A stretch of DNA of 64,000 nucleotides, taken from assembly GCA_001789205.1 (NCBI GenBank), contig MFYT01000011.1, positions 9,049 through 73,048 of the forward strand, written 5' to 3'. This DNA is from Candidatus Raymondbacteria bacterium RIFOXYA2_FULL_49_16. GTDB lineage: Bacteria; Fibrobacterota; OXYB2-FULL-49-7; XYB2-FULL-49-35. Under the pieces are notes generated by a model. That model was given only the letters and a program-made list of their open reading frames with translations. It did no database searches and was not told where the DNA came from. Made by a program: the position numbers and the translations under genes. Of the stretch, positions 1 to 64,000 are shown one piece after another. Numbering within the stretch: position 1 is the first letter of the stretch; every line of letters starts with the position of its first letter.

Positions 1-977
1 CCGATTGCCTGCATGGTGACCTTCAGGTCCTGTTTGAACCTGATGGGGTCCATGATATGAAACCGGTACAATCCATGCCGCGCACCTGCAACGCCCTCCT
101 TCACCCCCAAAGGATAACCCAGAAATGGCGCTGAGAAAGTATCTTGAAAGCACCAGGCACCGCCAAAATAATCCTCTGTGCCTGTGCCGCAGATTGTTGG
201 AAATTCGCTGTCCCCATCAATGAAAAATTTTATTTCTCCCTCGCCCCACCAGCCCTCGTTGTTCTGCTGCCATGCCATATAGGTGCCTACATAATGACCT
301 CTTCCTTGCAGACCGTCAACAATTGTATAATCCTGCATGTATGGCAATGGATTTGTCCGCCTGAATTGGGCGTGGAAATAGGCTTCGTCATCTGCTATTT
401 CGGTCAGTGCATAATTAATGGCGTAGAAAAAACCCCCGGCGTCGGCCGGTGAAAGATTCTCAATTGTCATGCGCGCGTGCTTTCTGAATGGCATGGGAAA
501 ATAGCAATTGAATCCGCCCGAAGGATTCACATTTATCGGCAGAGCGAGAATGTTCACCCGTTTTTTAAACCCATTACAGAAAAGATCGCCAAGAGGGCAT
601 TCAACGCTGGGTTCTTTTTCATTGTCCCAATAGATCCGGACAATAAGGTCGCGGTAAAATTTCTCAGCCACTGTGATCCAGATATGCTGGATACAGCCAG
701 GACCGTCAATATCCATAAGGGTGACAGTCGCGCTTGCGGGAATATCGATGCACGGGCGTACTTTCCACTTCTGGCCAAGTTCGCGCGCTGCCCCTTTTTC
801 ATCACTGGCCCATGCCTGGCCTATCTTTTTGACCTCTTTCTGGCATTTGTCCGGAAAGGCCATGCCGCCCTTGCCTTTTTCGCCATAGACGTTTTCAGCC
901 GTAATCGACCGCGTTTCAGCGTCTGAAAGCCGGGAAATATTCCCCAGTCCCACCCCGAGTCCATTATACAATGCCAT
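1..977 (-). CDS. GH172 / DUF2961 family glycoside hydrolase (3' end outside window)
   Basis: At least 325 residues are visible and the C-terminus runs off the left edge. The protein opens MALYNGLGVGLGNISRLSD and contains GTGTEDYFGGAWCF and the REW-type aromatic strands typical of DUF2961, now CAZy family GH172 (difructose dianhydride synthase/hydrolase and alpha-arabinofuranosidase-like activities, usually homo-oligomeric jelly-roll enzymes). The start at 977 is supported by a GGAGGA ribosome site a few bases upstream. There is no signal peptide, so it probably acts in the cytoplasm on imported oligosaccharides. It lies 17 bp after the LacI regulator gene and in line with GH116, so it is the last visible gene of that operon. 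The family call is firm; the substrate cannot be read from sequence. Confidence 0.85.
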   Translation of the reverse strand, partial: MALYNGLGVGLGNISRLSDAETRSITAENVYGEKGKGGMAFPDKCQKEVKKIGQAWASDEKGAARELGQKWKVRPCIDIPASATVTLMDIDGPGCIQHIWITVAEKFYRDLIVRIYWDNEKEPSVECPLGDLFCNGFKKRVNILALPINVNPSGGFNCYFPMPFRKHARMTIENLSPADAGGFFYAINYALTEIADDEAYFHAQFRRTNPLPYMQDYTIVDGLQGRGHYVGTYMAWQQNNEGWWGEGEIKFFIDGDSEFPTICGTGTEDYFGGAWCFQDTFSAPFLGYPLGVKEGVAGARHGLYRFHIMDPIRFKQDLKVTMQAI

Positions 978-994
978 AATTCCTCCTGCGTTTG

Positions 995-1981
995 TCACCG
1001 TATTATTAATTTTGGCTTTATCAGAATTGTCTTTTTTTCCAGCTTTCCATTCTCCATGGAGCGGGCAAGCAGTGCAAAAGCCTCTTTTCCCATGGCCGCG
1101 CAGTCCTGGGCAACCGAATCAATCCTTGATGAGAAAAAATCCAGAAACGGGTGGTCATCAAAAGTCGCAAGCCGTATGTCGCGGCCAAAATGTTGCCCCT
1201 GCTCCTGATAATATCTGAGCAGACCTTCGAGCAGAGTAAGCCCTGCGGTAAAAATCGCCGCAGGCCGCGTGTTCTGGGAAAAAAGCGCCTGGGCCGAGCG
1301 GTACCCGCTCTCACCGGTAAAATCATGCTGAAAAATCCGCTCTTCGGTGATAGCAAGACCATTCTCTTTCAGGGCTCTGACAAACCCTTTCAGCCGCTCG
1401 CTGTTTGATGATACATGCGCCACGCCGCCAATATAAGCGATGTCTTTATATCCGCGCTGTATGAGGCTGGTAGTAAGTTCGTGTGCGGCCCAAGTATTGT
1501 CACTGGCAACCTGAGCGCGCGCGCCTTTGACCATGCGGTCTATGTACACCAGGGGCACACTCCTGTTATTGAGCGTCTCATGCGTGCGTGTGTCCTGCAA
1601 GGAGCTGACGATAATGACCCCGTCTACGGATTTTGAGAAAAGCCCGGAGAGCGCCTCCAGTTCACGGTCTGGTTTGTCGTTTGAACTGGCCACAATGACA
1701 TTGAACCCGCGTTCTCGCGCATCGGCCTCAATGCTCTCCTCAAGCAGGGAGAAAAACCGGTTTTTGACATCACCCACGATAAAACCAACGGTCCGTGTTC
1801 TTTTGAGTCTGAACCCGCGCGCGAACTGGTTTGGCGAGTACCCGTATTTCCGGACCGCGGCCATGACTTTCGCCTCGGTCGCCGGACTAATACGCTGTTC
1901 CCTGGCCTTGTTGTTCATGACCAGGCTCACCGTGGTCTTTGATACTCCGGCTTTGCGGGCAATTTCATTTATCGATATCAT
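995..1981 (-). CDS. LacI/PurR-family transcriptional regulator
   Basis: A 328-residue repressor. The N-terminal helix-turn-helix (ISINEIARKAGVSKTTVSLV, about residues 3-22) and hinge (YSPNQFARGFRLKRT) are classical, followed by a periplasmic-binding-like effector domain (TVGFIVGDVKNRFF through RIDSVAQDCAAMGKEA). A longer reading from 2029 is possible, but family members begin a few residues before the HTH, so I place the start at 1981. It sits between GH116 and GH172 on the same strand, which predicts control of this operon in response to a sugar. The 14-bp palindrome with a central CG at the GH116 promoter (4533-4546) is the expected kind of operator, so the regulator probably represses its own operon. 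The effector is unknown. Confidence 0.93.
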   Translation of the reverse strand: MISINEIARKAGVSKTTVSLVMNNKAREQRISPATEAKVMAAVRKYGYSPNQFARGFRLKRTRTVGFIVGDVKNRFFSLLEESIEADARERGFNVIVASSNDKPDRELEALSGLFSKSVDGVIIVSSLQDTRTHETLNNRSVPLVYIDRMVKGARAQVASDNTWAAHELTTSLIQRGYKDIAYIGGVAHVSSNSERLKGFVRALKENGLAITEERIFQHDFTGESGYRSAQALFSQNTRPAAIFTAGLTLLEGLLRYYQEQGQHFGRDIRLATFDDHPFLDFFSSRIDSVAQDCAAMGKEAFALLARSMENGKLEKKTILIKPKLIIR

Positions 1982-2006
1982 GCCACATCCCCGGGATAAA
2001 AATATC

Positions 2007-2035
2007 GTAGAGGTGGGTTTGAAACCCACCCCTAC
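2007..2035. repeat. 29-bp palindromic intergenic hairpin (REP-like)
   Basis: GTAG-A-GGTGGGTTT and AAACCCACC-CCTAC form an almost perfect hairpin around a tiny loop, in the 113-bp gap between GH116 and the LacI gene. It has no T-tract. It resembles the short GTAGGGG-type palindromes dispersed in some bacterial genomes; it could equally be an mRNA-stabilising or attenuating hairpin. Only one copy is visible in this window. Confidence 0.5.
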
Positions 2036-2068
2036 GCTCTATAATAAATATTTCCATCTTTTCTGTAC

Positions 2069-2113
2069 GGGCGTCATTCTGCAATTGGCTTCTTCTATCG
2101 ATGAATGACGCCC
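2069..2113. terminator. Inverted repeat spanning the GH116 stop codon
   Basis: GGGCGTCATT (2069-2078) is repeated exactly inverted at 2104-2113, giving a 10-bp stem with a 25-nt loop that contains the GH116 stop codon (2095-2097). There is no good T-run, so it may be a processing or partial termination hairpin rather than a full intrinsic terminator. Together with the palindrome at 2007-2035 it could lower expression of the downstream regulator relative to GH116. Confidence 0.4.
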
Positions 2114-4521
2114 CTGCATTTAATTTCCTTAATTTTTATAACACCCGATTTTACGTCCACAAATGCCTTCCCCTTCTTCACGCCAGCAAGGCCATACCCG
2201 GTTGCCGTACTGAAAAAGCACTGAAAATCACCTTGTATCACAGGCTTCATAAATAAAACCTTATCAACAGCGTCGTACCTGATGCCGCTATATGCCTGCA
2301 AGAGCGCGTATGAGGCCAATGCGCGCGCATACCAGTGGCCGCATTCATATTCGTTGAAGGGATTTCGTACACGGCCGTTGTACCGGGCGCGGCATGCAGC
2401 AACAATATCGAGGCCTTTTTTGACCTCGCCATTCATAATCAGGTGTGACGCTACCTGATATTCGATGCCAGTCCATACCTCATCGCTATAAACAAAAGGC
2501 AGCGAGGGCTTGCCGCCTTTTGGCCATGTGCACAGCAGAAGCCCGCCCTCTTTTCCAAGAGCGTATCCGGGACGTTGGGGATTGGCGTGAGCAGACAGGT
2601 CCTTTTTAAAATTGTATTTGTGTACTGCTTTTAAATGCGAAACAACCTTTTTCCTGTCCATAAGAATGCCCAGGCCGCACACCTCTGCCATCCACGCGCC
2701 AATGACCCCGTCCGAAAGGCATCCGGTTCCATATTGGTATTTTGGCCCCTCTTTTTTCAACAGAGCAATGGCCTCAGAAGAATATTCGATATTCCATGAA
2801 AATGTCTGGAGTTTTGTCGGGTCTTTGGTGCGCAAGCCCTTCCATGTTACTTTCTGGAAAAAATACTCACCATTGAACAGCTGTGTTTCAATATGTCTTT
2901 TTGATTTTTGGGCCAATGTTTCGTAGAGGGCGATATTTTCATCCAGAGCCGTGCCCATTGCAGCTGCTGCGCAGAGAGCGCCCAAGTAAAAACTTGTGCA
3001 CATGCCATTAGGGCCCCAAAATTCAATGTCATACGTATTGTGATGAGGTTCTTTGAATATCCCCTCATGGTCAGGGTCCCAGGTTTTAATGCAATACTCT
3101 AGGCTTTTTCTGACAGCAGGCCACATCTTTTTCAGCCAGGCATGGTCGCCGGAAATGCGCCACTCCCGATATACTTTTATGATGCCGCCGAGTTGGCCGT
3201 CAGCAGCAGCGTGAAAATCCTGTTTTCGCGGCCCAATGGGAAGCGCAGCACGGAACGCCTGATATCCTGTTTTGTTCTGACTTTCAAAAAATTCGGTCTC
3301 GCGCATTGTGCGTTCAAGATCGGGAAACAAATGCGGCAGGGCCTGGGCATAGTTCCACACATGCGTGCACGAACCAGCACAACTGCCTTTGGAATCCTCG
3401 CACCCCTCCCATGCCCAGAATCTGCCGTCTTTCTGGCGCAGCACGGTCGGACTTTTCAAGATGCTCAAATTCGACGAGACCGCGTCTACTATCTCGGTTG
3501 GAAGCGTTGAACTGAATAAACAATCGCTAAATTGTAAAGACGCCTCTCTCAATCTTGAATAATTCTTTTCCCAATATGTCGCTACTGCCGCAATATTCGG
3601 GAATTTTCCCGCATACCAGGGAACATATGTTTCCAACGAATCCTTTTCCTCGGGCCAGCGCTGGTCGCTTTTTGGCACATACCAGCACATGCGTACGATA
3701 ATGCGTTTCTCCTTTCCAGGCCCAAGCGTAAAAGGCACATAGATCGACCCTCCCGGCGATGGCCTGTCTTGTGAAACAGGAGACGCTGCGACACAAACAC
3801 CTTGCTCAACATTGGTCCAAGCCATGGTGCGCGGATCGAACCAACCGCCTCTGAACCATGCGCAGTTTACCTTGGTACGCGGATCGTCGCACTGGATTGC
3901 AAACGCACCATTGGCAGCGGGCGCTCTTTTGCTCGCCTTTTGCGATAAAACAAATCCATTGCGAATTGATGTAACCGCATAGCCTCCATTTGCCTGCTCA
4001 ATTTCCATAAAATTGGCGCTATTGTATGAGAATACAGCCTGGACTGGAATTTTTGACGTGTTTTTAAACCTGTATTCGAGCGCTGCCACAGGAAGGCTGG
4101 AATCATCACTGTTTCCTGGAGTAAACGGGCTCCATGCCAAAACAGTGGCTTTTGTCGGCAGCTTTGCATCTGATAATTCTATGGACGCAAACGGGAATTG
4201 AGCGCCAAACGAACACATACCAAACCTTGGCAAACCATAGGACTTGAATTTTAGCCCCTCGCCTGCGTTTGCCTGGCCAAAATATTTCCATTCAGGCACC
4301 GGTCCTTCCAGAACCCGGGCAATACGTTCCCTGCCCGGGGCTTTAACTGAAAGACCCGCAAAGATCATAGGCTCGTTGTGTATGTCGGGTTTGTGGTGGA
4401 GTGAAACATGAGAGAGCGCGCCAGTCCCTTCGATGCAGATTGTACCCGCACCCATACCGCCAAGTGGAAAAGCGATCCTGTTCAGTTTGTCGCCGGCATA
4501 TGAAACACTCTTTTTAGCCAT
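2095..4521 (-). CDS. GH116 family beta-glycosidase (bile-acid beta-glucosidase-like)
   Basis: 808 residues, the usual length of bacterial GH116 enzymes. The N-terminal beta-sandwich domain starts with LNRIAFPLGGMGAGTICIEG, and the C-terminal (alpha/alpha)6 barrel (DUF608) carries HHNTYDIEFWGPNG with the likely nucleophile Glu500 and CLSDGVIGAW with the likely acid/base Asp604. Characterised family members are beta-glucosidases, beta-xylosidases or glucosylceramidases; the substrate here cannot be fixed. No signal peptide is seen, so it is probably cytoplasmic. It is first in the GH116-LacI-GH172 operon and is preceded by a strong promoter/operator (4533-4579). The start at 4521 follows a GGGGGTGG-type ribosome site. 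Confidence 0.93.
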   Translation of the reverse strand: MAKKSVSYAGDKLNRIAFPLGGMGAGTICIEGTGALSHVSLHHKPDIHNEPMIFAGLSVKAPGRERIARVLEGPVPEWKYFGQANAGEGLKFKSYGLPRFGMCSFGAQFPFASIELSDAKLPTKATVLAWSPFTPGNSDDSSLPVAALEYRFKNTSKIPVQAVFSYNSANFMEIEQANGGYAVTSIRNGFVLSQKASKRAPAANGAFAIQCDDPRTKVNCAWFRGGWFDPRTMAWTNVEQGVCVAASPVSQDRPSPGGSIYVPFTLGPGKEKRIIVRMCWYVPKSDQRWPEEKDSLETYVPWYAGKFPNIAAVATYWEKNYSRLREASLQFSDCLFSSTLPTEIVDAVSSNLSILKSPTVLRQKDGRFWAWEGCEDSKGSCAGSCTHVWNYAQALPHLFPDLERTMRETEFFESQNKTGYQAFRAALPIGPRKQDFHAAADGQLGGIIKVYREWRISGDHAWLKKMWPAVRKSLEYCIKTWDPDHEGIFKEPHHNTYDIEFWGPNGMCTSFYLGALCAAAAMGTALDENIALYETLAQKSKRHIETQLFNGEYFFQKVTWKGLRTKDPTKLQTFSWNIEYSSEAIALLKKEGPKYQYGTGCLSDGVIGAWMAEVCGLGILMDRKKVVSHLKAVHKYNFKKDLSAHANPQRPGYALGKEGGLLLCTWPKGGKPSLPFVYSDEVWTGIEYQVASHLIMNGEVKKGLDIVAACRARYNGRVRNPFNEYECGHWYARALASYALLQAYSGIRYDAVDKVLFMKPVIQGDFQCFFSTATGYGLAGVKKGKAFVDVKSGVIKIKEIKCRGVIHR

Positions 4522-4532
4522 GCCACCCCCTG

Positions 4533-4546
4533 CTAAATCGATTTAG
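4533..4546. promoter_or_regulatory. Predicted LacI-type operator
   Basis: CTAAATCGATTTAG is a perfect 14-bp palindrome with the central CG dinucleotide typical of LacI-family operators. It lies between the -10 box and the GH116 start codon, so a bound repressor would block initiation or early elongation. The regulator encoded two genes downstream is the obvious candidate ligand. Confidence 0.75.
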
Positions 4547-4550
4547 TTAT

Positions 4551-4579
4551 AAAATATCCTTTTCCCCGGTATGTGTCAA
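4551..4579 (-). promoter_or_regulatory. Sigma70-type promoter of the GH116 operon
   Basis: On the minus strand a consensus -35 box TTGACA (4574-4579) is followed after exactly 17 bp by TATTTT (4551-4556). The predicted transcription start falls inside or next to the operator palindrome, 20-30 nt before the GH116 ATG. Confidence 0.7.
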
Positions 4580-4696
4580 TAATAAAATTGAGACCTTTTG
4601 TCTGAATATAGAGATGGAAATCAGGGGCGCGGATCAGGGTTTAATAGCAGGCATATCTAAACATTGTCCAGTTAAATACAATAACATGCAATCTTT

Positions 4697-4959
4697 ATCC
4701 GGCGGGACAGAGCCCGCCGGTTGTTCAGGTCTTTCTTTTTTCCTTGCGCACAGCCACCCGCTTTACACCCCACGAAGAGAACACAATTGAAGCGGGTCCC
4801 GCCCATAAGAGTTGTCATTTCATAAATATCAGCCTTGGTTAGACGTAGACGGAATGACACCTCTTATGGGCGGGGAAGGCTTTCCAAAGCCTTCAGTTGT
4901 GCGCGATTCATGAAAGAACAACCATTATTGATCAACCGGTGGGCTCTGTCCCACCGGAT
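4697..4959. repeat. Nested inverted-repeat element (MITE-like), non-coding
   Basis: A 263-bp unit bounded by 29-bp inverted ends (4697-4725 and 4931-4959, 26/29 matching). Each end is itself a hairpin: CCGGCGGG-acagag-CCCGCCGG on the left and CCGGTGGG-ctctgt-CCCACCGG on the right. Inside is a second inverted pair at 4798-4819 and 4853-4874 (21/22 matching), plus a small hairpin AAGGCTTTCCAAAGCCTT (4876-4893). No convincing reading frame lies within it. The surrounding gap from 4580 to 5089 contains no gene I can support. The structure suggests a miniature transposable element or a highly folded RNA; no clear target-site duplication is visible. Confidence 0.65.
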
Positions 4960-5089
4960 CATCCAGTCCTAGCAATGTCTGGTTTTTCATTTTTTACCGG
5001 ACACCACTGGACATACCTTTCAAGCATGCAACCAGAGCATCTTCGCACATCTTTAGGATACAACGCATTCTTTGCAGGCCATTGTGAGT

Positions 5090-5722
5090 TTACGACAACA
5101 AACCTCCCTGCATCCTGGGTTCGTACGCAGCTGTCTGACCTGATATAATGTCACCAAGCGTGGCCTGTTGCTCCTCAAAGGAAAGGCGCAGGCCCAGAAT
5201 ATCCTTAAAAAATCCCTCGCCCGTTTCAAGAAAAAGCGCCAATCCCATATAAGCGGCAAACAGCGTAAGTGCATGCTGTTCCGGAATATTTTCCCAATAT
5301 CCGGCAATAGCTTTGAGTTTCTGCACATACTCACGCGATAAAACCTTTACATGCCCTTTCATTGCAGCGGTTGGCTTAAAACTCTCGGCAAGAAACAGGG
5401 AAACCAATTCCCGGTTCTCACGCGCAAATACACGGTATTCCTTGAAAAATCTGCTCAAAGCACCCAAAAACGCGGTCCGGGCCGAAAGCCCGAGCAAAAA
5501 ACGGTCGAAGAATGCCGCGTTTAAAGTAAAATATTCAGCGAACAACTCATCTGCCATCCTTTTTTTTGAAGGAAAATAGTGATACATGCTCGCAGCACGC
5601 ACCTCCGCGTCCTTAGCAATGGCGCGCATGGAGGTCCCAGTAAAACCGGAACGGGCAAAATGCGTCTTTGCCGCGGCCATAATACGGGCCCGCGTGCGCA
5701 ATGCATCGCGTTTCCTTTCCAC
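5090..5722 (-). CDS. TetR/AcrR-family transcriptional regulator
   Basis: 210 residues with a typical TetR N-terminal HTH (RARIMAAAKTHFARSGFTGT ... ASMYHYFPSKKRMADEL, residues 10-60) and an all-helical ligand domain. The start is GTG at 5722, chosen because AGGAGG lies 5 nt upstream. It is divergent from the etfB-etfA-acyl-CoA dehydrogenase operon, and TetR proteins in that position (FadR- or PsrA-like) commonly sense acyl-CoAs. Control of this operon is therefore likely but inferred. Its own promoter has consensus -35 and -10 boxes overlapped by a palindrome, implying autorepression. Confidence 0.9.
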   Translation of the reverse strand: MERKRDALRTRARIMAAAKTHFARSGFTGTSMRAIAKDAEVRAASMYHYFPSKKRMADELFAEYFTLNAAFFDRFLLGLSARTAFLGALSRFFKEYRVFARENRELVSLFLAESFKPTAAMKGHVKVLSREYVQKLKAIAGYWENIPEQHALTLFAAYMGLALFLETGEGFFKDILGLRLSFEEQQATLGDIISGQTAAYEPRMQGGLLS

Positions 5723-5761
5723 ACCAGCCTCCTTCCTAACCTAACATACGTTCGGTTTATA

Positions 5762-5775
5762 CTAACACTTGTTAG
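5762..5775. promoter_or_regulatory. Predicted TetR operator
   Basis: CTAACA-CT-TGTTAG is an inverted repeat with 6-bp arms. It overlaps the -10 box of the TetR gene promoter in the intergenic region shared with etfB. A related half (CCTAACATACG) lies about 20 bp away toward the TetR gene. Confidence 0.5.
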
Positions 5776-5802
5776 ATAATAAAAAAGCCGTTCATCTGTC
5801 AA
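5774..5802 (-). promoter_or_regulatory. Promoter of the TetR gene
   Basis: On the minus strand TTGACA (5797-5802) is followed after 17 bp by TTATCT (5774-5779). The -10 box abuts the CTAACA palindrome, as expected for autoregulation. I could not identify an equally good promoter for etfB on the other strand. Confidence 0.55.
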
Positions 5803-5914
5803 TTGAAAAGCGCCCATGCGCCTCAAAAATACGCAACACCCTCAACCATCTTTCCAGATTCAATTAAAAAAAACCTTTTGCATGGATTCAGGAAAATTAT
5901 ATCTTTTCACACTT

Positions 5915-6835
5915 ATGAAAATAAACATAGCTGTACTCGCAAAACAGGTTCCCGACACCCACAATATCACCGCCCAGGCGATGAAGGACGATGGGACCGT
6001 GAACCGGGCCGCTTTGCCGGCCATCTACAATCCTGAAGACCTGAACGCGCTCGAACTGGCCTTGTCGGTCAAAGAGCAGTTCGGGGCAACTGTCACCGTC
6101 ATTACCATGGGCCCTCCCCGCGCAGCCGAGATCCTCAAGGAATCTCTGTATCGCGGGGCAGACCGGTGTGTGCTGCTCACGGACCGCGCCTTTGCGGGCG
6201 CCGACACGCTTGCCACGTCGTACACACTCGGTCTTGCCATCAAAAAACTCGGCAAGGTCGACATTGTCATGTGCGGCAGACAGGCCATTGACGGCGATAC
6301 CGCGCAAATTGGCCCCCAGGTTGCCGAAAAAATCACCTACAACCAGATCACGTATGTTGAGGCAGTGCAGAAAATAGAAAAGGACACTATTACGCTCCAT
6401 CGCAATCTGGGGCGCACGTCCGAAACTATTCGGACCAAGCTTCCGGTACTGCTTACGGTCACTGCCTCCGCAAACCAGCCGCGCAGCTTTGGGGCAAAAT
6501 ACCAGATGAAGTTCAAAAAGGCGCGCACTGTTCTCGACGTCACCGACGAGGTCCGCAATTCCACGGTTGCCGGCAGCTATGCCGACGACTATGTGCGGGA
6601 CCTTATCAATAAAAAATGCGCTGACCTGAAAACTCGCGGCCTACTCATCGAGACCTGGACCGCCGCTGACCTCAAGGTCGACGCATCGTCCATTGGCCTT
6701 GCCGGGTCGCCTACCAAGGTCAAAAAAATCGAAAGCATTGTCCTCACCGCGCGAGAGATAAAAACCGTGCCACCCACGGACGACGGTATAAAAAGCCTTA
6801 TCAAAGAACTCATCGAGGAGAAGACCTTTGTCTAA
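5915..6835 (+). CDS. etfB: Electron transfer flavoprotein, beta subunit
   Basis: 306 residues from the chosen start, where the family's conserved N-terminus begins (MKINIAVLAKQVPDTHNI). The frame extends upstream to 5816, but those residues do not resemble EtfB and no clear ribosome site marks either position. It carries the AMP-binding fold and the motif VMCGRQAIDGDTAQIGPQVA typical of EtfB. With EtfA it passes electrons from the acyl-CoA dehydrogenase encoded next to membrane or ferredoxin acceptors. The C-terminal part is somewhat longer than common EtfB proteins (250-260 residues). It overlaps etfA by 8 bp, indicating translational coupling. Confidence 0.93.
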   Translation: MKINIAVLAKQVPDTHNITAQAMKDDGTVNRAALPAIYNPEDLNALELALSVKEQFGATVTVITMGPPRAAEILKESLYRGADRCVLLTDRAFAGADTLATSYTLGLAIKKLGKVDIVMCGRQAIDGDTAQIGPQVAEKITYNQITYVEAVQKIEKDTITLHRNLGRTSETIRTKLPVLLTVTASANQPRSFGAKYQMKFKKARTVLDVTDEVRNSTVAGSYADDYVRDLINKKCADLKTRGLLIETWTAADLKVDASSIGLAGSPTKVKKIESIVLTAREIKTVPPTDDGIKSLIKELIEEKTFV

Positions 6836-7877
6836 TACGAAGAAAACCGGAAAGAAAAACCCCGGAAAAGACAGCGTCCTTGTCTATATCGAATCTCAGC
6901 ACGGCGAAATCGCCCAGGTGAGCCTCGAACTCATTGGCAAGGCCCGCGAAATGGCGGACAAGCTCTCTGTTACAGTCACTGCGGTAGCCATAGGCTCGGG
7001 CCTCAAAAAGTTCGCCCAGCAGATCTTCTCATACGGCTGCGACACGCTCTACCTGCTCGAAGACAAACGCCTTGCCTACTACGAAACCATTCCCTACACC
7101 AAGGCTCTGGTGCAGGCCATTGGCCAAATCCAGCCGCAGATCGCGCTCTTTGGCGCGACTTCCATTGGCAGGGACATTGCTCCACGCGTGGCAAGCACTA
7201 TTAAGGTTGGGCTCACGGCCGATTGCACCTCCCTCGAAATCGGCGACCACGAAGATCCCCGCACAAAAAAGACGTACCAGAACATCCTATACCAAATCCG
7301 GCCCGCATTTGGCGGCAACATTATCGCCACTATTGTTTCACCCGAACACAGACCCCAAATGGCTACAGTGCGCGAAGGCGTTATGAAACTCGGCATGCCG
7401 GACAAATCACGCAAAGGCGTTATCGTTCCCCTCAAGGTCAAATTCGCGGCAAAAGACTTTGTCAACCATGTCATCAAACGCGTAATAAGCCAGCGTAAAG
7501 TAAACCTTACTGCCGCGCACATCATTGTATCGGGCGGTGCTGGCGTTGGCAGCAGGGAAAACTTCAAGCTCATCTGGGACTTTGCAGAGGCCATTGGCGG
7601 TGTTGTCGGCGGATCGCGCGCTGCTGTTGACAATGGTTTTGTGGACCACGACCATCAGGTAGGCCAAACCGGTACTACAGTCAGACCAAAGCTATATATT
7701 GCCTGCGGCATCTCCGGCGCTATCCAGCACCGCGCTGGCATGGAACATGCTTCTAAAATAATCGCTATTAACAGTGATCCGAACGCCCCCATGCTCAAGA
7801 TAGCCCACTACGGCATAGTCGGTGATCTCAATCAGGTCATTCCGAAAATGATCAAAGCGTACAAATCCAAAGGATAA
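6828..7877 (+). CDS. etfA: Electron transfer flavoprotein, alpha subunit (FAD-binding)
   Basis: 349 residues. The N-terminal domain I is preceded by a short basic stretch (KKTGKKNPGK). The C-terminal FAD domain is diagnostic: GGAGVGSRENFKLI, GGSRAAVDNGFVDHDHQVGQ, GISGAIQHRAGM and INSDPNAPML. It forms the heterodimer with EtfB and accepts electrons from the acyl-CoA dehydrogenase that starts 13 bp downstream. There is no extra Fe-S cluster domain of the kind some bifurcating or Fix-type EtfA proteins carry. The three genes form one operon, probably under the divergent TetR regulator. Confidence 0.95.
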   Translation: MSNTKKTGKKNPGKDSVLVYIESQHGEIAQVSLELIGKAREMADKLSVTVTAVAIGSGLKKFAQQIFSYGCDTLYLLEDKRLAYYETIPYTKALVQAIGQIQPQIALFGATSIGRDIAPRVASTIKVGLTADCTSLEIGDHEDPRTKKTYQNILYQIRPAFGGNIIATIVSPEHRPQMATVREGVMKLGMPDKSRKGVIVPLKVKFAAKDFVNHVIKRVISQRKVNLTAAHIIVSGGAGVGSRENFKLIWDFAEAIGGVVGGSRAAVDNGFVDHDHQVGQTGTTVRPKLYIACGISGAIQHRAGMEHASKIIAINSDPNAPMLKIAHYGIVGDLNQVIPKMIKAYKSKG

Positions 7878-7890
7878 AGGCGGAAAACCC

Positions 7891-9630
7891 ATGGCAGATA
7901 ATTTTTATACGGACAATCCAGACATAGAATACAATCTTGAACGTCTGAATCTGTGCAAAATCGCGGACCTTCTCGAAGGCGACTACGCTGAATCGCAAAA
8001 ATACGATTATGCTCCTGCAAACGCGGACGACGCACGCGAAAACTACCTGAACGTCTGCAAAATCGCGGGCGAACTGTGCGGCGGCCCTGTGCTTGAACGT
8101 GCTCGCCAGATCGATGAAGAGGGCAACGAATGCAAGGATGGCGATGTCATCTACCACCCCCTGGTAAAAAAGAACATTGAAGACTTTGCCAAAGCGCAGC
8201 TCCTGGGCCTTTCACTTCCACGACGGTATGGCGGTGTCAACATGCCCCAGGTGGTCAAAGTGGCCATTCTTGAAATGGTTTCCCGTGTCGACGCAGCCCT
8301 CATGAATCTTGTTGGATTACAGGACATTGCCGAAACCGTGAATGAATTCGGTTCCGAAGAGCAGAAACAGACCTATGTCACCCCGCTTGCCATGGGAACG
8401 CACACCGCGGCCATGGTGCTTACCGAACCCGATTCCGGATCAGACCTCCAGTCTGTACGCCTTGTTGCCACCCCGCCTGCCGACGGCAACGACAGAGGCG
8501 TTTGGACAGTCAAAGGCGTCAAACGGTTCATTACTAATGGCTGTGGAAACGTGCTTCTCATACTCGCCCGTTCCGAGGAAAACACCAAAGACGGCCGCGG
8601 GCTCTCTATGTTCGTCTGCTTCAGGGACAAGTCAGTGCGTATCAGGCGCATTGAAAACAAACTGGGCATTCACGGATCTCCCACTTGTGAGATGACCTTT
8701 GACAACACCCCCTGTTACCTTGTGGGAAAGCGCAAACTCGGTCTTATCCGCTATGTCATGGCGCTCATGAACGGCGCCCGCATCGGCATTGCGGCCCAGG
8801 CGCTCGGCATTGGCGAAGCAGCCTACCGCGATGCGCGCGAATATGCCGAAAGCCGGGTCCAGTTCGGCAAACCAATTTCCCAGTTCCCGGCAGTATACGA
8901 AATGCTCACCAACATGAAAATCGCGGTTGAGGCTGGCCGCACGCTTCTGTACGAGACCGCTAAAGTGGTCGACCTGTTCAAGGTGAACGAACGCAGGGCC
9001 GATGAAATGAGGGCACAGGGCCAGCAGCCAAGCGCTGAAATGCTTGCGGATGTCCGGTACTACGACCGCCTTGCCGCAGTGCTTACTCCATTCTCAAAGT
9101 TCTTTAACACGGAAATGGCCAATCAAAACGCCTATCTGGGCATCCAGATCATGGGCGGTAGCGGTTTCATGAAAGACTACAACATGGAACGCTACTACCG
9201 CGATGCGCGCATCACTAATATTTATGAAGGTACCACGCAGCTTCAGGTGGTGGCGGCAATTGGCGGACTCATGGCCGGCTCCCTGAACAAAATTTTCGAC
9301 GATTTCAGCGCCAAACAATTCGATGATAAATTCGAGGGTCAGGCCAACAAGGTCAAAGAGATTATTTCACAGCTCTACAAGGCCATTGAACACGTAAAAG
9401 CACAGAAAAATCAGCACTATACAGACTATGTTGCCCGCAAACTGGTTGAAATGGGGATGAACATTTATATCTCCATACTCTTCCTCGATTGCGCGCAGAC
9501 CAATGCCCGCAAGGCAACCATTGCCGAGATCTGGATCAATGATGTTGAACTCAAGGCAAAGGGCCATTTCGAGTTCATCATGTCCGACCGCAACCAGGTC
9601 ATCAACATGCACAAGGACATTATCGGGTAA
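7891..9630 (+). CDS. Acyl-CoA dehydrogenase
   Basis: 579 residues, a long-form acyl-CoA dehydrogenase. Motifs in order: MVLTEPDSGSD (FAD/substrate loop), VKRFITNGCGNVLLI, FGKPISQFPA (R-x-x-F-G-type helix), and GGSGFMKDYNMERYYRDARI followed by TNIYEGTTQLQ, whose Glu is the usual catalytic base. A C-terminal extension of about 150 residues is typical of the longer bacterial relatives. It oxidises an acyl-CoA to the enoyl-CoA and hands electrons to EtfAB. No thiolase, hydratase or CoA ligase lies nearby, so the chain length or pathway cannot be deduced. Confidence 0.94.
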   Translation: MADNFYTDNPDIEYNLERLNLCKIADLLEGDYAESQKYDYAPANADDARENYLNVCKIAGELCGGPVLERARQIDEEGNECKDGDVIYHPLVKKNIEDFAKAQLLGLSLPRRYGGVNMPQVVKVAILEMVSRVDAALMNLVGLQDIAETVNEFGSEEQKQTYVTPLAMGTHTAAMVLTEPDSGSDLQSVRLVATPPADGNDRGVWTVKGVKRFITNGCGNVLLILARSEENTKDGRGLSMFVCFRDKSVRIRRIENKLGIHGSPTCEMTFDNTPCYLVGKRKLGLIRYVMALMNGARIGIAAQALGIGEAAYRDAREYAESRVQFGKPISQFPAVYEMLTNMKIAVEAGRTLLYETAKVVDLFKVNERRADEMRAQGQQPSAEMLADVRYYDRLAAVLTPFSKFFNTEMANQNAYLGIQIMGGSGFMKDYNMERYYRDARITNIYEGTTQLQVVAAIGGLMAGSLNKIFDDFSAKQFDDKFEGQANKVKEIISQLYKAIEHVKAQKNQHYTDYVARKLVEMGMNIYISILFLDCAQTNARKATIAEIWINDVELKAKGHFEFIMSDRNQVINMHKDIIG

Positions 9631-9703
9631 ACAGGAGAATACCTCGAAGAAAAGCAAATCCGCCGGTTCATCAGTCATAATAACGGGAAAACAGGAGAGA
9701 AAA

Positions 9704-11446
9704 ATGAGGTATCAATTCCTTGCCGCGTTTGTATTCTCCGTCTTTATATTCCAGACACCATTCGGTTATTCAATAGATTCCTACTGGGGCCAGTGGCATG
9801 GACCTGCAAACGGCAATGCCTGCATACCCGAAGCGCCCAATCCAGATATTGAACTCAAATGGGCCATGAATCTACTCGACCCCAACGGGGACGGAAATCA
9901 GGCTGACAATCTCGGCTACACCGCCGCTGATGCATTTAAAGAGGGGACGCTGGTACGGGCGGACAGTCTGTGGATTTATCTCAAGATCAACCGCGACTAT
10001 TCAGGTGCGGCCGACAAAACGCTCTGGAAAATCGATCCATCCGACGGTTCCTTTGCCTGGAACTCTACAAAGGCAAATGGCGAGGACGAAAGTACGCCCC
10101 GCGCCTTTCAGCTCTACAGAGACCCGCGGGGACATGCCGCCTTGCATGTGGCTTCCTTCTACGGCACATACTGGGACACGTATAATGCGGAAACACAGGC
10201 AGAAGAGAACTTTTTTCAGGATAGCCACTCCTGCAAAGGGTCACGCATACTCATGGGAAAATGGGCATGGAAGAACAATCGGTTCCGTCCCGACTATTCT
10301 CCCTCATATTATCACGGCGGTACGCTCCGTTTTTGGAACGGTATCGATTACAACACAATACAATATGCCGATTCCATTGCCGTCATGGACCATGCATGGG
10401 ACTCCAGCCGTTGCCTGGTGGCGGTACTTTCTGGCTTTTCCACCAATCCGGCCCTTGCCTATGGCAAAGCGCGCTACCTGATGCTCGATACTGCCGGAAA
10501 CGTGGTCCGCAACGATACCGTCTCGGGCGTCTATCTTCCCACCTGTCCCACAAATTGGACCAGCTATAATACCGATATTTTCATGCGCCTTGCTCTAAAA
10601 GGAGACTATCTCTACGCCATCGAACGGACAACCTCCGTAGAAAACCAGTTGGTTCGGAGACGGATAAGCATGGGCTGCATAAAAACAGATTCCATTGTCC
10701 TGGGTACATCCATAAACGACCGGGGAACATCGATCGCCCTTGACGATAACGCGATATATGTGCAGCGTTCCGGTGAAATAACCGCGTATTCGCTTGACCT
10801 CCGGACCGTACGGTGGAGCACGCCTACGCCAGTGCGTACTACCTATCATCAGACCATTCAGGTATTTGATTACAACCGCTTTCCCGGAAACCGCAATACA
10901 CCCAGCCAGACTCTTGCCTGCAACGGGACATGGGTCTATTCCACAAACGACAGTTCGCTGCAGATCCACCGCGCTTCTAATGGAGAACTGGTGGATGAAC
11001 ATGTATTTGACGATCTGCCCGACTATCGTACGTACAACGGCGCTATTGTCTATGGCGTACCGGGCGATATCGTTCTTATGCCCGGATATGTCGTGGTTGT
11101 GTCCTGCCGGGACCATTCAAAAATATGGGTGTTCCATGAGGCGTCTTCGACAAGGAAAAAAGATACTGGAACCATTGATGACACACGAATTAATCTGGAG
11201 GCGCTACCGAATCCGTTCAATCCAGATCTTTCTATCCTGATACATGGCGGCAAAGCGTCCGTGACCATACATGATGTGAGGGGAAATCATCTGAAAACAC
11301 TTTTTCCATCATCATCGGCGGGGAGCGGCAGTTATATGGACCAAAAATATTCCTGGAATGCCGCCGGACACCCCTCCGGTATATACATCATTAAAGCACG
11401 GATTGGCAGACAGACGGTATTAAAGCGGATAATGCTCGTGAAATAA
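9704..11446 (+). CDS. Secreted beta-propeller-like protein with T9SS C-terminal sorting domain
   Basis: 580 residues from the start at 9704, supported by GGAGAG upstream and an N-terminal signal peptide (MRYQFLAAFVFSVFIFQTP). The frame is open further upstream to 9503 but overlaps the acyl-CoA dehydrogenase there. The mature start YWGQWHGPANGNA resembles the W-x-x-W-R-G-P opening of PQQ-type beta-propeller proteins. The last 80 residues (ALPNPFNPDLSI ... VTIHDVRGNHLKTL ... GIYIIKARIGR) form a type A T9SS sorting domain, implying export to the cell surface or medium. The ligand or activity is unknown. It follows the acyl-CoA dehydrogenase by 73 bp but is unlikely to share its function. Confidence 0.8.
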   Translation: MRYQFLAAFVFSVFIFQTPFGYSIDSYWGQWHGPANGNACIPEAPNPDIELKWAMNLLDPNGDGNQADNLGYTAADAFKEGTLVRADSLWIYLKINRDYSGAADKTLWKIDPSDGSFAWNSTKANGEDESTPRAFQLYRDPRGHAALHVASFYGTYWDTYNAETQAEENFFQDSHSCKGSRILMGKWAWKNNRFRPDYSPSYYHGGTLRFWNGIDYNTIQYADSIAVMDHAWDSSRCLVAVLSGFSTNPALAYGKARYLMLDTAGNVVRNDTVSGVYLPTCPTNWTSYNTDIFMRLALKGDYLYAIERTTSVENQLVRRRISMGCIKTDSIVLGTSINDRGTSIALDDNAIYVQRSGEITAYSLDLRTVRWSTPTPVRTTYHQTIQVFDYNRFPGNRNTPSQTLACNGTWVYSTNDSSLQIHRASNGELVDEHVFDDLPDYRTYNGAIVYGVPGDIVLMPGYVVVVSCRDHSKIWVFHEASSTRKKDTGTIDDTRINLEALPNPFNPDLSILIHGGKASVTIHDVRGNHLKTLFPSSSAGSGSYMDQKYSWNAAGHPSGIYIIKARIGRQTVLKRIMLVK

Positions 11447-11470
11447 GGAATATTCGCAAAATTCCTTCTC

Positions 11471-14152
11471 TCACGCTTTTGCCTGCTCAAGCATCTCACG
11501 CAGCGCCACAAGCAGGTTCTCCACAGTATAGGGCTTGGGAAGGAACCGGTATCCTTTTTTATGAATTATGTCGTAATGCGACCTGTCGTCCGTATAACCG
11601 CTGGTAAACAGTACTGCCGGCGCCAATTGCGTTGCGTGTATACATTCCTCCGCAAACGCTATGCCCGTGCCATCGGGGAGGACAATGTCGGAGATGACGG
11701 CCTTTATGACATTCGCCTTTTCCGTGTATATTTTCCTTGCATCGGCAACTGATCCTGCGGTTATCACCATGTAGCCGCTGGTTTCAAGCACCTGGACCGC
11801 AAGTTCCCTGACATCAGTCTGGTCCTCGATAACAAGCACCAGTTCACCCCTGCCTTTTAACTCTTTGGCCCTTTTGGCCTTGTCCGGGACACGCCGTGGT
11901 TCAATATTCTCTCCGGAAGCTGGAAAATATACTTTGAATGCAGTCCCTTTGCCTTCCTGGCTATCAACCGTTATCCATCCATTGTGCTGTTTTACAATGC
12001 CGTAAACCACCGAAAGTCCCAGTCCCGTACCCTTTCCGTCTTTTTTAGTGGTAAAAAACGGCTCAAAGATATGTTCCAAGTTTTGCGGAACAATGCCAGT
12101 GCCAGTATCGGCAATGGCCATGCATACAAAAAGGCCTGTGCGGGCAAAGGTATGCGTGTGGCAATACTCAACACCCACATTCTCGTTCGCTGTGCTTATT
12201 GTAATAGTCCCGCCGCTGGGCATGGCGTCCCGCGCATTGACAGCTAAATTCATTATCACCTGTTCAATAGTGCCTGCATCGCCGCTAACCGGTTTTAGGT
12301 CCTGTGGAAGTTCGGTCTTTACCCGCACATCCTCGCCAATGATGCGCTCAAGCATTTTGAGCAGTGAAGTCACGGTTTTGTTAAGGTCAAAAGCCCTGAA
12401 TTCCATAGGTTGCTTCCGGCTGAATAACAAAAGCTGCCGGATTATATCTGCCGCGCGGTTGGCGTTCAGGGCTATTTGCTCCAGATCGTGCTTTAATGGG
12501 CTATCTTCCTTCAGACGGCCTAGCGCAAGGGACGAGTATCCATGTATGGCGGTCAGAACATTGTTAATGTCGTGTGCCACACCGCCCGCAAGTTGGCCAA
12601 TGGCCTCCATTTTCTGCGATTGCCGCAACTGGGATTCCATGCTGATCTCTTTCGTGATGTCGCGCTTGACAGCCACATAACTGACGATGTTTCCAATAGC
12701 GTCGCGTACAGGCGAGATGTTCGCCTCTTCGGTATAATGGTCGCCATTTTTCTTCTTATTAACAAATCGCCCCTCCCATGTTCTGCCGTTTGATATGGCC
12801 TCCCAAAGTTTCCGATAAAAAACGTTGTCCTGCATGCCGCTTCTGAGAATGCGTGGATTTTGTCCAACAGCCTCCTCGCGCGTGTACCCCGTGATCCTTT
12901 CAAATGCGGGATTCACATATTGGATTGCCGCGGTGCTATCAGTAATGACCACCATTTCACCCGCCTGCGCGATTGCCGCAGCTAGACGCTCCCGTTCGAT
13001 CTCGGCCCGCCGGCGCGCTGTGATGTCCCGGATGTTGCACTGGATCACCTTCTTGTTGTCCACAAGATAAACATTGCTGACGAACTCCACGTCCACACAC
13101 CTGCCATCAGCGGTTTTCAGGGGCAAATGCTCATAGCGTATGTATTCCTGTTGCTGCAATTTCAGAAAATTATCCTGGTTGGCTATAATGTCCTTTAAAA
13201 ATCCCAGTTCCCATACGGTCTTTCCAAGGAAATACTCCTTTGAATACCCCAGGATTTCGATCAGAAACGGATTGACATCCACGATCACGCCTGTATCAGC
13301 ATCGAGAATCAGTATCCCGTCTTTTGCTGACTCAAAAAGACGACGGTACCGGACTTCTGAAACGCACCGCGCTTCCTCGGCCTGCTTGCGCTCGGTAATG
13401 TCCTGGATTGTGCCAAGAAACCGAAAAACACGGCCTTCCTCGTTCCGGACAGGCGTGCCTATCACAGTAAATGTTCTTTCCTCGCCTGATTCAGGCATGA
13501 CCCGTACATCCACTTCGTACGGTTCGCCAGTGTCCAGTGACTTTTTGAAACACTCCCGCAAGAGAGTGGCTGTCTCCGGGGTATAATAGGCCGCTTCCTC
13601 CTCCTCTGTTGGCGGACCTTTTTCAAGGTCCCTGCCATATAACCTATATACCATGTCAGACCATATTATTGTCCGGGAACCGATGTCGTATTCCCAGTGG
13701 CCTATGCTGCCCAACCGCTGCGCTTCCTTGAGCTTCCGTTCTCTATCAAGAAGCGTTTGTTCAATCCTTTTCCGTTCAATCGAGTACCGGATCGAACGTG
13801 AAAGCACGTACGAGTCTATCCGCTGTTTATGCAAATAATCCTGCGCGCCCATACCAAGGGTCACAAGCGAGATTTCATCGTCTTCGCAGCCGGTGAGGAC
13901 CACGATGGGAACCGAGGGCGTGCGTGTGGCCACCTTTGCCAGTGTGTTCAGGCCTTGGCTGTCGGGAAGGCCAAGATCGAGAAGTACAAGGTCCACCCCT
14001 CCCTGCGACAGGTGTTCGAGACCTATGGAGAGCCGGTCCGCATGGACAAGGTCGAGTTCGTCTGATTCGCCTATCAGTTCCTTGATGGCAGATGCATCGT
14101 CCGGGTTACCATCGATCAAAAGCAGGTTGAACCTTGATTTTACTTTTTCCAT
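11471..14152 (-). CDS. Soluble hybrid sensor histidine kinase (REC-PAS-PAS-PAS-HisKA-HATPase-REC)
   Basis: 893 residues with no membrane segment. Domains: receiver 8-125 with phosphoacceptor Asp59 (LLDLGLPD); PAS/PAC at about 145-258, 265-380 and 390-505, separated by coiled-coil linkers; HisKA with His527 (GGVAHDINNVL); HATPase with N-box NLAVNARDAM and G-boxes ADTGTGI and GKGTGLGLSVVYGI; and a C-terminal receiver at 770-890 with Asp822 (ISDIVLPDGTG). An N-terminal receiver means the kinase itself is a phosphorelay target, and the PAS domains suggest cytoplasmic redox or ligand sensing. No response regulator or membrane sensor adjoins it, so it is an orphan. It converges with the upstream secreted-protein gene with 24 bp between stop codons. 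Confidence 0.93.
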   Translation of the reverse strand: MEKVKSRFNLLLIDGNPDDASAIKELIGESDELDLVHADRLSIGLEHLSQGGVDLVLLDLGLPDSQGLNTLAKVATRTPSVPIVVLTGCEDDEISLVTLGMGAQDYLHKQRIDSYVLSRSIRYSIERKRIEQTLLDRERKLKEAQRLGSIGHWEYDIGSRTIIWSDMVYRLYGRDLEKGPPTEEEEAAYYTPETATLLRECFKKSLDTGEPYEVDVRVMPESGEERTFTVIGTPVRNEEGRVFRFLGTIQDITERKQAEEARCVSEVRYRRLFESAKDGILILDADTGVIVDVNPFLIEILGYSKEYFLGKTVWELGFLKDIIANQDNFLKLQQQEYIRYEHLPLKTADGRCVDVEFVSNVYLVDNKKVIQCNIRDITARRRAEIERERLAAAIAQAGEMVVITDSTAAIQYVNPAFERITGYTREEAVGQNPRILRSGMQDNVFYRKLWEAISNGRTWEGRFVNKKKNGDHYTEEANISPVRDAIGNIVSYVAVKRDITKEISMESQLRQSQKMEAIGQLAGGVAHDINNVLTAIHGYSSLALGRLKEDSPLKHDLEQIALNANRAADIIRQLLLFSRKQPMEFRAFDLNKTVTSLLKMLERIIGEDVRVKTELPQDLKPVSGDAGTIEQVIMNLAVNARDAMPSGGTITISTANENVGVEYCHTHTFARTGLFVCMAIADTGTGIVPQNLEHIFEPFFTTKKDGKGTGLGLSVVYGIVKQHNGWITVDSQEGKGTAFKVYFPASGENIEPRRVPDKAKRAKELKGRGELVLVIEDQTDVRELAVQVLETSGYMVITAGSVADARKIYTEKANVIKAVISDIVLPDGTGIAFAEECIHATQLAPAVLFTSGYTDDRSHYDIIHKKGYRFLPKPYTVENLLVALREMLEQAKA

Positions 14153-14269
14153 GAGTGCACGCCTTTTTCAAAACCTCATAACTGGTTTTTTTAATCTATC
14201 CTACGTTGAAAATACGCCATCTGAACAAGACTACCCAAGGTGCAGTTGCATCAAGATATCTGACAATAG

Positions 14270-14536
14270 CTATCCGCAGGCGATCGCAACGTCTTTTTCA
14301 CGGTTTTTTTCCAGTATCAGATTGTCCCATTGCAGCGGCTGGAGGTCTTCCACAATTTTGAAGCTGTCTGGATCCATACACTCTATGCCCCAACCATATT
14401 TGATGTCCTTATCATCATAATATTGCCGGATTATCATGGCGCCAAAGCGGTCTTTTCTGATAACGTTTGGGTCGAGACTGGGCACGGTTTGGCCTTTTTC
14501 CCAGACTTTTTGGATGATTTCTTCAGACCAGGTCAT
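14270..14536 (-). CDS. Small HNH-like protein lacking the catalytic histidines
   Basis: 88 residues with a very strong ribosome site (AAAGGAGG) before the start at 14536. The sequence WSEEIIQKVWEKGQTVP, then NVIRKDRFGAMIIRQYY, KYGWGIECM and LQPLQWDN follows the layout I recall for a family of small HNH-domain proteins, where the corresponding block reads YGWEIDHI and is followed by a conserved N-L-Q-P-L-Q-W. Here the I-D-H-I histidine is replaced (IECM) and the second HNH half is reshaped, so nuclease activity is doubtful. It may be a DNA- or nucleotide-binding remnant, or a regulator. It probably shares a transcript with the small gene at 14633-14860. Confidence 0.6.
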   Translation of the reverse strand: MTWSEEIIQKVWEKGQTVPSLDPNVIRKDRFGAMIIRQYYDDKDIKYGWGIECMDPDSFKIVEDLQPLQWDNLILEKNREKDVAIACG

Positions 14537-14632
14537 GGTGTCCTCCTTTTCATGTGTTGTTTTCGTTCCTCGCGGAACTCTTCTTGGGTTTTTCAGTTTA
14601 ACTGGTTTTTATAAACATACACCCCGTCACCG

Positions 14633-14860
14633 TTACCCTGGAATCGGATACCCCAGTTCTTGTTTGATCATCCAATAAACTTTAAGATATGCGGCATATC
14701 CTATCCACTGCACATTCCTCTTGGTCTCTAAAAACTTACGGACCCTGTCTTTGTCCGGATAAAGCCCGGCAATATATTCCATTTCCTGCTCATGTCCAAT
14801 GCAAAAAAACCTCGTATCCTTTGATTTGTCTCTATTTTTGCACACGCTACAGACATCCAT
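14633..14860 (-). CDS. Small Cys/His-rich hypothetical protein
   Basis: 75 residues beginning MDVCSVCKNRDKSKDTRFFC, with C-x-x-C, a third Cys and a nearby His (IGHEQEM), compatible with a single zinc site. The start at 14860 is supported by AGAGGGGAAG upstream. The remainder is basic and aromatic (WIGYAAYLKVYWMIKQELGY). I do not recognise the family. It is followed 97 bp later by the HNH-like gene on the same strand and is divergent from the TIGR02147 regulator across a 255-bp intergenic region. Confidence 0.5.
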   Translation of the reverse strand: MDVCSVCKNRDKSKDTRFFCIGHEQEMEYIAGLYPDKDRVRKFLETKRNVQWIGYAAYLKVYWMIKQELGYPIPG

Positions 14861-14991
14861 TTCACTTCCCCTCTTAATTTAAAAGAACCGGCCCCAACCG
14901 CGTGTCCATCCCTTCTGCATAGGGATAAATCCCAATACACAAGCACCTTTAAACGACTGGAGCCTGGTTCCACTATCACCAATAAATGTAA

Positions 14992-15096
14992 TTCATTTTA
15001 AGGGCAAATGCAAGACAAAAAATGCAGTTTTCGTGTGTATTTTGCACACGCCTGAAAGACCACAAAAAGCTTGCTTTTTTTTCATTTTAAAGGTAA
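14992..15096 (+). promoter_or_regulatory. Repeat-rich control region before the TIGR02147 regulator
   Basis: Two 16-bp direct repeats, TTCATTTTAAGGGCAA (14992-15007) and TTCATTTTAAAGGTAA (15081-15096), match at 14 of 16 positions. They flank an inverted repeat CGTGTG-N7-CACACG (15032-15050). A further AAAAAGC-TT-GCTTTTT hairpin lies just before the second repeat. Such an arrangement suits binding by a dimeric regulator and attenuation, but no factor is known. The rest of the gap 14861-15115 shows nothing else. Confidence 0.4.
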
Positions 15097-15115
15097 TTTA
15101 ACAGAGGGGATTCTT

Positions 15116-15973
15116 ATGAAGAAACTATTCGAATACGCCAACTACCACGAATTTTTGAGCGACTGGTTTAAAGCGCATAAAACCGGCGAGAACCATTGCT
15201 CGTACCAAACCTTTGCCGAACGGGCGGGGTTTCAGGACAAAAGCTCCATACACGCCGTGGTCACCGGCAGACGCGACCTCTCCAAAAACGGCGTCTACAA
15301 GTTCATCAAGGCCCTCCAACTAAACAAAAAAGAAACGAAATACTTTAGAAACCTGGTGGGCTTTAACCAGGCAGGGGACCTTGCCACGCGAAAGTCTTAT
15401 TTCGAACGCATGAACAGCATACGAACCGCGGGCGCAGGCGTGCAGGCGCGCATCATGCGCCAGGACCAATACGACTACTACGCTCAATGGTGGAACAGCG
15501 CAATCCGCTCCTACATTGGCATGCACCCGTTTAAAAACGATTTTAAATTACTGGCCAGGTCACTCTATCCCGCGATTAAACCAATGCAGGCAAAACGGTC
15601 AGTGCGGCTCCTTGAAAAGCTGGGGCTCATTAAAAAAGGCAAAACCGGCACATACGTTCTCACTGAAAAACACATTTCAACAGGCAAGGAAGTGGCTGGC
15701 CTTGGAGTGCTGGATTTTCACGACACCTGCACAAAGTTGGCGTGCGCGGCAATGGCCCACTTGCCCCGTTCCGAACGCCATGTCTCGGGAATGACGCTTG
15801 GTGTGTCCAGGAAATGTTATGAAAAAATCTCTGAAGAGATAATGAAATTCCAGCAAAAAATCAGAGGTATAGTGGACGCTGACAAGGGGTCGGACAGGGT
15901 ATACCAGATGAACGTGTATATGGTCCCGTTCTCAAAACCTGGGAATTGGTCAAAAAGGAAAACCCAAGAATGA
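15116..15973 (+). CDS. TIGR02147 / DUF4423 family regulator
   Basis: 285 residues from 15116, where GAGGGGA precedes ATG. The N-terminal region (LFEYANYHEFLSDWFKAHK ... SYQTFAERAGFQDKSSIHAV) is an HTH-like domain, and the central part (YFRNLVGFNQAGDLATRKSY) and C-terminal DUF4423 follow the TIGR02147 pattern, a paralogous family first noted in Fibrobacter succinogenes and also present in Bdellovibrio. Function is thought to be DNA binding, without biochemical proof. The stop codon overlaps the ATG of the next gene (ATGA), so regulator and lipoprotein are translationally coupled. Confidence 0.8.
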   Translation: MKKLFEYANYHEFLSDWFKAHKTGENHCSYQTFAERAGFQDKSSIHAVVTGRRDLSKNGVYKFIKALQLNKKETKYFRNLVGFNQAGDLATRKSYFERMNSIRTAGAGVQARIMRQDQYDYYAQWWNSAIRSYIGMHPFKNDFKLLARSLYPAIKPMQAKRSVRLLEKLGLIKKGKTGTYVLTEKHISTGKEVAGLGVLDFHDTCTKLACAAMAHLPRSERHVSGMTLGVSRKCYEKISEEIMKFQQKIRGIVDADKGSDRVYQMNVYMVPFSKPGNWSKRKTQE

Positions 15974-17691
15974 ATAAAAAAACCATCGCACCAACAGTCC
16001 TGTGCCTTTGCGCTGCCAGCAGCCTGCTCCTGTGGCAATGCGGCCAACCTTCAGGCCCCGACGTGGCAGGCAACACGTCTGAGACCGGCAATGCGCTTGT
16101 GTCAGGATATGTATACAATTCAAACGGTTCCGCGGCACAAGGAGCTACAATCAGGTTTGTGGCAATTGACCATAATCCCTACGAGACTCATACCATTACA
16201 GACTCCACTTTCACGGACAGCACAGGATGGTATGGCATAAACACCCTTCCATTTGATACCTACAATGTGTTTGCCGCAGGGGTTAATGACAGCCTGGGCC
16301 TGCAGGACTCTGTGGCATTCACAGGCGACACCATACAGGTCCCGGAAAACACAATTAAGACGCCAGGTTCAATGGCCGGGTATATCAAACTGCTTGCCGG
16401 GGACGAACCAGACAAGATAATCGCCATTGCCATGGGGTCTAATACATTCTCGTTCATAACCACTAGCGCCCGATTCAGCTTTGCGGACCTGGCAGAAGGG
16501 CAATATAATGTGAAATTCCTCTCTCTTTTGCCTAAGTACAGTAATTTGGATACAGTATTTCATATTTTTGCGGGCGCGAATATTGATTTAGGAACAGATT
16601 CCATTGTAATACCATTGAAAATACCCATTCCAACAGGGTTTGCCGTTAAATATGACAGCATGACGCAGCGAGTAACGCTCTTGTGGAACAAAATGAACCC
16701 CGCAAAGGTGAGTGCCTACAATGTGTATCGTGAGCATGCTGGCAATGGTGATTCTCTGCTAACGCCAGTGGCAACAACAGACACCTTCTACGTGGACTCC
16801 AACGCCATTCAGGATGAGACCTATATCTATCGTGTGGCTTCAGTGAATGCAGGGGATGAAGAAGGGGTAAAAACGCGTGGAGACAGCGTGACAATTGTAA
16901 GCGCGTACAAATTCCTGCGAGTATTTGCAGCCACAGGCACGAATGACGGACAGGTTTCATTGCCCCAAGGAATCACTATAGATTCCATGAAAAATGTCTA
17001 TGTTGTTGATTTAGGAAACTGGCGAATACAGAAATTCGACAGATCTGGCAACTTTCTAATGAAATTCGGCAGCCAAGGTAATACTAACGGGCAATTCAGC
17101 AGACCACAAGATATCGTAATAGACAAATGGGGTAAAATATACATTACCGACGCAGACCAAATGTGCGTCCATAAATTCAACAGTATTGGTTCATTCGTTA
17201 CAAAATGGAGTACAAAAGGGCTACCATCTGGCATCGCAATTGATTATTCAGGTCGAATATATGTTGCTACACAATCAGATTCAAGTTTCATACAAGTATT
17301 TGATACTGGTGGAGTTAAGCTAAGTGAATGGAAGACACCCGTGGGCAATCTTGATATTGCGATTAAAGACCTTGATACTGTGTTCGTAAGCTCACGAGAT
17401 AATAAGCTAACAACATATTTATCCAATGGTACCCTGATCCAGAGCTGGACAATTAATGGATTAGCAGATGGTTTCCGTTTTGCTATGGATAAAAACAACA
17501 ATTTCTTTATCCCCTTCTGGTATACAAATGATTTTGTTCGTGTTTTTAATAAAGAAGAGAGACTTTTAGGACAATTCGGGAAATCAGGCGCACAAGTAGG
17601 GTATCTTTATTATCCAGTGACAGCATATGTGGATGGAAAAAATGTTTTCATTTGTGCAAATAATGGAATCCAAATATTTACTATTCCTTAA
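15970..17691 (+). CDS. Lipoprotein with carboxypeptidase-regulatory-like, Fn3-like and NHL-repeat domains
   Basis: 573 residues. The signal peptide ends in a lipobox-like SSLLLWQC (Cys about residue 24), then a Gly/Pro/Ser linker, a carboxypeptidase-regulatory-like beta-sandwich (ALVSGYVYNSNGSAAQGATI), a fibronectin-III-like segment (PTGFAVKYDSMTQRVTLLW), and from about residue 315 an NHL-type propeller (NGQFSRPQDIVIDKWGKIYI). It is probably anchored in the outer membrane. It begins inside the stop codon of the TIGR02147 gene. Base use changes within the gene: from about 16950 onward codons become markedly A/T-rich, so the propeller half may have a different origin. Confidence 0.75.
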   Translation: MNKKTIAPTVLCLCAASSLLLWQCGQPSGPDVAGNTSETGNALVSGYVYNSNGSAAQGATIRFVAIDHNPYETHTITDSTFTDSTGWYGINTLPFDTYNVFAAGVNDSLGLQDSVAFTGDTIQVPENTIKTPGSMAGYIKLLAGDEPDKIIAIAMGSNTFSFITTSARFSFADLAEGQYNVKFLSLLPKYSNLDTVFHIFAGANIDLGTDSIVIPLKIPIPTGFAVKYDSMTQRVTLLWNKMNPAKVSAYNVYREHAGNGDSLLTPVATTDTFYVDSNAIQDETYIYRVASVNAGDEEGVKTRGDSVTIVSAYKFLRVFAATGTNDGQVSLPQGITIDSMKNVYVVDLGNWRIQKFDRSGNFLMKFGSQGNTNGQFSRPQDIVIDKWGKIYITDADQMCVHKFNSIGSFVTKWSTKGLPSGIAIDYSGRIYVATQSDSSFIQVFDTGGVKLSEWKTPVGNLDIAIKDLDTVFVSSRDNKLTTYLSNGTLIQSWTINGLADGFRFAMDKNNNFFIPFWYTNDFVRVFNKEERLLGQFGKSGAQVGYLYYPVTAYVDGKNVFICANNGIQIFTIP

Positions 17692-17696
17692 AATTA

Positions 17697-17719
17697 GGGA
17701 CAAGTTCTTCACTTGTCCC
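17697..17719. terminator. Hairpin between convergent genes
   Basis: GGGACAAGT-tcttc-ACTTGTCCC is a 9-bp perfect stem placed 5 bp after the lipoprotein stop codon, where transcription from both sides meets. The following bases are CTGTT rather than a T-run, so it is a weak intrinsic terminator or an mRNA end-protecting hairpin. Confidence 0.5.
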
Positions 17720-17746
17720 CTGTTAGCATCTCATCTTCATTGATTT

Positions 17747-18298
17747 TCAATAAAGATCATGAGACCCGCCAGAATTATCTTTAAAGCAAAGTTTCCCGGA
17801 AGTTGAGTCAACATAAATAGAACAATATGGTGCGCTTGCAGCGGAAGAAACTTTAGGCTTTATATACCCATTGCTATCTACGACTTGCTGTCCCCCAACC
17901 TTTAAATCACCATTCACTTCAAGCTTTGCACCAGGCGAATTCGTGCCCACACCAACATCGCCGCCGCTTTCAACAAACACCCTTGCCGTGGCAGCTGTGC
18001 ACAGGACTAGCGGTGCGCTTGTACCTGAATCAATCTCCAGCCATTTTGGCTTTCCAGCGCTTCCGCTGCCATACTTGGTCATAGCAGCCGCACCCTGATA
18101 CGAAATCAACTGCACACCAGTGCCAGCGGAACTGCCGGAATCAGCATTCACAACCCCCACCCTTGTCACACTGTTCGCGACCTTTTGCACGTGGAGGGGA
18201 TACGAAATACTGGTAACGCCAATACCCGCATTGCCGCCATTGGTCAGTGTAATGTCAGACGTGTTCGCGGTCTCTGTCACACTTGGATAATTAGCCAT
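17747..18298 (-). CDS. Tail-fibre/adhesin-like repeat protein (orphan)
   Basis: 183 residues, start 18298 with GGAGG upstream. The composition (Gly, Ser, Thr, Val, Ala; few charges) and phrases such as GNAGIGVTSISYPLHVQK, VGVGTNSPGAKLEVNGDL and GYIKPKVSSAASAPYC are those of trimeric beta-structured fibre proteins of phage tails and of bacterial proteins with 'structural' repeats preceding a chaperone. No signal peptide and no C-terminal intramolecular chaperone are present. No other phage gene is nearby, so it is either a domesticated fibre fragment or a cell-surface protein exported by another route. Confidence 0.6.
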   Translation of the reverse strand: MANYPSVTETANTSDITLTNGGNAGIGVTSISYPLHVQKVANSVTRVGVVNADSGSSAGTGVQLISYQGAAAMTKYGSGSAGKPKWLEIDSGTSAPLVLCTAATARVFVESGGDVGVGTNSPGAKLEVNGDLKVGGQQVVDSNGYIKPKVSSAASAPYCSIYVDSTSGKLCFKDNSGGSHDLY

Positions 18299-18329
18299 AA
18301 TACTGCCTCCTTGAAAAAATGTTTATGGG

Positions 18330-18350
18330 TCCGAAGGAGTTTCCTTCGGA
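18330..18350 (-). promoter_or_regulatory. 5' leader hairpin of the fibre-like gene
   Basis: TCCGAAGGA-gtt-TCCTTCGGA is a perfect 9-bp stem with a 3-nt loop about 30 bp upstream of the fibre-like gene start. It may stabilise or attenuate the leader. The remaining intergenic stretch to 18592 is A/T-rich, with no gene or clear promoter that I can support. Confidence 0.4.
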
Positions 18351-18592
18351 AAATGAAGCGGTTAACTATATTATAATACAAAAAATGATAAAATGCAAGT
18401 AGTTACTATGCATGTAATTGATTCTAGATAAAAGATCGGTTTTACTGACTATATAGCATTTTGTTTTCTCTTGGCATCCCTCCCTAAAAGGATTATTTTT
18501 TCCAGGAAAACAAAAACCGGCACAAAATCGGGAAATTATAAAGAACTGCAATCAACCACTAGAAACATGTTTACTGCATACGAGGTGTTGTC

Positions 18593-19588
18593 ATGAATGA
18601 ACAAATCCCAGCCACGCTGAAATCAAGCCCGGTCATTAAACGGCACACCTCAAACCCCATACTGTCTGCAAAAAATGTTCCGTACAAGGCGGCTCTTATT
18701 TTCAACGCCGGGATCGCCAAATTCAATGGGAAATACGTAATGGTTTTCCGCAACGACTACGGATCCATTCCAGAGCAACGATTGGATGGAACAAATATTG
18801 GTATCGCGTTCAGCAACGACGGCATCAGTTGGGATGTCGCACCAAAGCCCTGTTTTGACCTTGCCGATGGAGAGATAACCCGGGCATACGATCCCCGGCT
18901 TACCGTGATGGACGGCAGGTGCTATATGTGTTTTGCCGTGGATACCAACCATGGGGTGCGCGGAGGTATCGCCGTTACTGACGATTTCGAGCGCTTCGAA
19001 ATATTGAGCCTATCAGTGCCTGACAATAGAAACATGGTCCTATTCCCGGAAAAAATAGGCGGAAACTATGTACGGCTCGAACGCCCCTTTCCGGTGTACA
19101 GCCGCGGAGGCAAGGACAGGTTCGATATCTGGATATCAGCATCGCCGGACCTGAAGTACTGGGGAGACTCACATCTATTGCTGGGTGTCGAACATGTCCC
19201 GTTTGCCAATGATAAGATCGGTCCTGGAGCGCCTCCCATAAAAACAAAGGCTGGATGGCTCACTATGTTTCACAGCGTGGATATTGATTCACGCCGAGGA
19301 AAAAATGGATGGGAAGATTCATGGAAAAAGAGATACTGCGCAGGCATCATGCTGCTTGATCTGAGTGACCCAAGCAAAGTAAGCGGCATATCCAAACAAC
19401 CGCTCATTGCGCCCGAAGCGGATTATGAAACTAAAAACGGTTTCAGAAATGACGTTATTTTCCCCGGCGGCATGGTGCTCGAAGATTCGGGTGAGGTTAA
19501 AATATACTACGGTGCGGCCGATACCGTTGAATGCCTTGCAACGGCCCATGTTGACGACCTGATTGCGTTGTGTACAAAAGAAAGATAA
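18593..19588 (+). CDS. GH130 family beta-mannoside phosphorylase
   Basis: 331 residues with a five-bladed propeller pattern. Family landmarks are FNAGIAKFNGKYVMVFRNDY, ITRAYDPRLT with the probable proton donor Asp100, KIGPGAPPIKTKAGWLTMFH and the closing IYYGAADTVECLATA. GH130 enzymes cleave beta-mannosides (mannosyl-glucose, mannobiose, mannosyl-N-acetylglucosamine) with inorganic phosphate to give mannose 1-phosphate; which acceptor is used here cannot be told. A GAGGTG site precedes the start. No signal peptide, so cytoplasmic. It is followed after 14 bp by a serine dehydratase gene with no obvious metabolic link. Confidence 0.88.
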   Translation: MNEQIPATLKSSPVIKRHTSNPILSAKNVPYKAALIFNAGIAKFNGKYVMVFRNDYGSIPEQRLDGTNIGIAFSNDGISWDVAPKPCFDLADGEITRAYDPRLTVMDGRCYMCFAVDTNHGVRGGIAVTDDFERFEILSLSVPDNRNMVLFPEKIGGNYVRLERPFPVYSRGGKDRFDIWISASPDLKYWGDSHLLLGVEHVPFANDKIGPGAPPIKTKAGWLTMFHSVDIDSRRGKNGWEDSWKKRYCAGIMLLDLSDPSKVSGISKQPLIAPEADYETKNGFRNDVIFPGGMVLEDSGEVKIYYGAADTVECLATAHVDDLIALCTKER

Positions 19589-19602
19589 CCGTTAATAATA
19601 CC

Positions 19603-20811
19603 ATGGAATCATTAAAGGAACTATATCGAATCGGGCATGGGCCGTCAGCAAGCCATACCATGGGCCCGCGTACAGCCGCGGAGTTATTTCTTAAAAAGGC
19701 CCCCAATGCTTCAAGTTATCGGGTCACGCTGTATGGGAGTCTCGCGCTTACTGGCAAAGGCCACATGACCCATACGGTCATCAAAGACGTTTTCAGGTCC
19801 ATACGCGTCAACATAAGCTGGAAACCAAAGATATTCCTCCCCCTTCATCCTAATGGCATGAAATTCGAGGCCCTAGACAAAAAAAACAAAGTATTTGCGC
19901 GAAGCACAGCATACAGTATTGGCGGTGGCGCAATCCGGGAAGAACAAGAGAAGCGGCCTGTCCCTGGTCCCTATAAACTAAAGACCTTGGGCGCTGTTGT
20001 TGCATGGGCGCAAAAGACCGGCAGGCCATTATGGGACTATGTCGATATTTCTGAAGGCCCCTCCATTTGGGCATACCTGTCAGAAATCTGGAAGGTCATG
20101 CGGGAAACCCTGGAAAATGGGTTACAGGAAGAAGGCGTATTGCCCGGCAGGCTAAAACTGGCGAGAAAAGCGCGCTCTTATTTCATGAAGGCGAAAAGCA
20201 TGAGGCCTGATGTGCGAAAAAACGGGCTCATCTATGCGTATGCCTTGGCTGTTGCGGAGGAAAATGCCTCTGCCAGCAGGATCGTGACCGCGCCTACCTG
20301 CGGAGCGGCCGGCGTACTCCCCGCAGTACTCTATTATGTCAAAACCGTATGCGGTCTTTCGGAAAATAAAATTGTCCAAGCCCTTGCCACAGCCGGTATC
20401 ATTGGCAATGTGGTCAAATCCAACGCATCAATCTCGGGTGCGGAAGTAGGGTGCCAAGGTGAGATCGGCACGGCCTGCGCCATGGCGGCGGGCGCTGTAT
20501 GCCAACTCTACGGCGGGACATCGCACCAGATCGAATATGCCGCTGAAATGGGGCTTGAGCACCATCTGGGACTCACGTGCGACCCGGTCGCGGGCCTGGT
20601 CCAGATACCGTGCATTGAAAGGAATGCCTTTGCCGCTGTACGCGCGGTTGATTGCGCGGAATACGCGCTTCTTTCCGACGGCAGGCATTGCATCAGCTTT
20701 GACGATGTTGTGAAGGTCATGAAAAAAACAGGGACAGACCTGAAAGAACTTTATAAAGAAACATCCACAGGTGGTTTGGCATCTCTGGTATTGCACCATC
20801 TGAAATCCTGA
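19603..20811 (+). CDS. sdaA: L-serine dehydratase, single-chain iron-sulfur type
   Basis: 402 residues. The N-terminal beta domain starts SLKELYRIGHGPSASHTMGP and the C-terminal catalytic domain contains TAPTCGAAGVLPAV, GCQGEIGTACAMAAG and GLTCDPVAGLVQIPCIERNA, the cysteines of which hold the [4Fe-4S] cluster. It deaminates L-serine to pyruvate and ammonia. I chose 19603 because the conserved region begins there; an upstream in-frame TTG at 19570 would overlap the GH130 gene. No regulatory ACT domain is present. It is followed by cutA after 27 bp. Confidence 0.9.
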   Translation: MESLKELYRIGHGPSASHTMGPRTAAELFLKKAPNASSYRVTLYGSLALTGKGHMTHTVIKDVFRSIRVNISWKPKIFLPLHPNGMKFEALDKKNKVFARSTAYSIGGGAIREEQEKRPVPGPYKLKTLGAVVAWAQKTGRPLWDYVDISEGPSIWAYLSEIWKVMRETLENGLQEEGVLPGRLKLARKARSYFMKAKSMRPDVRKNGLIYAYALAVAEENASASRIVTAPTCGAAGVLPAVLYYVKTVCGLSENKIVQALATAGIIGNVVKSNASISGAEVGCQGEIGTACAMAAGAVCQLYGGTSHQIEYAAEMGLEHHLGLTCDPVAGLVQIPCIERNAFAAVRAVDCAEYALLSDGRHCISFDDVVKVMKKTGTDLKELYKETSTGGLASLVLHHLKS

Positions 20812-20838
20812 AATATCCTATTTTTTTTAGAGGCGCGT

Positions 20839-21153
20839 ATGGAACACTGTTTTGTATATATCACGGCAAAAGATAAGCGGCAGGCAAAAAGCATTGGCAA
20901 GACCCTCGTGCGCGAACGCCTTGCCGCATGCGCGAACATCATTGAAAAAATACACTCGTTCTACTGGTGGGAAGGCAAACTCCAGGAAAACGCTGAGGCG
21001 CTGCTTATCGTAAAAACCAGGAAAACCCTGGTAAAAAAGCTTGTTACCCGTGTGAAAAAGCTACACTCCTACTCCTGTCCGTGCGTTGTTGCCCTGCCCA
21101 TAACCGAAGGGAACCCAGACTTTTTGAATTGGATTTCAGCCGAGACCAGGTAA
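20839..21153 (+). CDS. cutA: CutA1-family divalent-cation tolerance protein
   Basis: 104 residues, exactly the family size, with VYITAKDKRQAKSIGKTLV, ERLAACANII, YWWEGKLQENAEALLIVKT and YSCPCVVALPITEGNPDFLNWI. CutA is a small trimeric ferredoxin-fold protein linked to copper tolerance in Escherichia coli, though its molecular role remains unclear. It lies between sdaA and lpxA, with a 19-bp gap to the latter, in one transcriptional unit. Confidence 0.95.
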   Translation: MEHCFVYITAKDKRQAKSIGKTLVRERLAACANIIEKIHSFYWWEGKLQENAEALLIVKTRKTLVKKLVTRVKKLHSYSCPCVVALPITEGNPDFLNWISAETR

Positions 21154-21172
21154 ATAGTATCTTTTAGAATCC

Positions 21173-21952
21173 ATGGCAACCATCCATTCAACTGCGATCA
21201 TTGATCCCGGGGCCGAACTAGATTCGACTGTCGATGTGGGACCCTATTGCATTGTTGGTCCCAAAGTGAAAATCGGCGCTGGCACACGCTTTATGTCTCA
21301 CGTCCAAGTGGAAGGGCCCACAACTATCGGAAAAGACAACATGTTCTTTCCTTTTTCCTATATTGGTGCGGTCCCTGTCGACCTCAAATACCGGGGAGAA
21401 GAGAGCGAACTCATCATCGGCGATAATAATAACATCCGTGAATCAGTATCCCTGCACCGGGGAACAATAGGCGGAGGAAATATCACAAAAATCGGAAACA
21501 ATTGTCTGATTATGGCGTATGTGCATGCGGGGCACGATACCATTATCGAAGACGAGGTCATTGTCGCGAATGCCACTCAAATCGCGGGTCATGTTCTTAT
21601 TAAAAAAGGCGCCCGTGTGGGCGGTGTAAGCGCTATAACCCAATTTTGCGTCATTGGTGAGATGGCATATATAGGCGCCTCCTCCCTTATTCACAAGGAC
21701 ATTCCACCCTATGTGAGCGCAACGGGCAATCCGATAAAACCTTCAGGCATAAATAAAGTGGGGCTCGAACGAAAAGGGCATGGCGTTGAAACCATCAATG
21801 AACTGAAAAAAGCCTATAAAATAATCTACATGAAAAACCTGACTATTGCCGAGGCTGAAAAAGAGATAATGACGTCATGCGACATGTCCCTGGCCGAGCT
21901 TCAAAACATGGTCAATTTCATCAAGACCTCGCCAAACGGCATTGCCAGATAA
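21173..21952 (+). CDS. lpxA: Acyl-[ACP]--UDP-N-acetylglucosamine O-acyltransferase, copy 1
   Basis: 259 residues with left-handed beta-helix hexapeptide repeats (for example IIDPGAELDSTVDVGPYCIV) and the LpxA C-terminal helical part. Catalytic-type residues are in VHAGHDTI (His121), with the downstream NATQIAGHVLI and SAITQFCVIG that correspond to the E. coli substrate-binding blocks, and GNPIKPSGINKVGLERKG matches the canonical C-terminal motif. It would start lipid A synthesis by acylating UDP-GlcNAc. It is separate from the main lpx operon, which has its own, more divergent copy at 40477-41238. Confidence 0.88.
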   Translation: MATIHSTAIIDPGAELDSTVDVGPYCIVGPKVKIGAGTRFMSHVQVEGPTTIGKDNMFFPFSYIGAVPVDLKYRGEESELIIGDNNNIRESVSLHRGTIGGGNITKIGNNCLIMAYVHAGHDTIIEDEVIVANATQIAGHVLIKKGARVGGVSAITQFCVIGEMAYIGASSLIHKDIPPYVSATGNPIKPSGINKVGLERKGHGVETINELKKAYKIIYMKNLTIAEAEKEIMTSCDMSLAELQNMVNFIKTSPNGIAR

Positions 21953-21978
21953 CACAACGGAAACGAGCGGCAGGCCTC

Positions 21979-22635
21979 TTATTCCAGTTTGAAAACAACT
22001 TTGTATTCATAGCGAATTTCAACAGGCTGGCCCTTGATACGCGGCGGCGGGAAGCGCCATTTTCGGATAACTCTTGAAGTTTCAAGCGCAAACTGCTGGT
22101 GACCGGCTGTTTTAGTGATGGAGAAGGACTTCACATACCCTTTGGGATCAATCGTGAGTTCCACAACCACATACCCTTCAATGTGCGCTTCACGGGCAAT
22201 TGCCGGATAAAGCGGTTTGGGATTATACACAGGAGTAAAGTCAGTGTTATCAAGCTGCTTCGCGTCAACAAATCCCGTTTCCTCGATAGGAGAAACCGGC
22301 TGCGCCGTGGAAACGGATACGGCATCGTTTGGTGGAGCAGGTTCGGTCGCAGCAGGGGCGTATACCGGTTCGTCGGGTAACGGCTGAGGTTGCGCTTCCC
22401 TGGGTTCAGGCGGCCGTTCAATCGGTTTTTTCGGTGATGGCGGCCGGACGGCACGTAGTTTTTCAGCGCTGCCCTGCGGCAGCGTCACATCCTCCAGCGT
22501 GATGAAAGGGGCTTCGCTCAGTTTTCCCGGACGGTCCAGATTCAGGAAAATCAGGCAGAAAGCCAAGGGCAGAATCGCTGAAAATAGTGCTGACAGCGTC
22601 CAGCGGAACCTGTCGGACCGTACAATAGACTTCAC
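21979..22635 (-). CDS. tonB: TonB-family energy transducer
   Basis: 218 residues: one N-terminal membrane anchor (about residues 12-33), a Pro/Glu-rich periplasmic spacer (RAVRPPSPKKPIERPPEPRE), and a TonB C-terminal domain with YPAIAREAHIEGYVVVELTI and the closing RYEYKVVFKLE. It transmits proton-motive energy from ExbBD to an outer-membrane receptor. Its start overlaps the exbD stop by 4 bp. It is the last gene of a self-contained uptake operon with its own receptor. Confidence 0.93.
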   Translation of the reverse strand: MKSIVRSDRFRWTLSALFSAILPLAFCLIFLNLDRPGKLSEAPFITLEDVTLPQGSAEKLRAVRPPSPKKPIERPPEPREAQPQPLPDEPVYAPAATEPAPPNDAVSVSTAQPVSPIEETGFVDAKQLDNTDFTPVYNPKPLYPAIAREAHIEGYVVVELTIDPKGYVKSFSITKTAGHQQFALETSRVIRKWRFPPPRIKGQPVEIRYEYKVVFKLE

Positions 22636-23054
22636 CGTTTCTCCATAAATTGGGTTCCTATGGAAAAACGATGAAGGTTCTTCTCCCGGAGACGGTCCAT
22701 AAGCGTAATAAGAGGTTCCACCTGTGAACGGCGGTCCGGCACAAGCACCACATTCAAGCGCGGGTTCTTCGATGATTCCAAAACAGCCGCACTCTCGACT
22801 TCCTCCAGGGTCCGGACGCCTCCATCGTACCAGTAACGGCCCTGATCATCGATGGAAACGATTAAAAGGTCTTTTTGCAGGGGTTGACTGGTCGCGGCGC
22901 GCGCCTTGTCCACTTTGATACCGCTCTCTTTGATGAAATTGGTTGTCACCGCAAAGAAAATCAGAAGTAGAAACACCATATCTATCAGCGGGGCCATGCT
23001 GATTTCCGGTTTCCGCAGTTCTCCGTCCATTACATCAAAGGCCTTTATCGCCAT
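22632..23054 (-). CDS. exbD: ExbD-family biopolymer transport protein
   Basis: 140 residues. After a short cytoplasmic segment (EISMAPLIDMVFLLLIFFAV) comes the single membrane helix with the conserved Asp25, which is needed for proton-driven function in the family, then a periplasmic domain (DQGRYWYDGGVRTLEEVESA). It partners ExbB and TonB. It overlaps exbB by 1 bp and tonB by 4 bp. Confidence 0.93.
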   Translation of the reverse strand: MAIKAFDVMDGELRKPEISMAPLIDMVFLLLIFFAVTTNFIKESGIKVDKARAATSQPLQKDLLIVSIDDQGRYWYDGGVRTLEEVESAAVLESSKNPRLNVVLVPDRRSQVEPLITLMDRLREKNLHRFSIGTQFMEKR

Positions 23055-23677
23055 CAGATTTTTCCCCTATGTTCTTCAAGATATTCAAACAGATGGGTCA
23101 GCGACGCCTTCAGGACCGACACAATCGATGCGGAACGATTGGACAAAAAAACGTGAAAGAGAATAATGGGCACGGTCGCGACAAGTCCGGCTTGCGTAGT
23201 GATAAGCGCTTCCGCGATCCCATCCGCCATTGCCTGCGCATCGCCAGTCCCCTGCAGCGCAATGACCTTGAAGGTGGTGATCATGCCGGTGACCGTTCCC
23301 AGGAGCCCCAGCAGCGGCATCAACCCGGCCAATGTCGCGATAATGTTGAGATAATGGGTCAGGGCCGGCAATTCCTTCAAAAGCGCGGTATCGACCTTTT
23401 TCTCGAGTCGAGACAAGGGAAGTTCCGCACCCTCCAGCGCAACACTCAGTACGTTCTTGATAACTCCGGTCTCGCCCTGAAGAAAGGTCCGGGCGTCTTC
23501 AAGACCGCCGGTTGCAAGCGTTTCAGAAAAACGGTCCGCCAGACGCTTGCTTCTTGAAGCGGTCTGCCAGAAAAACATGAATCGTTCGCAGATAAGCAGT
23601 AATGCCCAGAAAGTGAACCCAACGATGGGAAACATGAATATCCCACCCTTGATAAAATATTCCCTCACAGCATCCAT
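23054..23677 (-). CDS. exbB: ExbB/MotA/TolQ-family proton channel
   Basis: 207 residues with three membrane helices: GIFMFPIVGFTFWALLLICE near the N-terminus, LNIIATLAGLMPLLGLLGTV and LITTQAGLVATVPIILFHVF. The conserved GLLGTVTGM and GIAEALITTQAGL blocks are those of ExbB. It is the pore part of the TonB motor. It follows the receptor gene by 38 bp and precedes exbD. Confidence 0.93.
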   Translation of the reverse strand: MDAVREYFIKGGIFMFPIVGFTFWALLLICERFMFFWQTASRSKRLADRFSETLATGGLEDARTFLQGETGVIKNVLSVALEGAELPLSRLEKKVDTALLKELPALTHYLNIIATLAGLMPLLGLLGTVTGMITTFKVIALQGTGDAQAMADGIAEALITTQAGLVATVPIILFHVFLSNRSASIVSVLKASLTHLFEYLEEHRGKI

Positions 23678-23715
23678 AATGTCTCCTCGCTTGAAATCCT
23701 TAAAATAAAAATTCG

Positions 23716-26700
23716 TTACCAGGCAAAATCCAGTCCCATAAAAAGTACCGGCACCGGAAAATTCATCTCAATCATCTTGATAGACCCGCTGTCCCGGTCG
23801 CGCAGAAAGGCGTTGGGCGTATTGAAGGCGTTCCATAGCTCCGTGTACCAGTGGCATTTGTGCCCGGCCAGCCTGAACGACTTGCTGATCCGGAAATCGA
23901 AACGGACATAGGCCGCGTAGCGTTCTTCGTTGTACGGCCCAATCCGGAATTCGTTTTCTCTCAGGAGAACATCGGTATAGGGCAGTCCGGTCATATACCG
24001 GACACGCAAGGCGATTTCATAGGCCCGGGGCAAACGGTAGTAATTGACCATTGAGAGCAGAAGCGATCTATCAAGCGGAAAGGGATGCGCCTTCCATCCC
24101 GATTCCCGGGAACGGAGGGACCGGGCGAGCGACATTGAGATCCAGCCGGACCAGAAATCAGCTGGATCATATCGCAGAAAATATTCGATTCCCTGGGCAA
24201 AGCCGGTCCCGTTATTGGTGAATGTAGAATAGTATTCTCCGGTATTGAGTTGCGCCAGGGTGAGCATTTTATTAAATTCATCGGGGTTGGCCTGCCGGAG
24301 GGCCTGAAGAAGTGAAAGTGTCTCCTGCCGGTACTGTTCTTCCAGGGAATCCGGCCAAAAATACTGCTGATCCAGAAGGTATGCAAGGACGACCTCTTCG
24401 TCAGAGAGGCCGGTCAGCGGTTTTTTCCGGATTTCCTCAGTGACGAGGTGATAATACTGCTTATGATACAGCGTCAATTCCTGTTTCAGCCATGGCAGAA
24501 ATTCGTGCGTCCAGCCGACGCTGGCATGCCAGGCCTTTTCGGGCCTCAGGCGTTCAGACAGGGCGACGTGCGAAAAGTCGTAATTGTTTTGTGTGTAATG
24601 GCCAAGCCCCGCGTGCCATTCGTCCCGGGATGTGATAGAGTAGTGCGCGGAGACCCGCGGTGAAAATACAAAAGAGGTGTCGATCATCGATACTTCGCCG
24701 CGAAAACCGAGATTAAGCGTCAGCTTTGGAGAGGCGTCAAAGCGGTCAGACGCGAAGACAGCCCCATTGACATAGGCGTCATGTCCCTCATAGTTCAACT
24801 GGGTACGGGTTTCCAGGTCATTGAACGAGCCATACTGTTCAGCGCCTAAAAACGCGGTATCAATGGAAAATGGCGCGTACCCGGAGTCCCCGGTCACCGG
24901 GCCCCACATATCGCCATAATTGGTGCTTCCCCGGATGATCATTTCATGGAGATAGCGTGGAAGGTGCACGTGGTAATCCTGACGGGTATAGTCCGCCTGA
25001 AGACCGGAATGGAAAAGGTGGTTCCTGCGGCCCGAATAGATCCACGACTGGCTAAAATTGCCCTGGTCCAGTGTGACATCATATTGCTGACGGACAGTTT
25101 GAATCCCATTGATGCCGTTCATGCCGATGAGGTTATCAAAAAAGCGGATATTCCAGCCCCTCCGCTGCCAGGCAAGCGAGGTCCGGAATACGTTCTCCGC
25201 TCCGTATTGATGCTCAAACAGACCGTATAAAACAGAATACGCGTGCCGGTAAAACATGACAGTGTCCGGCTGAAATTCCGATTTGGTCCGTCTTGCATAT
25301 TCTGAGTACATCCAGTTTCCTTCGGAATCTTGTCTCGAAAAATATGGGTCGTAGCCCCCCCAATTATAATAACGGTCAAACGCAGGTACAACATCTTCCA
25401 TGGTGGTATCGGTACCATCGGAAAAATGGACCTGATAGGTAATAACGGATTCGGGATCCATGAGATAATAGCGGTCCGTGTTATATAACCCATTAACAAA
25501 AAGACGGGACTTGCCGGACAGCTTGAGGCCAATGCCCAGGGAAAAGTCGAGGTAATCCGGAAGGGACATGGACGCCTTGTAATAGTCCGCCTCCTCGGGA
25601 GAGTCCATCATCAGGTCCATCATCCGCTTCATCATCCAGTCCATATAGGACCCTTGGGTGGCGAGGTTGACGCCGATTTTTTCCGGGAGAATTGGGACAT
25701 TCAGAAAAGCGTTGTACTGCAATAGATTGACGTCAAACGCCAGGTCAAACCCTTTTTCAGTCATGGGATTGCGGGCTTCCACCGCGGTGATTGCGGAAAG
25801 AGCGTTGTGGAACTGGGCCGGCATTTCATCCCGGTGGAGCGTCATCTTTTCCATGGCAGACGCGTTAAAAATGGACTTAAAACCGCCGAAATGATATGGT
25901 TGCAAAAGGGGGATGCCATCAAGCGCTACTCGCGTCTCGAGCACGTCGCCCCCGCGGACAACCGGCCGCGAGTTCAGGTCACTCGTGGCCGAGACCCCGG
26001 GCAGGGTCTGAAGGACGCGGACCGGATCATTCATGACCCCGGCCGACCGTTCGATTTCTTTCCGGCTTATTGGCACGCTTCCCGGCCTCGCAGTCACATG
26101 GAGCGGTTCGCGCGCCGCAGAAACCACTATTTCCCGTTTGACAGGCGTTCTGCCGGTATCTGATACTCGCAGGACAATAAAGGGATCCGGTTCCTCCTTT
26201 TTAAGAAACAGAGTCTGCGCCAAAGAACGGCAGCCGGGATGTTCGGCATTAAAATGATGCTCCCCGGACACGCTATCGACGATCTGAAACGAAGCCTTTT
26301 CAGTGAGCGGGACAGTGCGGCCATCATAAAAAAGACGCGCGTCCGGCAACGGCAATTCCGTGCGGTCTTCCACGACAAATCCGAGAATATGCCACAGCCC
26401 GCCCGTTCGCGATACTTCGGGCGCAACCCGCTCTCCGCTGGCCTTGGACGGGGCAACCCTCCGTTCCAGAGAGACCGACACGAACAAATTGGTTTTTTCC
26501 GGAACAAGCGACACTGTTTTTTCTTCGGCAACAAAGAGGTGCGATTTAATTTTAATCGTGTAGGTCCCGGCTTTCCGTACGGTAAAGGTGAACGCTCCTT
26601 CAGAATCGGGTTTCACACCTTGTTCACCTAATGTTATCAGGAGTCCGGAATCAGAAGGAGGCAATCCGTTCTCGCGTTCCACCACAAGGCCCGACACCGT

Positions 26701-26784
26701 CCACACGGAATCCGAGGTTACGGGAGAAGACTCGGCGGAAAAAGCTGCCGCACATGCCATGAACAGGAATAAATGCACGCTCAT
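23716..26784 (-). CDS. TonB-dependent outer-membrane receptor with two N-terminal regulatory-like domains
   Basis: 1022 residues with a signal peptide (FLFMACAAAFSAE). Two carboxypeptidase-regulatory-like beta-sandwiches occupy about 25-100 and 128-200. The plug follows (ISRKEIERSAGVMNDPVRVL, VVRGGDVLETRVALDGIPLL), then a large 22-strand-type barrel ending IEMNFPVPVLFMGLDFAW, with the aromatic last residue typical of barrels. The substrate is unknown; the dedicated ExbBD-TonB set next to it suggests a specialised system. It overlaps the preceding gene by 4 bp. Confidence 0.92.
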   Translation of the reverse strand: MSVHLFLFMACAAAFSAESSPVTSDSVWTVSGLVVERENGLPPSDSGLLITLGEQGVKPDSEGAFTFTVRKAGTYTIKIKSHLFVAEEKTVSLVPEKTNLFVSVSLERRVAPSKASGERVAPEVSRTGGLWHILGFVVEDRTELPLPDARLFYDGRTVPLTEKASFQIVDSVSGEHHFNAEHPGCRSLAQTLFLKKEEPDPFIVLRVSDTGRTPVKREIVVSAAREPLHVTARPGSVPISRKEIERSAGVMNDPVRVLQTLPGVSATSDLNSRPVVRGGDVLETRVALDGIPLLQPYHFGGFKSIFNASAMEKMTLHRDEMPAQFHNALSAITAVEARNPMTEKGFDLAFDVNLLQYNAFLNVPILPEKIGVNLATQGSYMDWMMKRMMDLMMDSPEEADYYKASMSLPDYLDFSLGIGLKLSGKSRLFVNGLYNTDRYYLMDPESVITYQVHFSDGTDTTMEDVVPAFDRYYNWGGYDPYFSRQDSEGNWMYSEYARRTKSEFQPDTVMFYRHAYSVLYGLFEHQYGAENVFRTSLAWQRRGWNIRFFDNLIGMNGINGIQTVRQQYDVTLDQGNFSQSWIYSGRRNHLFHSGLQADYTRQDYHVHLPRYLHEMIIRGSTNYGDMWGPVTGDSGYAPFSIDTAFLGAEQYGSFNDLETRTQLNYEGHDAYVNGAVFASDRFDASPKLTLNLGFRGEVSMIDTSFVFSPRVSAHYSITSRDEWHAGLGHYTQNNYDFSHVALSERLRPEKAWHASVGWTHEFLPWLKQELTLYHKQYYHLVTEEIRKKPLTGLSDEEVVLAYLLDQQYFWPDSLEEQYRQETLSLLQALRQANPDEFNKMLTLAQLNTGEYYSTFTNNGTGFAQGIEYFLRYDPADFWSGWISMSLARSLRSRESGWKAHPFPLDRSLLLSMVNYYRLPRAYEIALRVRYMTGLPYTDVLLRENEFRIGPYNEERYAAYVRFDFRISKSFRLAGHKCHWYTELWNAFNTPNAFLRDRDSGSIKMIEMNFPVPVLFMGLDFAW

Positions 26785-27569
26785 TTAAATTCCCATTGAA
26801 AACCAAGAGAGAAGCTCATGCCAACATTCCGAAGAGTATCGTAATCCGGGAATACGGCATTCATTTCAGGAATAATGTAGTCTGGGACAAAAGGAATTTC
26901 CCCGGTTGCAAGGGCGATGCCAGCCGTAGCCCTGCCTTTAAAAACCCTTTTTGACGAGTCAAACCGTCCAAGCCCCCCCACGGAATCGCTGGCAATGGGA
27001 TCACGGCTATGCCCGAAAAAATCCGTGCCACCGGCAATGGCTCGAATATTAAAATACGGCGTTATAGGCCCATGCTCGTATCCCACGGCGTATTCGGCAA
27101 ACCAGGTATTATCCACCCATTGCCCAATATCCCAACCCAGAGAAACATTATGATACATAACGCCGCTTTCAGTGACCCAGGGGTTGAAGCCAAACCGGCT
27201 GTCGAGTTCAAGAACAGCGGCATAGCCGGAATAAATAGCCACCGGCGCCTGGACCATCCAACCAATTTCAAGACCGTTTCCAAAGGGTCTTTTTTCAAGG
27301 ACACCAAGGCGGTATTGGACGCTGAAAGACCTAATATTTTTCCGCTCCCATCCGGTGGATTTGTATGACGTCCAAGTATAGAACGTGTCTCGCATTGTGA
27401 CAGGGCCAAAATTCTCCTCTGATATCGGAGTCACTCCAACCCCGCCGCCAAAACGGGAGACCCCGGGCTGCAGCAGCTTTCCCCGGTTAAAAGATTGGGT
27501 CGTAAACAGGCAGCCGCAGAACAGCGAAACAGCTGTTACCGCGATGGCCCGAATAATGCGGACATCCAA
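26781..27569 (-). CDS. Putative outer-membrane barrel lipoprotein of the TonB operon
   Basis: 262 residues. The N-terminus IRAIAVTAVSLFCGCLFTTQ has a hydrophobic core ending in Cys residues and could be lipidated at Cys18 or Cys20, though the lipobox is imperfect. The rest alternates polar and aromatic residues (SVQYRLGVLEKRPF, AAVLELDSRFGFNPWV) and ends in SFSLGFQWEFK, suggesting an 8-12-stranded barrel. It is first in the uptake operon and overlaps the receptor gene by 4 bp, so a role as accessory to that receptor is likely. I cannot assign a named family. Confidence 0.6.
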   Translation of the reverse strand: MDVRIIRAIAVTAVSLFCGCLFTTQSFNRGKLLQPGVSRFGGGVGVTPISEENFGPVTMRDTFYTWTSYKSTGWERKNIRSFSVQYRLGVLEKRPFGNGLEIGWMVQAPVAIYSGYAAVLELDSRFGFNPWVTESGVMYHNVSLGWDIGQWVDNTWFAEYAVGYEHGPITPYFNIRAIAGGTDFFGHSRDPIASDSVGGLGRFDSSKRVFKGRATAGIALATGEIPFVPDYIIPEMNAVFPDYDTLRNVGMSFSLGFQWEFK

Positions 27570-27850
27570 TTAGTGGCCTTTGATTGCTGGGAAAAATACC
27601 CTTCACCGATAATTCCATATAATATATTAAGTGAACAGAATGAAAGAAAAGATAATTGGTTGATTATAGTCGAATTCATTGCGCATATAATATATATAGT
27701 TAAAAACTAAATGTTTCTTTCCACCACGACTACCAGCCGCTTCGCCGGTCCTTGATCTCAAAATTTTCCGCGGAAATACCGCGTTTCTTTTCTCTAACCT
27801 TACCGCGCTCATTAATTACAGCACCACTGCCGGGGTCGGTTTTTTGCTGA
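27570..27850. other. A/T-rich intergenic region
   Basis: This stretch separates the TonB operon from an MFS remnant. On the minus strand TATAAT occurs in an A/T-rich context about 100 bp before the operon start, but with no matching -35 box. I see no gene, repeat or RNA here that I can support. Confidence 0.3.
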
Positions 27851-28192
27851 GCCTTTACCTGCAGTTTATCAATTGCATGTCTGGTTTTTTTGGGGCTTGG
27901 TTTCGCCTTTTTCTCGTCACCCAATACCAACGCGGTCATGAGTTTAGTGGACAAGCCGCACTATGGCGTGGCCTCAGCCATCCTGGGCACCATGCGACTC
28001 GCCGGCATGATGCTCTCCATGGGCGTACTAATGGTCATTTTTTCCTGTGTCATGGGAAGGACGCGCATTACACCGGAGTATTATCCCAGGTTTCTATACA
28101 GCATGCGCATTGGATTCACCTTTTTCACCGTGGTCTGTTCAGCCGGTGTCTTTGCCTCTCTGGCCAGGGGAAATGTCCATAAGCGCGAATAA
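27851..28192 (+). pseudogene. C-terminal remnant of an MFS drug-transporter (EmrB/QacA type)
   Basis: Translation from about 27851 gives SLSIACLVFLGLGFAFFSSP, then NTNAVMSLVDKPHYGVASAI and LGTMRLAGMMLSMGVLMVIF, closing with the last helix FFTVVCSAGVFASLARG. This is the signature end of 14-helix MFS exporters, whose full length is about 470 residues. Only some 113 residues remain: a TGA stop lies in frame at 27848 and the N-terminal helices are missing upstream. No ribosome site precedes the fragment. It is a decayed, 5'-truncated gene, possibly left by the rearrangement that also deposited an insertion-sequence-end-like motif at 28244. Confidence 0.8.
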
Positions 28193-28293
28193 GCTTGTCA
28201 ACACCGGCGCAGCAGGCCTATGCAATGTCCCTCTTAGGTATTCTTAACCGGACACTCCTGATTTTTTTAACAATTTATTTCTCTTCTATCTTC

Positions 28294-28321
28294 TTGAGAC
28301 TGCAATTCTATTTTTTATATC
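28294..28321 (+). promoter_or_regulatory. Candidate promoter of clpC
   Basis: TTGAGA (28294-28299), 16 bp, then TATATC (28316-28321) lies 57 bp before the clpC ATG in an A/T-rich leader. No CIRCE-type or CtsR-type heat-shock operator is visible. Confidence 0.35.
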
Positions 28322-28377
28322 TTTTACATACAGAATTTAAGCAATAATAAATATTGATATAACAAGGAGTTACATCC

Positions 28378-30824
<2,447 letters not shown>

Positions 30825-30825
<1 letters not shown>

Positions 30826-33800
30826 TGAAACGTAAACGCGGACTGCTTTCGGTCGCTGTCCTGCTTGTATTCATCGTCGCGTTCTATCACAGTCTCAACC
30901 TCATACAGGTCAACGACACGATCAAACGGGCCATTCTCGCCCGCACAGCGCCCTATATCAAGGGCGAGGTTTCCATAGATTTCATCAGCCTCGGCCTCCA
31001 CGGCCTCAACATCAGGAATGTCCAGTTGAAAAACAGGGAGGGGCTGAAAAGCATCTCCATCCGGAGCATCCGCATCATTCTCAACTATCGGAAACTCTTC
31101 TCTTCTGGTTTCGACTTCGTCAACAGCGTTGAACGCATTGAATTCCGCGAACCCAGGATCTACATTCCCTTTCCCGAGGCGAAAAAGAAAAGCGCCCCGG
31201 TTGCGCCAGCGGCGGCCAAACCGGCCGTTGCTCCCGGAAGCAAAGAAAACGCCTTTGCCGGATTCCCCATCGACGTATTCATCATCCGGCACGGCGAGGT
31301 ACTTCTGGGTTCGGAGGAACAGCCCTTTCTCAATATTACCGGGATTAATGGAAATGTGTCCCTGGGAAAAGGGGACCTCTCATGTTTGTTGACCGGAGAA
31401 TTCCTTCATACAAGGGAAAATGTCGCGATTTCAGGCTCAGTAGCCCCTGATTTTTCCTCTTTTAATTTCCGCATTGCTCTTTCCCGCGCTTCACTCGACA
31501 AACCCCTGGCTTTCCCGTCGGGACTTACAATAACCGGCGCACATCTCGATATGGACCTCTCCATAAGCCGGACTGTGGCGGAAAACCAGGGAGTGCTGGT
31601 CAATGGCGGTATAAATCTTGACAGTATTGACCTGGTCCTTCCAGGCGCGCTCCCGGTCTCCAATATAAGCGGTTATATTACGGTCCAAAACAACACTATC
31701 GCCTGCAACGAGCTCTCTGTTCGTTTCCTGGGAAGAACCGGGGTCCTTTCCGGTTCCGCCGGCAGTATTTTCGACCCGCAGCTCAACCTCCGCCTGTTCA
31801 TTGATTCAGTCAATCTCGCTGACCAGACCATTGCCGGAAAGCTTCCCGCCCCCCTTTCTGGACAAGTTTCAGGGACCATTACCTGCATGGGAAAGCCCGA
31901 TAGCCTGACCGTGACCGCCGATCTCTCCTCATCACAAATCTCTTTAGGACAGGCCACGCTTACCAACCCTCTGATAAAGGCCTCTCTGAAGAGTAACGCC
32001 ATTGTCTTTGACCAGATAAAAGCCGCTCTGCTTGGGGGAAGCATCAATGCGCAGGGTACGTATTCATTCAATCCCGATTCCGGACTCGCCCTTTCTTTCC
32101 TGGCCCAAGACATCGATATCATACGCGCGGCTGAAAAAAACAAGGACGGGACAATCCGGTCCTCACGCTTCTCTATCAAGGGCGATTTCAATAAAAACCG
32201 TGACGGACCAAACTATTCCATTCTTGGCAAAGGGACCATTACGCGCTTCCCCAATCTTGGCGCCCTGACCGCTGAAATACAATCCAACGGGACCAATATT
32301 TTAATCAAGCTTTCTGATGTTGACAGAATCGCCACTATGCAGGGATTTATCAACAACGCCTATTCCAAAGGCCTTTTTAAGAAGAAACCCGATGTCATGG
32401 TCTCTCTGCGGGCAAAAAATCTGCACCCATGGCATTTCAGCGGCGAAAGACGGAAAACGCGTGAGGACAAGCCGGGCGATCTGTCGTTTGCGCTTTCCTC
32501 CGAACTGAAAGGAGACGCATCACTATTGTCGCTGACCGGCAGACTCAGGATCAATGGCGCTCTGTTAAGTGGCCCTGTCTCGTTCAATGGCACGGTCAAG
32601 AATTTCCTTACTAACCCCGATCTTACCGCTGTCTGCACATCCGACAGCCTGACCATTATGGGTATACTGGGGCCCCTATCGTGCCATATAGAACGGAAAA
32701 ACAACCGCCTCTCCGCATCCTCCTTTTCCTTTACCCCTTCGGTCCACGGTCAGTTTTCAGACAATGGCGGCATCCTGGACGGGGGCCTTATATTCGACAA
32801 CTGGAACCTTTCAGCCTACATCAACCGCGACACTGAAATCGCGCGGTTATTAAACCTGGGGGGCATTGTCAATGGCTCCCTTTCCCTGCATGGGACAAAG
32901 ATGAATCCCTCTCTCGCAATCAAGGGTTCCCTCATCAATGGCAGACTGGGCAAGCTGACTGGTCTCACTGCGCGCATTCAGGCCTCCGGCAATGCCAACC
33001 GTTTTTCCTTTTCCGAACTGACAGTCGAAAACCAGGAACGCCGCTTCCTTTTTGCCGACAATTTCACCATGACAAAAGAAGGCATTACAGGAAAGGTGAA
33101 AATTGACCGCCTGAATCTAGGCTCCATTCTAGGACCTTCGCTAGGCCTTCGCGGACTTGTCTTTGTCAATTTTGACTGTTCCGCGGCGGGAAAATCCCAG
33201 CTGACCGCGGCCATTGACAGCTTTTCATACAAAAACTTCTCCCTTTCCTATTTCAAGGCCGACATGTACGAGAGCAACGGTACCGCGAACATCAAGGTCT
33301 TTTCATTCGGCAATGGAAACATCAGTTGTGAGGCTTCAGGTTTTTTTCCCTTCCCTTTCTCCTCGGCATTCGACAAATCATCAGACTCCGTCAATGTCCT
33401 GATACAGCTCAAGGGCGACATCCTCAAGGAGGTTGCGCAGCAAACCTCCCTGTTCAAAAACAAATTCGGCTCACGCACACAGGGACGCGGCATAGGGAAG
33501 CTTCACCTGGTCGGCAGGACCGGCGCACTCACCCTGGAGAACGGCTTTTTTGAAATCGGCGTTGATGGGAAAGCGGCTGTCTTCCCAGCGTATATTTTCC
33601 CCGACGAGATCTCGAAATTCAAATTGTATGCGGGTATCAACAACTCTGTAACCAGCCTGGACATTGAAGGTACCATCCAGGGGAAAGACCTAAAGATAAC
33701 CAATGAACCAGCCGGCCAAAATGAAAAAAGCCTTGTGATTTCAGTGGTCAACCTCGATCTCGGCGTGCTCAAACTTACCACATCCGAGGGAGGAGTAGCG

Positions 33801-35111
33801 CTCAATGTTCCAGGCATTATTCCGGCCGGCGAGTACGGTGAATTTGAATTTTTAGACAAAAACGGTTCTCCTGGCCTCAAGATCACCGGGCCAATAAATC
33901 ATCCACGCATAATAGGGAAAATGCGGGTCCACAATACCCGGTTTACCTTCCCCATGCTGATAGATATTGCCGCGGCAGAAGGAAGCGGGGGCAAGGATTT
34001 CATCGATTGGGACTGTACCATTATGGCGGGGAAAAACCTCCGGTATTATTACAATCATCGCCGTACCTCGCCCTTGCCCTTTATCGGAAAAGTGCTGCCG
34101 AAAAATATCAAGGACCAGATCGACCGCGGCGTCTACACGCTTATAACGTACCCCTTCTGCGAACTTACCCTCGATCGGTCATCCTGGCTCCACCTGGCAG
34201 GCATGCCCGGCCATAAAGATTTTAAGGTATCAGGCAAAATTTCCTCAAGACAGGGGACCGTGCATTATGCTGGTCTCAATTTCACGCAAGACATAGAGGC
34301 GGGTGTCGAATTCGACGAGCAAAACAATATCCCTATTCTTTGGGGATCGGCCACAACGATCCTTAGGACCGCCAACAAAAGTGATTTTGGCAAGGAAATC
34401 ACCGTTACTTTATACATGAGAGATCCCAAGACCGGGGTGGAATACAAACGTGGTAAATTCAATGAATTCAGGATGGTTCCCTCGTCAAACATGACCATCA
34501 ACGACGACGGCGAGCTTGTCGACGCCGAAACCGACGCATACCAGGAAATGTTCGGTAAAAATCCAGAGAAATCCGCCAAGGATCTGGCCATGACCGAAGG
34601 CAAAGCCATGTTCGGCAACCTTCTCAGCAGATATGTTTCAAATTACCTGGAACGGAAAATTCTCGCCTTTGGCCGGACAAACATCAACCCGCTTCTCGGA
34701 TTCAACGCAACGCCCGATGTCATGCGCTTCCAAATTGAATCTGACCGGTTTTTTAATTATATTGATATGTCTCTATGGACCATGGAACAGTTCCGGAAAG
34801 ACCTGATCCAGAACATGGAGTTCATTACCGGGAAGTACTTCTTTGGCGGAAGCGTGTTCTTTAATTATTCGAGCCAGGTTGACCTCAACGAAAACAACCA
34901 AGGCTTTGAAGTCGAACGGCTGCACCACCGGCTGGGGCTCGAACTCACTCCGTGGCGCTATCTGTACTTCAACATGGATTATGAGATCGGCGGCCTGTCC
35001 GGAGTCATAGGCGACGGTTTCAATGCGCGTGATTTCCGGTCAAACATCAGATTAAGGATACCGCTGACCAAAGTGTTCAACATCTTCATCCCTGAAGAAG
35101 AGAAAAAATGA
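30825..35111 (+). CDS. tamB: TamB-like translocation and assembly module protein (DUF490)
   Basis: 1428 residues. One N-terminal signal anchor (LLSVAVLLVFIVAFYHSLNL) precedes a long AsmA-like beta-groove of repeating strands (ITGINGNVSLGKGDLSCLL and similar). The C-terminal DUF490 domain has YQEMFGKNPEKSAKDLAMTE ... LLGFNATPDVMRFQIESDRF ... RSNIRLRIPLTKVFNIFIP. TamB bridges inner and outer membrane, aids outer-membrane protein assembly and is implicated in phospholipid transport. It overlaps bamA by 4 bp, consistent with partnership with BamA or a TamA-like barrel. Confidence 0.88.
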
Positions 35112-37486
35112 AAACAAATAACCGCATTGTTTCCGTTGCATGCGCGCTGTGCGTCTGCACGGCCTCGCTTTTCGGACAAGAACAGACGCCAAGCCCTGCG
35201 CAGAAGAAGGTCTATGTGCGCGACGTGGCCGTAAAAGGCACTGTCAACACAAACGCGGGTCTCATCACCGCGAATTTCGCCCTGAAAAAAGGCGACCGTT
35301 ATTCGGCAAAGGACGTCCAGGAATCCATCCATACTCTTTACAATCTGGGGCTTTTCGCCGACATATCGATTGAGGCGATCTCTCTTGAGAACGACTCATT
35401 CACCCTGGTCATCACCATGAAGGAGCACCCCATACTCGACAAAGTCCAGTTTTCCGGCAACGACGAAATTGATACTAAAGACCTTGAGGAAAAGGTCAAT
35501 ATTCTTTCAGGCACGGTCATTTCCCCGTCCGTTGTCCAAAAAGCAAAAAACCAGGTGGCCGACCTCTATACCGAGAAGGGCTTTCTACTCGCCGAAATCT
35601 CCCCTAAAACCTACGAATCAAAGGAGACGGGGAAGACCATTCTCGAGTTCGAGATCAAAGAGGGTAAAAAAGTCAAGGTCAAGGAGATCAGGATCAAGGG
35701 GGCCGTAGCGCTCAAGGAGAAAAAAATAAAAAAGGTGATAGAAAATACTAAGGAAGACCGGTGGTGGCGAAGCGGTGATTATAATGAAGATAAGTTCTTC
35801 GAAGACATGAAGCGCATTGAGGCCTACTACAACACCGAAGGGTTCCTCGACGCGAAAGTCCAGAACTGGGACGTCTCGTACAGCGACGACAAAAAAAACA
35901 TGTACATCACCATCGATATTTTTGAGGGAACAAGGTATTTTCTGGGCAACGTCGTGTTCACGGGCAATGAAATCTTCGACGATAAGATCCTTATTCCCAA
36001 GATGACGCTAAAACGGGGCGATCTTTTCAATAACCAGGAATACGAAATATCCAAATTCAACCTGCAATCGCTCTATCGTGAAGACGGGTATCTCTACATC
36101 TCTCTGCAGGACGAAAAAACCTACCGCAAAGATACCGTGGACATCATTTTCAGGCTGAAAGAAGGCATGCCGGCCTACATCAACCGCGTCATCATCAATG
36201 GGAACACCAAAACCTGGGACAAGGTGGTCCGCCGCGAAATCGCATTGCACCCTGGCGACATTTACAGCCAGAGCCAGATGATGCTCAGCCAGCGGGACAT
36301 TCTCCAGACAAACTATTTCGACCAGGCAACGCCCGATGTGCGTCCGAATGATGATGGAAGCATCGACCTGGTGATGAACGTGCAGGAGAAGGAAAGCGGC
36401 ACAGGCCAGGTCTCGGCCAGCGCCGGCTATTCGCAACGCGACGGTTTTATCCTGGGCGCAAGCCTTTCAATGCCCAATTTCTCCATCACCCGCCCCTTTA
36501 TGGAAGGTGCGGGCCAGTCGGTGGATCTGCAGCTCGAATATGGGAAATATTCAAAGCGATACGACGTGGGTTTTACCGAGCCCTGGTTCATGGATACCCC
36601 AACCCTTCTTGGGTTCCGCGGATTTTACTGGTGGCGCGACTGGCAATACAATGCCATCGAAGAACGGCGCAAAGGCGGTGAAATACGCGTGGGCAGAAGG
36701 CTGCGGTGGCCCGATCCCTATTTCAAGGTCTATTCAACGTATGATGTCAGTCTACGCGAATATCTCCAGGACGGCCTCATTATGGACGACGATTTTATTC
36801 AAGGAACCGTGATAAAAAACAGCGGTATTGAAAGCGCCTTATCGCTGACGCTTACCCGCAATTCGACGGACCTTCCCGACTTTCCCACCAAAGGGTCGGT
36901 TGTCGAATACAGCCCATCCATTTCCGGGTATTTCCTTGGCGGCGAATACAAGTACATCAAACATCGGTTCAGCGCCCAACTCTACCTCCCGGTCTTCTGG
37001 CAGTTCGTATACTCCCAGGCAATCAATTTCTCGCATCTCAACGGTAGTATCATAGGCAGATACGACCATTTCCTCGCAGGCGGTGTGAATTACGAAGGCG
37101 TTATCCGGGGTTATCCCGACCGTTCTTTCGGCGATCTGGTCATGGGTGAACATGTGGGATACAACCTCGCGGTTTTCTCATCCGAGCTGCGTTTTCCCAT
37201 CATGGAACGAAGATTATATCTGGGCGTTTTTGCCGACTTTGGCAACACATGGGCCCAGCTGCGCGACATTAATTTTGCTGATCTAAAGACCGGTGTGGGC
37301 ACGGGCGTAAAACTCCTGGTACCCATGCTGGGCCTCATCGGGTTTGACGTGGCCTGGGGTCTCAACGATTATCCCGAACCCGGCGTTGGCAGCGACTCAT
37401 ACGGGAATGTTGTCACCCACGAACAGAAAACAGGGGAAAAACCGCCCTATTTCGAGTTCCATTTCAGATTTGGAAAACCATTTTAA
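35108..37486 (+). CDS. bamA: Outer-membrane protein assembly factor BamA
   Basis: 792 residues: signal peptide (IVSVACALCVCTASLFGQ), five POTRA-like domains (about 30-425; for example IHTLYNLGLFADISIEA and FQALYREDGYLY-like blocks) and a 16-strand Omp85 barrel containing VNYEGVIRGYPDRSFGD, the VRGF-type loop-6 motif here reading IRGYPD. It ends PYFEFHFRFGKPF with the expected C-terminal Phe. It inserts beta-barrels into the outer membrane. It is followed by skp and lpxD, a conserved order in many Gram-negative genomes. Confidence 0.96.
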   Translation: MKTNNRIVSVACALCVCTASLFGQEQTPSPAQKKVYVRDVAVKGTVNTNAGLITANFALKKGDRYSAKDVQESIHTLYNLGLFADISIEAISLENDSFTLVITMKEHPILDKVQFSGNDEIDTKDLEEKVNILSGTVISPSVVQKAKNQVADLYTEKGFLLAEISPKTYESKETGKTILEFEIKEGKKVKVKEIRIKGAVALKEKKIKKVIENTKEDRWWRSGDYNEDKFFEDMKRIEAYYNTEGFLDAKVQNWDVSYSDDKKNMYITIDIFEGTRYFLGNVVFTGNEIFDDKILIPKMTLKRGDLFNNQEYEISKFNLQSLYREDGYLYISLQDEKTYRKDTVDIIFRLKEGMPAYINRVIINGNTKTWDKVVRREIALHPGDIYSQSQMMLSQRDILQTNYFDQATPDVRPNDDGSIDLVMNVQEKESGTGQVSASAGYSQRDGFILGASLSMPNFSITRPFMEGAGQSVDLQLEYGKYSKRYDVGFTEPWFMDTPTLLGFRGFYWWRDWQYNAIEERRKGGEIRVGRRLRWPDPYFKVYSTYDVSLREYLQDGLIMDDDFIQGTVIKNSGIESALSLTLTRNSTDLPDFPTKGSVVEYSPSISGYFLGGEYKYIKHRFSAQLYLPVFWQFVYSQAINFSHLNGSIIGRYDHFLAGGVNYEGVIRGYPDRSFGDLVMGEHVGYNLAVFSSELRFPIMERRLYLGVFADFGNTWAQLRDINFADLKTGVGTGVKLLVPMLGLIGFDVAWGLNDYPEPGVGSDSYGNVVTHEQKTGEKPPYFEFHFRFGKPF

Positions 37487-37497
37487 GGAGGTATCAT

Positions 37498-38025
37498 ATG
37501 AGACGTTTGAACATCGCGGTCCTGACCGGTATCGCGCTTCTCGCATTCTGCACGATCGTTCCGGCTAAAAACATGAAAATCGGCTTCATTAAATCCGATG
37601 AAGTGTTTAAAAAATTCAAGGGAACCGCCGAGGCTCAGGAAAAATACGACAAAGAAGTCGCCAAATGGGAACAAGACGCGGCCCAAAAAGAAAAACAGAT
37701 CAAAGAGATCAAGGAGCAGATGGATAAACAGGGACTGCTCATGAGCGAAGCGAAAAAAAAGGAAAAAGAGGAGGAGATCAAACGGCTCTATGTTGAATAC
37801 CAGGGGTTCGTGAACAAGGTCTTCGGCAACCAGGGGGAAGCCTTCAAGAAAAACGAGGAATACACCAAACCTATAGTCAAAAAGATCAATGAAATCCTTA
37901 CAGAGATTGGGAAAAATGAGCAGTTCGATTTTATTTTCGACGCTACCGCCGGCGGCGTGGTCTTTGCCAACGACGCGTACGACCTTACGGACCGCATTGT
38001 CAAAGAACTGAACAAGGGCCTGTAA
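37498..38025 (+). CDS. skp: OmpH/Skp-family periplasmic chaperone
   Basis: 175 residues with a signal peptide (LNIAVLTGIALLAFCTIVPA), the family start KIGFIKSDEVFKKFKGTAEA and a long charged coiled coil (KWEQDAAQKEKQIKEIKEQM) forming the tentacle arms, closing with FDFIFDATAGGVVFANDAYD. It holds unfolded outer-membrane proteins on the way to BamA. AAGGAGG lies just before the start. bamA ends 11 bp upstream and lpxD starts 2 bp downstream. Confidence 0.93.
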   Translation: MRRLNIAVLTGIALLAFCTIVPAKNMKIGFIKSDEVFKKFKGTAEAQEKYDKEVAKWEQDAAQKEKQIKEIKEQMDKQGLLMSEAKKKEKEEEIKRLYVEYQGFVNKVFGNQGEAFKKNEEYTKPIVKKINEILTEIGKNEQFDFIFDATAGGVVFANDAYDLTDRIVKELNKGL

Positions 38026-38027
38026 TT

Positions 38028-39068
38028 GTGGCCCTGCTGTTGCGCCAACTGGCGGAAAAGATAGGCGCCCAATGCATGGGCGGAAACGGGGAACTCACTA
38101 TTACGGGCCTCGCCCCGCTCAATGCGGCCTCCGCTTCGGAAGTCAGTTTTTTCTCAAACACAAAGTACCAGACAGACCTTAAAAACACCCGTGCAGCCGC
38201 TGTGATAATGGAAAAAGAGAGGTCTGAGTTGCCCTGCGCCAAGCTGATAATGAGAAATCCCTACTTGGGATGGGCGCTGGCAACCGCTCTGTTCAGGCCC
38301 GACCGTACGGCATTTGCGCGCCAGGGCATCCATCAGAGCGCCCGCGTGCATCCGGAAGCGCGCCTCGGACCCGATGTCCATGTGGGCCCGGGCGCATGCA
38401 TCGGCGCCCGCACGACCATCGGCGCTCGCACAATCATCCACGCTGGCGCGGTCATAGAGGAACTCTGCGAGATAGGGAATGACTGCGAGATACATCCCAA
38501 TGCGGTCATCCATCACCAGACCATTATCGGAAACAACTGCGTCATCTGGTCAGGCGCTGTCATCGGCTCGTATGGATTTGGCTACGCGGAAGACAACGCC
38601 AGGTTTATCACCATCCACCAGCTGGGAAAGGTCGTGATCCAAGACGATGTCGATATCGGGGCAAACTGCGCCATTGATCGCGGGGCCGTGGGTGACACCG
38701 TGATAAAACGGGGGACAAAGCTCGACAACATGGTCCATTGCGCGCATAATGTTGAGATCGGGGTTGATTGCGCCATTGCCGCGCAAACGGGAATTTCGGG
38801 CAGCGTGAAAATCGGCAACAGAGTCAAAATAGCCGGACAGGTCGGATTTGTCGGCCATATTGAGCTTGGCGACGACTCCTTTGTCGGCGCTAAAACCGGT
38901 GTTTCAAAAAATTTTCCGGCAAAAAGCATTCTTTCCGGATATCCTTCCCGCAATCTCATGGATGCCCGCCGGAGCGACGCCTGCCTTCATAAACTTCCCG
39001 AATTAATTAAAAAAGTGCGCGCGCTGGAAAACCTTGTCAAAAAACTTTCCGAGGAAAAAAAGACCTAA
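38028..39068 (+). CDS. lpxD: UDP-3-O-acylglucosamine N-acyltransferase LpxD
   Basis: 346 residues from a GTG start 2 bp after the skp stop. The N-terminal uridine-binding domain (LAPLNAASASEVSFFSN) is followed by hexapeptide repeats (ARVHPEARLGPDVHVGPGAC) and the catalytic His in VHCAHNVEIG. A C-terminal helix (PELIKKVRALENLVKKLSEE) completes the trimer. It adds the N-linked hydroxyacyl chain in lipid A synthesis. Confidence 0.95.
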   Translation: MALLLRQLAEKIGAQCMGGNGELTITGLAPLNAASASEVSFFSNTKYQTDLKNTRAAAVIMEKERSELPCAKLIMRNPYLGWALATALFRPDRTAFARQGIHQSARVHPEARLGPDVHVGPGACIGARTTIGARTIIHAGAVIEELCEIGNDCEIHPNAVIHHQTIIGNNCVIWSGAVIGSYGFGYAEDNARFITIHQLGKVVIQDDVDIGANCAIDRGAVGDTVIKRGTKLDNMVHCAHNVEIGVDCAIAAQTGISGSVKIGNRVKIAGQVGFVGHIELGDDSFVGAKTGVSKNFPAKSILSGYPSRNLMDARRSDACLHKLPELIKKVRALENLVKKLSEEKKT

Positions 39069-39097
39069 CATACGATATTGCAAAAAAGGAACTATTC

Positions 39098-40468
39098 ATG
39101 GAAATGCAGCATACCATCCGCTACCCGGTGTCAGTATCCGGCGTAGGATTGCACACGGGAAACACCACCACGGTAACCATAAAACCCATGCCCGAAAACA
39201 CGGGCATTGTCTTTCAGCGCATGGACCTGAAAGACAAACCGCAGGTTGAGGCGGATATTGACTATGTAGTCTCACTCGACCGCGGTACCACCATCGGCCG
39301 CGACGACGTTAAGATCCATTCCATTGAGCACATTATGGCCGCGTTCCACGGCCTTAAAATCGACAATGTACTGATCGAACTCGACGGCGAGGAGGTGCCG
39401 CTTTGCGACGGCAGCGCCCTGGAATTTGTCGACGCGATAAAAAAAGCCGGGATTGAGGAGCAACACGAGGAACGGCGCTTCATCCATATCGAGAAACCGC
39501 TGCTGTACGAGGATAGCCACAAGGCCCTGTCGATTTTTCCCGCTGAAAATTTCCACCTCACCTTCATGATTGATTACAACCATCCAGCGTTAGGCGCCCA
39601 GCACACCACTATGTTCGACATGGCCGAAGAATTCGTGCGGGAATATGCTCCCGCGCGCACCTTCTGTTTCCTTTCCGAAATACTCGACCTTTACAACAAA
39701 GGTCTCATCAAGGGCGGCCGCATCAACAACGCCGTGGTAGTGCAGGACCAGAAACTGACCACCGAAACCGTGACCCAGCTGAAAAACCTCTTCACCATTT
39801 CCGAAAACATCTTTGAAGGAAAAAACGGGTTTCTCAACAATACCGAACTCCGGTATCCAAATGAATTGTGCCGTCACAAGGCCCTCGACCTCATCGGCGA
39901 CATCTACCTCATCGGCGCTCCGCTCAAGGCCCATCTGCTTGCGGCGAGAAGCGGCCATGCCGCGAACATTGAGATGGCGCGCCGTATCCGCAAGGCCAAC
40001 ATCAGACCGCGCGCCAGCGGTACAGGCAAATATATCTACGACATAGAACAGATCAAGGCAATCCTCCCCCACCGGTATCCTTTCCTCATGGTTGACCGGG
40101 TGATCGAGATTGAAAAAGACAAACGGATTCTGGCCATGAAAAACCTGACCGTAAATGAACTCTTTTTCCAGGGGCATTATCCCAACTACCCGATCATGCC
40201 GGGCGTGCTCCAGATTGAGGCACTCGCGCAGACTGGCGGTCTGCTCATGCATAACACCATCGGCGATATGAAGGAGAAGGTTACCATTTTTATGGGTATT
40301 GACGAATGCCGCTTCCGCAGGCCTGTCAGGCCCGGCGATACCTTGTTCCTTGAGGTCGAATTAACGCGGTTCAGGGGCAAAGTCTGCCTTATGACCGGCC
40401 GGGCCATGGTGAACGGAGAAGTCACCTGCGAGGCCAAATTCATGATCTCGGTAATGGACAAACGGTAG
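39098..40468 (+). CDS. lpxC-fabZ: Bifunctional LpxC deacetylase / FabZ dehydratase fusion
   Basis: 456 residues. LpxC (about 1-305) has VSVSGVGLHTGNTT, SIEHIMAAFHG and HKALDLIGD, carrying the zinc ligands. FabZ (about 312-456) has AILPHRYPFLMVDRVIEIEK, the catalytic His in FFQGHYPNYPIMPGV and the Glu in LQIEALAQTGG. It deacetylates UDP-acyl-GlcNAc, the committed step of lipid A synthesis, and dehydrates 3-hydroxyacyl-ACP. The fusion is known in Bacteroidetes/Chlorobi and Fibrobacteres relatives, so it is a lineage marker rather than an artefact. It draws on both sides of the 3-hydroxyacyl-ACP branch point. Confidence 0.96.
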   Translation: MEMQHTIRYPVSVSGVGLHTGNTTTVTIKPMPENTGIVFQRMDLKDKPQVEADIDYVVSLDRGTTIGRDDVKIHSIEHIMAAFHGLKIDNVLIELDGEEVPLCDGSALEFVDAIKKAGIEEQHEERRFIHIEKPLLYEDSHKALSIFPAENFHLTFMIDYNHPALGAQHTTMFDMAEEFVREYAPARTFCFLSEILDLYNKGLIKGGRINNAVVVQDQKLTTETVTQLKNLFTISENIFEGKNGFLNNTELRYPNELCRHKALDLIGDIYLIGAPLKAHLLAARSGHAANIEMARRIRKANIRPRASGTGKYIYDIEQIKAILPHRYPFLMVDRVIEIEKDKRILAMKNLTVNELFFQGHYPNYPIMPGVLQIEALAQTGGLLMHNTIGDMKEKVTIFMGIDECRFRRPVRPGDTLFLEVELTRFRGKVCLMTGRAMVNGEVTCEAKFMISVMDKR

Positions 40469-40476
40469 GAACGCCC

Positions 40477-41238
40477 ATGGCCATCCACAAAACAGCAATC
40501 ATAGATCCGTCGGCTCATATCGGGAAAAATGTTTCGATTGGCCCTTATTCCATTATTGGCCCATCAGTTGCCATCGGCGACAACACGCGAATTGCCTCAC
40601 ATGCGCGGCTCGAATGCAATACCATGATCGGCCCCAACACGACCATTAGCATGGGCGCTGCCCTGGGCCTCGAACCCCAGGACGTACGCTATACGGGAGC
40701 TGAAACATGGCTCGAAATCGGCGCCAATGCCGTACTGCGCGAATATTGCACCATTTCACGGGGATCAACGGGAAAAACAGTGATCGGCGAAAACTTCACC
40801 CTTATGACATACGGTCACGTTGAACACGACTGTAGTATCGGCGACAACGTGGTCATTTCCAAGTCGGCCATCCTCATGGACGGCATATGCGTGGGCAATG
40901 GCGCCATCATCGGAAGCCTGACATTCATTAATCGGGGATGCCGGATCGGAGAACTCTGTTTCGTTGGCGGCGGCTTCAACGTAGTAAAAGATGTGCCTCC
41001 CTTCATCCTCGCAGGTGATGAACCCCTTCAAATGCTTGGCGTCAATACCGTCGCCCTGCGAAAAAAGGGCGTACCTGAAACCATTATCAATGCCATCACG
41101 CAGATCTATAAAAAAATCCAGGCTTCCAAAGATGACCTGCGGAACGTGGTCGATGACATTGCCGCGACTATTGAACATTCGCGGGAAATCGACGCGATCA
41201 TCGCGTTTATCTCCGGAAACGGAAAAGGCATCGTATGA
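40477..41238 (+). CDS. lpxA: LpxA-type acyltransferase, copy 2 (divergent)
   Basis: 253 residues of hexapeptide repeats (IIDPSAHIGKNVSIGPYSII) with the catalytic-type His117 in YGHVEHDCSIG. Relative to copy 1 and to E. coli LpxA, the A-G-H block is replaced by LMDG and the H/T-Q-F-C block by INRGCRIG, so two substrate-contacting regions differ. It follows lpxC-fabZ by 8 bp in the standard lpxD-lpxC-fabZ-lpxA order, which argues for a lipid A role despite the divergence. It overlaps the GH42-like gene by 4 bp. Confidence 0.82.
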   Translation: MAIHKTAIIDPSAHIGKNVSIGPYSIIGPSVAIGDNTRIASHARLECNTMIGPNTTISMGAALGLEPQDVRYTGAETWLEIGANAVLREYCTISRGSTGKTVIGENFTLMTYGHVEHDCSIGDNVVISKSAILMDGICVGNGAIIGSLTFINRGCRIGELCFVGGGFNVVKDVPPFILAGDEPLQMLGVNTVALRKKGVPETIINAITQIYKKIQASKDDLRNVVDDIAATIEHSREIDAIIAFISGNGKGIV

Positions 41239-44200
41239 AACATCCGCTTGTTCAACCAGGCGAACAGGCGGCGATTGCCCATATTCAGGTATCGGTAAAA
41301 AAATCCGCCAAGACCCTCATCCCCTGCGGACAGAGACAAGTAATACGCAACAATAAGGGATACCTGGTACGGGACAATATTCCCTTCTTCTATATCCACT
41401 GGCACACATGGAACCGTTTTCATAAAAACCCCTTTGCCCAGTATATTGCGCGCATTCTATCGCATTATACGCTCATGAACGCCGCCCAAATCAACGGAGC
41501 TGAAGCGGCGCACGCAAAACCGGGCCGCATACCATTAAACGTATTGAACAATGCAACCGCTGCCTACAAACTCGGTTTTCTCGCGATTCCCCGTTCCGAA
41601 TCGTATATTTTTATTTTACCTGATAGCGTTATAAAACGCCATCCTGAAGAACTTGCCCGCAACCATCGCGGCGAGGCCTTCAGCAAACCCTATCTCTACA
41701 CCAATGTACCGCGCCTGGGTTCCCCATGGTTGAAAAAGCGGATTCGTGAAACACACCTTTCAATGGCGCTCTGGTGCCGCGCGCATCCGGCCATCATGGG
41801 TCCTCTGGTTTATGAAGAAATGCATTATAATTTCGGCGGATACAGTCCTTTGGAAGTCGAGGAATATAGGAAATTCCTCCGTACAAAATATGCAACAATC
41901 GCAGCGTTAAACCATGAATGGAAAAGTGCATATAGAACATTTTCAGAGATATCACCCCCGACCGCGGAAAGCGAAAACCAGGACATGCCGCTCTATGGGA
42001 CCCGCTCAGGAGCGGATCCTTTTATCCTGGCAGCCACTGAAGAAAAAATAGAACTCTCTCCCAATGCCCTTAGCTTCTCACTTTTCAAAATCGCTATACT
42101 GCTCGAACGCCAGGAATGGATGTACCGGACAATCAAGGATATAGATCCTGACATGCCTGTTCTCGGTTATAAGACCGCCCGCGGCCCTCTCATGTGGTAC
42201 AGCAACCAATGGGCCGATGTTTCAGGATACTGCGACATTACCAGCAGTCTCGCCATGCCGGGCATCAGTACCTTTGAAGCCGTACCCCAGCCTTCGATAG
42301 TGAGTCTCTGTGAATATTGGGAATGGCCGTCAGGGGGATGGCCGCACTATCCCTTTTACCGCGGCCCCTGGCAACGCAATAATTCGTGGACAGAAGACCT
42401 GTACAGCGTCCAAAAGGCCGCGTATGCGCGAATAGTCAAAGAGATTTTTGACGGCTCGAAATCAATCTTTATGGAAGATTATTCCGCTACGGCTCCCCAT
42501 GGCGGATGCGAGTACCATTATTTTCACAGAAAAAAACACTATCGCGAATTGGACCAGCAAAAGAAATGCATTGGCTGGAACGACCAGCCGGTCGTATATA
42601 CCCCTGATGAAAATAAGGAACCTGATGTTTCAATTGAACGTAAGACCCTTGAACTTGCCCGCGCCTACCAGCTCTGCTACCGGCTTGCGCCCCTTTTCTT
42701 GCCGGCAAAAAAGCCCAAAGCTGAGACCGGTATTCTGGCTACGTATGAAACACGCTTCACTCCAGGAGGAAAATGGGCGTTTCTCGAAGCTGTCCCTGCG
42801 CTTGTCGACCTACTCGACCGCATCCATGCGCCCTGCGAAGTGGTGACCGGTTACCAACGGGACGAAATAAACCGGTTCAAAGTCCTCTTTGTCACCTTTG
42901 CCGCAACCCTTCTCGACGCTGATCTTGCCAATAGGCTAAAAATATTCGTGCGCAAAGGCGGAACGCTGGTTTTTATTCAGGGGGCCGGCCGCTACGACCT
43001 GAACACTGCACGCGAAGGAAACCGTGAACCTCTGTTCGGGCTTGATACGTTTCTGTGCGCCAGGGCAGACCGCTCCATTGTCCCTAACTTTGAAAAACCA
43101 ATTTTATTGAAAGATGGCTCAACGCTTCCCACCTATGAGTGGCCACCCCAATTTTCCGTTGGCCAAATACCCTGGATAGGGTCCCTGCCTCCCCACCGTT
43201 TTGAATCAACGGGTGTTTTATCACTTTTACCCGGCGGTTCGGTCATTGGCGCAATGGATGGTCATCCGGCAATAATTTCTGCGAACAAGGGCAGGACAAT
43301 TTCAATGATCTGCCCGCAGCTACAGATAATTGACCGCCTCGCCGCTCCATTCGACGCAACATGGCGCGCCTTTTTCAACGCCATTCTTGTTCGGGCAGGA
43401 GTAAAAAAACCCGTGGAAATAAGTTCCAGCGCTAATACCCACCTTCTCGATCCGGCAATCCTTGAAGGCAACGGCTACTGGCTTGCGGCCGTGGTAAACT
43501 ACGGGTCCCAGAAACAACACTGCAGGGTGCGCTTTTCTTTTTTACCAAAAGGAACATACGACATAACGGATGTCACAGGTGAAAAACCCATTATCGTGAA
43601 AGACAAAAAAGGACAAAAACGCCTGAAAATCGACAGAAACGGCAGAAAAACCAGGTTTGTGGCGGAAAGTGCAAACGCGTTTGTACTGAAAAGCCAGGGA
43701 CTATCACTTGCGATCGGTCCACGAAAAGCCATGGTCCTCCTCGTTCGAAAAGCCGGAGAACCGGTTCTGGTAAACGCGCCTGTTTTCAGCATCCAGGCGC
43801 TCTGCAACAAGCCGGCGTATGTGGTAATCGATAAAACAACTAGTAAGCAATGCCACAAAGCCATTGAAAAACTTGAATGCGTTTTCAGAAACAGAAAAAT
43901 ACCCGCCCGATTCATGGCCCCCGAAGACATAAAGATGCGAAAGACCTCGTTCACTGTTGAACTCGACGGTGTAAGGCTCGAACTGTTCAGAAACCAGCCG
44001 TTGAAAACAAACCGGAACCTCATCATCATCGGGACAACGCGAAACAACCCGCTTGCCGCGCATATAGAGAAACCCGAGGTCTTTACCTATGACAAGGTGC
44101 TCGAAAAGGTAACGCGGTTGTATCCGGGCAAAGGCCGCGGCATTATCCAATTGGTGGAATCCATCAACTCTCCAGCCTACGATTCGACCGGCAAATGCAG

Positions 44201-44279
44201 GCATGCGCTCCTTGTCCAAGGAAGCGATACCGCGGGAACTATGCGGGCGATTGAAACACTCACCCGGCTTTTGACTTGA
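41235..44279 (+). CDS. GH42-like putative glycoside hydrolase fused to extra C-terminal domains
   Basis: 1014 residues, no signal peptide. Residues about 45-480 look like a beta-galactosidase-type TIM barrel; MGPLVYEEMHYNFGGYSPLE, then FLRTKYATIAALNHEWKSAY, follows the GH42 pattern with a possible acid/base at Glu194/195. About 500-700 resembles the GH42 trimerisation (amidotransferase-like) domain (LKIFVRKGGTLVFIQGAGRY). The C-terminal 200 residues (ALLVQGSDTAGTMRAIETLT) recall the N-terminal accessory domains of some alpha-glucuronidases. It is coupled to lpxA by a 4-bp overlap at the end of the envelope operon, an unexpected place for a glycosidase. The substrate is unknown and activity unproven. 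Confidence 0.55.
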   Translation: MKHPLVQPGEQAAIAHIQVSVKKSAKTLIPCGQRQVIRNNKGYLVRDNIPFFYIHWHTWNRFHKNPFAQYIARILSHYTLMNAAQINGAEAAHAKPGRIPLNVLNNATAAYKLGFLAIPRSESYIFILPDSVIKRHPEELARNHRGEAFSKPYLYTNVPRLGSPWLKKRIRETHLSMALWCRAHPAIMGPLVYEEMHYNFGGYSPLEVEEYRKFLRTKYATIAALNHEWKSAYRTFSEISPPTAESENQDMPLYGTRSGADPFILAATEEKIELSPNALSFSLFKIAILLERQEWMYRTIKDIDPDMPVLGYKTARGPLMWYSNQWADVSGYCDITSSLAMPGISTFEAVPQPSIVSLCEYWEWPSGGWPHYPFYRGPWQRNNSWTEDLYSVQKAAYARIVKEIFDGSKSIFMEDYSATAPHGGCEYHYFHRKKHYRELDQQKKCIGWNDQPVVYTPDENKEPDVSIERKTLELARAYQLCYRLAPLFLPAKKPKAETGILATYETRFTPGGKWAFLEAVPALVDLLDRIHAPCEVVTGYQRDEINRFKVLFVTFAATLLDADLANRLKIFVRKGGTLVFIQGAGRYDLNTAREGNREPLFGLDTFLCARADRSIVPNFEKPILLKDGSTLPTYEWPPQFSVGQIPWIGSLPPHRFESTGVLSLLPGGSVIGAMDGHPAIISANKGRTISMICPQLQIIDRLAAPFDATWRAFFNAILVRAGVKKPVEISSSANTHLLDPAILEGNGYWLAAVVNYGSQKQHCRVRFSFLPKGTYDITDVTGEKPIIVKDKKGQKRLKIDRNGRKTRFVAESANAFVLKSQGLSLAIGPRKAMVLLVRKAGEPVLVNAPVFSIQALCNKPAYVVIDKTTSKQCHKAIEKLECVFRNRKIPARFMAPEDIKMRKTSFTVELDGVRLELFRNQPLKTNRNLIIIGTTRNNPLAAHIEKPEVFTYDKVLEKVTRLYPGKGRGIIQLVESINSPAYDSTGKCRHALLVQGSDTAGTMRAIETLTRLLT

Positions 44280-44337
44280 CACTCGCCTGCCGCGTAAGCC
44301 ATTTTTCTTTTGGGAATTTACAAAAAAAGGACCTTTT

Positions 44338-44940
44338 ATGAAACAAAAAATGCCGCAAATACTTTCAATTATCTGGGCCATTCTCGGCCTGATAGTTATC
44401 TGTATAATCCTTGGACTGCTCGGCCTCGGGTTCTATTCGGGTAAAATGCGGCCGGGAATTTTCATTACCTTTTTCATTAACCTGACCTTTGTATTTTTTC
44501 TCTTCACGCTCCCCCTCTTTTATACGGTAATCAGAAAAATCTTTTCGTTCGCCCTGTTCAGAAAAAGCAAACTCTTCGATGAAATCGCTGCGGCAAAGCG
44601 GCTGGAGTCATGGAAAGAGGCCTTTTCAAAGATCGAAGATGACCGTATCGGACAGATAACGTCCGGGGATCGCTTTGGTCTGGCCATGCATCTGTACAAC
44701 CATTTTCTACGCCAGGCAGTGCAAAATCTTTGTCTAACCGGGGAACAAAAAGCGCGGCTGGCCGACATTGCCGACTATTTTAACATGAACAACAATGACC
44801 TTATGATTATCCATCGCCAATGCGCTAGAACCGTGCGCACGGCTGTTTCCGCCGGAGTCGTTAAAACCGAGATGCTCTACGAACTTGGGGAATATATCGG
44901 ACTTGCCCGAAAAGAGCTCAACCAGATAAAAAAAGATTGA
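44338..44940 (+). CDS. Hypothetical membrane protein ahead of the NtrB/NtrC-like pair
   Basis: 200 residues: two membrane helices (SIIWAILGLIVICIILGLLG and ITFFINLTFVFFLFTLPLFY) with a short loop, then a helical soluble domain (about 75-200) containing YNHFLRQAVQNLCLTGEQKA and IIHRQCARTVRTAVSAGVVK. I do not recognise the family. An AAAAAGG site precedes the ATG. It lies 83 bp upstream of the kinase on the same strand and may be part of the sensing complex, but this is inferred from position only. Confidence 0.55.
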   Translation: MKQKMPQILSIIWAILGLIVICIILGLLGLGFYSGKMRPGIFITFFINLTFVFFLFTLPLFYTVIRKIFSFALFRKSKLFDEIAAAKRLESWKEAFSKIEDDRIGQITSGDRFGLAMHLYNHFLRQAVQNLCLTGEQKARLADIADYFNMNNNDLMIIHRQCARTVRTAVSAGVVKTEMLYELGEYIGLARKELNQIKKD

Positions 44941-44952
44941 AATTAATCTTTT
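44935..44952 (+). promoter_or_regulatory. Shared upstream motif, copy 1 (possible activator site)
   Basis: GATTGAAATTAATCTTTT, part of a palindrome AAAAGATT-N6-AATCTTTT, overlaps the stop codon of the membrane-protein gene and lies about 70 bp before the kinase gene. Closely similar copies occur at 49425 and 51598 before sigma54-like promoters. It could also act as a weak terminator stem. Confidence 0.45.
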
Positions 44953-45023
44953 GTCTTTTTCCCCCGTCCTGAAAGTATTTTTCAAGTAATTATCCTGAAA
45001 TAAGTTATCCAGGAACGGGTATA

Positions 45024-46481
45024 ATGGTTAGATTTTTGCATCATCTGTCATTTAGAATGAGAAAAAGTATCAACACCCGTTTTACACTCATTTTTTTCAT
45101 CCTGTTCGGCGGCCTTTTTGTTGCTGGCGGAGTTTTGATCAACCGCTATCTTCAAAAAGAGATGGGCGACCTTCTTGCGAAAAGAATGATCTCGCTGTCT
45201 CAATCGATTTCCTCTGAATTATCAGGCGTGTACGCAGAGTACCTCCTTGAATCAGATCCAAAGAGCAGGTTTCTGCAAACGGTTACCGCAAAACTAAAGG
45301 AAAAGAAAGAAATCTTCTCCCTTACGGAATTAACTATTCTCACCATGGATGCGCGCGTCATCGTTTCAACCAATCCGGGAAAGAACTCACAAGAACCATA
45401 TCGTTCACCAGGATTGCGTAAAGTCTTCCCCGGCGGCGATATGCAGCGGAATAAGATTTTCACCACCTCTCTCTACAACGTGCATGACGCACCCTGCATG
45501 TCTGTCTTCTTGCCCCTAAACAATCAAACAGGCGCTGCCAGGGCGGTTCTTGTTGTTGAAGCAAGTGCGGATTATTTTAAAATCCTCAGGCAGATACAAC
45601 GCTCATTTTACGTCGCGGGTGTTGTCCTCATCATCCTGCTGCTTCTGTCTTCGTATTTAATAACACGATACATTACCCACCCCATCCGATCCCTTGAAAA
45701 GACAGCCGCCCAAATAGGAGCTGGCGGCCTTGGCATGCGGAGTTCCATTGACCGGGAAGACGAAATCGGCAATCTTGCGCGCTCCCTCAACAGGATGAGC
45801 GCCCAATTGCAGAGCGACCGTACACAGCTCGATGCAAAAATTGCTTCGCTTATGATCCTTGCGGGCGGAGTAGCCCACGAGATCCGGAACCCCCTCAATG
45901 GGATCAACTTATACATTGATCTCATGGAACGCAAGACAAACGACCCGAAGTTCACCGAGATCCTGAAAAAAATAAAGAATGAAATAAAACTTATCGAATT
46001 CATCATTGCCCAGCTTCTTGATTATACAAGGCCTGTTGAACTGAAATACGAACCAGTACCCATACAGTACCTTTTCGACCGTGTGCGGGCCTATTGCGCC
46101 CAAGCCAAAATTAATGCATCCATTGCCCCAGGTTTGAACATCTGGGTGGACAGTGTCAAATTCATCCAGGTGCTTACAAATGTGCTCCAAAACGCGGTCG
46201 ATGCGGCAGGCGATACCGGCCGGGTCCTTTTCGTGGCAGAGAAAAAAAGGGACGAGATTGTCATGGAAATTCACAATACCGGTGAACCCATAAACGAAAC
46301 CGATGCTGAGAAGTTTTTTGTCCCCTTCTTCACCACAAAACCCCGCGGTACAGGTTTGGGGCTTGCAATCTGCAGAAAACTCGTCGAATCTCATGGTGGC
46401 CAAATCCAGTTATCCAGGTCAAACCGTGAAGGGTTCGCGACCATGGTAAGAATAGTATTAAAAGGAGCCGCGCATGGCTGA
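45024..46481 (+). CDS. Membrane-bound NtrB-like sensor histidine kinase
   Basis: 485 residues: TM1 about 20-40, a periplasmic sensor of roughly 150 residues (41-193) with a possible PDC/Cache-like fold, TM2 about 195-214, a HAMP linker (ITRYITHPIRSLEKTAAQIG), HisKA with His285 (GGVAHEIRNPLNGI), and an HATPase with NVLQNAVDAAGDTG and GTGLGLAICRKLVESHGG. The start at 45024 is the longest; an ATG at 45057 is possible. It overlaps the sigma54 activator by 8 bp, defining a two-component pair. The periplasmic signal is unknown. Confidence 0.92.
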   Translation: MVRFLHHLSFRMRKSINTRFTLIFFILFGGLFVAGGVLINRYLQKEMGDLLAKRMISLSQSISSELSGVYAEYLLESDPKSRFLQTVTAKLKEKKEIFSLTELTILTMDARVIVSTNPGKNSQEPYRSPGLRKVFPGGDMQRNKIFTTSLYNVHDAPCMSVFLPLNNQTGAARAVLVVEASADYFKILRQIQRSFYVAGVVLIILLLLSSYLITRYITHPIRSLEKTAAQIGAGGLGMRSSIDREDEIGNLARSLNRMSAQLQSDRTQLDAKIASLMILAGGVAHEIRNPLNGINLYIDLMERKTNDPKFTEILKKIKNEIKLIEFIIAQLLDYTRPVELKYEPVPIQYLFDRVRAYCAQAKINASIAPGLNIWVDSVKFIQVLTNVLQNAVDAAGDTGRVLFVAEKKRDEIVMEIHNTGEPINETDAEKFFVPFFTTKPRGTGLGLAICRKLVESHGGQIQLSRSNREGFATMVRIVLKGAAHG

Positions 46482-47817
46482 TATTATTATCGTCGACGAT
46501 CAGGACAGCATCAGGGATACGCTGAAAAGCGCCTTTTCCGACTTGGGACACACGGTAAATACCTTTGCCACGGGTACACAGGCACTGGCAGCATTCCAGG
46601 AAAAGCCGGCGGACCTGGTCATAAGCGATGTCCGTATGCCTGAAATGGACGGTTTCAAACTGCTGCAAGCGATCAAAAACATTGATCCTTCTGTGAAATT
46701 CATCATGATGACCGCCTATAGTTCGATTGACGACGCTGTTGCCGCAATGAAACTCGGCGCACTCGACTATATCAGCAAGCCCTTTGATCTTATAGAGATA
46801 GAAACCAAAGTTAAAAAGCTCTTTACCACCAGTACTACCCCGCCGTTAAAAGCGTCCCAGTCAATTCTTGAACGGTATGACGGACATCCAAGCAGAAATG
46901 AGAACATGGTCTCAGTATATGAAATAGCCAAGAAAGCGTCGCAAAACAAATCCAATGTGCTTATCCGGGGTGACTCAGGCACTGGCAAGGAACTTATTGC
47001 AAAAGCCATTCATTTCAATGGCCGGGAGGCTGATGGAAAACCCTTTGTCAAAGTCAACTGCGCCGCGCTTGCCGAAGGTATCCTTGAAAGCGAGCTTTTC
47101 GGCCACGAAAGAGGCGCCTTTACCGGAGCAATGGGCCAACGCAAGGGAAAATTCGAGATCGCTGACAACGGGACTCTCTTTCTCGATGAAATCGGCGACA
47201 TCCCTCTCAACACGCAGGTCAAACTGCTGCGCGTCCTCCAGGAAAGGGAGTTTGAGAGGGTTGGCGGCAATGAGACCATCAGTGTCACAGTACGGATTAT
47301 CACCGCAACAAACAAGAACCTCGAAGAAATGATCTCTAACGGCACGTTCAGGGAAGACCTCTTCTATCGGCTCAATGTCATTCCCATTTACCTTCCCCCA
47401 TTGCGCGAACGGCCCGAGGACATCCCTGATCTCATCACCTATTTCATCGGTAAAAACCAGGAGCACAACCCTGTAACAATCACCGGGTGCAGCCAGGACC
47501 TCATAGACACCCTTTGCTCATACCCGTGGCCTGGCAACATTCGTGAACTCGAGAATGTGATTGAACGCATGGTTGTTCTCTCGGACGACCCAATCCTCCG
47601 AAAGGAATTCCTTCCCTATGAGATCACGGCAAAATCAGGCGGCAAACAGGTGCAGGAGGCAAAAAACAGTTTTATCGACCGGACTTCAACCTATGAAAAA
47701 AACCTGATAGCGCAGGCGCTCCAAAAATGCAACTTCAAGCAGGTGGAGGCGGCACGGTCGCTGAAAATGGACCGCAGCACACTCAGGTATAAAATGAAAA
47801 AATATGGCCTTTTATAA
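46474..47817 (+). CDS. NtrC-family sigma54-dependent response regulator
   Basis: 447 residues: receiver with Asp52 (LVISDVRMPEMDG); AAA+ domain with Walker A GDSGTGKE (166-173), the sigma54-contacting GAFTGA loop at 214-219 and Walker B GTLFLDEIGDIP; and a Fis-type HTH at the C-terminus (CNFKQVEAARSLKMDRSTLR). The intact GAFTGA loop means it should activate sigma54 holoenzyme. The two sigma54-like promoters downstream at 49493 and 51675 are its natural candidate targets. It overlaps the kinase gene upstream and the small periplasmic-protein gene downstream. Confidence 0.95.
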   Translation: MADIIIVDDQDSIRDTLKSAFSDLGHTVNTFATGTQALAAFQEKPADLVISDVRMPEMDGFKLLQAIKNIDPSVKFIMMTAYSSIDDAVAAMKLGALDYISKPFDLIEIETKVKKLFTTSTTPPLKASQSILERYDGHPSRNENMVSVYEIAKKASQNKSNVLIRGDSGTGKELIAKAIHFNGREADGKPFVKVNCAALAEGILESELFGHERGAFTGAMGQRKGKFEIADNGTLFLDEIGDIPLNTQVKLLRVLQEREFERVGGNETISVTVRIITATNKNLEEMISNGTFREDLFYRLNVIPIYLPPLRERPEDIPDLITYFIGKNQEHNPVTITGCSQDLIDTLCSYPWPGNIRELENVIERMVVLSDDPILRKEFLPYEITAKSGGKQVQEAKNSFIDRTSTYEKNLIAQALQKCNFKQVEAARSLKMDRSTLRYKMKKYGLL

Positions 47818-48259
47818 AAACCAATCGTATATCCGCGTGTTTTTGCTCATCGCGATGCTTTTTGCCTATTCCTCCACTTGGGCGAATGATTCGCTTAACA
47901 CCCGGATTGGCAATGATTCTGCCTACGATGTTTACGGGCTGGAAGCGCGACAGATATTCCTGCAAGACCGGCTGCAAAAGGATGAAAGCGAACGCGATTC
48001 TCTTATGGCAACGCTTGCCGCACTTGACATGGAAAACAACGGCCAGGACAATGACTGGGAGACTGGTTTTGGTCTGGAATCCAACCCGAAAAAAAGGGGA
48101 TTTCCCAACCCACGGGCCATTGATCCGGCAAAGGAGAAACATCGGTCCGAACTCATCACCCGCATCGACGTCATCACCCCGCGTATCAAGGCGCTGGAAA
48201 AGGAGCTTAAAAAGAACAAACAATATATAAGGAAACAATTGAAAGGTGGTATTGAATGA
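47804..48259 (+). CDS. Hypothetical periplasmic coiled-coil protein
   Basis: 151 residues with a signal peptide (VFLLIAMLFAYSSTWANDS). Two charged helices (about 45-75, IFLQDRLQKDESERDSLMAT; and 115-150, ITRIDVITPRIKALEKELKK) flank a Pro/Gly-rich middle. No family recognised. Its start overlaps the NtrC-type gene by 14 bp and its end overlaps the outer-membrane barrel gene by 4 bp, so it is co-translated with both and may link the barrel to the sensor's periplasmic domain. Confidence 0.6.
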   Translation: MAFYKNQSYIRVFLLIAMLFAYSSTWANDSLNTRIGNDSAYDVYGLEARQIFLQDRLQKDESERDSLMATLAALDMENNGQDNDWETGFGLESNPKKRGFPNPRAIDPAKEKHRSELITRIDVITPRIKALEKELKKNKQYIRKQLKGGIE

Positions 48260-49395
48260 CGCGATGCGCATGGCTGCTGCCGCTCTTCATAGGTCTCCTC
48301 ATCGGTCTCCCCCCCTGGGCAGAACTCAAATGGAAGCCCGATTTTTCCTGTGAAATAGGCTTAAAACACGACGCAAACATCATTCTCCCTGATTCCGTGA
48401 CTGATATTTCCACGTTCATCAGCGAAGGAAGACTTTCCAGCGGACTTTTTGTCCAAAAAGACCGGTCAACCATGGTGAAGCTCAGCGCTTCTGCGGAAAA
48501 CAAACAACTATTCGCAGTCTCCGAATACATCACCGTCCTTGGCGGTTCGCTCCAGCTAAAGCACCTTTTCTCACACCTGACCATGCTTAACCTCTCCGTG
48601 GACGGCGAACGGTATTTTTCCGACAATCCCTACTATACATCGGGATTCATCAGCTGCGGAGCAACCTGGGGCCGCTATTTCAACGCGGAAATGAACCTGG
48701 AGCTTTCCACGATCGCATCGCAGAAAACATTCCCCGACCTGTTCCGCACCGACCTCGACGACCGAACCAGGAAAAGCTTCTATTACGATTTCCGCCTTGT
48801 TGAAGCCGGGGCGCTTGTGAACAGGGCTCTGGGAAAAAAATTCACGGTTCGGCTTGATGCCAATGCGGGTTATAAGAATTTTTTCAACGACACGCACGAT
48901 TCAGACTATGTTGGTTCAACCCAGATCATCAATTACATAGACATAAATACCGGCGATACAATCTATGATTACATACCGCTCTATCAGCAAAACATCCAAC
49001 AACAGGATTGGATTATTTCTGGAGAGGGTTCCTGTACCTGGACACCCGCCCAAAACCTGTATATTATTTCCTCATTTCTGATCCGGCAGGTTCTCTCGAA
49101 CGACCCATACTTTAATGCCAACCACCTTGCTCCAGCGGTCCGGGTTGAGTATAGCGTGAAGAAACTTGCCCTGAAATCTATTTTCAGTTACTATAAAGAA
49201 GTGTATCCTGACCGGGAGGCATATGCTGATGGAGAGGAAGAATCCAGCGTTTTTACAGGTCTTTCATGCGGTTACCGTATTACAAAGAGTATAAGAACTG
49301 GTGCGGGGATTTATTATAAGCAACTGGATTCATCGATTCCATTCTATTCATACTCAAAGACCATTACAACACTGAACTTTTCCTACTCTTTCTAA
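48256..49395 (+). CDS. Putative outer-membrane beta-barrel protein
   Basis: 379 residues with an N-terminal signal (WLLPLFIGLLIGLPPWAE), then alternating amphipathic strands (FSCEIGLKHDANIILP, KSFYYDFRLVEAGALVNRAL, IRTGAGIYYKQLDSSIPFYS) and the terminal strand TTLNFSYSF ending in Phe, the usual barrel C-terminus recognised by BamA. About 14-16 strands are plausible. No named family. Overlap with the preceding gene ties it to the two-component operon. Confidence 0.65.
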   Translation: MTRCAWLLPLFIGLLIGLPPWAELKWKPDFSCEIGLKHDANIILPDSVTDISTFISEGRLSSGLFVQKDRSTMVKLSASAENKQLFAVSEYITVLGGSLQLKHLFSHLTMLNLSVDGERYFSDNPYYTSGFISCGATWGRYFNAEMNLELSTIASQKTFPDLFRTDLDDRTRKSFYYDFRLVEAGALVNRALGKKFTVRLDANAGYKNFFNDTHDSDYVGSTQIINYIDINTGDTIYDYIPLYQQNIQQQDWIISGEGSCTWTPAQNLYIISSFLIRQVLSNDPYFNANHLAPAVRVEYSVKKLALKSIFSYYKEVYPDREAYADGEEESSVFTGLSCGYRITKSIRTGAGIYYKQLDSSIPFYSYSKTITTLNFSYSF

Positions 49396-49424
49396 GATGG
49401 TCTGATTAAGCCTCACCACATTCA

Positions 49425-49443
49425 GATGAAAAATTAATCTTTT
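49425..49443 (+). promoter_or_regulatory. Shared upstream motif, copy 2 (possible activator site)
   Basis: GATGAAAAATTAATCTTTT lies 50 bp before the sigma54-like box at 49493. It matches copies 1 and 3 in the AATCTTTT core and the GAT half. Confidence 0.45.
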
Positions 49444-49492
49444 TTCACCCACATTTTTCATTCAAATCATTGAAAAACATCATCTTCCGAAT

Positions 49493-49508
49493 AGGCATGC
49501 TTTTTGAT
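49493..49508 (+). promoter_or_regulatory. Sigma54-like (-24/-12) promoter, copy 1
   Basis: AGGCATGCTTTTTGAT aligns with TGGCACG-N4-TTGCW: the -24 GG and the spacing of 10 bp to the -12 G are kept, but the -12 dinucleotide is GA rather than GC. It lies 43 bp before the ATG of the secreted protein gene at 49551. A near-identical box precedes the gene at 51722. Confidence 0.5.
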
Positions 49509-49550
49509 GTACGATAGGTAGATAAGTAAAAACTCAAAAAGGAGGGTTAT

Positions 49551-50165
49551 ATGAAAAAACTTATCACAGTGATTTCGGGTCTTGCGGTTGGAGCAGTCAT
49601 GGCAGCGAGCGTACCGGCTAATACTGAAGTTGATGCCACCCAGGCACAAACCCAGACATGGGAACAAAAGCAGGAAGCAATCAAGACGTGCGCTGCTGAG
49701 CAAACACGGATTCAAAACCAAATCAAGACGCTTACCCAGACAAAAGAAGCGGCTCAGACTGACGCTGAAAAAGCACAGTTGCAGGAACAGATCCAGCAAA
49801 AGGAAAGTGAACTTCTGCAGGCCCAGACACGTTACCAGTCCATGATCGCCAGTCAGACAAAATACAAATACGAATTTAAGGACATGAACGGTGACGGTGC
49901 CAATGACAATGTTGTCGGCGTAAACGATCCCACTGCCAAAGCCTATATGTACAAAAACGGCTATGGCTATGGTTATGGATTTGTCGATGAAAATGGTGAT
50001 GGCATCAACGATTATTTCGTGGACGCAAACGGTGATGGCATCTGCGACCAAAACGCCGAAATGACCAAAACCCGCCTGCAGAGCCGTGAAAAGGTAAAAG
50101 GCAAATCACAGCACGGCAGCCATGGCTCAGAACAGGATAGAACCGGGAGCCGCGGTTCAAAATAA
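49551..50165 (+). CDS. Secreted Gln-rich coiled-coil protein with D-x-N-x-D-G calcium-type repeats
   Basis: 204 residues. Signal peptide (LITVISGLAVGAVMAASVPA), a Gln/Ala/Thr/Glu-rich coiled coil (about 30-105) and three acidic loops, DMNGDGAND (111-119), DENGDGIND (146-154) and DANGDGICD (158-166), of the kind that bind calcium in EF-hand-like or thrombospondin-3-like repeats. Between them is a Gly/Tyr segment (KNGYGYGYGF). The basic tail GKSQHGSHGSEQDRTGSRG resembles the tail of the small protein at 51722-52021. A strong ribosome site (AAGGAGG) is present. It probably has a surface or matrix role; no catalytic motif. Confidence 0.7.
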   Translation: MKKLITVISGLAVGAVMAASVPANTEVDATQAQTQTWEQKQEAIKTCAAEQTRIQNQIKTLTQTKEAAQTDAEKAQLQEQIQQKESELLQAQTRYQSMIASQTKYKYEFKDMNGDGANDNVVGVNDPTAKAYMYKNGYGYGYGFVDENGDGINDYFVDANGDGICDQNAEMTKTRLQSREKVKGKSQHGSHGSEQDRTGSRGSK

Positions 50166-50197
50166 CTATAACAGAAGTTGTCCTGATTACAAGTCAG

Positions 50198-50232
50198 AAC
50201 AGAGGCGGGGAACATCCCCCGTCTCTGTTTTA
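50198..50232 (+). terminator. Intrinsic terminator
   Basis: A 13-bp stem, AACAGAGGCGGGG (50198-50210) against CCCCCGTCTCTGTT with one bulge, is followed by T residues (CTGTTTTAA). It lies 30 bp after the coiled-coil protein gene and before the next gene, so it likely attenuates read-through. Confidence 0.75.
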
Positions 50233-50266
50233 ATGCATTTTAAACACCTCAACAAAAGGAGCCTGT

Positions 50267-51502
50267 ATGACGCTGAAAACAATTGCTGCCGCCGCAGTGT
50301 ATGCCGCGCTGTTTTCTTTTCCGGCAATGGCCGCACCTGCGGTAGATAGTTCGGGCGCATTCACCGGAACCGTGTACGATTCGGCAGCGCAGATACCATT
50401 GGAAGGCGCGCTCGTGGTCTTGAGTCAGTATACTATCAATCCGTTGGAAATCGATACGTTCTTAACTGGCGCTGATGGAAAATTCAGCTTCACCAATCTG
50501 CTCACTGGCAGCAGAAACAAGTATACGATCTCCGTATCCGCCGATAGCTTTCGCAGTACCTTCAAATCCGACCTGGTACTTGCAAAGGACCAGACTGATA
50601 CGATAAATTTCTTCCTTATTGAAACCGATTCAGTCATTATACCTCCGGTAGATAGCGGCATTATTGTCGGGACCGTGTATGATACCGTCACCAATGATCC
50701 CATCGCCGGCGCACTGGTCATTCTGAACCAGGGAACCGGGAGGGTGACGGTATTTGTCGATTCTATAAGGACCGATGCCAGCGGCAGCTATTCATTCGAA
50801 AACCTTTCTTTTGCCATACGGTTTATGGTTTCAGTATCCAAACAAGGGTATTTGCCTGGTGTCAGTGGAGGAACCTATCTTTATTCGTCCACGCCCATCG
50901 ATACCATAGATTTTCATCTTATTCCCATGGACACATCCAACAGCTGGATCATCAGCGGAAAAATAACCGCAGATTCATCCACCGGAGAGACGCTCGAAAA
51001 CGTGTCAGTAGTCTTTACGCAACGATATGGAACGGAGAACAAATATACCGGCACTACTGATGCCGCGGGTGTATACACCATAATGCTGCCAGCCCAGGAA
51101 CTCGGATACACGGTAACAGCGTCACTCGACGGGTATATTCCGTTTGAACAGAACCATTCGGTCTCCGCGGATTCCAGCGAATTGGATATAGTACTCGTAT
51201 GGGACGGCAATACCTCAATGGAGGTAGCCGCGGTAAATACAGGAAATACGACCCTGCAAACCTTTCCCAATCCGTGCAAGGATGTTTCGACTATATCCTT
51301 GCATATGGCAAAAGCCGGCCAGGTCAATGTCGCTGTATATGCGATTGATGGCACATTGATCTCCACGCTTGCCCATGGCGCAATGAATCCTGGGGCGTAT
51401 TCCCTACCCCTGCAAACCAACCGCCTGGCAGCCGGTGTCTATGTAGTCAGGGTAAAAACCGGAGACATTCATCTGTCGCAAAAACTCTTGCTGACAAAAT
51501 AA
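50267..51502 (+). CDS. Secreted protein with three carboxypeptidase-regulatory-like domains and a T9SS sorting domain
   Basis: 411 residues. Signal peptide (IAAAAVYAALFSFPAMA) followed by three beta-sandwich repeats: GAFTGTVYDSAAQIPLEGAL, GIIVGTVYDTVTNDPIAGAL and WIISGKITADSSTGETLENV, each about 90-100 residues. The C-terminal 80 residues (LQTFPNPCKDVSTI ... VAVYAIDGTLISTL ... LAAGVYVVRVKTGD) are a type A T9SS sorting domain. AAGGAG lies 6 nt before the start. It is a structural surface protein; no enzyme domain is seen. Confidence 0.82.
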   Translation: MTLKTIAAAAVYAALFSFPAMAAPAVDSSGAFTGTVYDSAAQIPLEGALVVLSQYTINPLEIDTFLTGADGKFSFTNLLTGSRNKYTISVSADSFRSTFKSDLVLAKDQTDTINFFLIETDSVIIPPVDSGIIVGTVYDTVTNDPIAGALVILNQGTGRVTVFVDSIRTDASGSYSFENLSFAIRFMVSVSKQGYLPGVSGGTYLYSSTPIDTIDFHLIPMDTSNSWIISGKITADSSTGETLENVSVVFTQRYGTENKYTGTTDAAGVYTIMLPAQELGYTVTASLDGYIPFEQNHSVSADSSELDIVLVWDGNTSMEVAAVNTGNTTLQTFPNPCKDVSTISLHMAKAGQVNVAVYAIDGTLISTLAHGAMNPGAYSLPLQTNRLAAGVYVVRVKTGDIHLSQKLLLTK

Positions 51503-51527
51503 GACTTCATTACTCCTCACTTGCATT

Positions 51528-51566
51528 AACCCTATCGGAAGCATGGCACATGTTTCCGATAGGGTT
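51528..51566 (+). terminator. Strong hairpin terminator
   Basis: AACCCTATCGGAA (51528-51540) pairs perfectly over 13 bp with 51554-51566, around a loop that itself contains CATG-gca-CATG. There is no long T-run, but the stem strength and its position 26 bp after the stop codon suggest transcript termination or 3'-end protection. Confidence 0.6.
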
Positions 51567-51597
51567 CTCAATGAAAGATTAAAATTTATCCAAGAAT

Positions 51598-51615
51598 GAT
51601 TAATAGTAATCTTTT
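51598..51615 (+). promoter_or_regulatory. Shared upstream motif, copy 3 (possible activator site)
   Basis: GATTAATAGTAATCTTTT lies 60 bp before the sigma54-like box at 51675. An additional half-site, GAAAGATTAA, is at 51573-51582. It matches the motifs at 44935 and 49425. Confidence 0.45.
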
Positions 51616-51674
51616 CTATAATATGCAGTTTACGTAAGCCATTAATAAATTATATTTTATCACAGAAAGATAAA

Positions 51675-51690
51675 AGGTATGCTTTTTGAT
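51675..51690 (+). promoter_or_regulatory. Sigma54-like (-24/-12) promoter, copy 2
   Basis: AGGTATGCTTTTTGAT differs from the box at 49493 at a single base. It keeps the -24 GG and the -12 spacing, again with GA for GC at -12. It lies 32 bp before the ATG of the small secreted protein. Confidence 0.5.
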
Positions 51691-51721
51691 ATTTATTTAT
51701 ACAAGCAAAAAGGAGTTGATC

Positions 51722-52021
51722 ATGCTGAAAAAAATAGCGCTCTCAGGCTTTTTGATAATCATTTCGGGCTTACTGCCTGTCTTCTCCCAGAATACTCCGG
51801 ACGCTTCCAATACAAAAACCTTCGGGTATGTCATTGATGATAAAAACAACAACGGCATTACCGACATCTTTGAAACTGATTCACTTCCAAAAGCCGATTC
51901 CTCGGCAAACACGGTCAACCCAGGCCCTGTTGATGAAATAAGGCAACGGTGGGGCCATAGAAATCTTCATGGCCAGCATGGAAAGGAATTTGACCGGGGT
52001 GAATCCCCTCACGCCCATTGA
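51722..52021 (+). CDS. Small secreted protein with one D-x-N-x-x-G loop
   Basis: 99 residues from 51722, chosen because AAGGAG precedes it and a signal peptide follows (IALSGFLIIISGLLPVFSQ). One calcium-type loop, DDKNNNGITDIF (39-50), and a basic His-rich tail (RWGHRNLHGQHGKEFDRGES) recall the protein at 49551, which has the same order of loop and HG-x-HG tail. The two appear to be a reduced and a full version of one family under matching promoters. Function unknown. Confidence 0.65.
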   Translation: MLKKIALSGFLIIISGLLPVFSQNTPDASNTKTFGYVIDDKNNNGITDIFETDSLPKADSSANTVNPGPVDEIRQRWGHRNLHGQHGKEFDRGESPHAH

Positions 52022-52042
52022 CCTAAATACTGTAACACTACA

Positions 52043-53440
52043 ATGAACCTGCTGCTCATCCTGCTTATTGTCGTTTGCCCCCTTTTTTCACAAACCTATT
52101 GGCAAAACATCCGGTTGACCTATTCCGCTGAGTACAATGGCGAACCATCCATGGCGCTCAATGGTACGCAGGTTGGTATCGCCTATGAAGGTTATAATTT
52201 CGGCAACGATGAAATACTCCTCCTTGTCTCCAACGACAATGGGGCAACCTTTTCGCCACCAATCAGGGTATCGAACAACGACAGTGCTTCATGGAAGCCA
52301 AAAATTACGGCAACATCAACAGGATTTGATATTGTTTGGGAAGACAATAGGACGGGAAAACGGGAGGTATATTATGCTCGGTATTCCTCCGGAACCATGG
52401 GCCCTACCCTAAAAATAAGCAGTGGCAATGTCTATTCGGCCTTTCCCGCAATTACCGCGAATGGAAACGATATCTATTGTGTTTGGGAAGATTTCCGTGA
52501 TGGGAATGACGAGATTTATTTACGGAAGTATGTTTCTGGCGTATGGTCTCCGGAAAAACGACTAACAACAGACGACAGCACCTCCTGGGGCGCGGACATT
52601 GCACGCGACCCAGTCACCGGAACTCTCCACGTTGTCTGGTTCGATTACCGGACAGGAAACGACGAGATATATATAATCAGTTCAAATGATGACGGCACAA
52701 CATGGAGTTCTCCACGCAACCTGAGCAATGACGCGGCGAATTCCTGGGAACCCCGGATTGCGGCATATAATAATCGTATAGACGTTACCTGGTATTCCTG
52801 GCGAAGCGACTTTGTTTCGTACGAGGTCTGGTACGCAGGATTCAATGGCGAAACATGGACTGTTCCGGAAATAGTAAGCGATCCTTACGCTGACTCTAAA
52901 TGCCCTTCCATTTCGTCTGACGCATTAGGAACCATTATTGCCTGGGAAGATTACTGCCAAGGAAACGATGAAATCTACGCGGCCTATAAACGCCACGATT
53001 CAACGACCTGGGGGAACAAACGTATCACCAACAACGATGCGGATTCCTATGGCGCTGATTGCGCGGCCAATGCTACAAATCTTTTGTTTACCTGGTTCGA
53101 TTATCGTGATACTATTGACCAGATCTATTTTACGAAAGGTCTGATTACAGACATGACCTCTATAGAACAAGAGAGGGTGTCTCACCAAAAACCAGCTATT
53201 ACCATCGGACCAAATCCATCGAACAATCTGATCTCTGTGAAAATTGCCGGACAACACGCGGCCGGAACCATTGAATTGTATGACTGCCGAGGCGCATTAC
53301 ACCATCGGTATTCCTGCACTGCCCAATCCCTGGCCGAGAGCGTCTTGTGGGACACATCCCGCCTGCCATCGGGCATGTATGTGGTTAAAATCCTCTTGGG
53401 CAAAACAGTCTGGACACGGCACGTGGCCCTGGTCAGGTAG
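52043..53440 (+). CDS. Secreted sialidase-type beta-propeller protein with T9SS sorting domain
   Basis: 465 residues: signal peptide (LLILLIVVCPLFSQ), then about seven propeller blades marked by repeats such as IVWEDNRTGKREVYYARY, CVWEDFRDGNDEIYLRKY and VVWFDYRTGNDEIYIISS, the Asp-box-like pattern of exo-sialidase folds. A type A T9SS sorting domain closes the protein (ITIGPNPSNNLISVKI ... GTIELYDCRGALHHRY ... LPSGMYVVKILLGKT). The Arg triad of true sialidases is not evident, so a binding role is as likely as catalysis. It follows the small secreted protein by 21 bp and is probably co-transcribed. It converges with rfbA with 2 bp between stop codons. Confidence 0.78.
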   Translation: MNLLLILLIVVCPLFSQTYWQNIRLTYSAEYNGEPSMALNGTQVGIAYEGYNFGNDEILLLVSNDNGATFSPPIRVSNNDSASWKPKITATSTGFDIVWEDNRTGKREVYYARYSSGTMGPTLKISSGNVYSAFPAITANGNDIYCVWEDFRDGNDEIYLRKYVSGVWSPEKRLTTDDSTSWGADIARDPVTGTLHVVWFDYRTGNDEIYIISSNDDGTTWSSPRNLSNDAANSWEPRIAAYNNRIDVTWYSWRSDFVSYEVWYAGFNGETWTVPEIVSDPYADSKCPSISSDALGTIIAWEDYCQGNDEIYAAYKRHDSTTWGNKRITNNDADSYGADCAANATNLLFTWFDYRDTIDQIYFTKGLITDMTSIEQERVSHQKPAITIGPNPSNNLISVKIAGQHAAGTIELYDCRGALHHRYSCTAQSLAESVLWDTSRLPSGMYVVKILLGKTVWTRHVALVR

Positions 53441-53442
53441 TT

Positions 53443-54339
53443 TCACGAACCTTTGTTGACAAGACTTCTGTATTTTCCAGGCACAGCGCACTTCAGGACA
53501 TAGTCGCGATACTGGCATTTGGGTATTTTTTCAATGACTGCGAGAAGCTCCTCGACTGTCAGATACCCCATATCAATTGCCGCTTCCTCGGGACATCCGA
53601 GTTTGAGCCCTTGGCGTTTTTCAATGATTTCAATGAAGTGTGCCGCCTGCATAAGGCTTTCACTGGTGCCGGTGTCAAGCCAGGCCACTCCCCTTCCCAG
53701 AGTTTCGACCGTAAGCGTACCACGCTCAAGATACACTCGGTTCACATCGGTAATTTCATATTCACCACGCGCTGATGGCTTTAGATTTTCGGCAATTGAA
53801 ACCACTTCATTGTCGTATATATAGAATCCTGGTACCGCATAGTTTGATTTTGGCTGCTTCGGTTTTTCCTCTATATCTATAACCCGGCCCTGGCCATCAA
53901 ACTGGACAACGCCGTACCGTTCGGGATCGTCGACATAATACCCGAAAATAGTTCCGCCGTTCTTGAAGGTCTTAAAAGCCTTACGAAACGTACTCAGCTT
54001 TCCATAAAATATATTGTCTCCCAGAATAAGGGTCACACTGTCTGTCCCAATGAATTTCTTTCCCAATACAAAGGCCTGCGCCAAACCATTGGGCTTCTCC
54101 TGAACAACGTAGGAAAAGCGTACGCCAAACTGGGAACCAGTGCCGAACAGTTTTTCGAACCGTGGAATATCTTCGGGTGTTGAAATAATCAGTATGTCAC
54201 GGATACCCATGAGCATAAGCGTTGATACCGGATAATAGATCATGGGTTTGTCGTAGACCGCCTGAAGCTGTTTTGACACGATCTGCGAGAGCGGATAGAG
54301 ACGCGTTCCCGAACCGCCCGCCAGAATTATTCCTTTCAT
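53443..54339 (-). CDS. rfbA: Glucose-1-phosphate thymidylyltransferase
   Basis: 298 residues, the expected length. The nucleotide-binding signature is MKGIILAGGSGTRLYPLSQ; further motifs are SKQLQAVYDKPMIYYP, ILGDNIFYG and VVQFDGQGRVIDIEEKPKQP. It makes dTDP-glucose from glucose 1-phosphate and dTTP, the first step toward dTDP-rhamnose for surface polysaccharide. rfbB, rfbC and rfbD are not present here. Its start overlaps the rnhB stop by 4 bp, making it the last gene of the gap-to-rfbA operon. Confidence 0.96.
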   Translation of the reverse strand: MKGIILAGGSGTRLYPLSQIVSKQLQAVYDKPMIYYPVSTLMLMGIRDILIISTPEDIPRFEKLFGTGSQFGVRFSYVVQEKPNGLAQAFVLGKKFIGTDSVTLILGDNIFYGKLSTFRKAFKTFKNGGTIFGYYVDDPERYGVVQFDGQGRVIDIEEKPKQPKSNYAVPGFYIYDNEVVSIAENLKPSARGEYEITDVNRVYLERGTLTVETLGRGVAWLDTGTSESLMQAAHFIEIIEKRQGLKLGCPEEAAIDMGYLTVEELLAVIEKIPKCQYRDYVLKCAVPGKYRSLVNKGS

Positions 54340-54980
54340 GGTAGTACTCCTTTGAAAGTCTTTCTATGCAGCGCGCACGGGCCAAACTCCCTGATCTTTT
54401 CCAGATGCAGCGCTGTCCCATAGCCCTTGTGACGCAAAAACCCGTATTGCGGATACATAGTGTTCATTTCGCGCATATAGCGATCTCGCGATACCTTTGC
54501 AAGAATGGATGCCGCGGCAACTGACGCGGAACGCGCATCGCCCTTCACCAGCCATTGCTGTAAATTGTCAATTTCCGGTATGGTTTGGTTGCCATCGACC
54601 AACACAGGAAGATCTGAATCCAGGGCGCGGACAGCCTGGGCCATGGCCTGCAGCGCTGCCTTGAGGATATTTGTCCGGTCAATGACCTCAGCCTCAACAA
54701 ATGCGACCGCGTGCCCCAAAGCCGCCTGGACGATTTTTTCGTAGAGTTCTTCGCGCTCGCTCTCGCCGATCTTCTTTGAATCACGGACACCGGCGATTTC
54801 CCGTTGAGGATCCAAAATAACGGCCCCTGCCACAACCGGTCCGGCGAGCGGGCCGCGGCCTGCCTCGTCCACGCCAATAAAACAACCGCCTATCGCGTTC
54901 CATAGGAAATGGTCGAATGCGCATGGTGAGATTTCGCGGGGTATGGCGGGGATACAATCAAAAAATGCGGCGGTTTGCAT
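54336..54980 (-). CDS. rnhB: Ribonuclease HII
   Basis: 214 residues with the active-site motif FIGVDEAGRGPLAGP, DSKKIGESEREELY, VDGNQTIP and the later VKGDARSASVAAASILAKVS, supplying the acidic residues for metal-dependent cleavage of RNA in RNA-DNA hybrids. An N-terminal extension of about 30 residues precedes the core. It overlaps rfbA by 4 bp and follows the IspZ-like gene by 24 bp. Confidence 0.95.
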   Translation of the reverse strand: MQTAAFFDCIPAIPREISPCAFDHFLWNAIGGCFIGVDEAGRGPLAGPVVAGAVILDPQREIAGVRDSKKIGESEREELYEKIVQAALGHAVAFVEAEVIDRTNILKAALQAMAQAVRALDSDLPVLVDGNQTIPEIDNLQQWLVKGDARSASVAAASILAKVSRDRYMREMNTMYPQYGFLRHKGYGTALHLEKIREFGPCALHRKTFKGVLP

Positions 54981-55004
54981 GTATATGTTCTTCTCCTTTT
55001 GCGT

Positions 55005-55571
55005 CTATGCCTTGAATCCTGCCAGTTCGACATACATCCCGATAAAAAGAATGACGTAGAACATAGGCACTCTGATGACAAGCCACCACCATTTGCTGAG
55101 ACGGAGGGCCGCGTACGCTGTGAGCGCCGCGTGCCCGAAGATCCACCAGCCGAGATCACGCGAAAGAAGGGTCATCATCCTTTCAAACACCTCGCGGGAG
55201 ACCTTTCCCCGTATCAAGACGTCGATCTGCGCACCAAGGTATTTCTCGGCCATGAAGGTGAGCAGGGGCTTGTCAAGAATAAAATAAAAAAAGAAAAATG
55301 ATCCCGCAAAAAAAAGCCCAAGAATCGCGGGCTGAAGTTTGAAAAACAGGTCGTTTTTTGTCTTAATGGAGAATACGCCCATAACAATCACCAACGAAAA
55401 CGAAAACACGGTAAGTTCGTCAAGCGAGCCGAACGAGACAATACTGAACACGCACTCGGCCGCGGCAAGCGCCATGGCGCTTATGATGGCAGCCCGTTTT
55501 GACGTAAAAGAATCAAGGACCACAAAGGCGATGACCGGCACAATGCCTATCCAGAAAAGGCTTGCGTCCAT
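55005..55571 (-). CDS. Polytopic membrane protein, YciB/IspZ-like
   Basis: 188 residues with five or six hydrophobic helices (FWIGIVPVIAFVVLD, AAIISAMALAAAECVFSIVS, LTVFSFSLVIVMGVFS, LFFKLQPAILGLFFAGSFFF, WWWLVIRVPMFYVILFIGMY). The K-x-Q/K-P-A-I-L-G-L-F-F-A pattern and topology resemble the intracellular septation protein A family, but the match is weak and partial. It begins 4 bp after the CpXC-TPR gene. Confidence 0.5.
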   Translation of the reverse strand: MDASLFWIGIVPVIAFVVLDSFTSKRAAIISAMALAAAECVFSIVSFGSLDELTVFSFSLVIVMGVFSIKTKNDLFFKLQPAILGLFFAGSFFFFYFILDKPLLTFMAEKYLGAQIDVLIRGKVSREVFERMMTLLSRDLGWWIFGHAALTAYAALRLSKWWWLVIRVPMFYVILFIGMYVELAGFKA

Positions 55572-55575
55572 GCCG

Positions 55576-56601
55576 TTACTCCGCTATTTCAGGTTGGCGG
55601 TTGGTCCTGAACCTCTCTATTGTCTTTTCGATGAGTGTCCGGTCCTCATCAGTGGCGGCAAGGTCGAGACTGATGCGCAGACAGTCAAACGTTTCGTTGG
55701 TGCGGCCCTTCAGTCCAAGACAGAGACCCGCGTTGAACCAGGCCAGACTGCTATGGGGCTGTAGTACAACGCTGTTCAGAAAACAACCCAGGGCATCGTC
55801 AATATTTTCAAGTTTCAGATGTATCTGGCCCAAGCAAAACACTAGGTCATTGTCATTTGGCCGTATCTCCCTGCACGCGCGGAAACACTCGAGAGAAAGC
55901 GTATTGTCTTCGAGAGTATTAAAATAGACAAGACCAAGATTGAACAGGGAACTGTAATGATTCGGTTTCTCGGCCAGGGCCTCGCGATACCGGGAAACAG
56001 CGGCATCGTATTCCTTGTTCCGGTGAAAGGCATAGGCTTCATTGAACAATTCATCAGCACGCTGCTGGCCGATTTTCTCCCGGCCCGCGTTGAGCCATTC
56101 CTGAGACAATATGAACAACCTGCGGTAAAGGTCCCTATCCCCTTCGCCTGCGTACTGAGCGCGCATATTTTTAATATTCTCAGGCCGCTCGATCAGGGCG
56201 ACAATCTTTGCCAGGTTCGCGTAGCCAAAAAGGATGAAGTTGGAAAAAAGTTCGTCCGCTGGCACCAGCCGGAACTCTTTAACCAGACGATCACATATAT
56301 CGTTTATCTTTGGCCCGTAATCCTGTGAGAAAACATGGATAACAAGCCCTTTTTCTCTGTCCGTGTACAATAAATATTCATCGTAATGAAGTTTGGCGCC
56401 GCATTGGACGCAATCGAAAATATTCAGCTCGCCCTTGAAAAGCTTCTGTCTGAGCTCAGGCTCTTCGCTAACATCCGCGATTTTGCAGGTGAATACGTTT
56501 TGGGCAGCTGAGCACTCGGGACAGGTTATCGATACCCAGCCGTGACTGTTCTCCATTGTCAGATGGTCGCAAGCATCCCGAACAACAGGGTTACTTGGCA
56601 T
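55576..56601 (-). CDS. CpXC-domain protein with TPR repeats
   Basis: 341 residues. The N-terminal part (about 15-145) has paired cysteines SITCPECSAAQ and IFDCVQCGAKL around LRQKLFKGELN, the layout of the CpXC zinc domain. The C-terminal part (about 180-320) carries TPR repeats (YDAAVSRYREALAEKPNHYS, LDDALGCFLNSVVLQPHSSL). An internal ATG at 56556 is a possible alternative start. It overlaps the secG stop by 11 bp. Function unknown; zinc-bound adaptor or scaffold is the usual inference. Confidence 0.75.
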   Translation of the reverse strand: MPSNPVVRDACDHLTMENSHGWVSITCPECSAAQNVFTCKIADVSEEPELRQKLFKGELNIFDCVQCGAKLHYDEYLLYTDREKGLVIHVFSQDYGPKINDICDRLVKEFRLVPADELFSNFILFGYANLAKIVALIERPENIKNMRAQYAGEGDRDLYRRLFILSQEWLNAGREKIGQQRADELFNEAYAFHRNKEYDAAVSRYREALAEKPNHYSSLFNLGLVYFNTLEDNTLSLECFRACREIRPNDNDLVFCLGQIHLKLENIDDALGCFLNSVVLQPHSSLAWFNAGLCLGLKGRTNETFDCLRISLDLAATDEDRTLIEKTIERFRTNRQPEIAE

Positions 56602-57046
56602 CCTGGCTTGGCGTGGGCTGCTCCTGGGTTACTCCGGGAATGGTGATAGGCGCGTTTTCGCCTTGATCCTGCTGCTGAGCAGCACCCTCGGGCCCTGTCT
56701 GCGGAGGAAGGGCCATTTGTTGGTCAAGTACCGCTGAAGCCGCATTGGATTCGAGCTTTTTGACTCTCTCAGCGCGCTTCTGCAAAGCGCTATTAGGGGC
56801 GCTATGCGCTCTATTACGACTCATGATATTGAGCACAATGCAAATGACCATAAAAAAAATCGCAAGCCATGTGGTCAGCTTGGTGAGAATGGTCGCGGCT
56901 TCGCGGCCTGAAAAAGGCATTGCCCCGCCTCCCATGCCGCCCAGAGACCCTGCAAGACCACCGCCTTTATCAGACTGCAGGAGAATAAAAACAACCAGAA
57001 AAACAGAAATCAGGATAAGAATTGCAAGTAAAACACCGTAAAACAT
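56591..57046 (-). CDS. secG: Protein translocase subunit SecG
   Basis: 151 residues. Two membrane helices (VLLAILILISVFLVVFILLQ and LTTWLAIFFMVICIVLNIMS) flank the conserved SDKGGGLAGSLGGMGGG loop. The C-terminal 75 residues form a low-complexity Gln/Pro/Ala tail (EGAAQQQDQGENAPITIPGV), making the protein longer than typical SecG (about 75-110). It assists SecYE. It follows tpiA by 15 bp; tpiA-secG adjacency is common in bacteria. Confidence 0.92.
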   Translation of the reverse strand: MFYGVLLAILILISVFLVVFILLQSDKGGGLAGSLGGMGGGAMPFSGREAATILTKLTTWLAIFFMVICIVLNIMSRNRAHSAPNSALQKRAERVKKLESNAASAVLDQQMALPPQTGPEGAAQQQDQGENAPITIPGVTQEQPTPSQDAK

Positions 57047-57061
57047 GGTCGAACCCTTGGT

Positions 57062-57811
57062 TTAAGCCAGAACTATTCCCTTGAAATCATCGGCTTTGAG
57101 CGCGGCGCCGCCAATAAGACCACCGTCGATATCTTCCTGCTTCAGCAGTGCCGCTGCATTGTCGGCCTTCATGCTGCCGCCGTATTGGATCTGTATTTTA
57201 GAGGCTGTGTCTGCATCGTAGAGCGCTGAAAGCACCTTTTTCCTGATAAACGCGTGAACTTCCTGGGCCTGTTCCTTGGTCGCCACTTTACCCGTACCAA
57301 TGGCCCAAACCGGCTCGTACGCAATGACAGTCTTGAGCGCGTCATCTTTGGAGAGCCCTTTATATGCGCCTTCGACATGGTCTTTTACCACGGCTTCGGT
57401 GCGGCCACCTTCACGTTCGGCCAACGTTTCGCCAACGCAAATAATTGGCAGCAGGCCGGCTTTTAAAACAGCCTTCACCTTTTTATTCACGGTTTCATTT
57501 GTTTCGTTGAAATAGGAGCGTTGTTCACTATGGCCAATAATAACATAGGTGACACCGGCGCTTTTTAGCATGTCGCACGACACTTTTCCCGTAAAGGCGC
57601 CCTTTTCTTCCCAGTGGACGTCCTGTGCGCCAAGAATGACATGGGAACCCTTGATGGCCTCGTTGACCGGGGCAAGACACACATAGGTGGGACAAATGAC
57701 CGTGATTGCCTGGGCGCCCTTGGTAGCTGCCACAACCTCTTTGGCAAGTGTAACCGCCTCAGGGATGGTCTTATTCATTTTCCAGTTGCCGGCAATGATT
57801 TTTCTGCGCAT
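57062..57811 (-). CDS. tpiA: Triosephosphate isomerase
   Basis: 249 residues from 57811, where AGGAG precedes MRRKIIAGNWKMNKT. Active-site motifs are IIGHSEQRS (catalytic His), AYEPVWAIGTGKVA (catalytic Glu) and the phosphate loop YGGSMKADN with GLIGGAALK at the end. An in-frame extension to 57910 would overlap pgk and is rejected. It interconverts dihydroxyacetone phosphate and glyceraldehyde 3-phosphate. It lies 16 bp after pgk. Confidence 0.97.
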   Translation of the reverse strand: MRRKIIAGNWKMNKTIPEAVTLAKEVVAATKGAQAITVICPTYVCLAPVNEAIKGSHVILGAQDVHWEEKGAFTGKVSCDMLKSAGVTYVIIGHSEQRSYFNETNETVNKKVKAVLKAGLLPIICVGETLAEREGGRTEAVVKDHVEGAYKGLSKDDALKTVIAYEPVWAIGTGKVATKEQAQEVHAFIRKKVLSALYDADTASKIQIQYGGSMKADNAAALLKQEDIDGGLIGGAALKADDFKGIVLA

Positions 57812-57827
57812 GATAGCTCCTGATAAA

Positions 57828-59063
57828 TTACGCGTCTGATAATGCTGCGACACCGGGTAGGGGTTTGCCTTCAAGAAATTCGAGAGACGCCCCGCCGCCG
57901 GTTGAAACATGGCTTACCTTTTTGCTGAGCCCGGCCTTTTTGATCGCTGACGCTGAATCGCCGCCGCCGATCACCGTGGTGGCGCCTTTGGCGGTTGCAT
58001 CGGCCATGGCCTGCGCAATGGCAAAAGTGCCCTTTGACGAGGCCTCAATTTCAAACACGCCCATGGGCCCATTCCAAAGCACGGTTTTGGCTTCGCTGAC
58101 CACTTGTGAAAAACGCCCTATAGTAACGGGGCCAATATCAATGCCCAACCATCCCTGAGGAATACCTTTTGCGTCAACCGTTTTTACGGCGCCAATGGTC
58201 CGCGTCTTGAAATCGAGTTTGTCTGTGACCAGCACATCGCTCTGAAGCATGAGCTTGTCCCCGGCTGTTGCCATGATCTGTTTTGCCAGGTCAACTTTGT
58301 CGTTCTCGCACAGGGACGCGCCAATCTCGAATCCGGCCGCCTTGGCAAAGGTGAAAGCCATACCGCCGCCGATTATCAACTTGTCGACCTTTGGAAGCAG
58401 ATTGTTAATGACTGAAATCTTGTCGGAAACCTTGGCGCCGCCCAGAATGGCGACAAAAGGCCGTTTTGGATTTTCAACCGCGTGGCCAAGAAAATCGAGC
58501 TCTTTTTTCATAAGATAGCCGCAGGCGCGCTGGGGCAGAGTGACGCCTGTCATGGAACTGTGATCGCGGTGCGCGGTGCCAAAGGCATCGTTGACATAGA
58601 TATCAGCAAGTTTGGTAAGACCGGCGCGAAAGGCCTTCACATCTTCTTCCTTGGCCTTCATTTTTGAGCCGTCGTCGAGTTTGACCTTGCCTTCTTCCTC
58701 GATGTGGAACCGCAGGTTTTCGAGAAGAATGACATCGCCCGGTTTCATGGCAGTACAGGCTTTTTCCACGTCAGGACCAACACAATCGTTCAGAAATTTC
58801 ACGGGCCGTTTTATCAGCTCCTGCAGCTTTTCAGCAACTGGTTTGAGACTGAACTCAGGTTTGACCTTGCCGTCGGGGCGTCCCAGATGGCTCATGAGAA
58901 TGAGGGCAGCACCCTTTTCGAGAAGGTAGTTGATTGTCGGAAGACTGGCTGCAATCCGCTTATCATCCTCGACTCTGCCGTCCTTGACCGGCACATTGAA
59001 ATCAGTACGGACAATAACGCGTTTCCCTCTGACATCCAGGTCTTCGATAAACAGCTTTGCCAT
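57828..59063 (-). CDS. pgk: Phosphoglycerate kinase
   Basis: 411 residues with [46 protein letters not shown] and the C-terminal [15 protein letters not shown] and [13 protein letters not shown]. It transfers phosphate from 1,3-bisphosphoglycerate to ADP. The gene follows gap by 21 bp in the order gap-pgk-tpiA. Confidence 0.98.
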
Positions 59064-59084
59064 GATGTATGCGCCCCTTTTAGA

Positions 59085-60095
<1,011 letters not shown>

Positions 60096-60175
60096 CTATT
60101 TTTTAAATGGTTAAAGCTTTGTTTTCAAGGCCTAAGAATATAATTAATTACATCGCTGGAATTTAAAGGTTTTTC

Positions 60176-60214
60176 GTTAAAACAAAAGGCGCCCTCCGGG
60201 ACTCGGAGAGCGCC
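60176..60214 (-). terminator. Intrinsic terminator after fba
   Basis: On the minus strand GGCGC-T-CTCCG pairs with CGGAG-G-GCGCC (11-bp stem with one mismatch, 5-nt loop) and is followed by TTTTGTTTT. It starts 28 bp after the fba stop codon, ending the pfp-fba transcript before gap. Confidence 0.85.
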
Positions 60215-60241
60215 GCTATCCTAAATATTACAATACCAAAA

Positions 60242-61330
60242 TTATCCGAAGATTTCCTTACCGTGGCCGGCCGAACCGAGCACGTCCCTGTTTTTCTCGA
60301 TAATCATCTGTTTGAGCTCATCGCGTGCCGGTCCAAGATATTTGCGCGGATCAAATTCGCCGGGTTTTTCCGCAAAGGTCTTGCGGATAAGGGCGGTCAT
60401 GGCGAGACGGCCATCTGAATCAATGTTGATTTTGCACACAGCCGAACGCGCGGCCTTGCGAAGCTGCTCGGAGGGAATACCCACAGCGTCGTCAAGCTTA
60501 CCGCCAAACTGGTTAATCATGTCGACAAACTTCATGACAACCGAGGAGGCGCCATGCAGGACAATGGGAAAACCCGGGATGCGCTTCTCGATCTCTTCAA
60601 GAATGTCGAACCGGAGCGGCGGGGGAACCAGGATACCCTGCTCATTACGCGTGCACTGAGCGGGTTTGAACTTGTACGCCCCATGCGAAGTGCCAATGGA
60701 AATGGCGAGCGAATCGACGCCCGTACCTTTCACAAACTTTTCCACATCTTCGGGCTGAGTATAAATGGCTTTGGCAGCCTGGACATCGTCTTCGATACCC
60801 GCCAGCACGCCCAATTCACCCTCGACCGTGACATTATATTTATGAGCGTATTCGACCACTTTGCGGGTCTCTTCAATGTTCTTCTCAAACGGATGGTGCG
60901 ACCCGTCGATCATAACTGAGGAAAAACCGGTCTCTATGCACGATTTGCACAGTTCAAAGGTGTCGCCATGGTCGAGGTGCAGGGCGAACTTGAGCTTTGA
61001 GCCCATGCTCTTGATGACTTCAACCGCGCCCTGGGCCATCCAGCGGAGCAGGGTCTGGTTAGCGTATTTACGCGCTCCGGACGAGACCTGAAGAATAAAA
61101 GGCGAATCGGATTCGACACAGCCCATGACAATTGCCTGGAGCTGTTCCATGTTGTTGAAATTGTACGCGGGAATGGCGTATTTGCCTTCCATCGCATGCC
61201 TGAACATCTCCCGGGTGTTTACTAGTCCAATCTCCTTGTACAGCGCTTTCTTTGCCGCGGGTTTTGCTGGTTTTGCGGCCTTTGCGGGCGCCTTCCTGAC
61301 GATTTTCTTTGCTTTTGCCTTTTTAGCCAT
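60242..61330 (-). CDS. fba: Class II fructose-bisphosphate aldolase with histone-H1-like N-terminal tail
   Basis: 362 residues from 61330, where AAAGGAG precedes ATG. Zinc and substrate motifs are FALHLDHGD, VMIDGSHHPFEKNIEE, VEGELGVLAG, IGTSHGAYKF and IVLHGASSV, defining a class II aldolase. The first 30 residues (MAKKAKAKKIVRKAPAKAAK, then PAKPAAKKAL) contain 11 Lys, 11 Ala and 3 Pro, unlike any normal aldolase start and like the tails of histone-H1-type bacterial proteins. The ribosome site directly before this tail supports its translation. The gene follows pfp by 22 bp. Confidence 0.95.
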   Translation of the reverse strand: MAKKAKAKKIVRKAPAKAAKPAKPAAKKALYKEIGLVNTREMFRHAMEGKYAIPAYNFNNMEQLQAIVMGCVESDSPFILQVSSGARKYANQTLLRWMAQGAVEVIKSMGSKLKFALHLDHGDTFELCKSCIETGFSSVMIDGSHHPFEKNIEETRKVVEYAHKYNVTVEGELGVLAGIEDDVQAAKAIYTQPEDVEKFVKGTGVDSLAISIGTSHGAYKFKPAQCTRNEQGILVPPPLRFDILEEIEKRIPGFPIVLHGASSVVMKFVDMINQFGGKLDDAVGIPSEQLRKAARSAVCKINIDSDGRLAMTALIRKTFAEKPGEFDPRKYLGPARDELKQMIIEKNRDVLGSAGHGKEIFG

Positions 61331-61352
61331 TGTATGCTCCTTTGAAATAATC

Positions 61353-62561
61353 TTATCCCATGATCTTGTGTACAACCGGCGCAGCTATCCGGTCCATGAT
61401 GGGCAATTCGCCTACCAGGGGTCTGACATAATTGCAGAAAGCGCTTGTGACCATGTTGTCGCCCTGAAGGAATTCGGCAGGCATGATCTTTGTTTTTGCG
61501 GCAACATCCTCAAGCTTCAGCAGCTCGTATTCGACCGCATAGTCGCCCACGCGCTTGATAGAAACCGAACCGTCGACGCTGTGCCATACTGAAAACTGAA
61601 CAGCCTTCTCTCCCACTTCGCGTGCCTCGTTGGCATCGGTTTCGCTGATGCAGCCGAGGAAAGAGCGTTGGAGATATCCGAGCGTATCGGACCGAACGCG
61701 CTTAATTTTTGTTTTTGCCTTTATCAGATCAGATAGCAGGTCGCCCAATGCGCCTGTTCCGGAAAGCTGCACATTGCCATGCGCGTCTTTCTCCTCGCCC
61801 TTGAGAGAAGCGATGATTGGTTTGTGGTCTTTGTCTGAAACACCCTCGGAAACCGCAATAACGCAACGGCCATATTTGTCGTATACAGTCTGTACATCTT
61901 TGACGAATTTTTCAGTGTCGAAGACGCGTTCGGGAACGTAGATAAGATGCGGGCCGTCGTCAGAAAATTTCTTTCCCAGAATTGACGCTGCTGTGAGAAA
62001 TCCCGCATGGCGTCCCATGACCACGCCGATATACACACCGGGAAGTGCTCTGTTGTCAAGATTGACACCGGCAAAGGCCTGTGCCACAAACTTAGCCGCA
62101 GATCCAAAACCCGGACAATGGTCGGTGCCTACAAGATCGTTGTCGATTGTTTTGGGAACATGAATACATCTGATGTCGTATCCAACTGCCTTTGCCTGCT
62201 GATTCACAATGCGGCAAGTATCGGAAGAATCGTTCCCGCCGATATAGAAAAAGTAGCGTATCTCGTGTGCTAGCAATACCTTAAACATCTTTTTGCAAAA
62301 TTCTTCGTCGGGCTTATCCCTTGTGGAACCAAGAGCTGAAGCAGGGGTAAGTGCAACTTGTTCGAGATTATGGGTTGTGGCTTGGGTAAGGTCGATAAAA
62401 TCTTCGTTGATAATACCTCTGACCCCGTGCTTCGCACCGTATATCTTCGTGATTTCAGGGAACTTACGAGCTTCGAGGACAACGCCGACCAGACTCTGGT
62501 TGATTACTGCAGTTGGGCCGCCGCCCTGGGCTACAAGCGCTTTGCCGCTCATTTTTGCCAT
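61353..62561 (-). CDS. pfp: Pyrophosphate-dependent 6-phosphofructokinase
   Basis: 402 residues. VAQGGGPTAVINQSLVG binds the phosphate donor; FYIGGNDSSDTCRI carries the Asp in place of the Gly found in ATP enzymes (GGDGS), the hallmark of PPi use; PKTIDNDLVGTDHCPGFGSA holds the catalytic Asp, and GRHAGFLTAAS the fructose 6-phosphate contact. PPi dependence makes the step reversible and saves ATP. It opens the pfp-fba unit; a promoter is proposed at 62616-62645. Confidence 0.93.
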   Translation of the reverse strand: MAKMSGKALVAQGGGPTAVINQSLVGVVLEARKFPEITKIYGAKHGVRGIINEDFIDLTQATTHNLEQVALTPASALGSTRDKPDEEFCKKMFKVLLAHEIRYFFYIGGNDSSDTCRIVNQQAKAVGYDIRCIHVPKTIDNDLVGTDHCPGFGSAAKFVAQAFAGVNLDNRALPGVYIGVVMGRHAGFLTAASILGKKFSDDGPHLIYVPERVFDTEKFVKDVQTVYDKYGRCVIAVSEGVSDKDHKPIIASLKGEEKDAHGNVQLSGTGALGDLLSDLIKAKTKIKRVRSDTLGYLQRSFLGCISETDANEAREVGEKAVQFSVWHSVDGSVSIKRVGDYAVEYELLKLEDVAAKTKIMPAEFLQGDNMVTSAFCNYVRPLVGELPIMDRIAAPVVHKIMG

Positions 62562-62615
62562 GTGTCTTACTCCATTGTTGGGTTTGCAATGATTGTTTTA
62601 TGTATGAGAGCAGAT

Positions 62616-62645
62616 AAAATAATTATGGCCTTGAGGGCAGGTCAA
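62616..62645 (-). promoter_or_regulatory. Candidate sigma70 promoter of pfp-fba
   Basis: On the minus strand TTGACC (62640-62645) is followed after 18 bp by TATTTT (62616-62621), about 55 bp before the pfp ATG. From 62646 to 62857 the intergenic region shows no gene or repeat that I can support. Confidence 0.5.
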
Positions 62646-62857
62646 TAGGTATCAATTTATTAATTTATTCGCAATTTGCGGCCCAAGCCTCATGATTAAT
62701 TCCGATTGATTAAGACTACCTTTTCCAAATTTCTCTAATTGGGCATCACACCAGATAGTTTGAACCGTATTTATCGGACAATGGGCTAAAACAGATTTGC
62801 GAAGGACACATAAGAAACCTGTGGGTTATAATTAACGGGGAAAACGAGTAAAGAATG

Positions 62858-63112
62858 TCAGACTTTTGTCACGTCACCATGGCCCATGAGAAGGTGCGGC
62901 ACGCTGATATCTTCATCAATTTCGTCCCAGTGTATGCCCGTGCCACCGCCGCTTAATTCATATTTCATTCTGGCCGCTGGCGTGGCCTTCAATAAACGGG
63001 GAAAATACGGCAACGGAACGGCCAACTGTCTTCCATCATTCAGCAGCAGCCACATCTGTTCATTATCAAACCAGATCTTTGCAGCACTGGCTTCAAGCGC
63101 TAAAGTAGGCAT
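62858..63112 (-). CDS. DUF2442 family protein
   Basis: 84 residues from 63112, placed there because AAGGAG lies 7 nt upstream. The core IWFDNEQMWLLLNDGRQLAV followed by PLPYFPRLLKATPAARMKYE, then GIHWDEIDEDISVPHLLMG is the DUF2442 signature. In many genomes DUF2442 genes sit beside DUF4160 genes, as here, and the pair has been proposed to act as a toxin-antitoxin-like module without firm proof. It overlaps the DUF4160 gene by 20 bp. Confidence 0.85.
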   Translation of the reverse strand: MPTLALEASAAKIWFDNEQMWLLLNDGRQLAVPLPYFPRLLKATPAARMKYELSGGGTGIHWDEIDEDISVPHLLMGHGDVTKV

Positions 63113-63338
63113 ACCATTTCTCCTTGATAATATCAGTCTTTCCCTCAACTATCTTTTCCAAAAGATTGAGCTCCTGCGCATTCATACCCCAGGAATTCGC
63201 TAGACTCACAACCGGCACCATCCAGAACTTTGCCCGTTGTGAACCCTTCCGAACATGCACATGACAAGGTTCCAGCGGCAACCCCTCATTTGAGAAGAAA
63301 AAAAACTTATATCCCTGTATCTCGAATAACTTTGGCAT
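63093..63338 (-). CDS. DUF4160 family protein
   Basis: 81 residues with the family pattern FFFFSNEGLPLEPCHVHVRK, then AKFWM and LNLLEKIVEGKTDIIKEKW. DUF4160 proteins are small, often encoded directly before DUF2442. No clear ribosome site precedes the ATG at 63338. A role as the partner of the overlapping DUF2442 gene is inferred from position. Confidence 0.85.
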   Translation of the reverse strand: MPKLFEIQGYKFFFFSNEGLPLEPCHVHVRKGSQRAKFWMVPVVSLANSWGMNAQELNLLEKIVEGKTDIIKEKWYAYFSA

Positions 63339-63474
63339 AATTGCTTATCTAAAAAATACGCTTTTCCTTGCCCTTTTTCCACTGTTTTTATCCTTTCAGA
63401 CGCCATAACGCATTTAACCTTTCGCTAAGCACGATACAATATTGGTAGGGCAGGCTGCACGAGTTTCAAGACAA

Positions 63475-63543
63475 GGCCAAAAAATGTCCATTTTCCAACA
63501 CCCAGTCCTATGAGAAAACGGGATTTTTTGGCCGATGTTTAGC
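63475..63543. repeat. Long-loop inverted repeat
   Basis: GGCCAAAAAAT (63475-63485) is repeated inverted at 63533-63543 with a 47-nt loop, in the 246-bp gap between the DUF4160 gene and the kinase-like gene. It has T-runs on both strands and may terminate transcription of the upstream kinase-like gene. Otherwise the gap is empty. Confidence 0.4.
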
Positions 63544-63584
63544 AGGGAACGTAAATAAAAAGGCTCGTTATTACAAACTACTCT

Positions 63585-64000
63585 TCAGACCGGTATGTCC
63601 TCGTTTATCAGGTATTTTGCTGCAACCGCCTCAACCGTGCAATGTGCTGGCTTTCCGTTGAGCATATTGCGTAGAGCTTCAAGATCGGACTTCCACGCAT
63701 TGTCACCTTCGGCAAGCAGACAAAAACGTCCGGCCGCAAATTCCGTGAAGACCTTGCCGTTCTGATAATAGTAGTGCGAATCGCTCCGTTCGGTCTCGTA
63801 CGCATGCATAAAAGGCGGAATATCCTGAGGCCTGAACCATAGTTTGATTTCACGCTCAGAATCGACAGTGTTCGCAGAGGCATGGATAAGATTGTCGAGC
63901 CGTTCGCCAATGACTTTGCCTGACTCGTCTTTGAGTATCTGGATGGTACCCAGGGCCCTGATGCAGCCGGGTTTGGTATCGCGGGCAACATGAGGATTGG
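63585..64000 (-). CDS. Nucleoside-diphosphate-kinase-like protein (5' end outside window)
   Basis: The visible C-terminal 138 residues read NPHVARDTKPGCIRALGTIQ ... GERLDNLIHASANTVDSERE ... IKLWFRPQDIPPFMHAYETE. This matches the end of Ndk: the P-G-T-I-R loop, the catalytic His in N-L-I-H-A-S, and E-I-x-x-W-F. The usual Asp after H-x-S is replaced (ASANT), a 12-residue insertion lies before the His, and about 65 residues follow the point where normal Ndk stops. It may be a distant, possibly non-canonical member. The frame has no stop up to the window edge. Confidence 0.7.
   Translation of the reverse strand, partial: NPHVARDTKPGCIRALGTIQILKDESGKVIGERLDNLIHASANTVDSEREIKLWFRPQDIPPFMHAYETERSDSHYYYQNGKVFTEFAAGRFCLLAEGDNAWKSDLEALRNMLNGKPAHCTVEAVAAKYLINEDIPV

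Follow-up and report, generated by a model that had tools for sequence, protein, structure and literature searches.

TIGR02147 regulators are paired with motif-bearing lipoproteins in a repeated two-gene module of the Fibrobacterota

Anatomy of the regulator-lipoprotein pair

Within the window (the whole 64,000-nucleotide stretch of DNA analysed here), a regulator gene is followed directly by a lipoprotein gene on the same strand (Table 1). The regulator is a clear member of the TIGR02147 (Fsuc_second)/DUF4423 family: it scores 269.7 bits against TIGR02147 over positions 1-271 of the 272 in the model (curated cut-off 50), and 91.4 bits against DUF4423 (PF14394; gathering cut-off 30). The TIGR02147 entry itself records no function and describes its members only as a family of paralogues. 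From its N-terminal consensus (FSYRxFAKKAGFSSPSFLKxVIxGKRNLS...KFAKALGL) we infer a helix-turn-helix (HTH) that would bind DNA; HTH profiles match weakly in one of nine paralogues (HTH_3, E 0.052; HTH_31, E 0.069). The fold predicted from the single sequence was not usable (mean pLDDT 35), and the search for a relative of solved structure gave none (best E 0.042, judged to be chance).

Table 1. Features of the pair and its surroundings, in window coordinates.
Feature	Position	Strand	Basis
Candidate operator, perfect dyad CGTGTG-TATTTTG-CACACG	15032..15050		centre ~75 bp before regulator start
TIGR02147/DUF4423 family regulator, 285 aa (start ATG 15116, stop TGA 15971-15973)	15116..15973	+	TIGR02147 and DUF4423 profile scores
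Putative XRE-like HTH region, ~residues 28-70	15197..15325	+	family consensus and weak profile match
DUF4423 domain, residues 112-271	15449..15928	+	profile match
ATGA stop/start overlap of regulator and lipoprotein genes	15970..15973	+	read in sequence
Partner lipoprotein, 573 aa (ATG 15970, stop ends 17691)	15970..17691	+	ORF and profile matches
Signal peptide and anchor cysteine, residues 1-24, lipobox LWQ-C24	15970..16041	+	sequence; cysteine invariant across 36 aligned partners
Post-cysteine cassette motif AGNTSETGN, residues 33-41	16066..16092	+	alignment of 36 partners; reverse search
CarboxypepD_reg-like beta-sandwich, residues 44-103	16099..16278	+	29.3 bits, just below cut-off 32.3
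NHL-repeat beta-propeller region, ~residues 315-573	16912..17691	+	NHL 51 bits in three stretches (cut-off 20); SGL 34.6 bits
9-bp-stem hairpin directly 3' of lipoprotein stop	17697..17719	+	-13.9 kcal/mol, z = -4.2

The partner carries a signal peptide followed by a lipobox cysteine, which identifies it as a bacterial lipoprotein with a predicted location in the envelope, and the lipobox itself is atypical. The CarboxypepD_reg match, sub-threshold in this protein, is above the cut-off in several paralogous partners, and the protein also has an Fn3-like domain besides the NHL propeller.

The hairpin behind the lipoprotein gene is probably the end of a two-gene transcript; it was missed by the terminator scan because it has no T-run. 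Open reading frames on the opposite strand lie on both sides of the pair (14270-14536 and 17747-18298), and these, together with the hairpin after the second stop, make the pair look like a stand-alone two-gene operon. The frame just downstream (17747-18298, minus strand) contains GIGVTS-type repeats and resembles tail-fibre or surface-repeat proteins.

The first-pass annotation of this DNA described the two genes as translationally fused. The ATGA that it saw is indeed shared by the regulator's stop and the lipoprotein's start, and the genes are overlapping rather than fused.

Pairing across the phylum

The genome of the window contains nine TIGR02147 genes, and all nine are followed directly by a lipoprotein gene. 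Seven of these pairs have the exact ATGA overlap, and in the other two the lipoprotein starts 15 and 67 bp past the stop. The family is present in 34 of 40 relatives, with as many as 54 copies seen in one genome. For a broader census we used 141 distinct, nearly complete regulators from fetched loci of approximately 35 genomes, and detected partners with a profile of the partner N-terminus. A lipoprotein partner was found in this way for 126 of the 141 regulators, and starts no more than 30 bp from the regulator stop in 123 of the 126 pairs. The two genes overlap in 90 pairs, and do so by exactly ATGA in 55, so the suggestion that the two proteins are made in step is plausible, with coupled translation as the presumed mechanism.

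As a control, a lipoprotein follows in 7 of 52 other close same-strand gene pairs of the fetched DNA, a rough figure that was drawn partly from lipoprotein-rich loci. The comparison (9/9 and 126/141 versus 7/52) confirms that the pairing is above chance, and it is the rule across the phylum rather than a curiosity. The count of lipoprotein neighbours that the first-pass annotation had proposed thus excludes the opposite outcome, that most TIGR02147 genes have no such neighbour.

Three of the 15 regulators without a profile-detected partner (L052, L067 and L158) do have a lipoprotein on reading. Some of the remainder lie at contig ends and some are followed by a second regulator, which leaves L104, L079, L047, L089, L125 and L127 as true exceptions. 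A secreted protein without a lipobox follows the regulator in L069 and L125, and L190 and L058, which are one gene, show the opposite arrangement, in which a motif lipoprotein immediately precedes the regulator. The L104 and L079 genes are closely related, come from two genera and have no lipoprotein behind them; one of the two genomes does have a motif lipoprotein at a distance of 2.7 kb, on the opposite strand. Tandem cassette arrays occur at L186:2173-18557 and L188:10098-14153, where a single regulator precedes two or three FISUMP-type lipoproteins that are related to one another. In several partners (L040, L060, L062 and L088) an R immediately precedes the anchor cysteine (e.g., ICRC, LVRC, FLRC, HRC), an unusual lipobox that would escape standard predictors.

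No relatives were found in viral contigs, phages or plasmids, collections that therefore give no indication of spread by mobile elements. The single-protein scan for relatives gave only two marginal Marinimicrobia stretches, from genomes without TIGR02147.

A motif behind the anchor cysteine

A few residues past the anchor cysteine, the partners share a previously undescribed motif, roughly AG[GT]-x-[ST]-E-T-x-N, by which the lipoprotein partners of TIGR02147 regulators can be recognized. In the 36 aligned partners the C and G are invariant and the N is kept in at least 90%; a strict regular expression finds the motif in 43 of the 126 partners, versus 0.8% of shuffles. The window pair is a cassette in the sense used here, namely a TIGR02147 gene and, immediately behind it, the gene of a lipoprotein that has this motif.

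Searching the window genome with the N-terminal profile gave eight clear matches, all of them TIGR02147 partners. The ninth partner (L015) lies outside these and carries the variant DVAGGSGAGNPN, and the next-ranked matches are ordinary lipoproteins that align at the signal peptide only; the ordinary lipoproteins of this genome do not have the motif. This search is partly circular because its eight matches were in the profile. The reverse test was made in three other genomes, where, of 64 matches at E ≤ 1e-3, 61 are encoded immediately after a TIGR02147 gene; a few of these were also in the profile, and membership in the profile cannot hide unlinked motif lipoproteins. The numbers of regulators and motif lipoproteins per genome are correlated (Spearman 0.85 for all 41 genomes; 0.97 for the 28 outside the largest genus). 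Motif lipoproteins are absent from six of six genomes without TIGR02147, and sister genomes of the same families have both. A motif search of 100 Marinimicrobia genomes gave just two weak matches, judged on reading to be chance.

The position of the motif recalls the lipoprotein export signal (LES) of Bacteroidota, which is also a conserved stretch just past the anchor cysteine. The motif might then be only a sorting or surface-export signal, with the regulator an ordinary local one, and its presence in proteins whose other domains look surface-adapted fits this idea. We consider it possible but doubtful. Known export signals are short acidic stretches, K-(D/E)2-like, at +2 to +6 (PMC5080379), whereas the cassette motif (AG[GT]xxSETxN) lies for the most part at +6 to +16, its G usually at +7 to +9, and is linked with a regulator gene. 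Two acidic residues at +2 to +5 occur in only 12 of 126 partners, and the window lipoprotein has CGQPSGPD in place of an acidic stretch at +2 to +6. The absence of the motif from the six genomes without the regulator, and from ordinary lipoproteins of the window genome, also argues against a general sorting signal.

Promoters and candidate operators

The dyad upstream of the window regulator is the only perfect match to CGTGTG-N7-CACACG in its genome. Perfect 18-bp dyads occur upstream of regulators in 21 of 143 regions versus 3.8 in shuffles; the comparison was with shuffles and coding DNA rather than with further intergenic DNA, and terminators of neighbouring genes may account for some of these dyads.

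Conserved promoter elements are seen in two sets of orthologs, all from one family (Fibrobacteraceae by gene content) that is far from the order of the window genome. Promoters of the first set keep TGTRGAC twice, 23-24 bp apart, and those of the second keep several copies of GTGTTCYC, in both cases shortly upstream of a TATATT box. The TGTRGAC pair is found at its own regulator in six genomes and at zero to two other places per genome, which is near chance level. Four genomes from three genera each contain the 18-mer GGATGGGATTGGGTGTTC a single time, no more than about 180 bp before its regulator, and the element is identical in all aligned orthologs that extend far enough. Such cassette-specific elements argue for dedicated, local control.

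They also bear on the idea that TIGR02147 proteins are not transcription factors at all, but dedicated cytosolic chaperones or targeting factors that hold the nascent prelipoprotein. Secretion chaperones are encoded beside their substrates, and the translational overlap and one-to-one pairing would suit such a role. We nevertheless think it quite unlikely, given the promoter elements, the HTH-like N-terminus and the poor conservation of signal peptides between orthologs whose regulators are >80% identical.

Divergence of the two proteins

In the pairs that allowed an estimate, dN/dS is 0.02-0.09 for the regulators, which points to strong purifying selection, and 0.14-0.21 for the lipoproteins, where purifying selection is weaker; in the tested pairs these values rule out positive selection on the lipoprotein. 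Within a genome, the more two regulators differ, the more their lipoproteins tend to differ (r = 0.41, p < 0.001). The C-terminal domains of the partners vary (NHL, kelch, laminin-G-like, DUF2341 and FISUMP). Surface variation, which the first-pass annotation raised, would be consistent with the paralogue expansion, the varied C-terminal domains and the faster evolution of the ectodomains, but dN/dS remains well below 1. In one case (L022/L027, orthologous cassettes in two close genomes) the lipoproteins are identical in protein sequence; regulator dS is 0.30 and lipoprotein dS 0.04, and this difference suggests that the lipoprotein gene alone was exchanged by recombination.

Signal peptides are 12-37% identical between orthologous pairs whose regulators are 82-88% identical. 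PrgX-type regulators sense lipoprotein-derived pheromones, and an HTH-type regulator beside a lipoprotein gene invites the analogy that TIGR02147 regulators might sense the cleaved signal peptide of their own lipoprotein. Signal peptides that differ so freely make this highly improbable, and we rejected it.

Between orthologs and close paralogs, whose regulators average 74% identity, the signal peptide is 37% identical, the 20 residues past the cysteine 63%, and the next 180 residues 43%. The better preservation of the motif region, the one-to-one pairing and the exclusive co-occurrence of motif and regulator would be expected of a signalling pair, and envelope sensing was indeed proposed in the first-pass annotation. 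In this reading, which we think unlikely, the ectodomain would detect a ligand or its own state of export, and a shared transducer or protease encoded elsewhere would read AGxSETGN and inform the dedicated TIGR02147 regulator. A signal can pass between a cytosolic regulator and a lipid-anchored exported protein only by way of some further component; no transducer was found in the loci read, whose cassettes encode none that spans the membrane. Once ectodomain similarity is removed, moreover, the motif covaries only weakly with the regulator (partial r 0.13, p 0.011). Were each cassette a private surface-sensing channel, in which the lipoprotein signals ligand or export state through a shared component that reads the motif, and the regulator adjusts the cassette, a notion that we likewise regard as improbable, there would be up to ~50 parallel channels per genome with no transmembrane sensor in the operons.

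A probable dedicated two-gene cassette

The genes are paired and overlap, the motif and the regulator are specific to each other in both directions, the promoters of orthologs keep cassette-specific elements, and the two proteins diverge together. The best explanation, in which we have moderate confidence, is that the pairs form a family of dedicated cassettes, probably self-regulating, whose lipoproteins have exchangeable ectodomains. A common transcript would encode both a cytoplasmic TIGR02147 regulator of the HTH type and a single exported lipoprotein, and translation of the second gene would be coupled to that of the first where they share ATGA. The regulator would bind its own operator in the shared promoter and set, by activation or repression, the level of itself and of its single lipoprotein, so that each paralogous lipoprotein would have a private controller. 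The lipoprotein would be lipid-tethered, with AGxSETGN by the anchor, then the CarboxypepD_reg spacer, and then an exchangeable ectodomain (NHL or kelch propeller, laminin-G-like lectin fold, or FISUMP domain) that is probably exposed at the surface and binds something outside. The weakness of the HTH by profile and the few regulators with no lipoprotein behind them count against this reading.

The results point to a repeated two-gene module that gives each surface-type protein its own dedicated controller, and the first-pass interpretation is partly supported overall. A gene family that ranks among the largest still unexplained ones in Fibrobacter and related bacteria thereby gains a partner, an anatomy and candidate operators. 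Should every lipoprotein have such a controller of its own, the envelope could be dissected cassette by cassette, including in fibre-degrading rumen species.

In SusCD-type loci each outer-membrane protein system has a linked regulator, either an anti-sigma factor or a sensor. The cassettes differ in that they have no membrane-spanning anti-sigma factor or sensor, and consist only of a cytosolic regulator and one lipoprotein. The FISUMP domain (Fib_succ_major; TIGR02145, PF09603) stands behind the same lipobox and motif in several Fibrobacteraceae-like partners and is one of several exchangeable ectodomains; the window partner has the NHL propeller instead. The open-access literature searched contained no description of a lipoprotein partner or motif of TIGR02147, no paper naming TIGR02147 or FISUMP, and for DUF4423 only a listed Bdellovibrio protein. 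Possibly related proteins appear in proteomic studies of Fibrobacter succinogenes S85, where envelope lipoproteins with 'carboxypeptidase regulatory-like' domains shift with substrate (PMC6851124), and a major-paralogous-domain protein was detected on cellulose only (PMC4619616).
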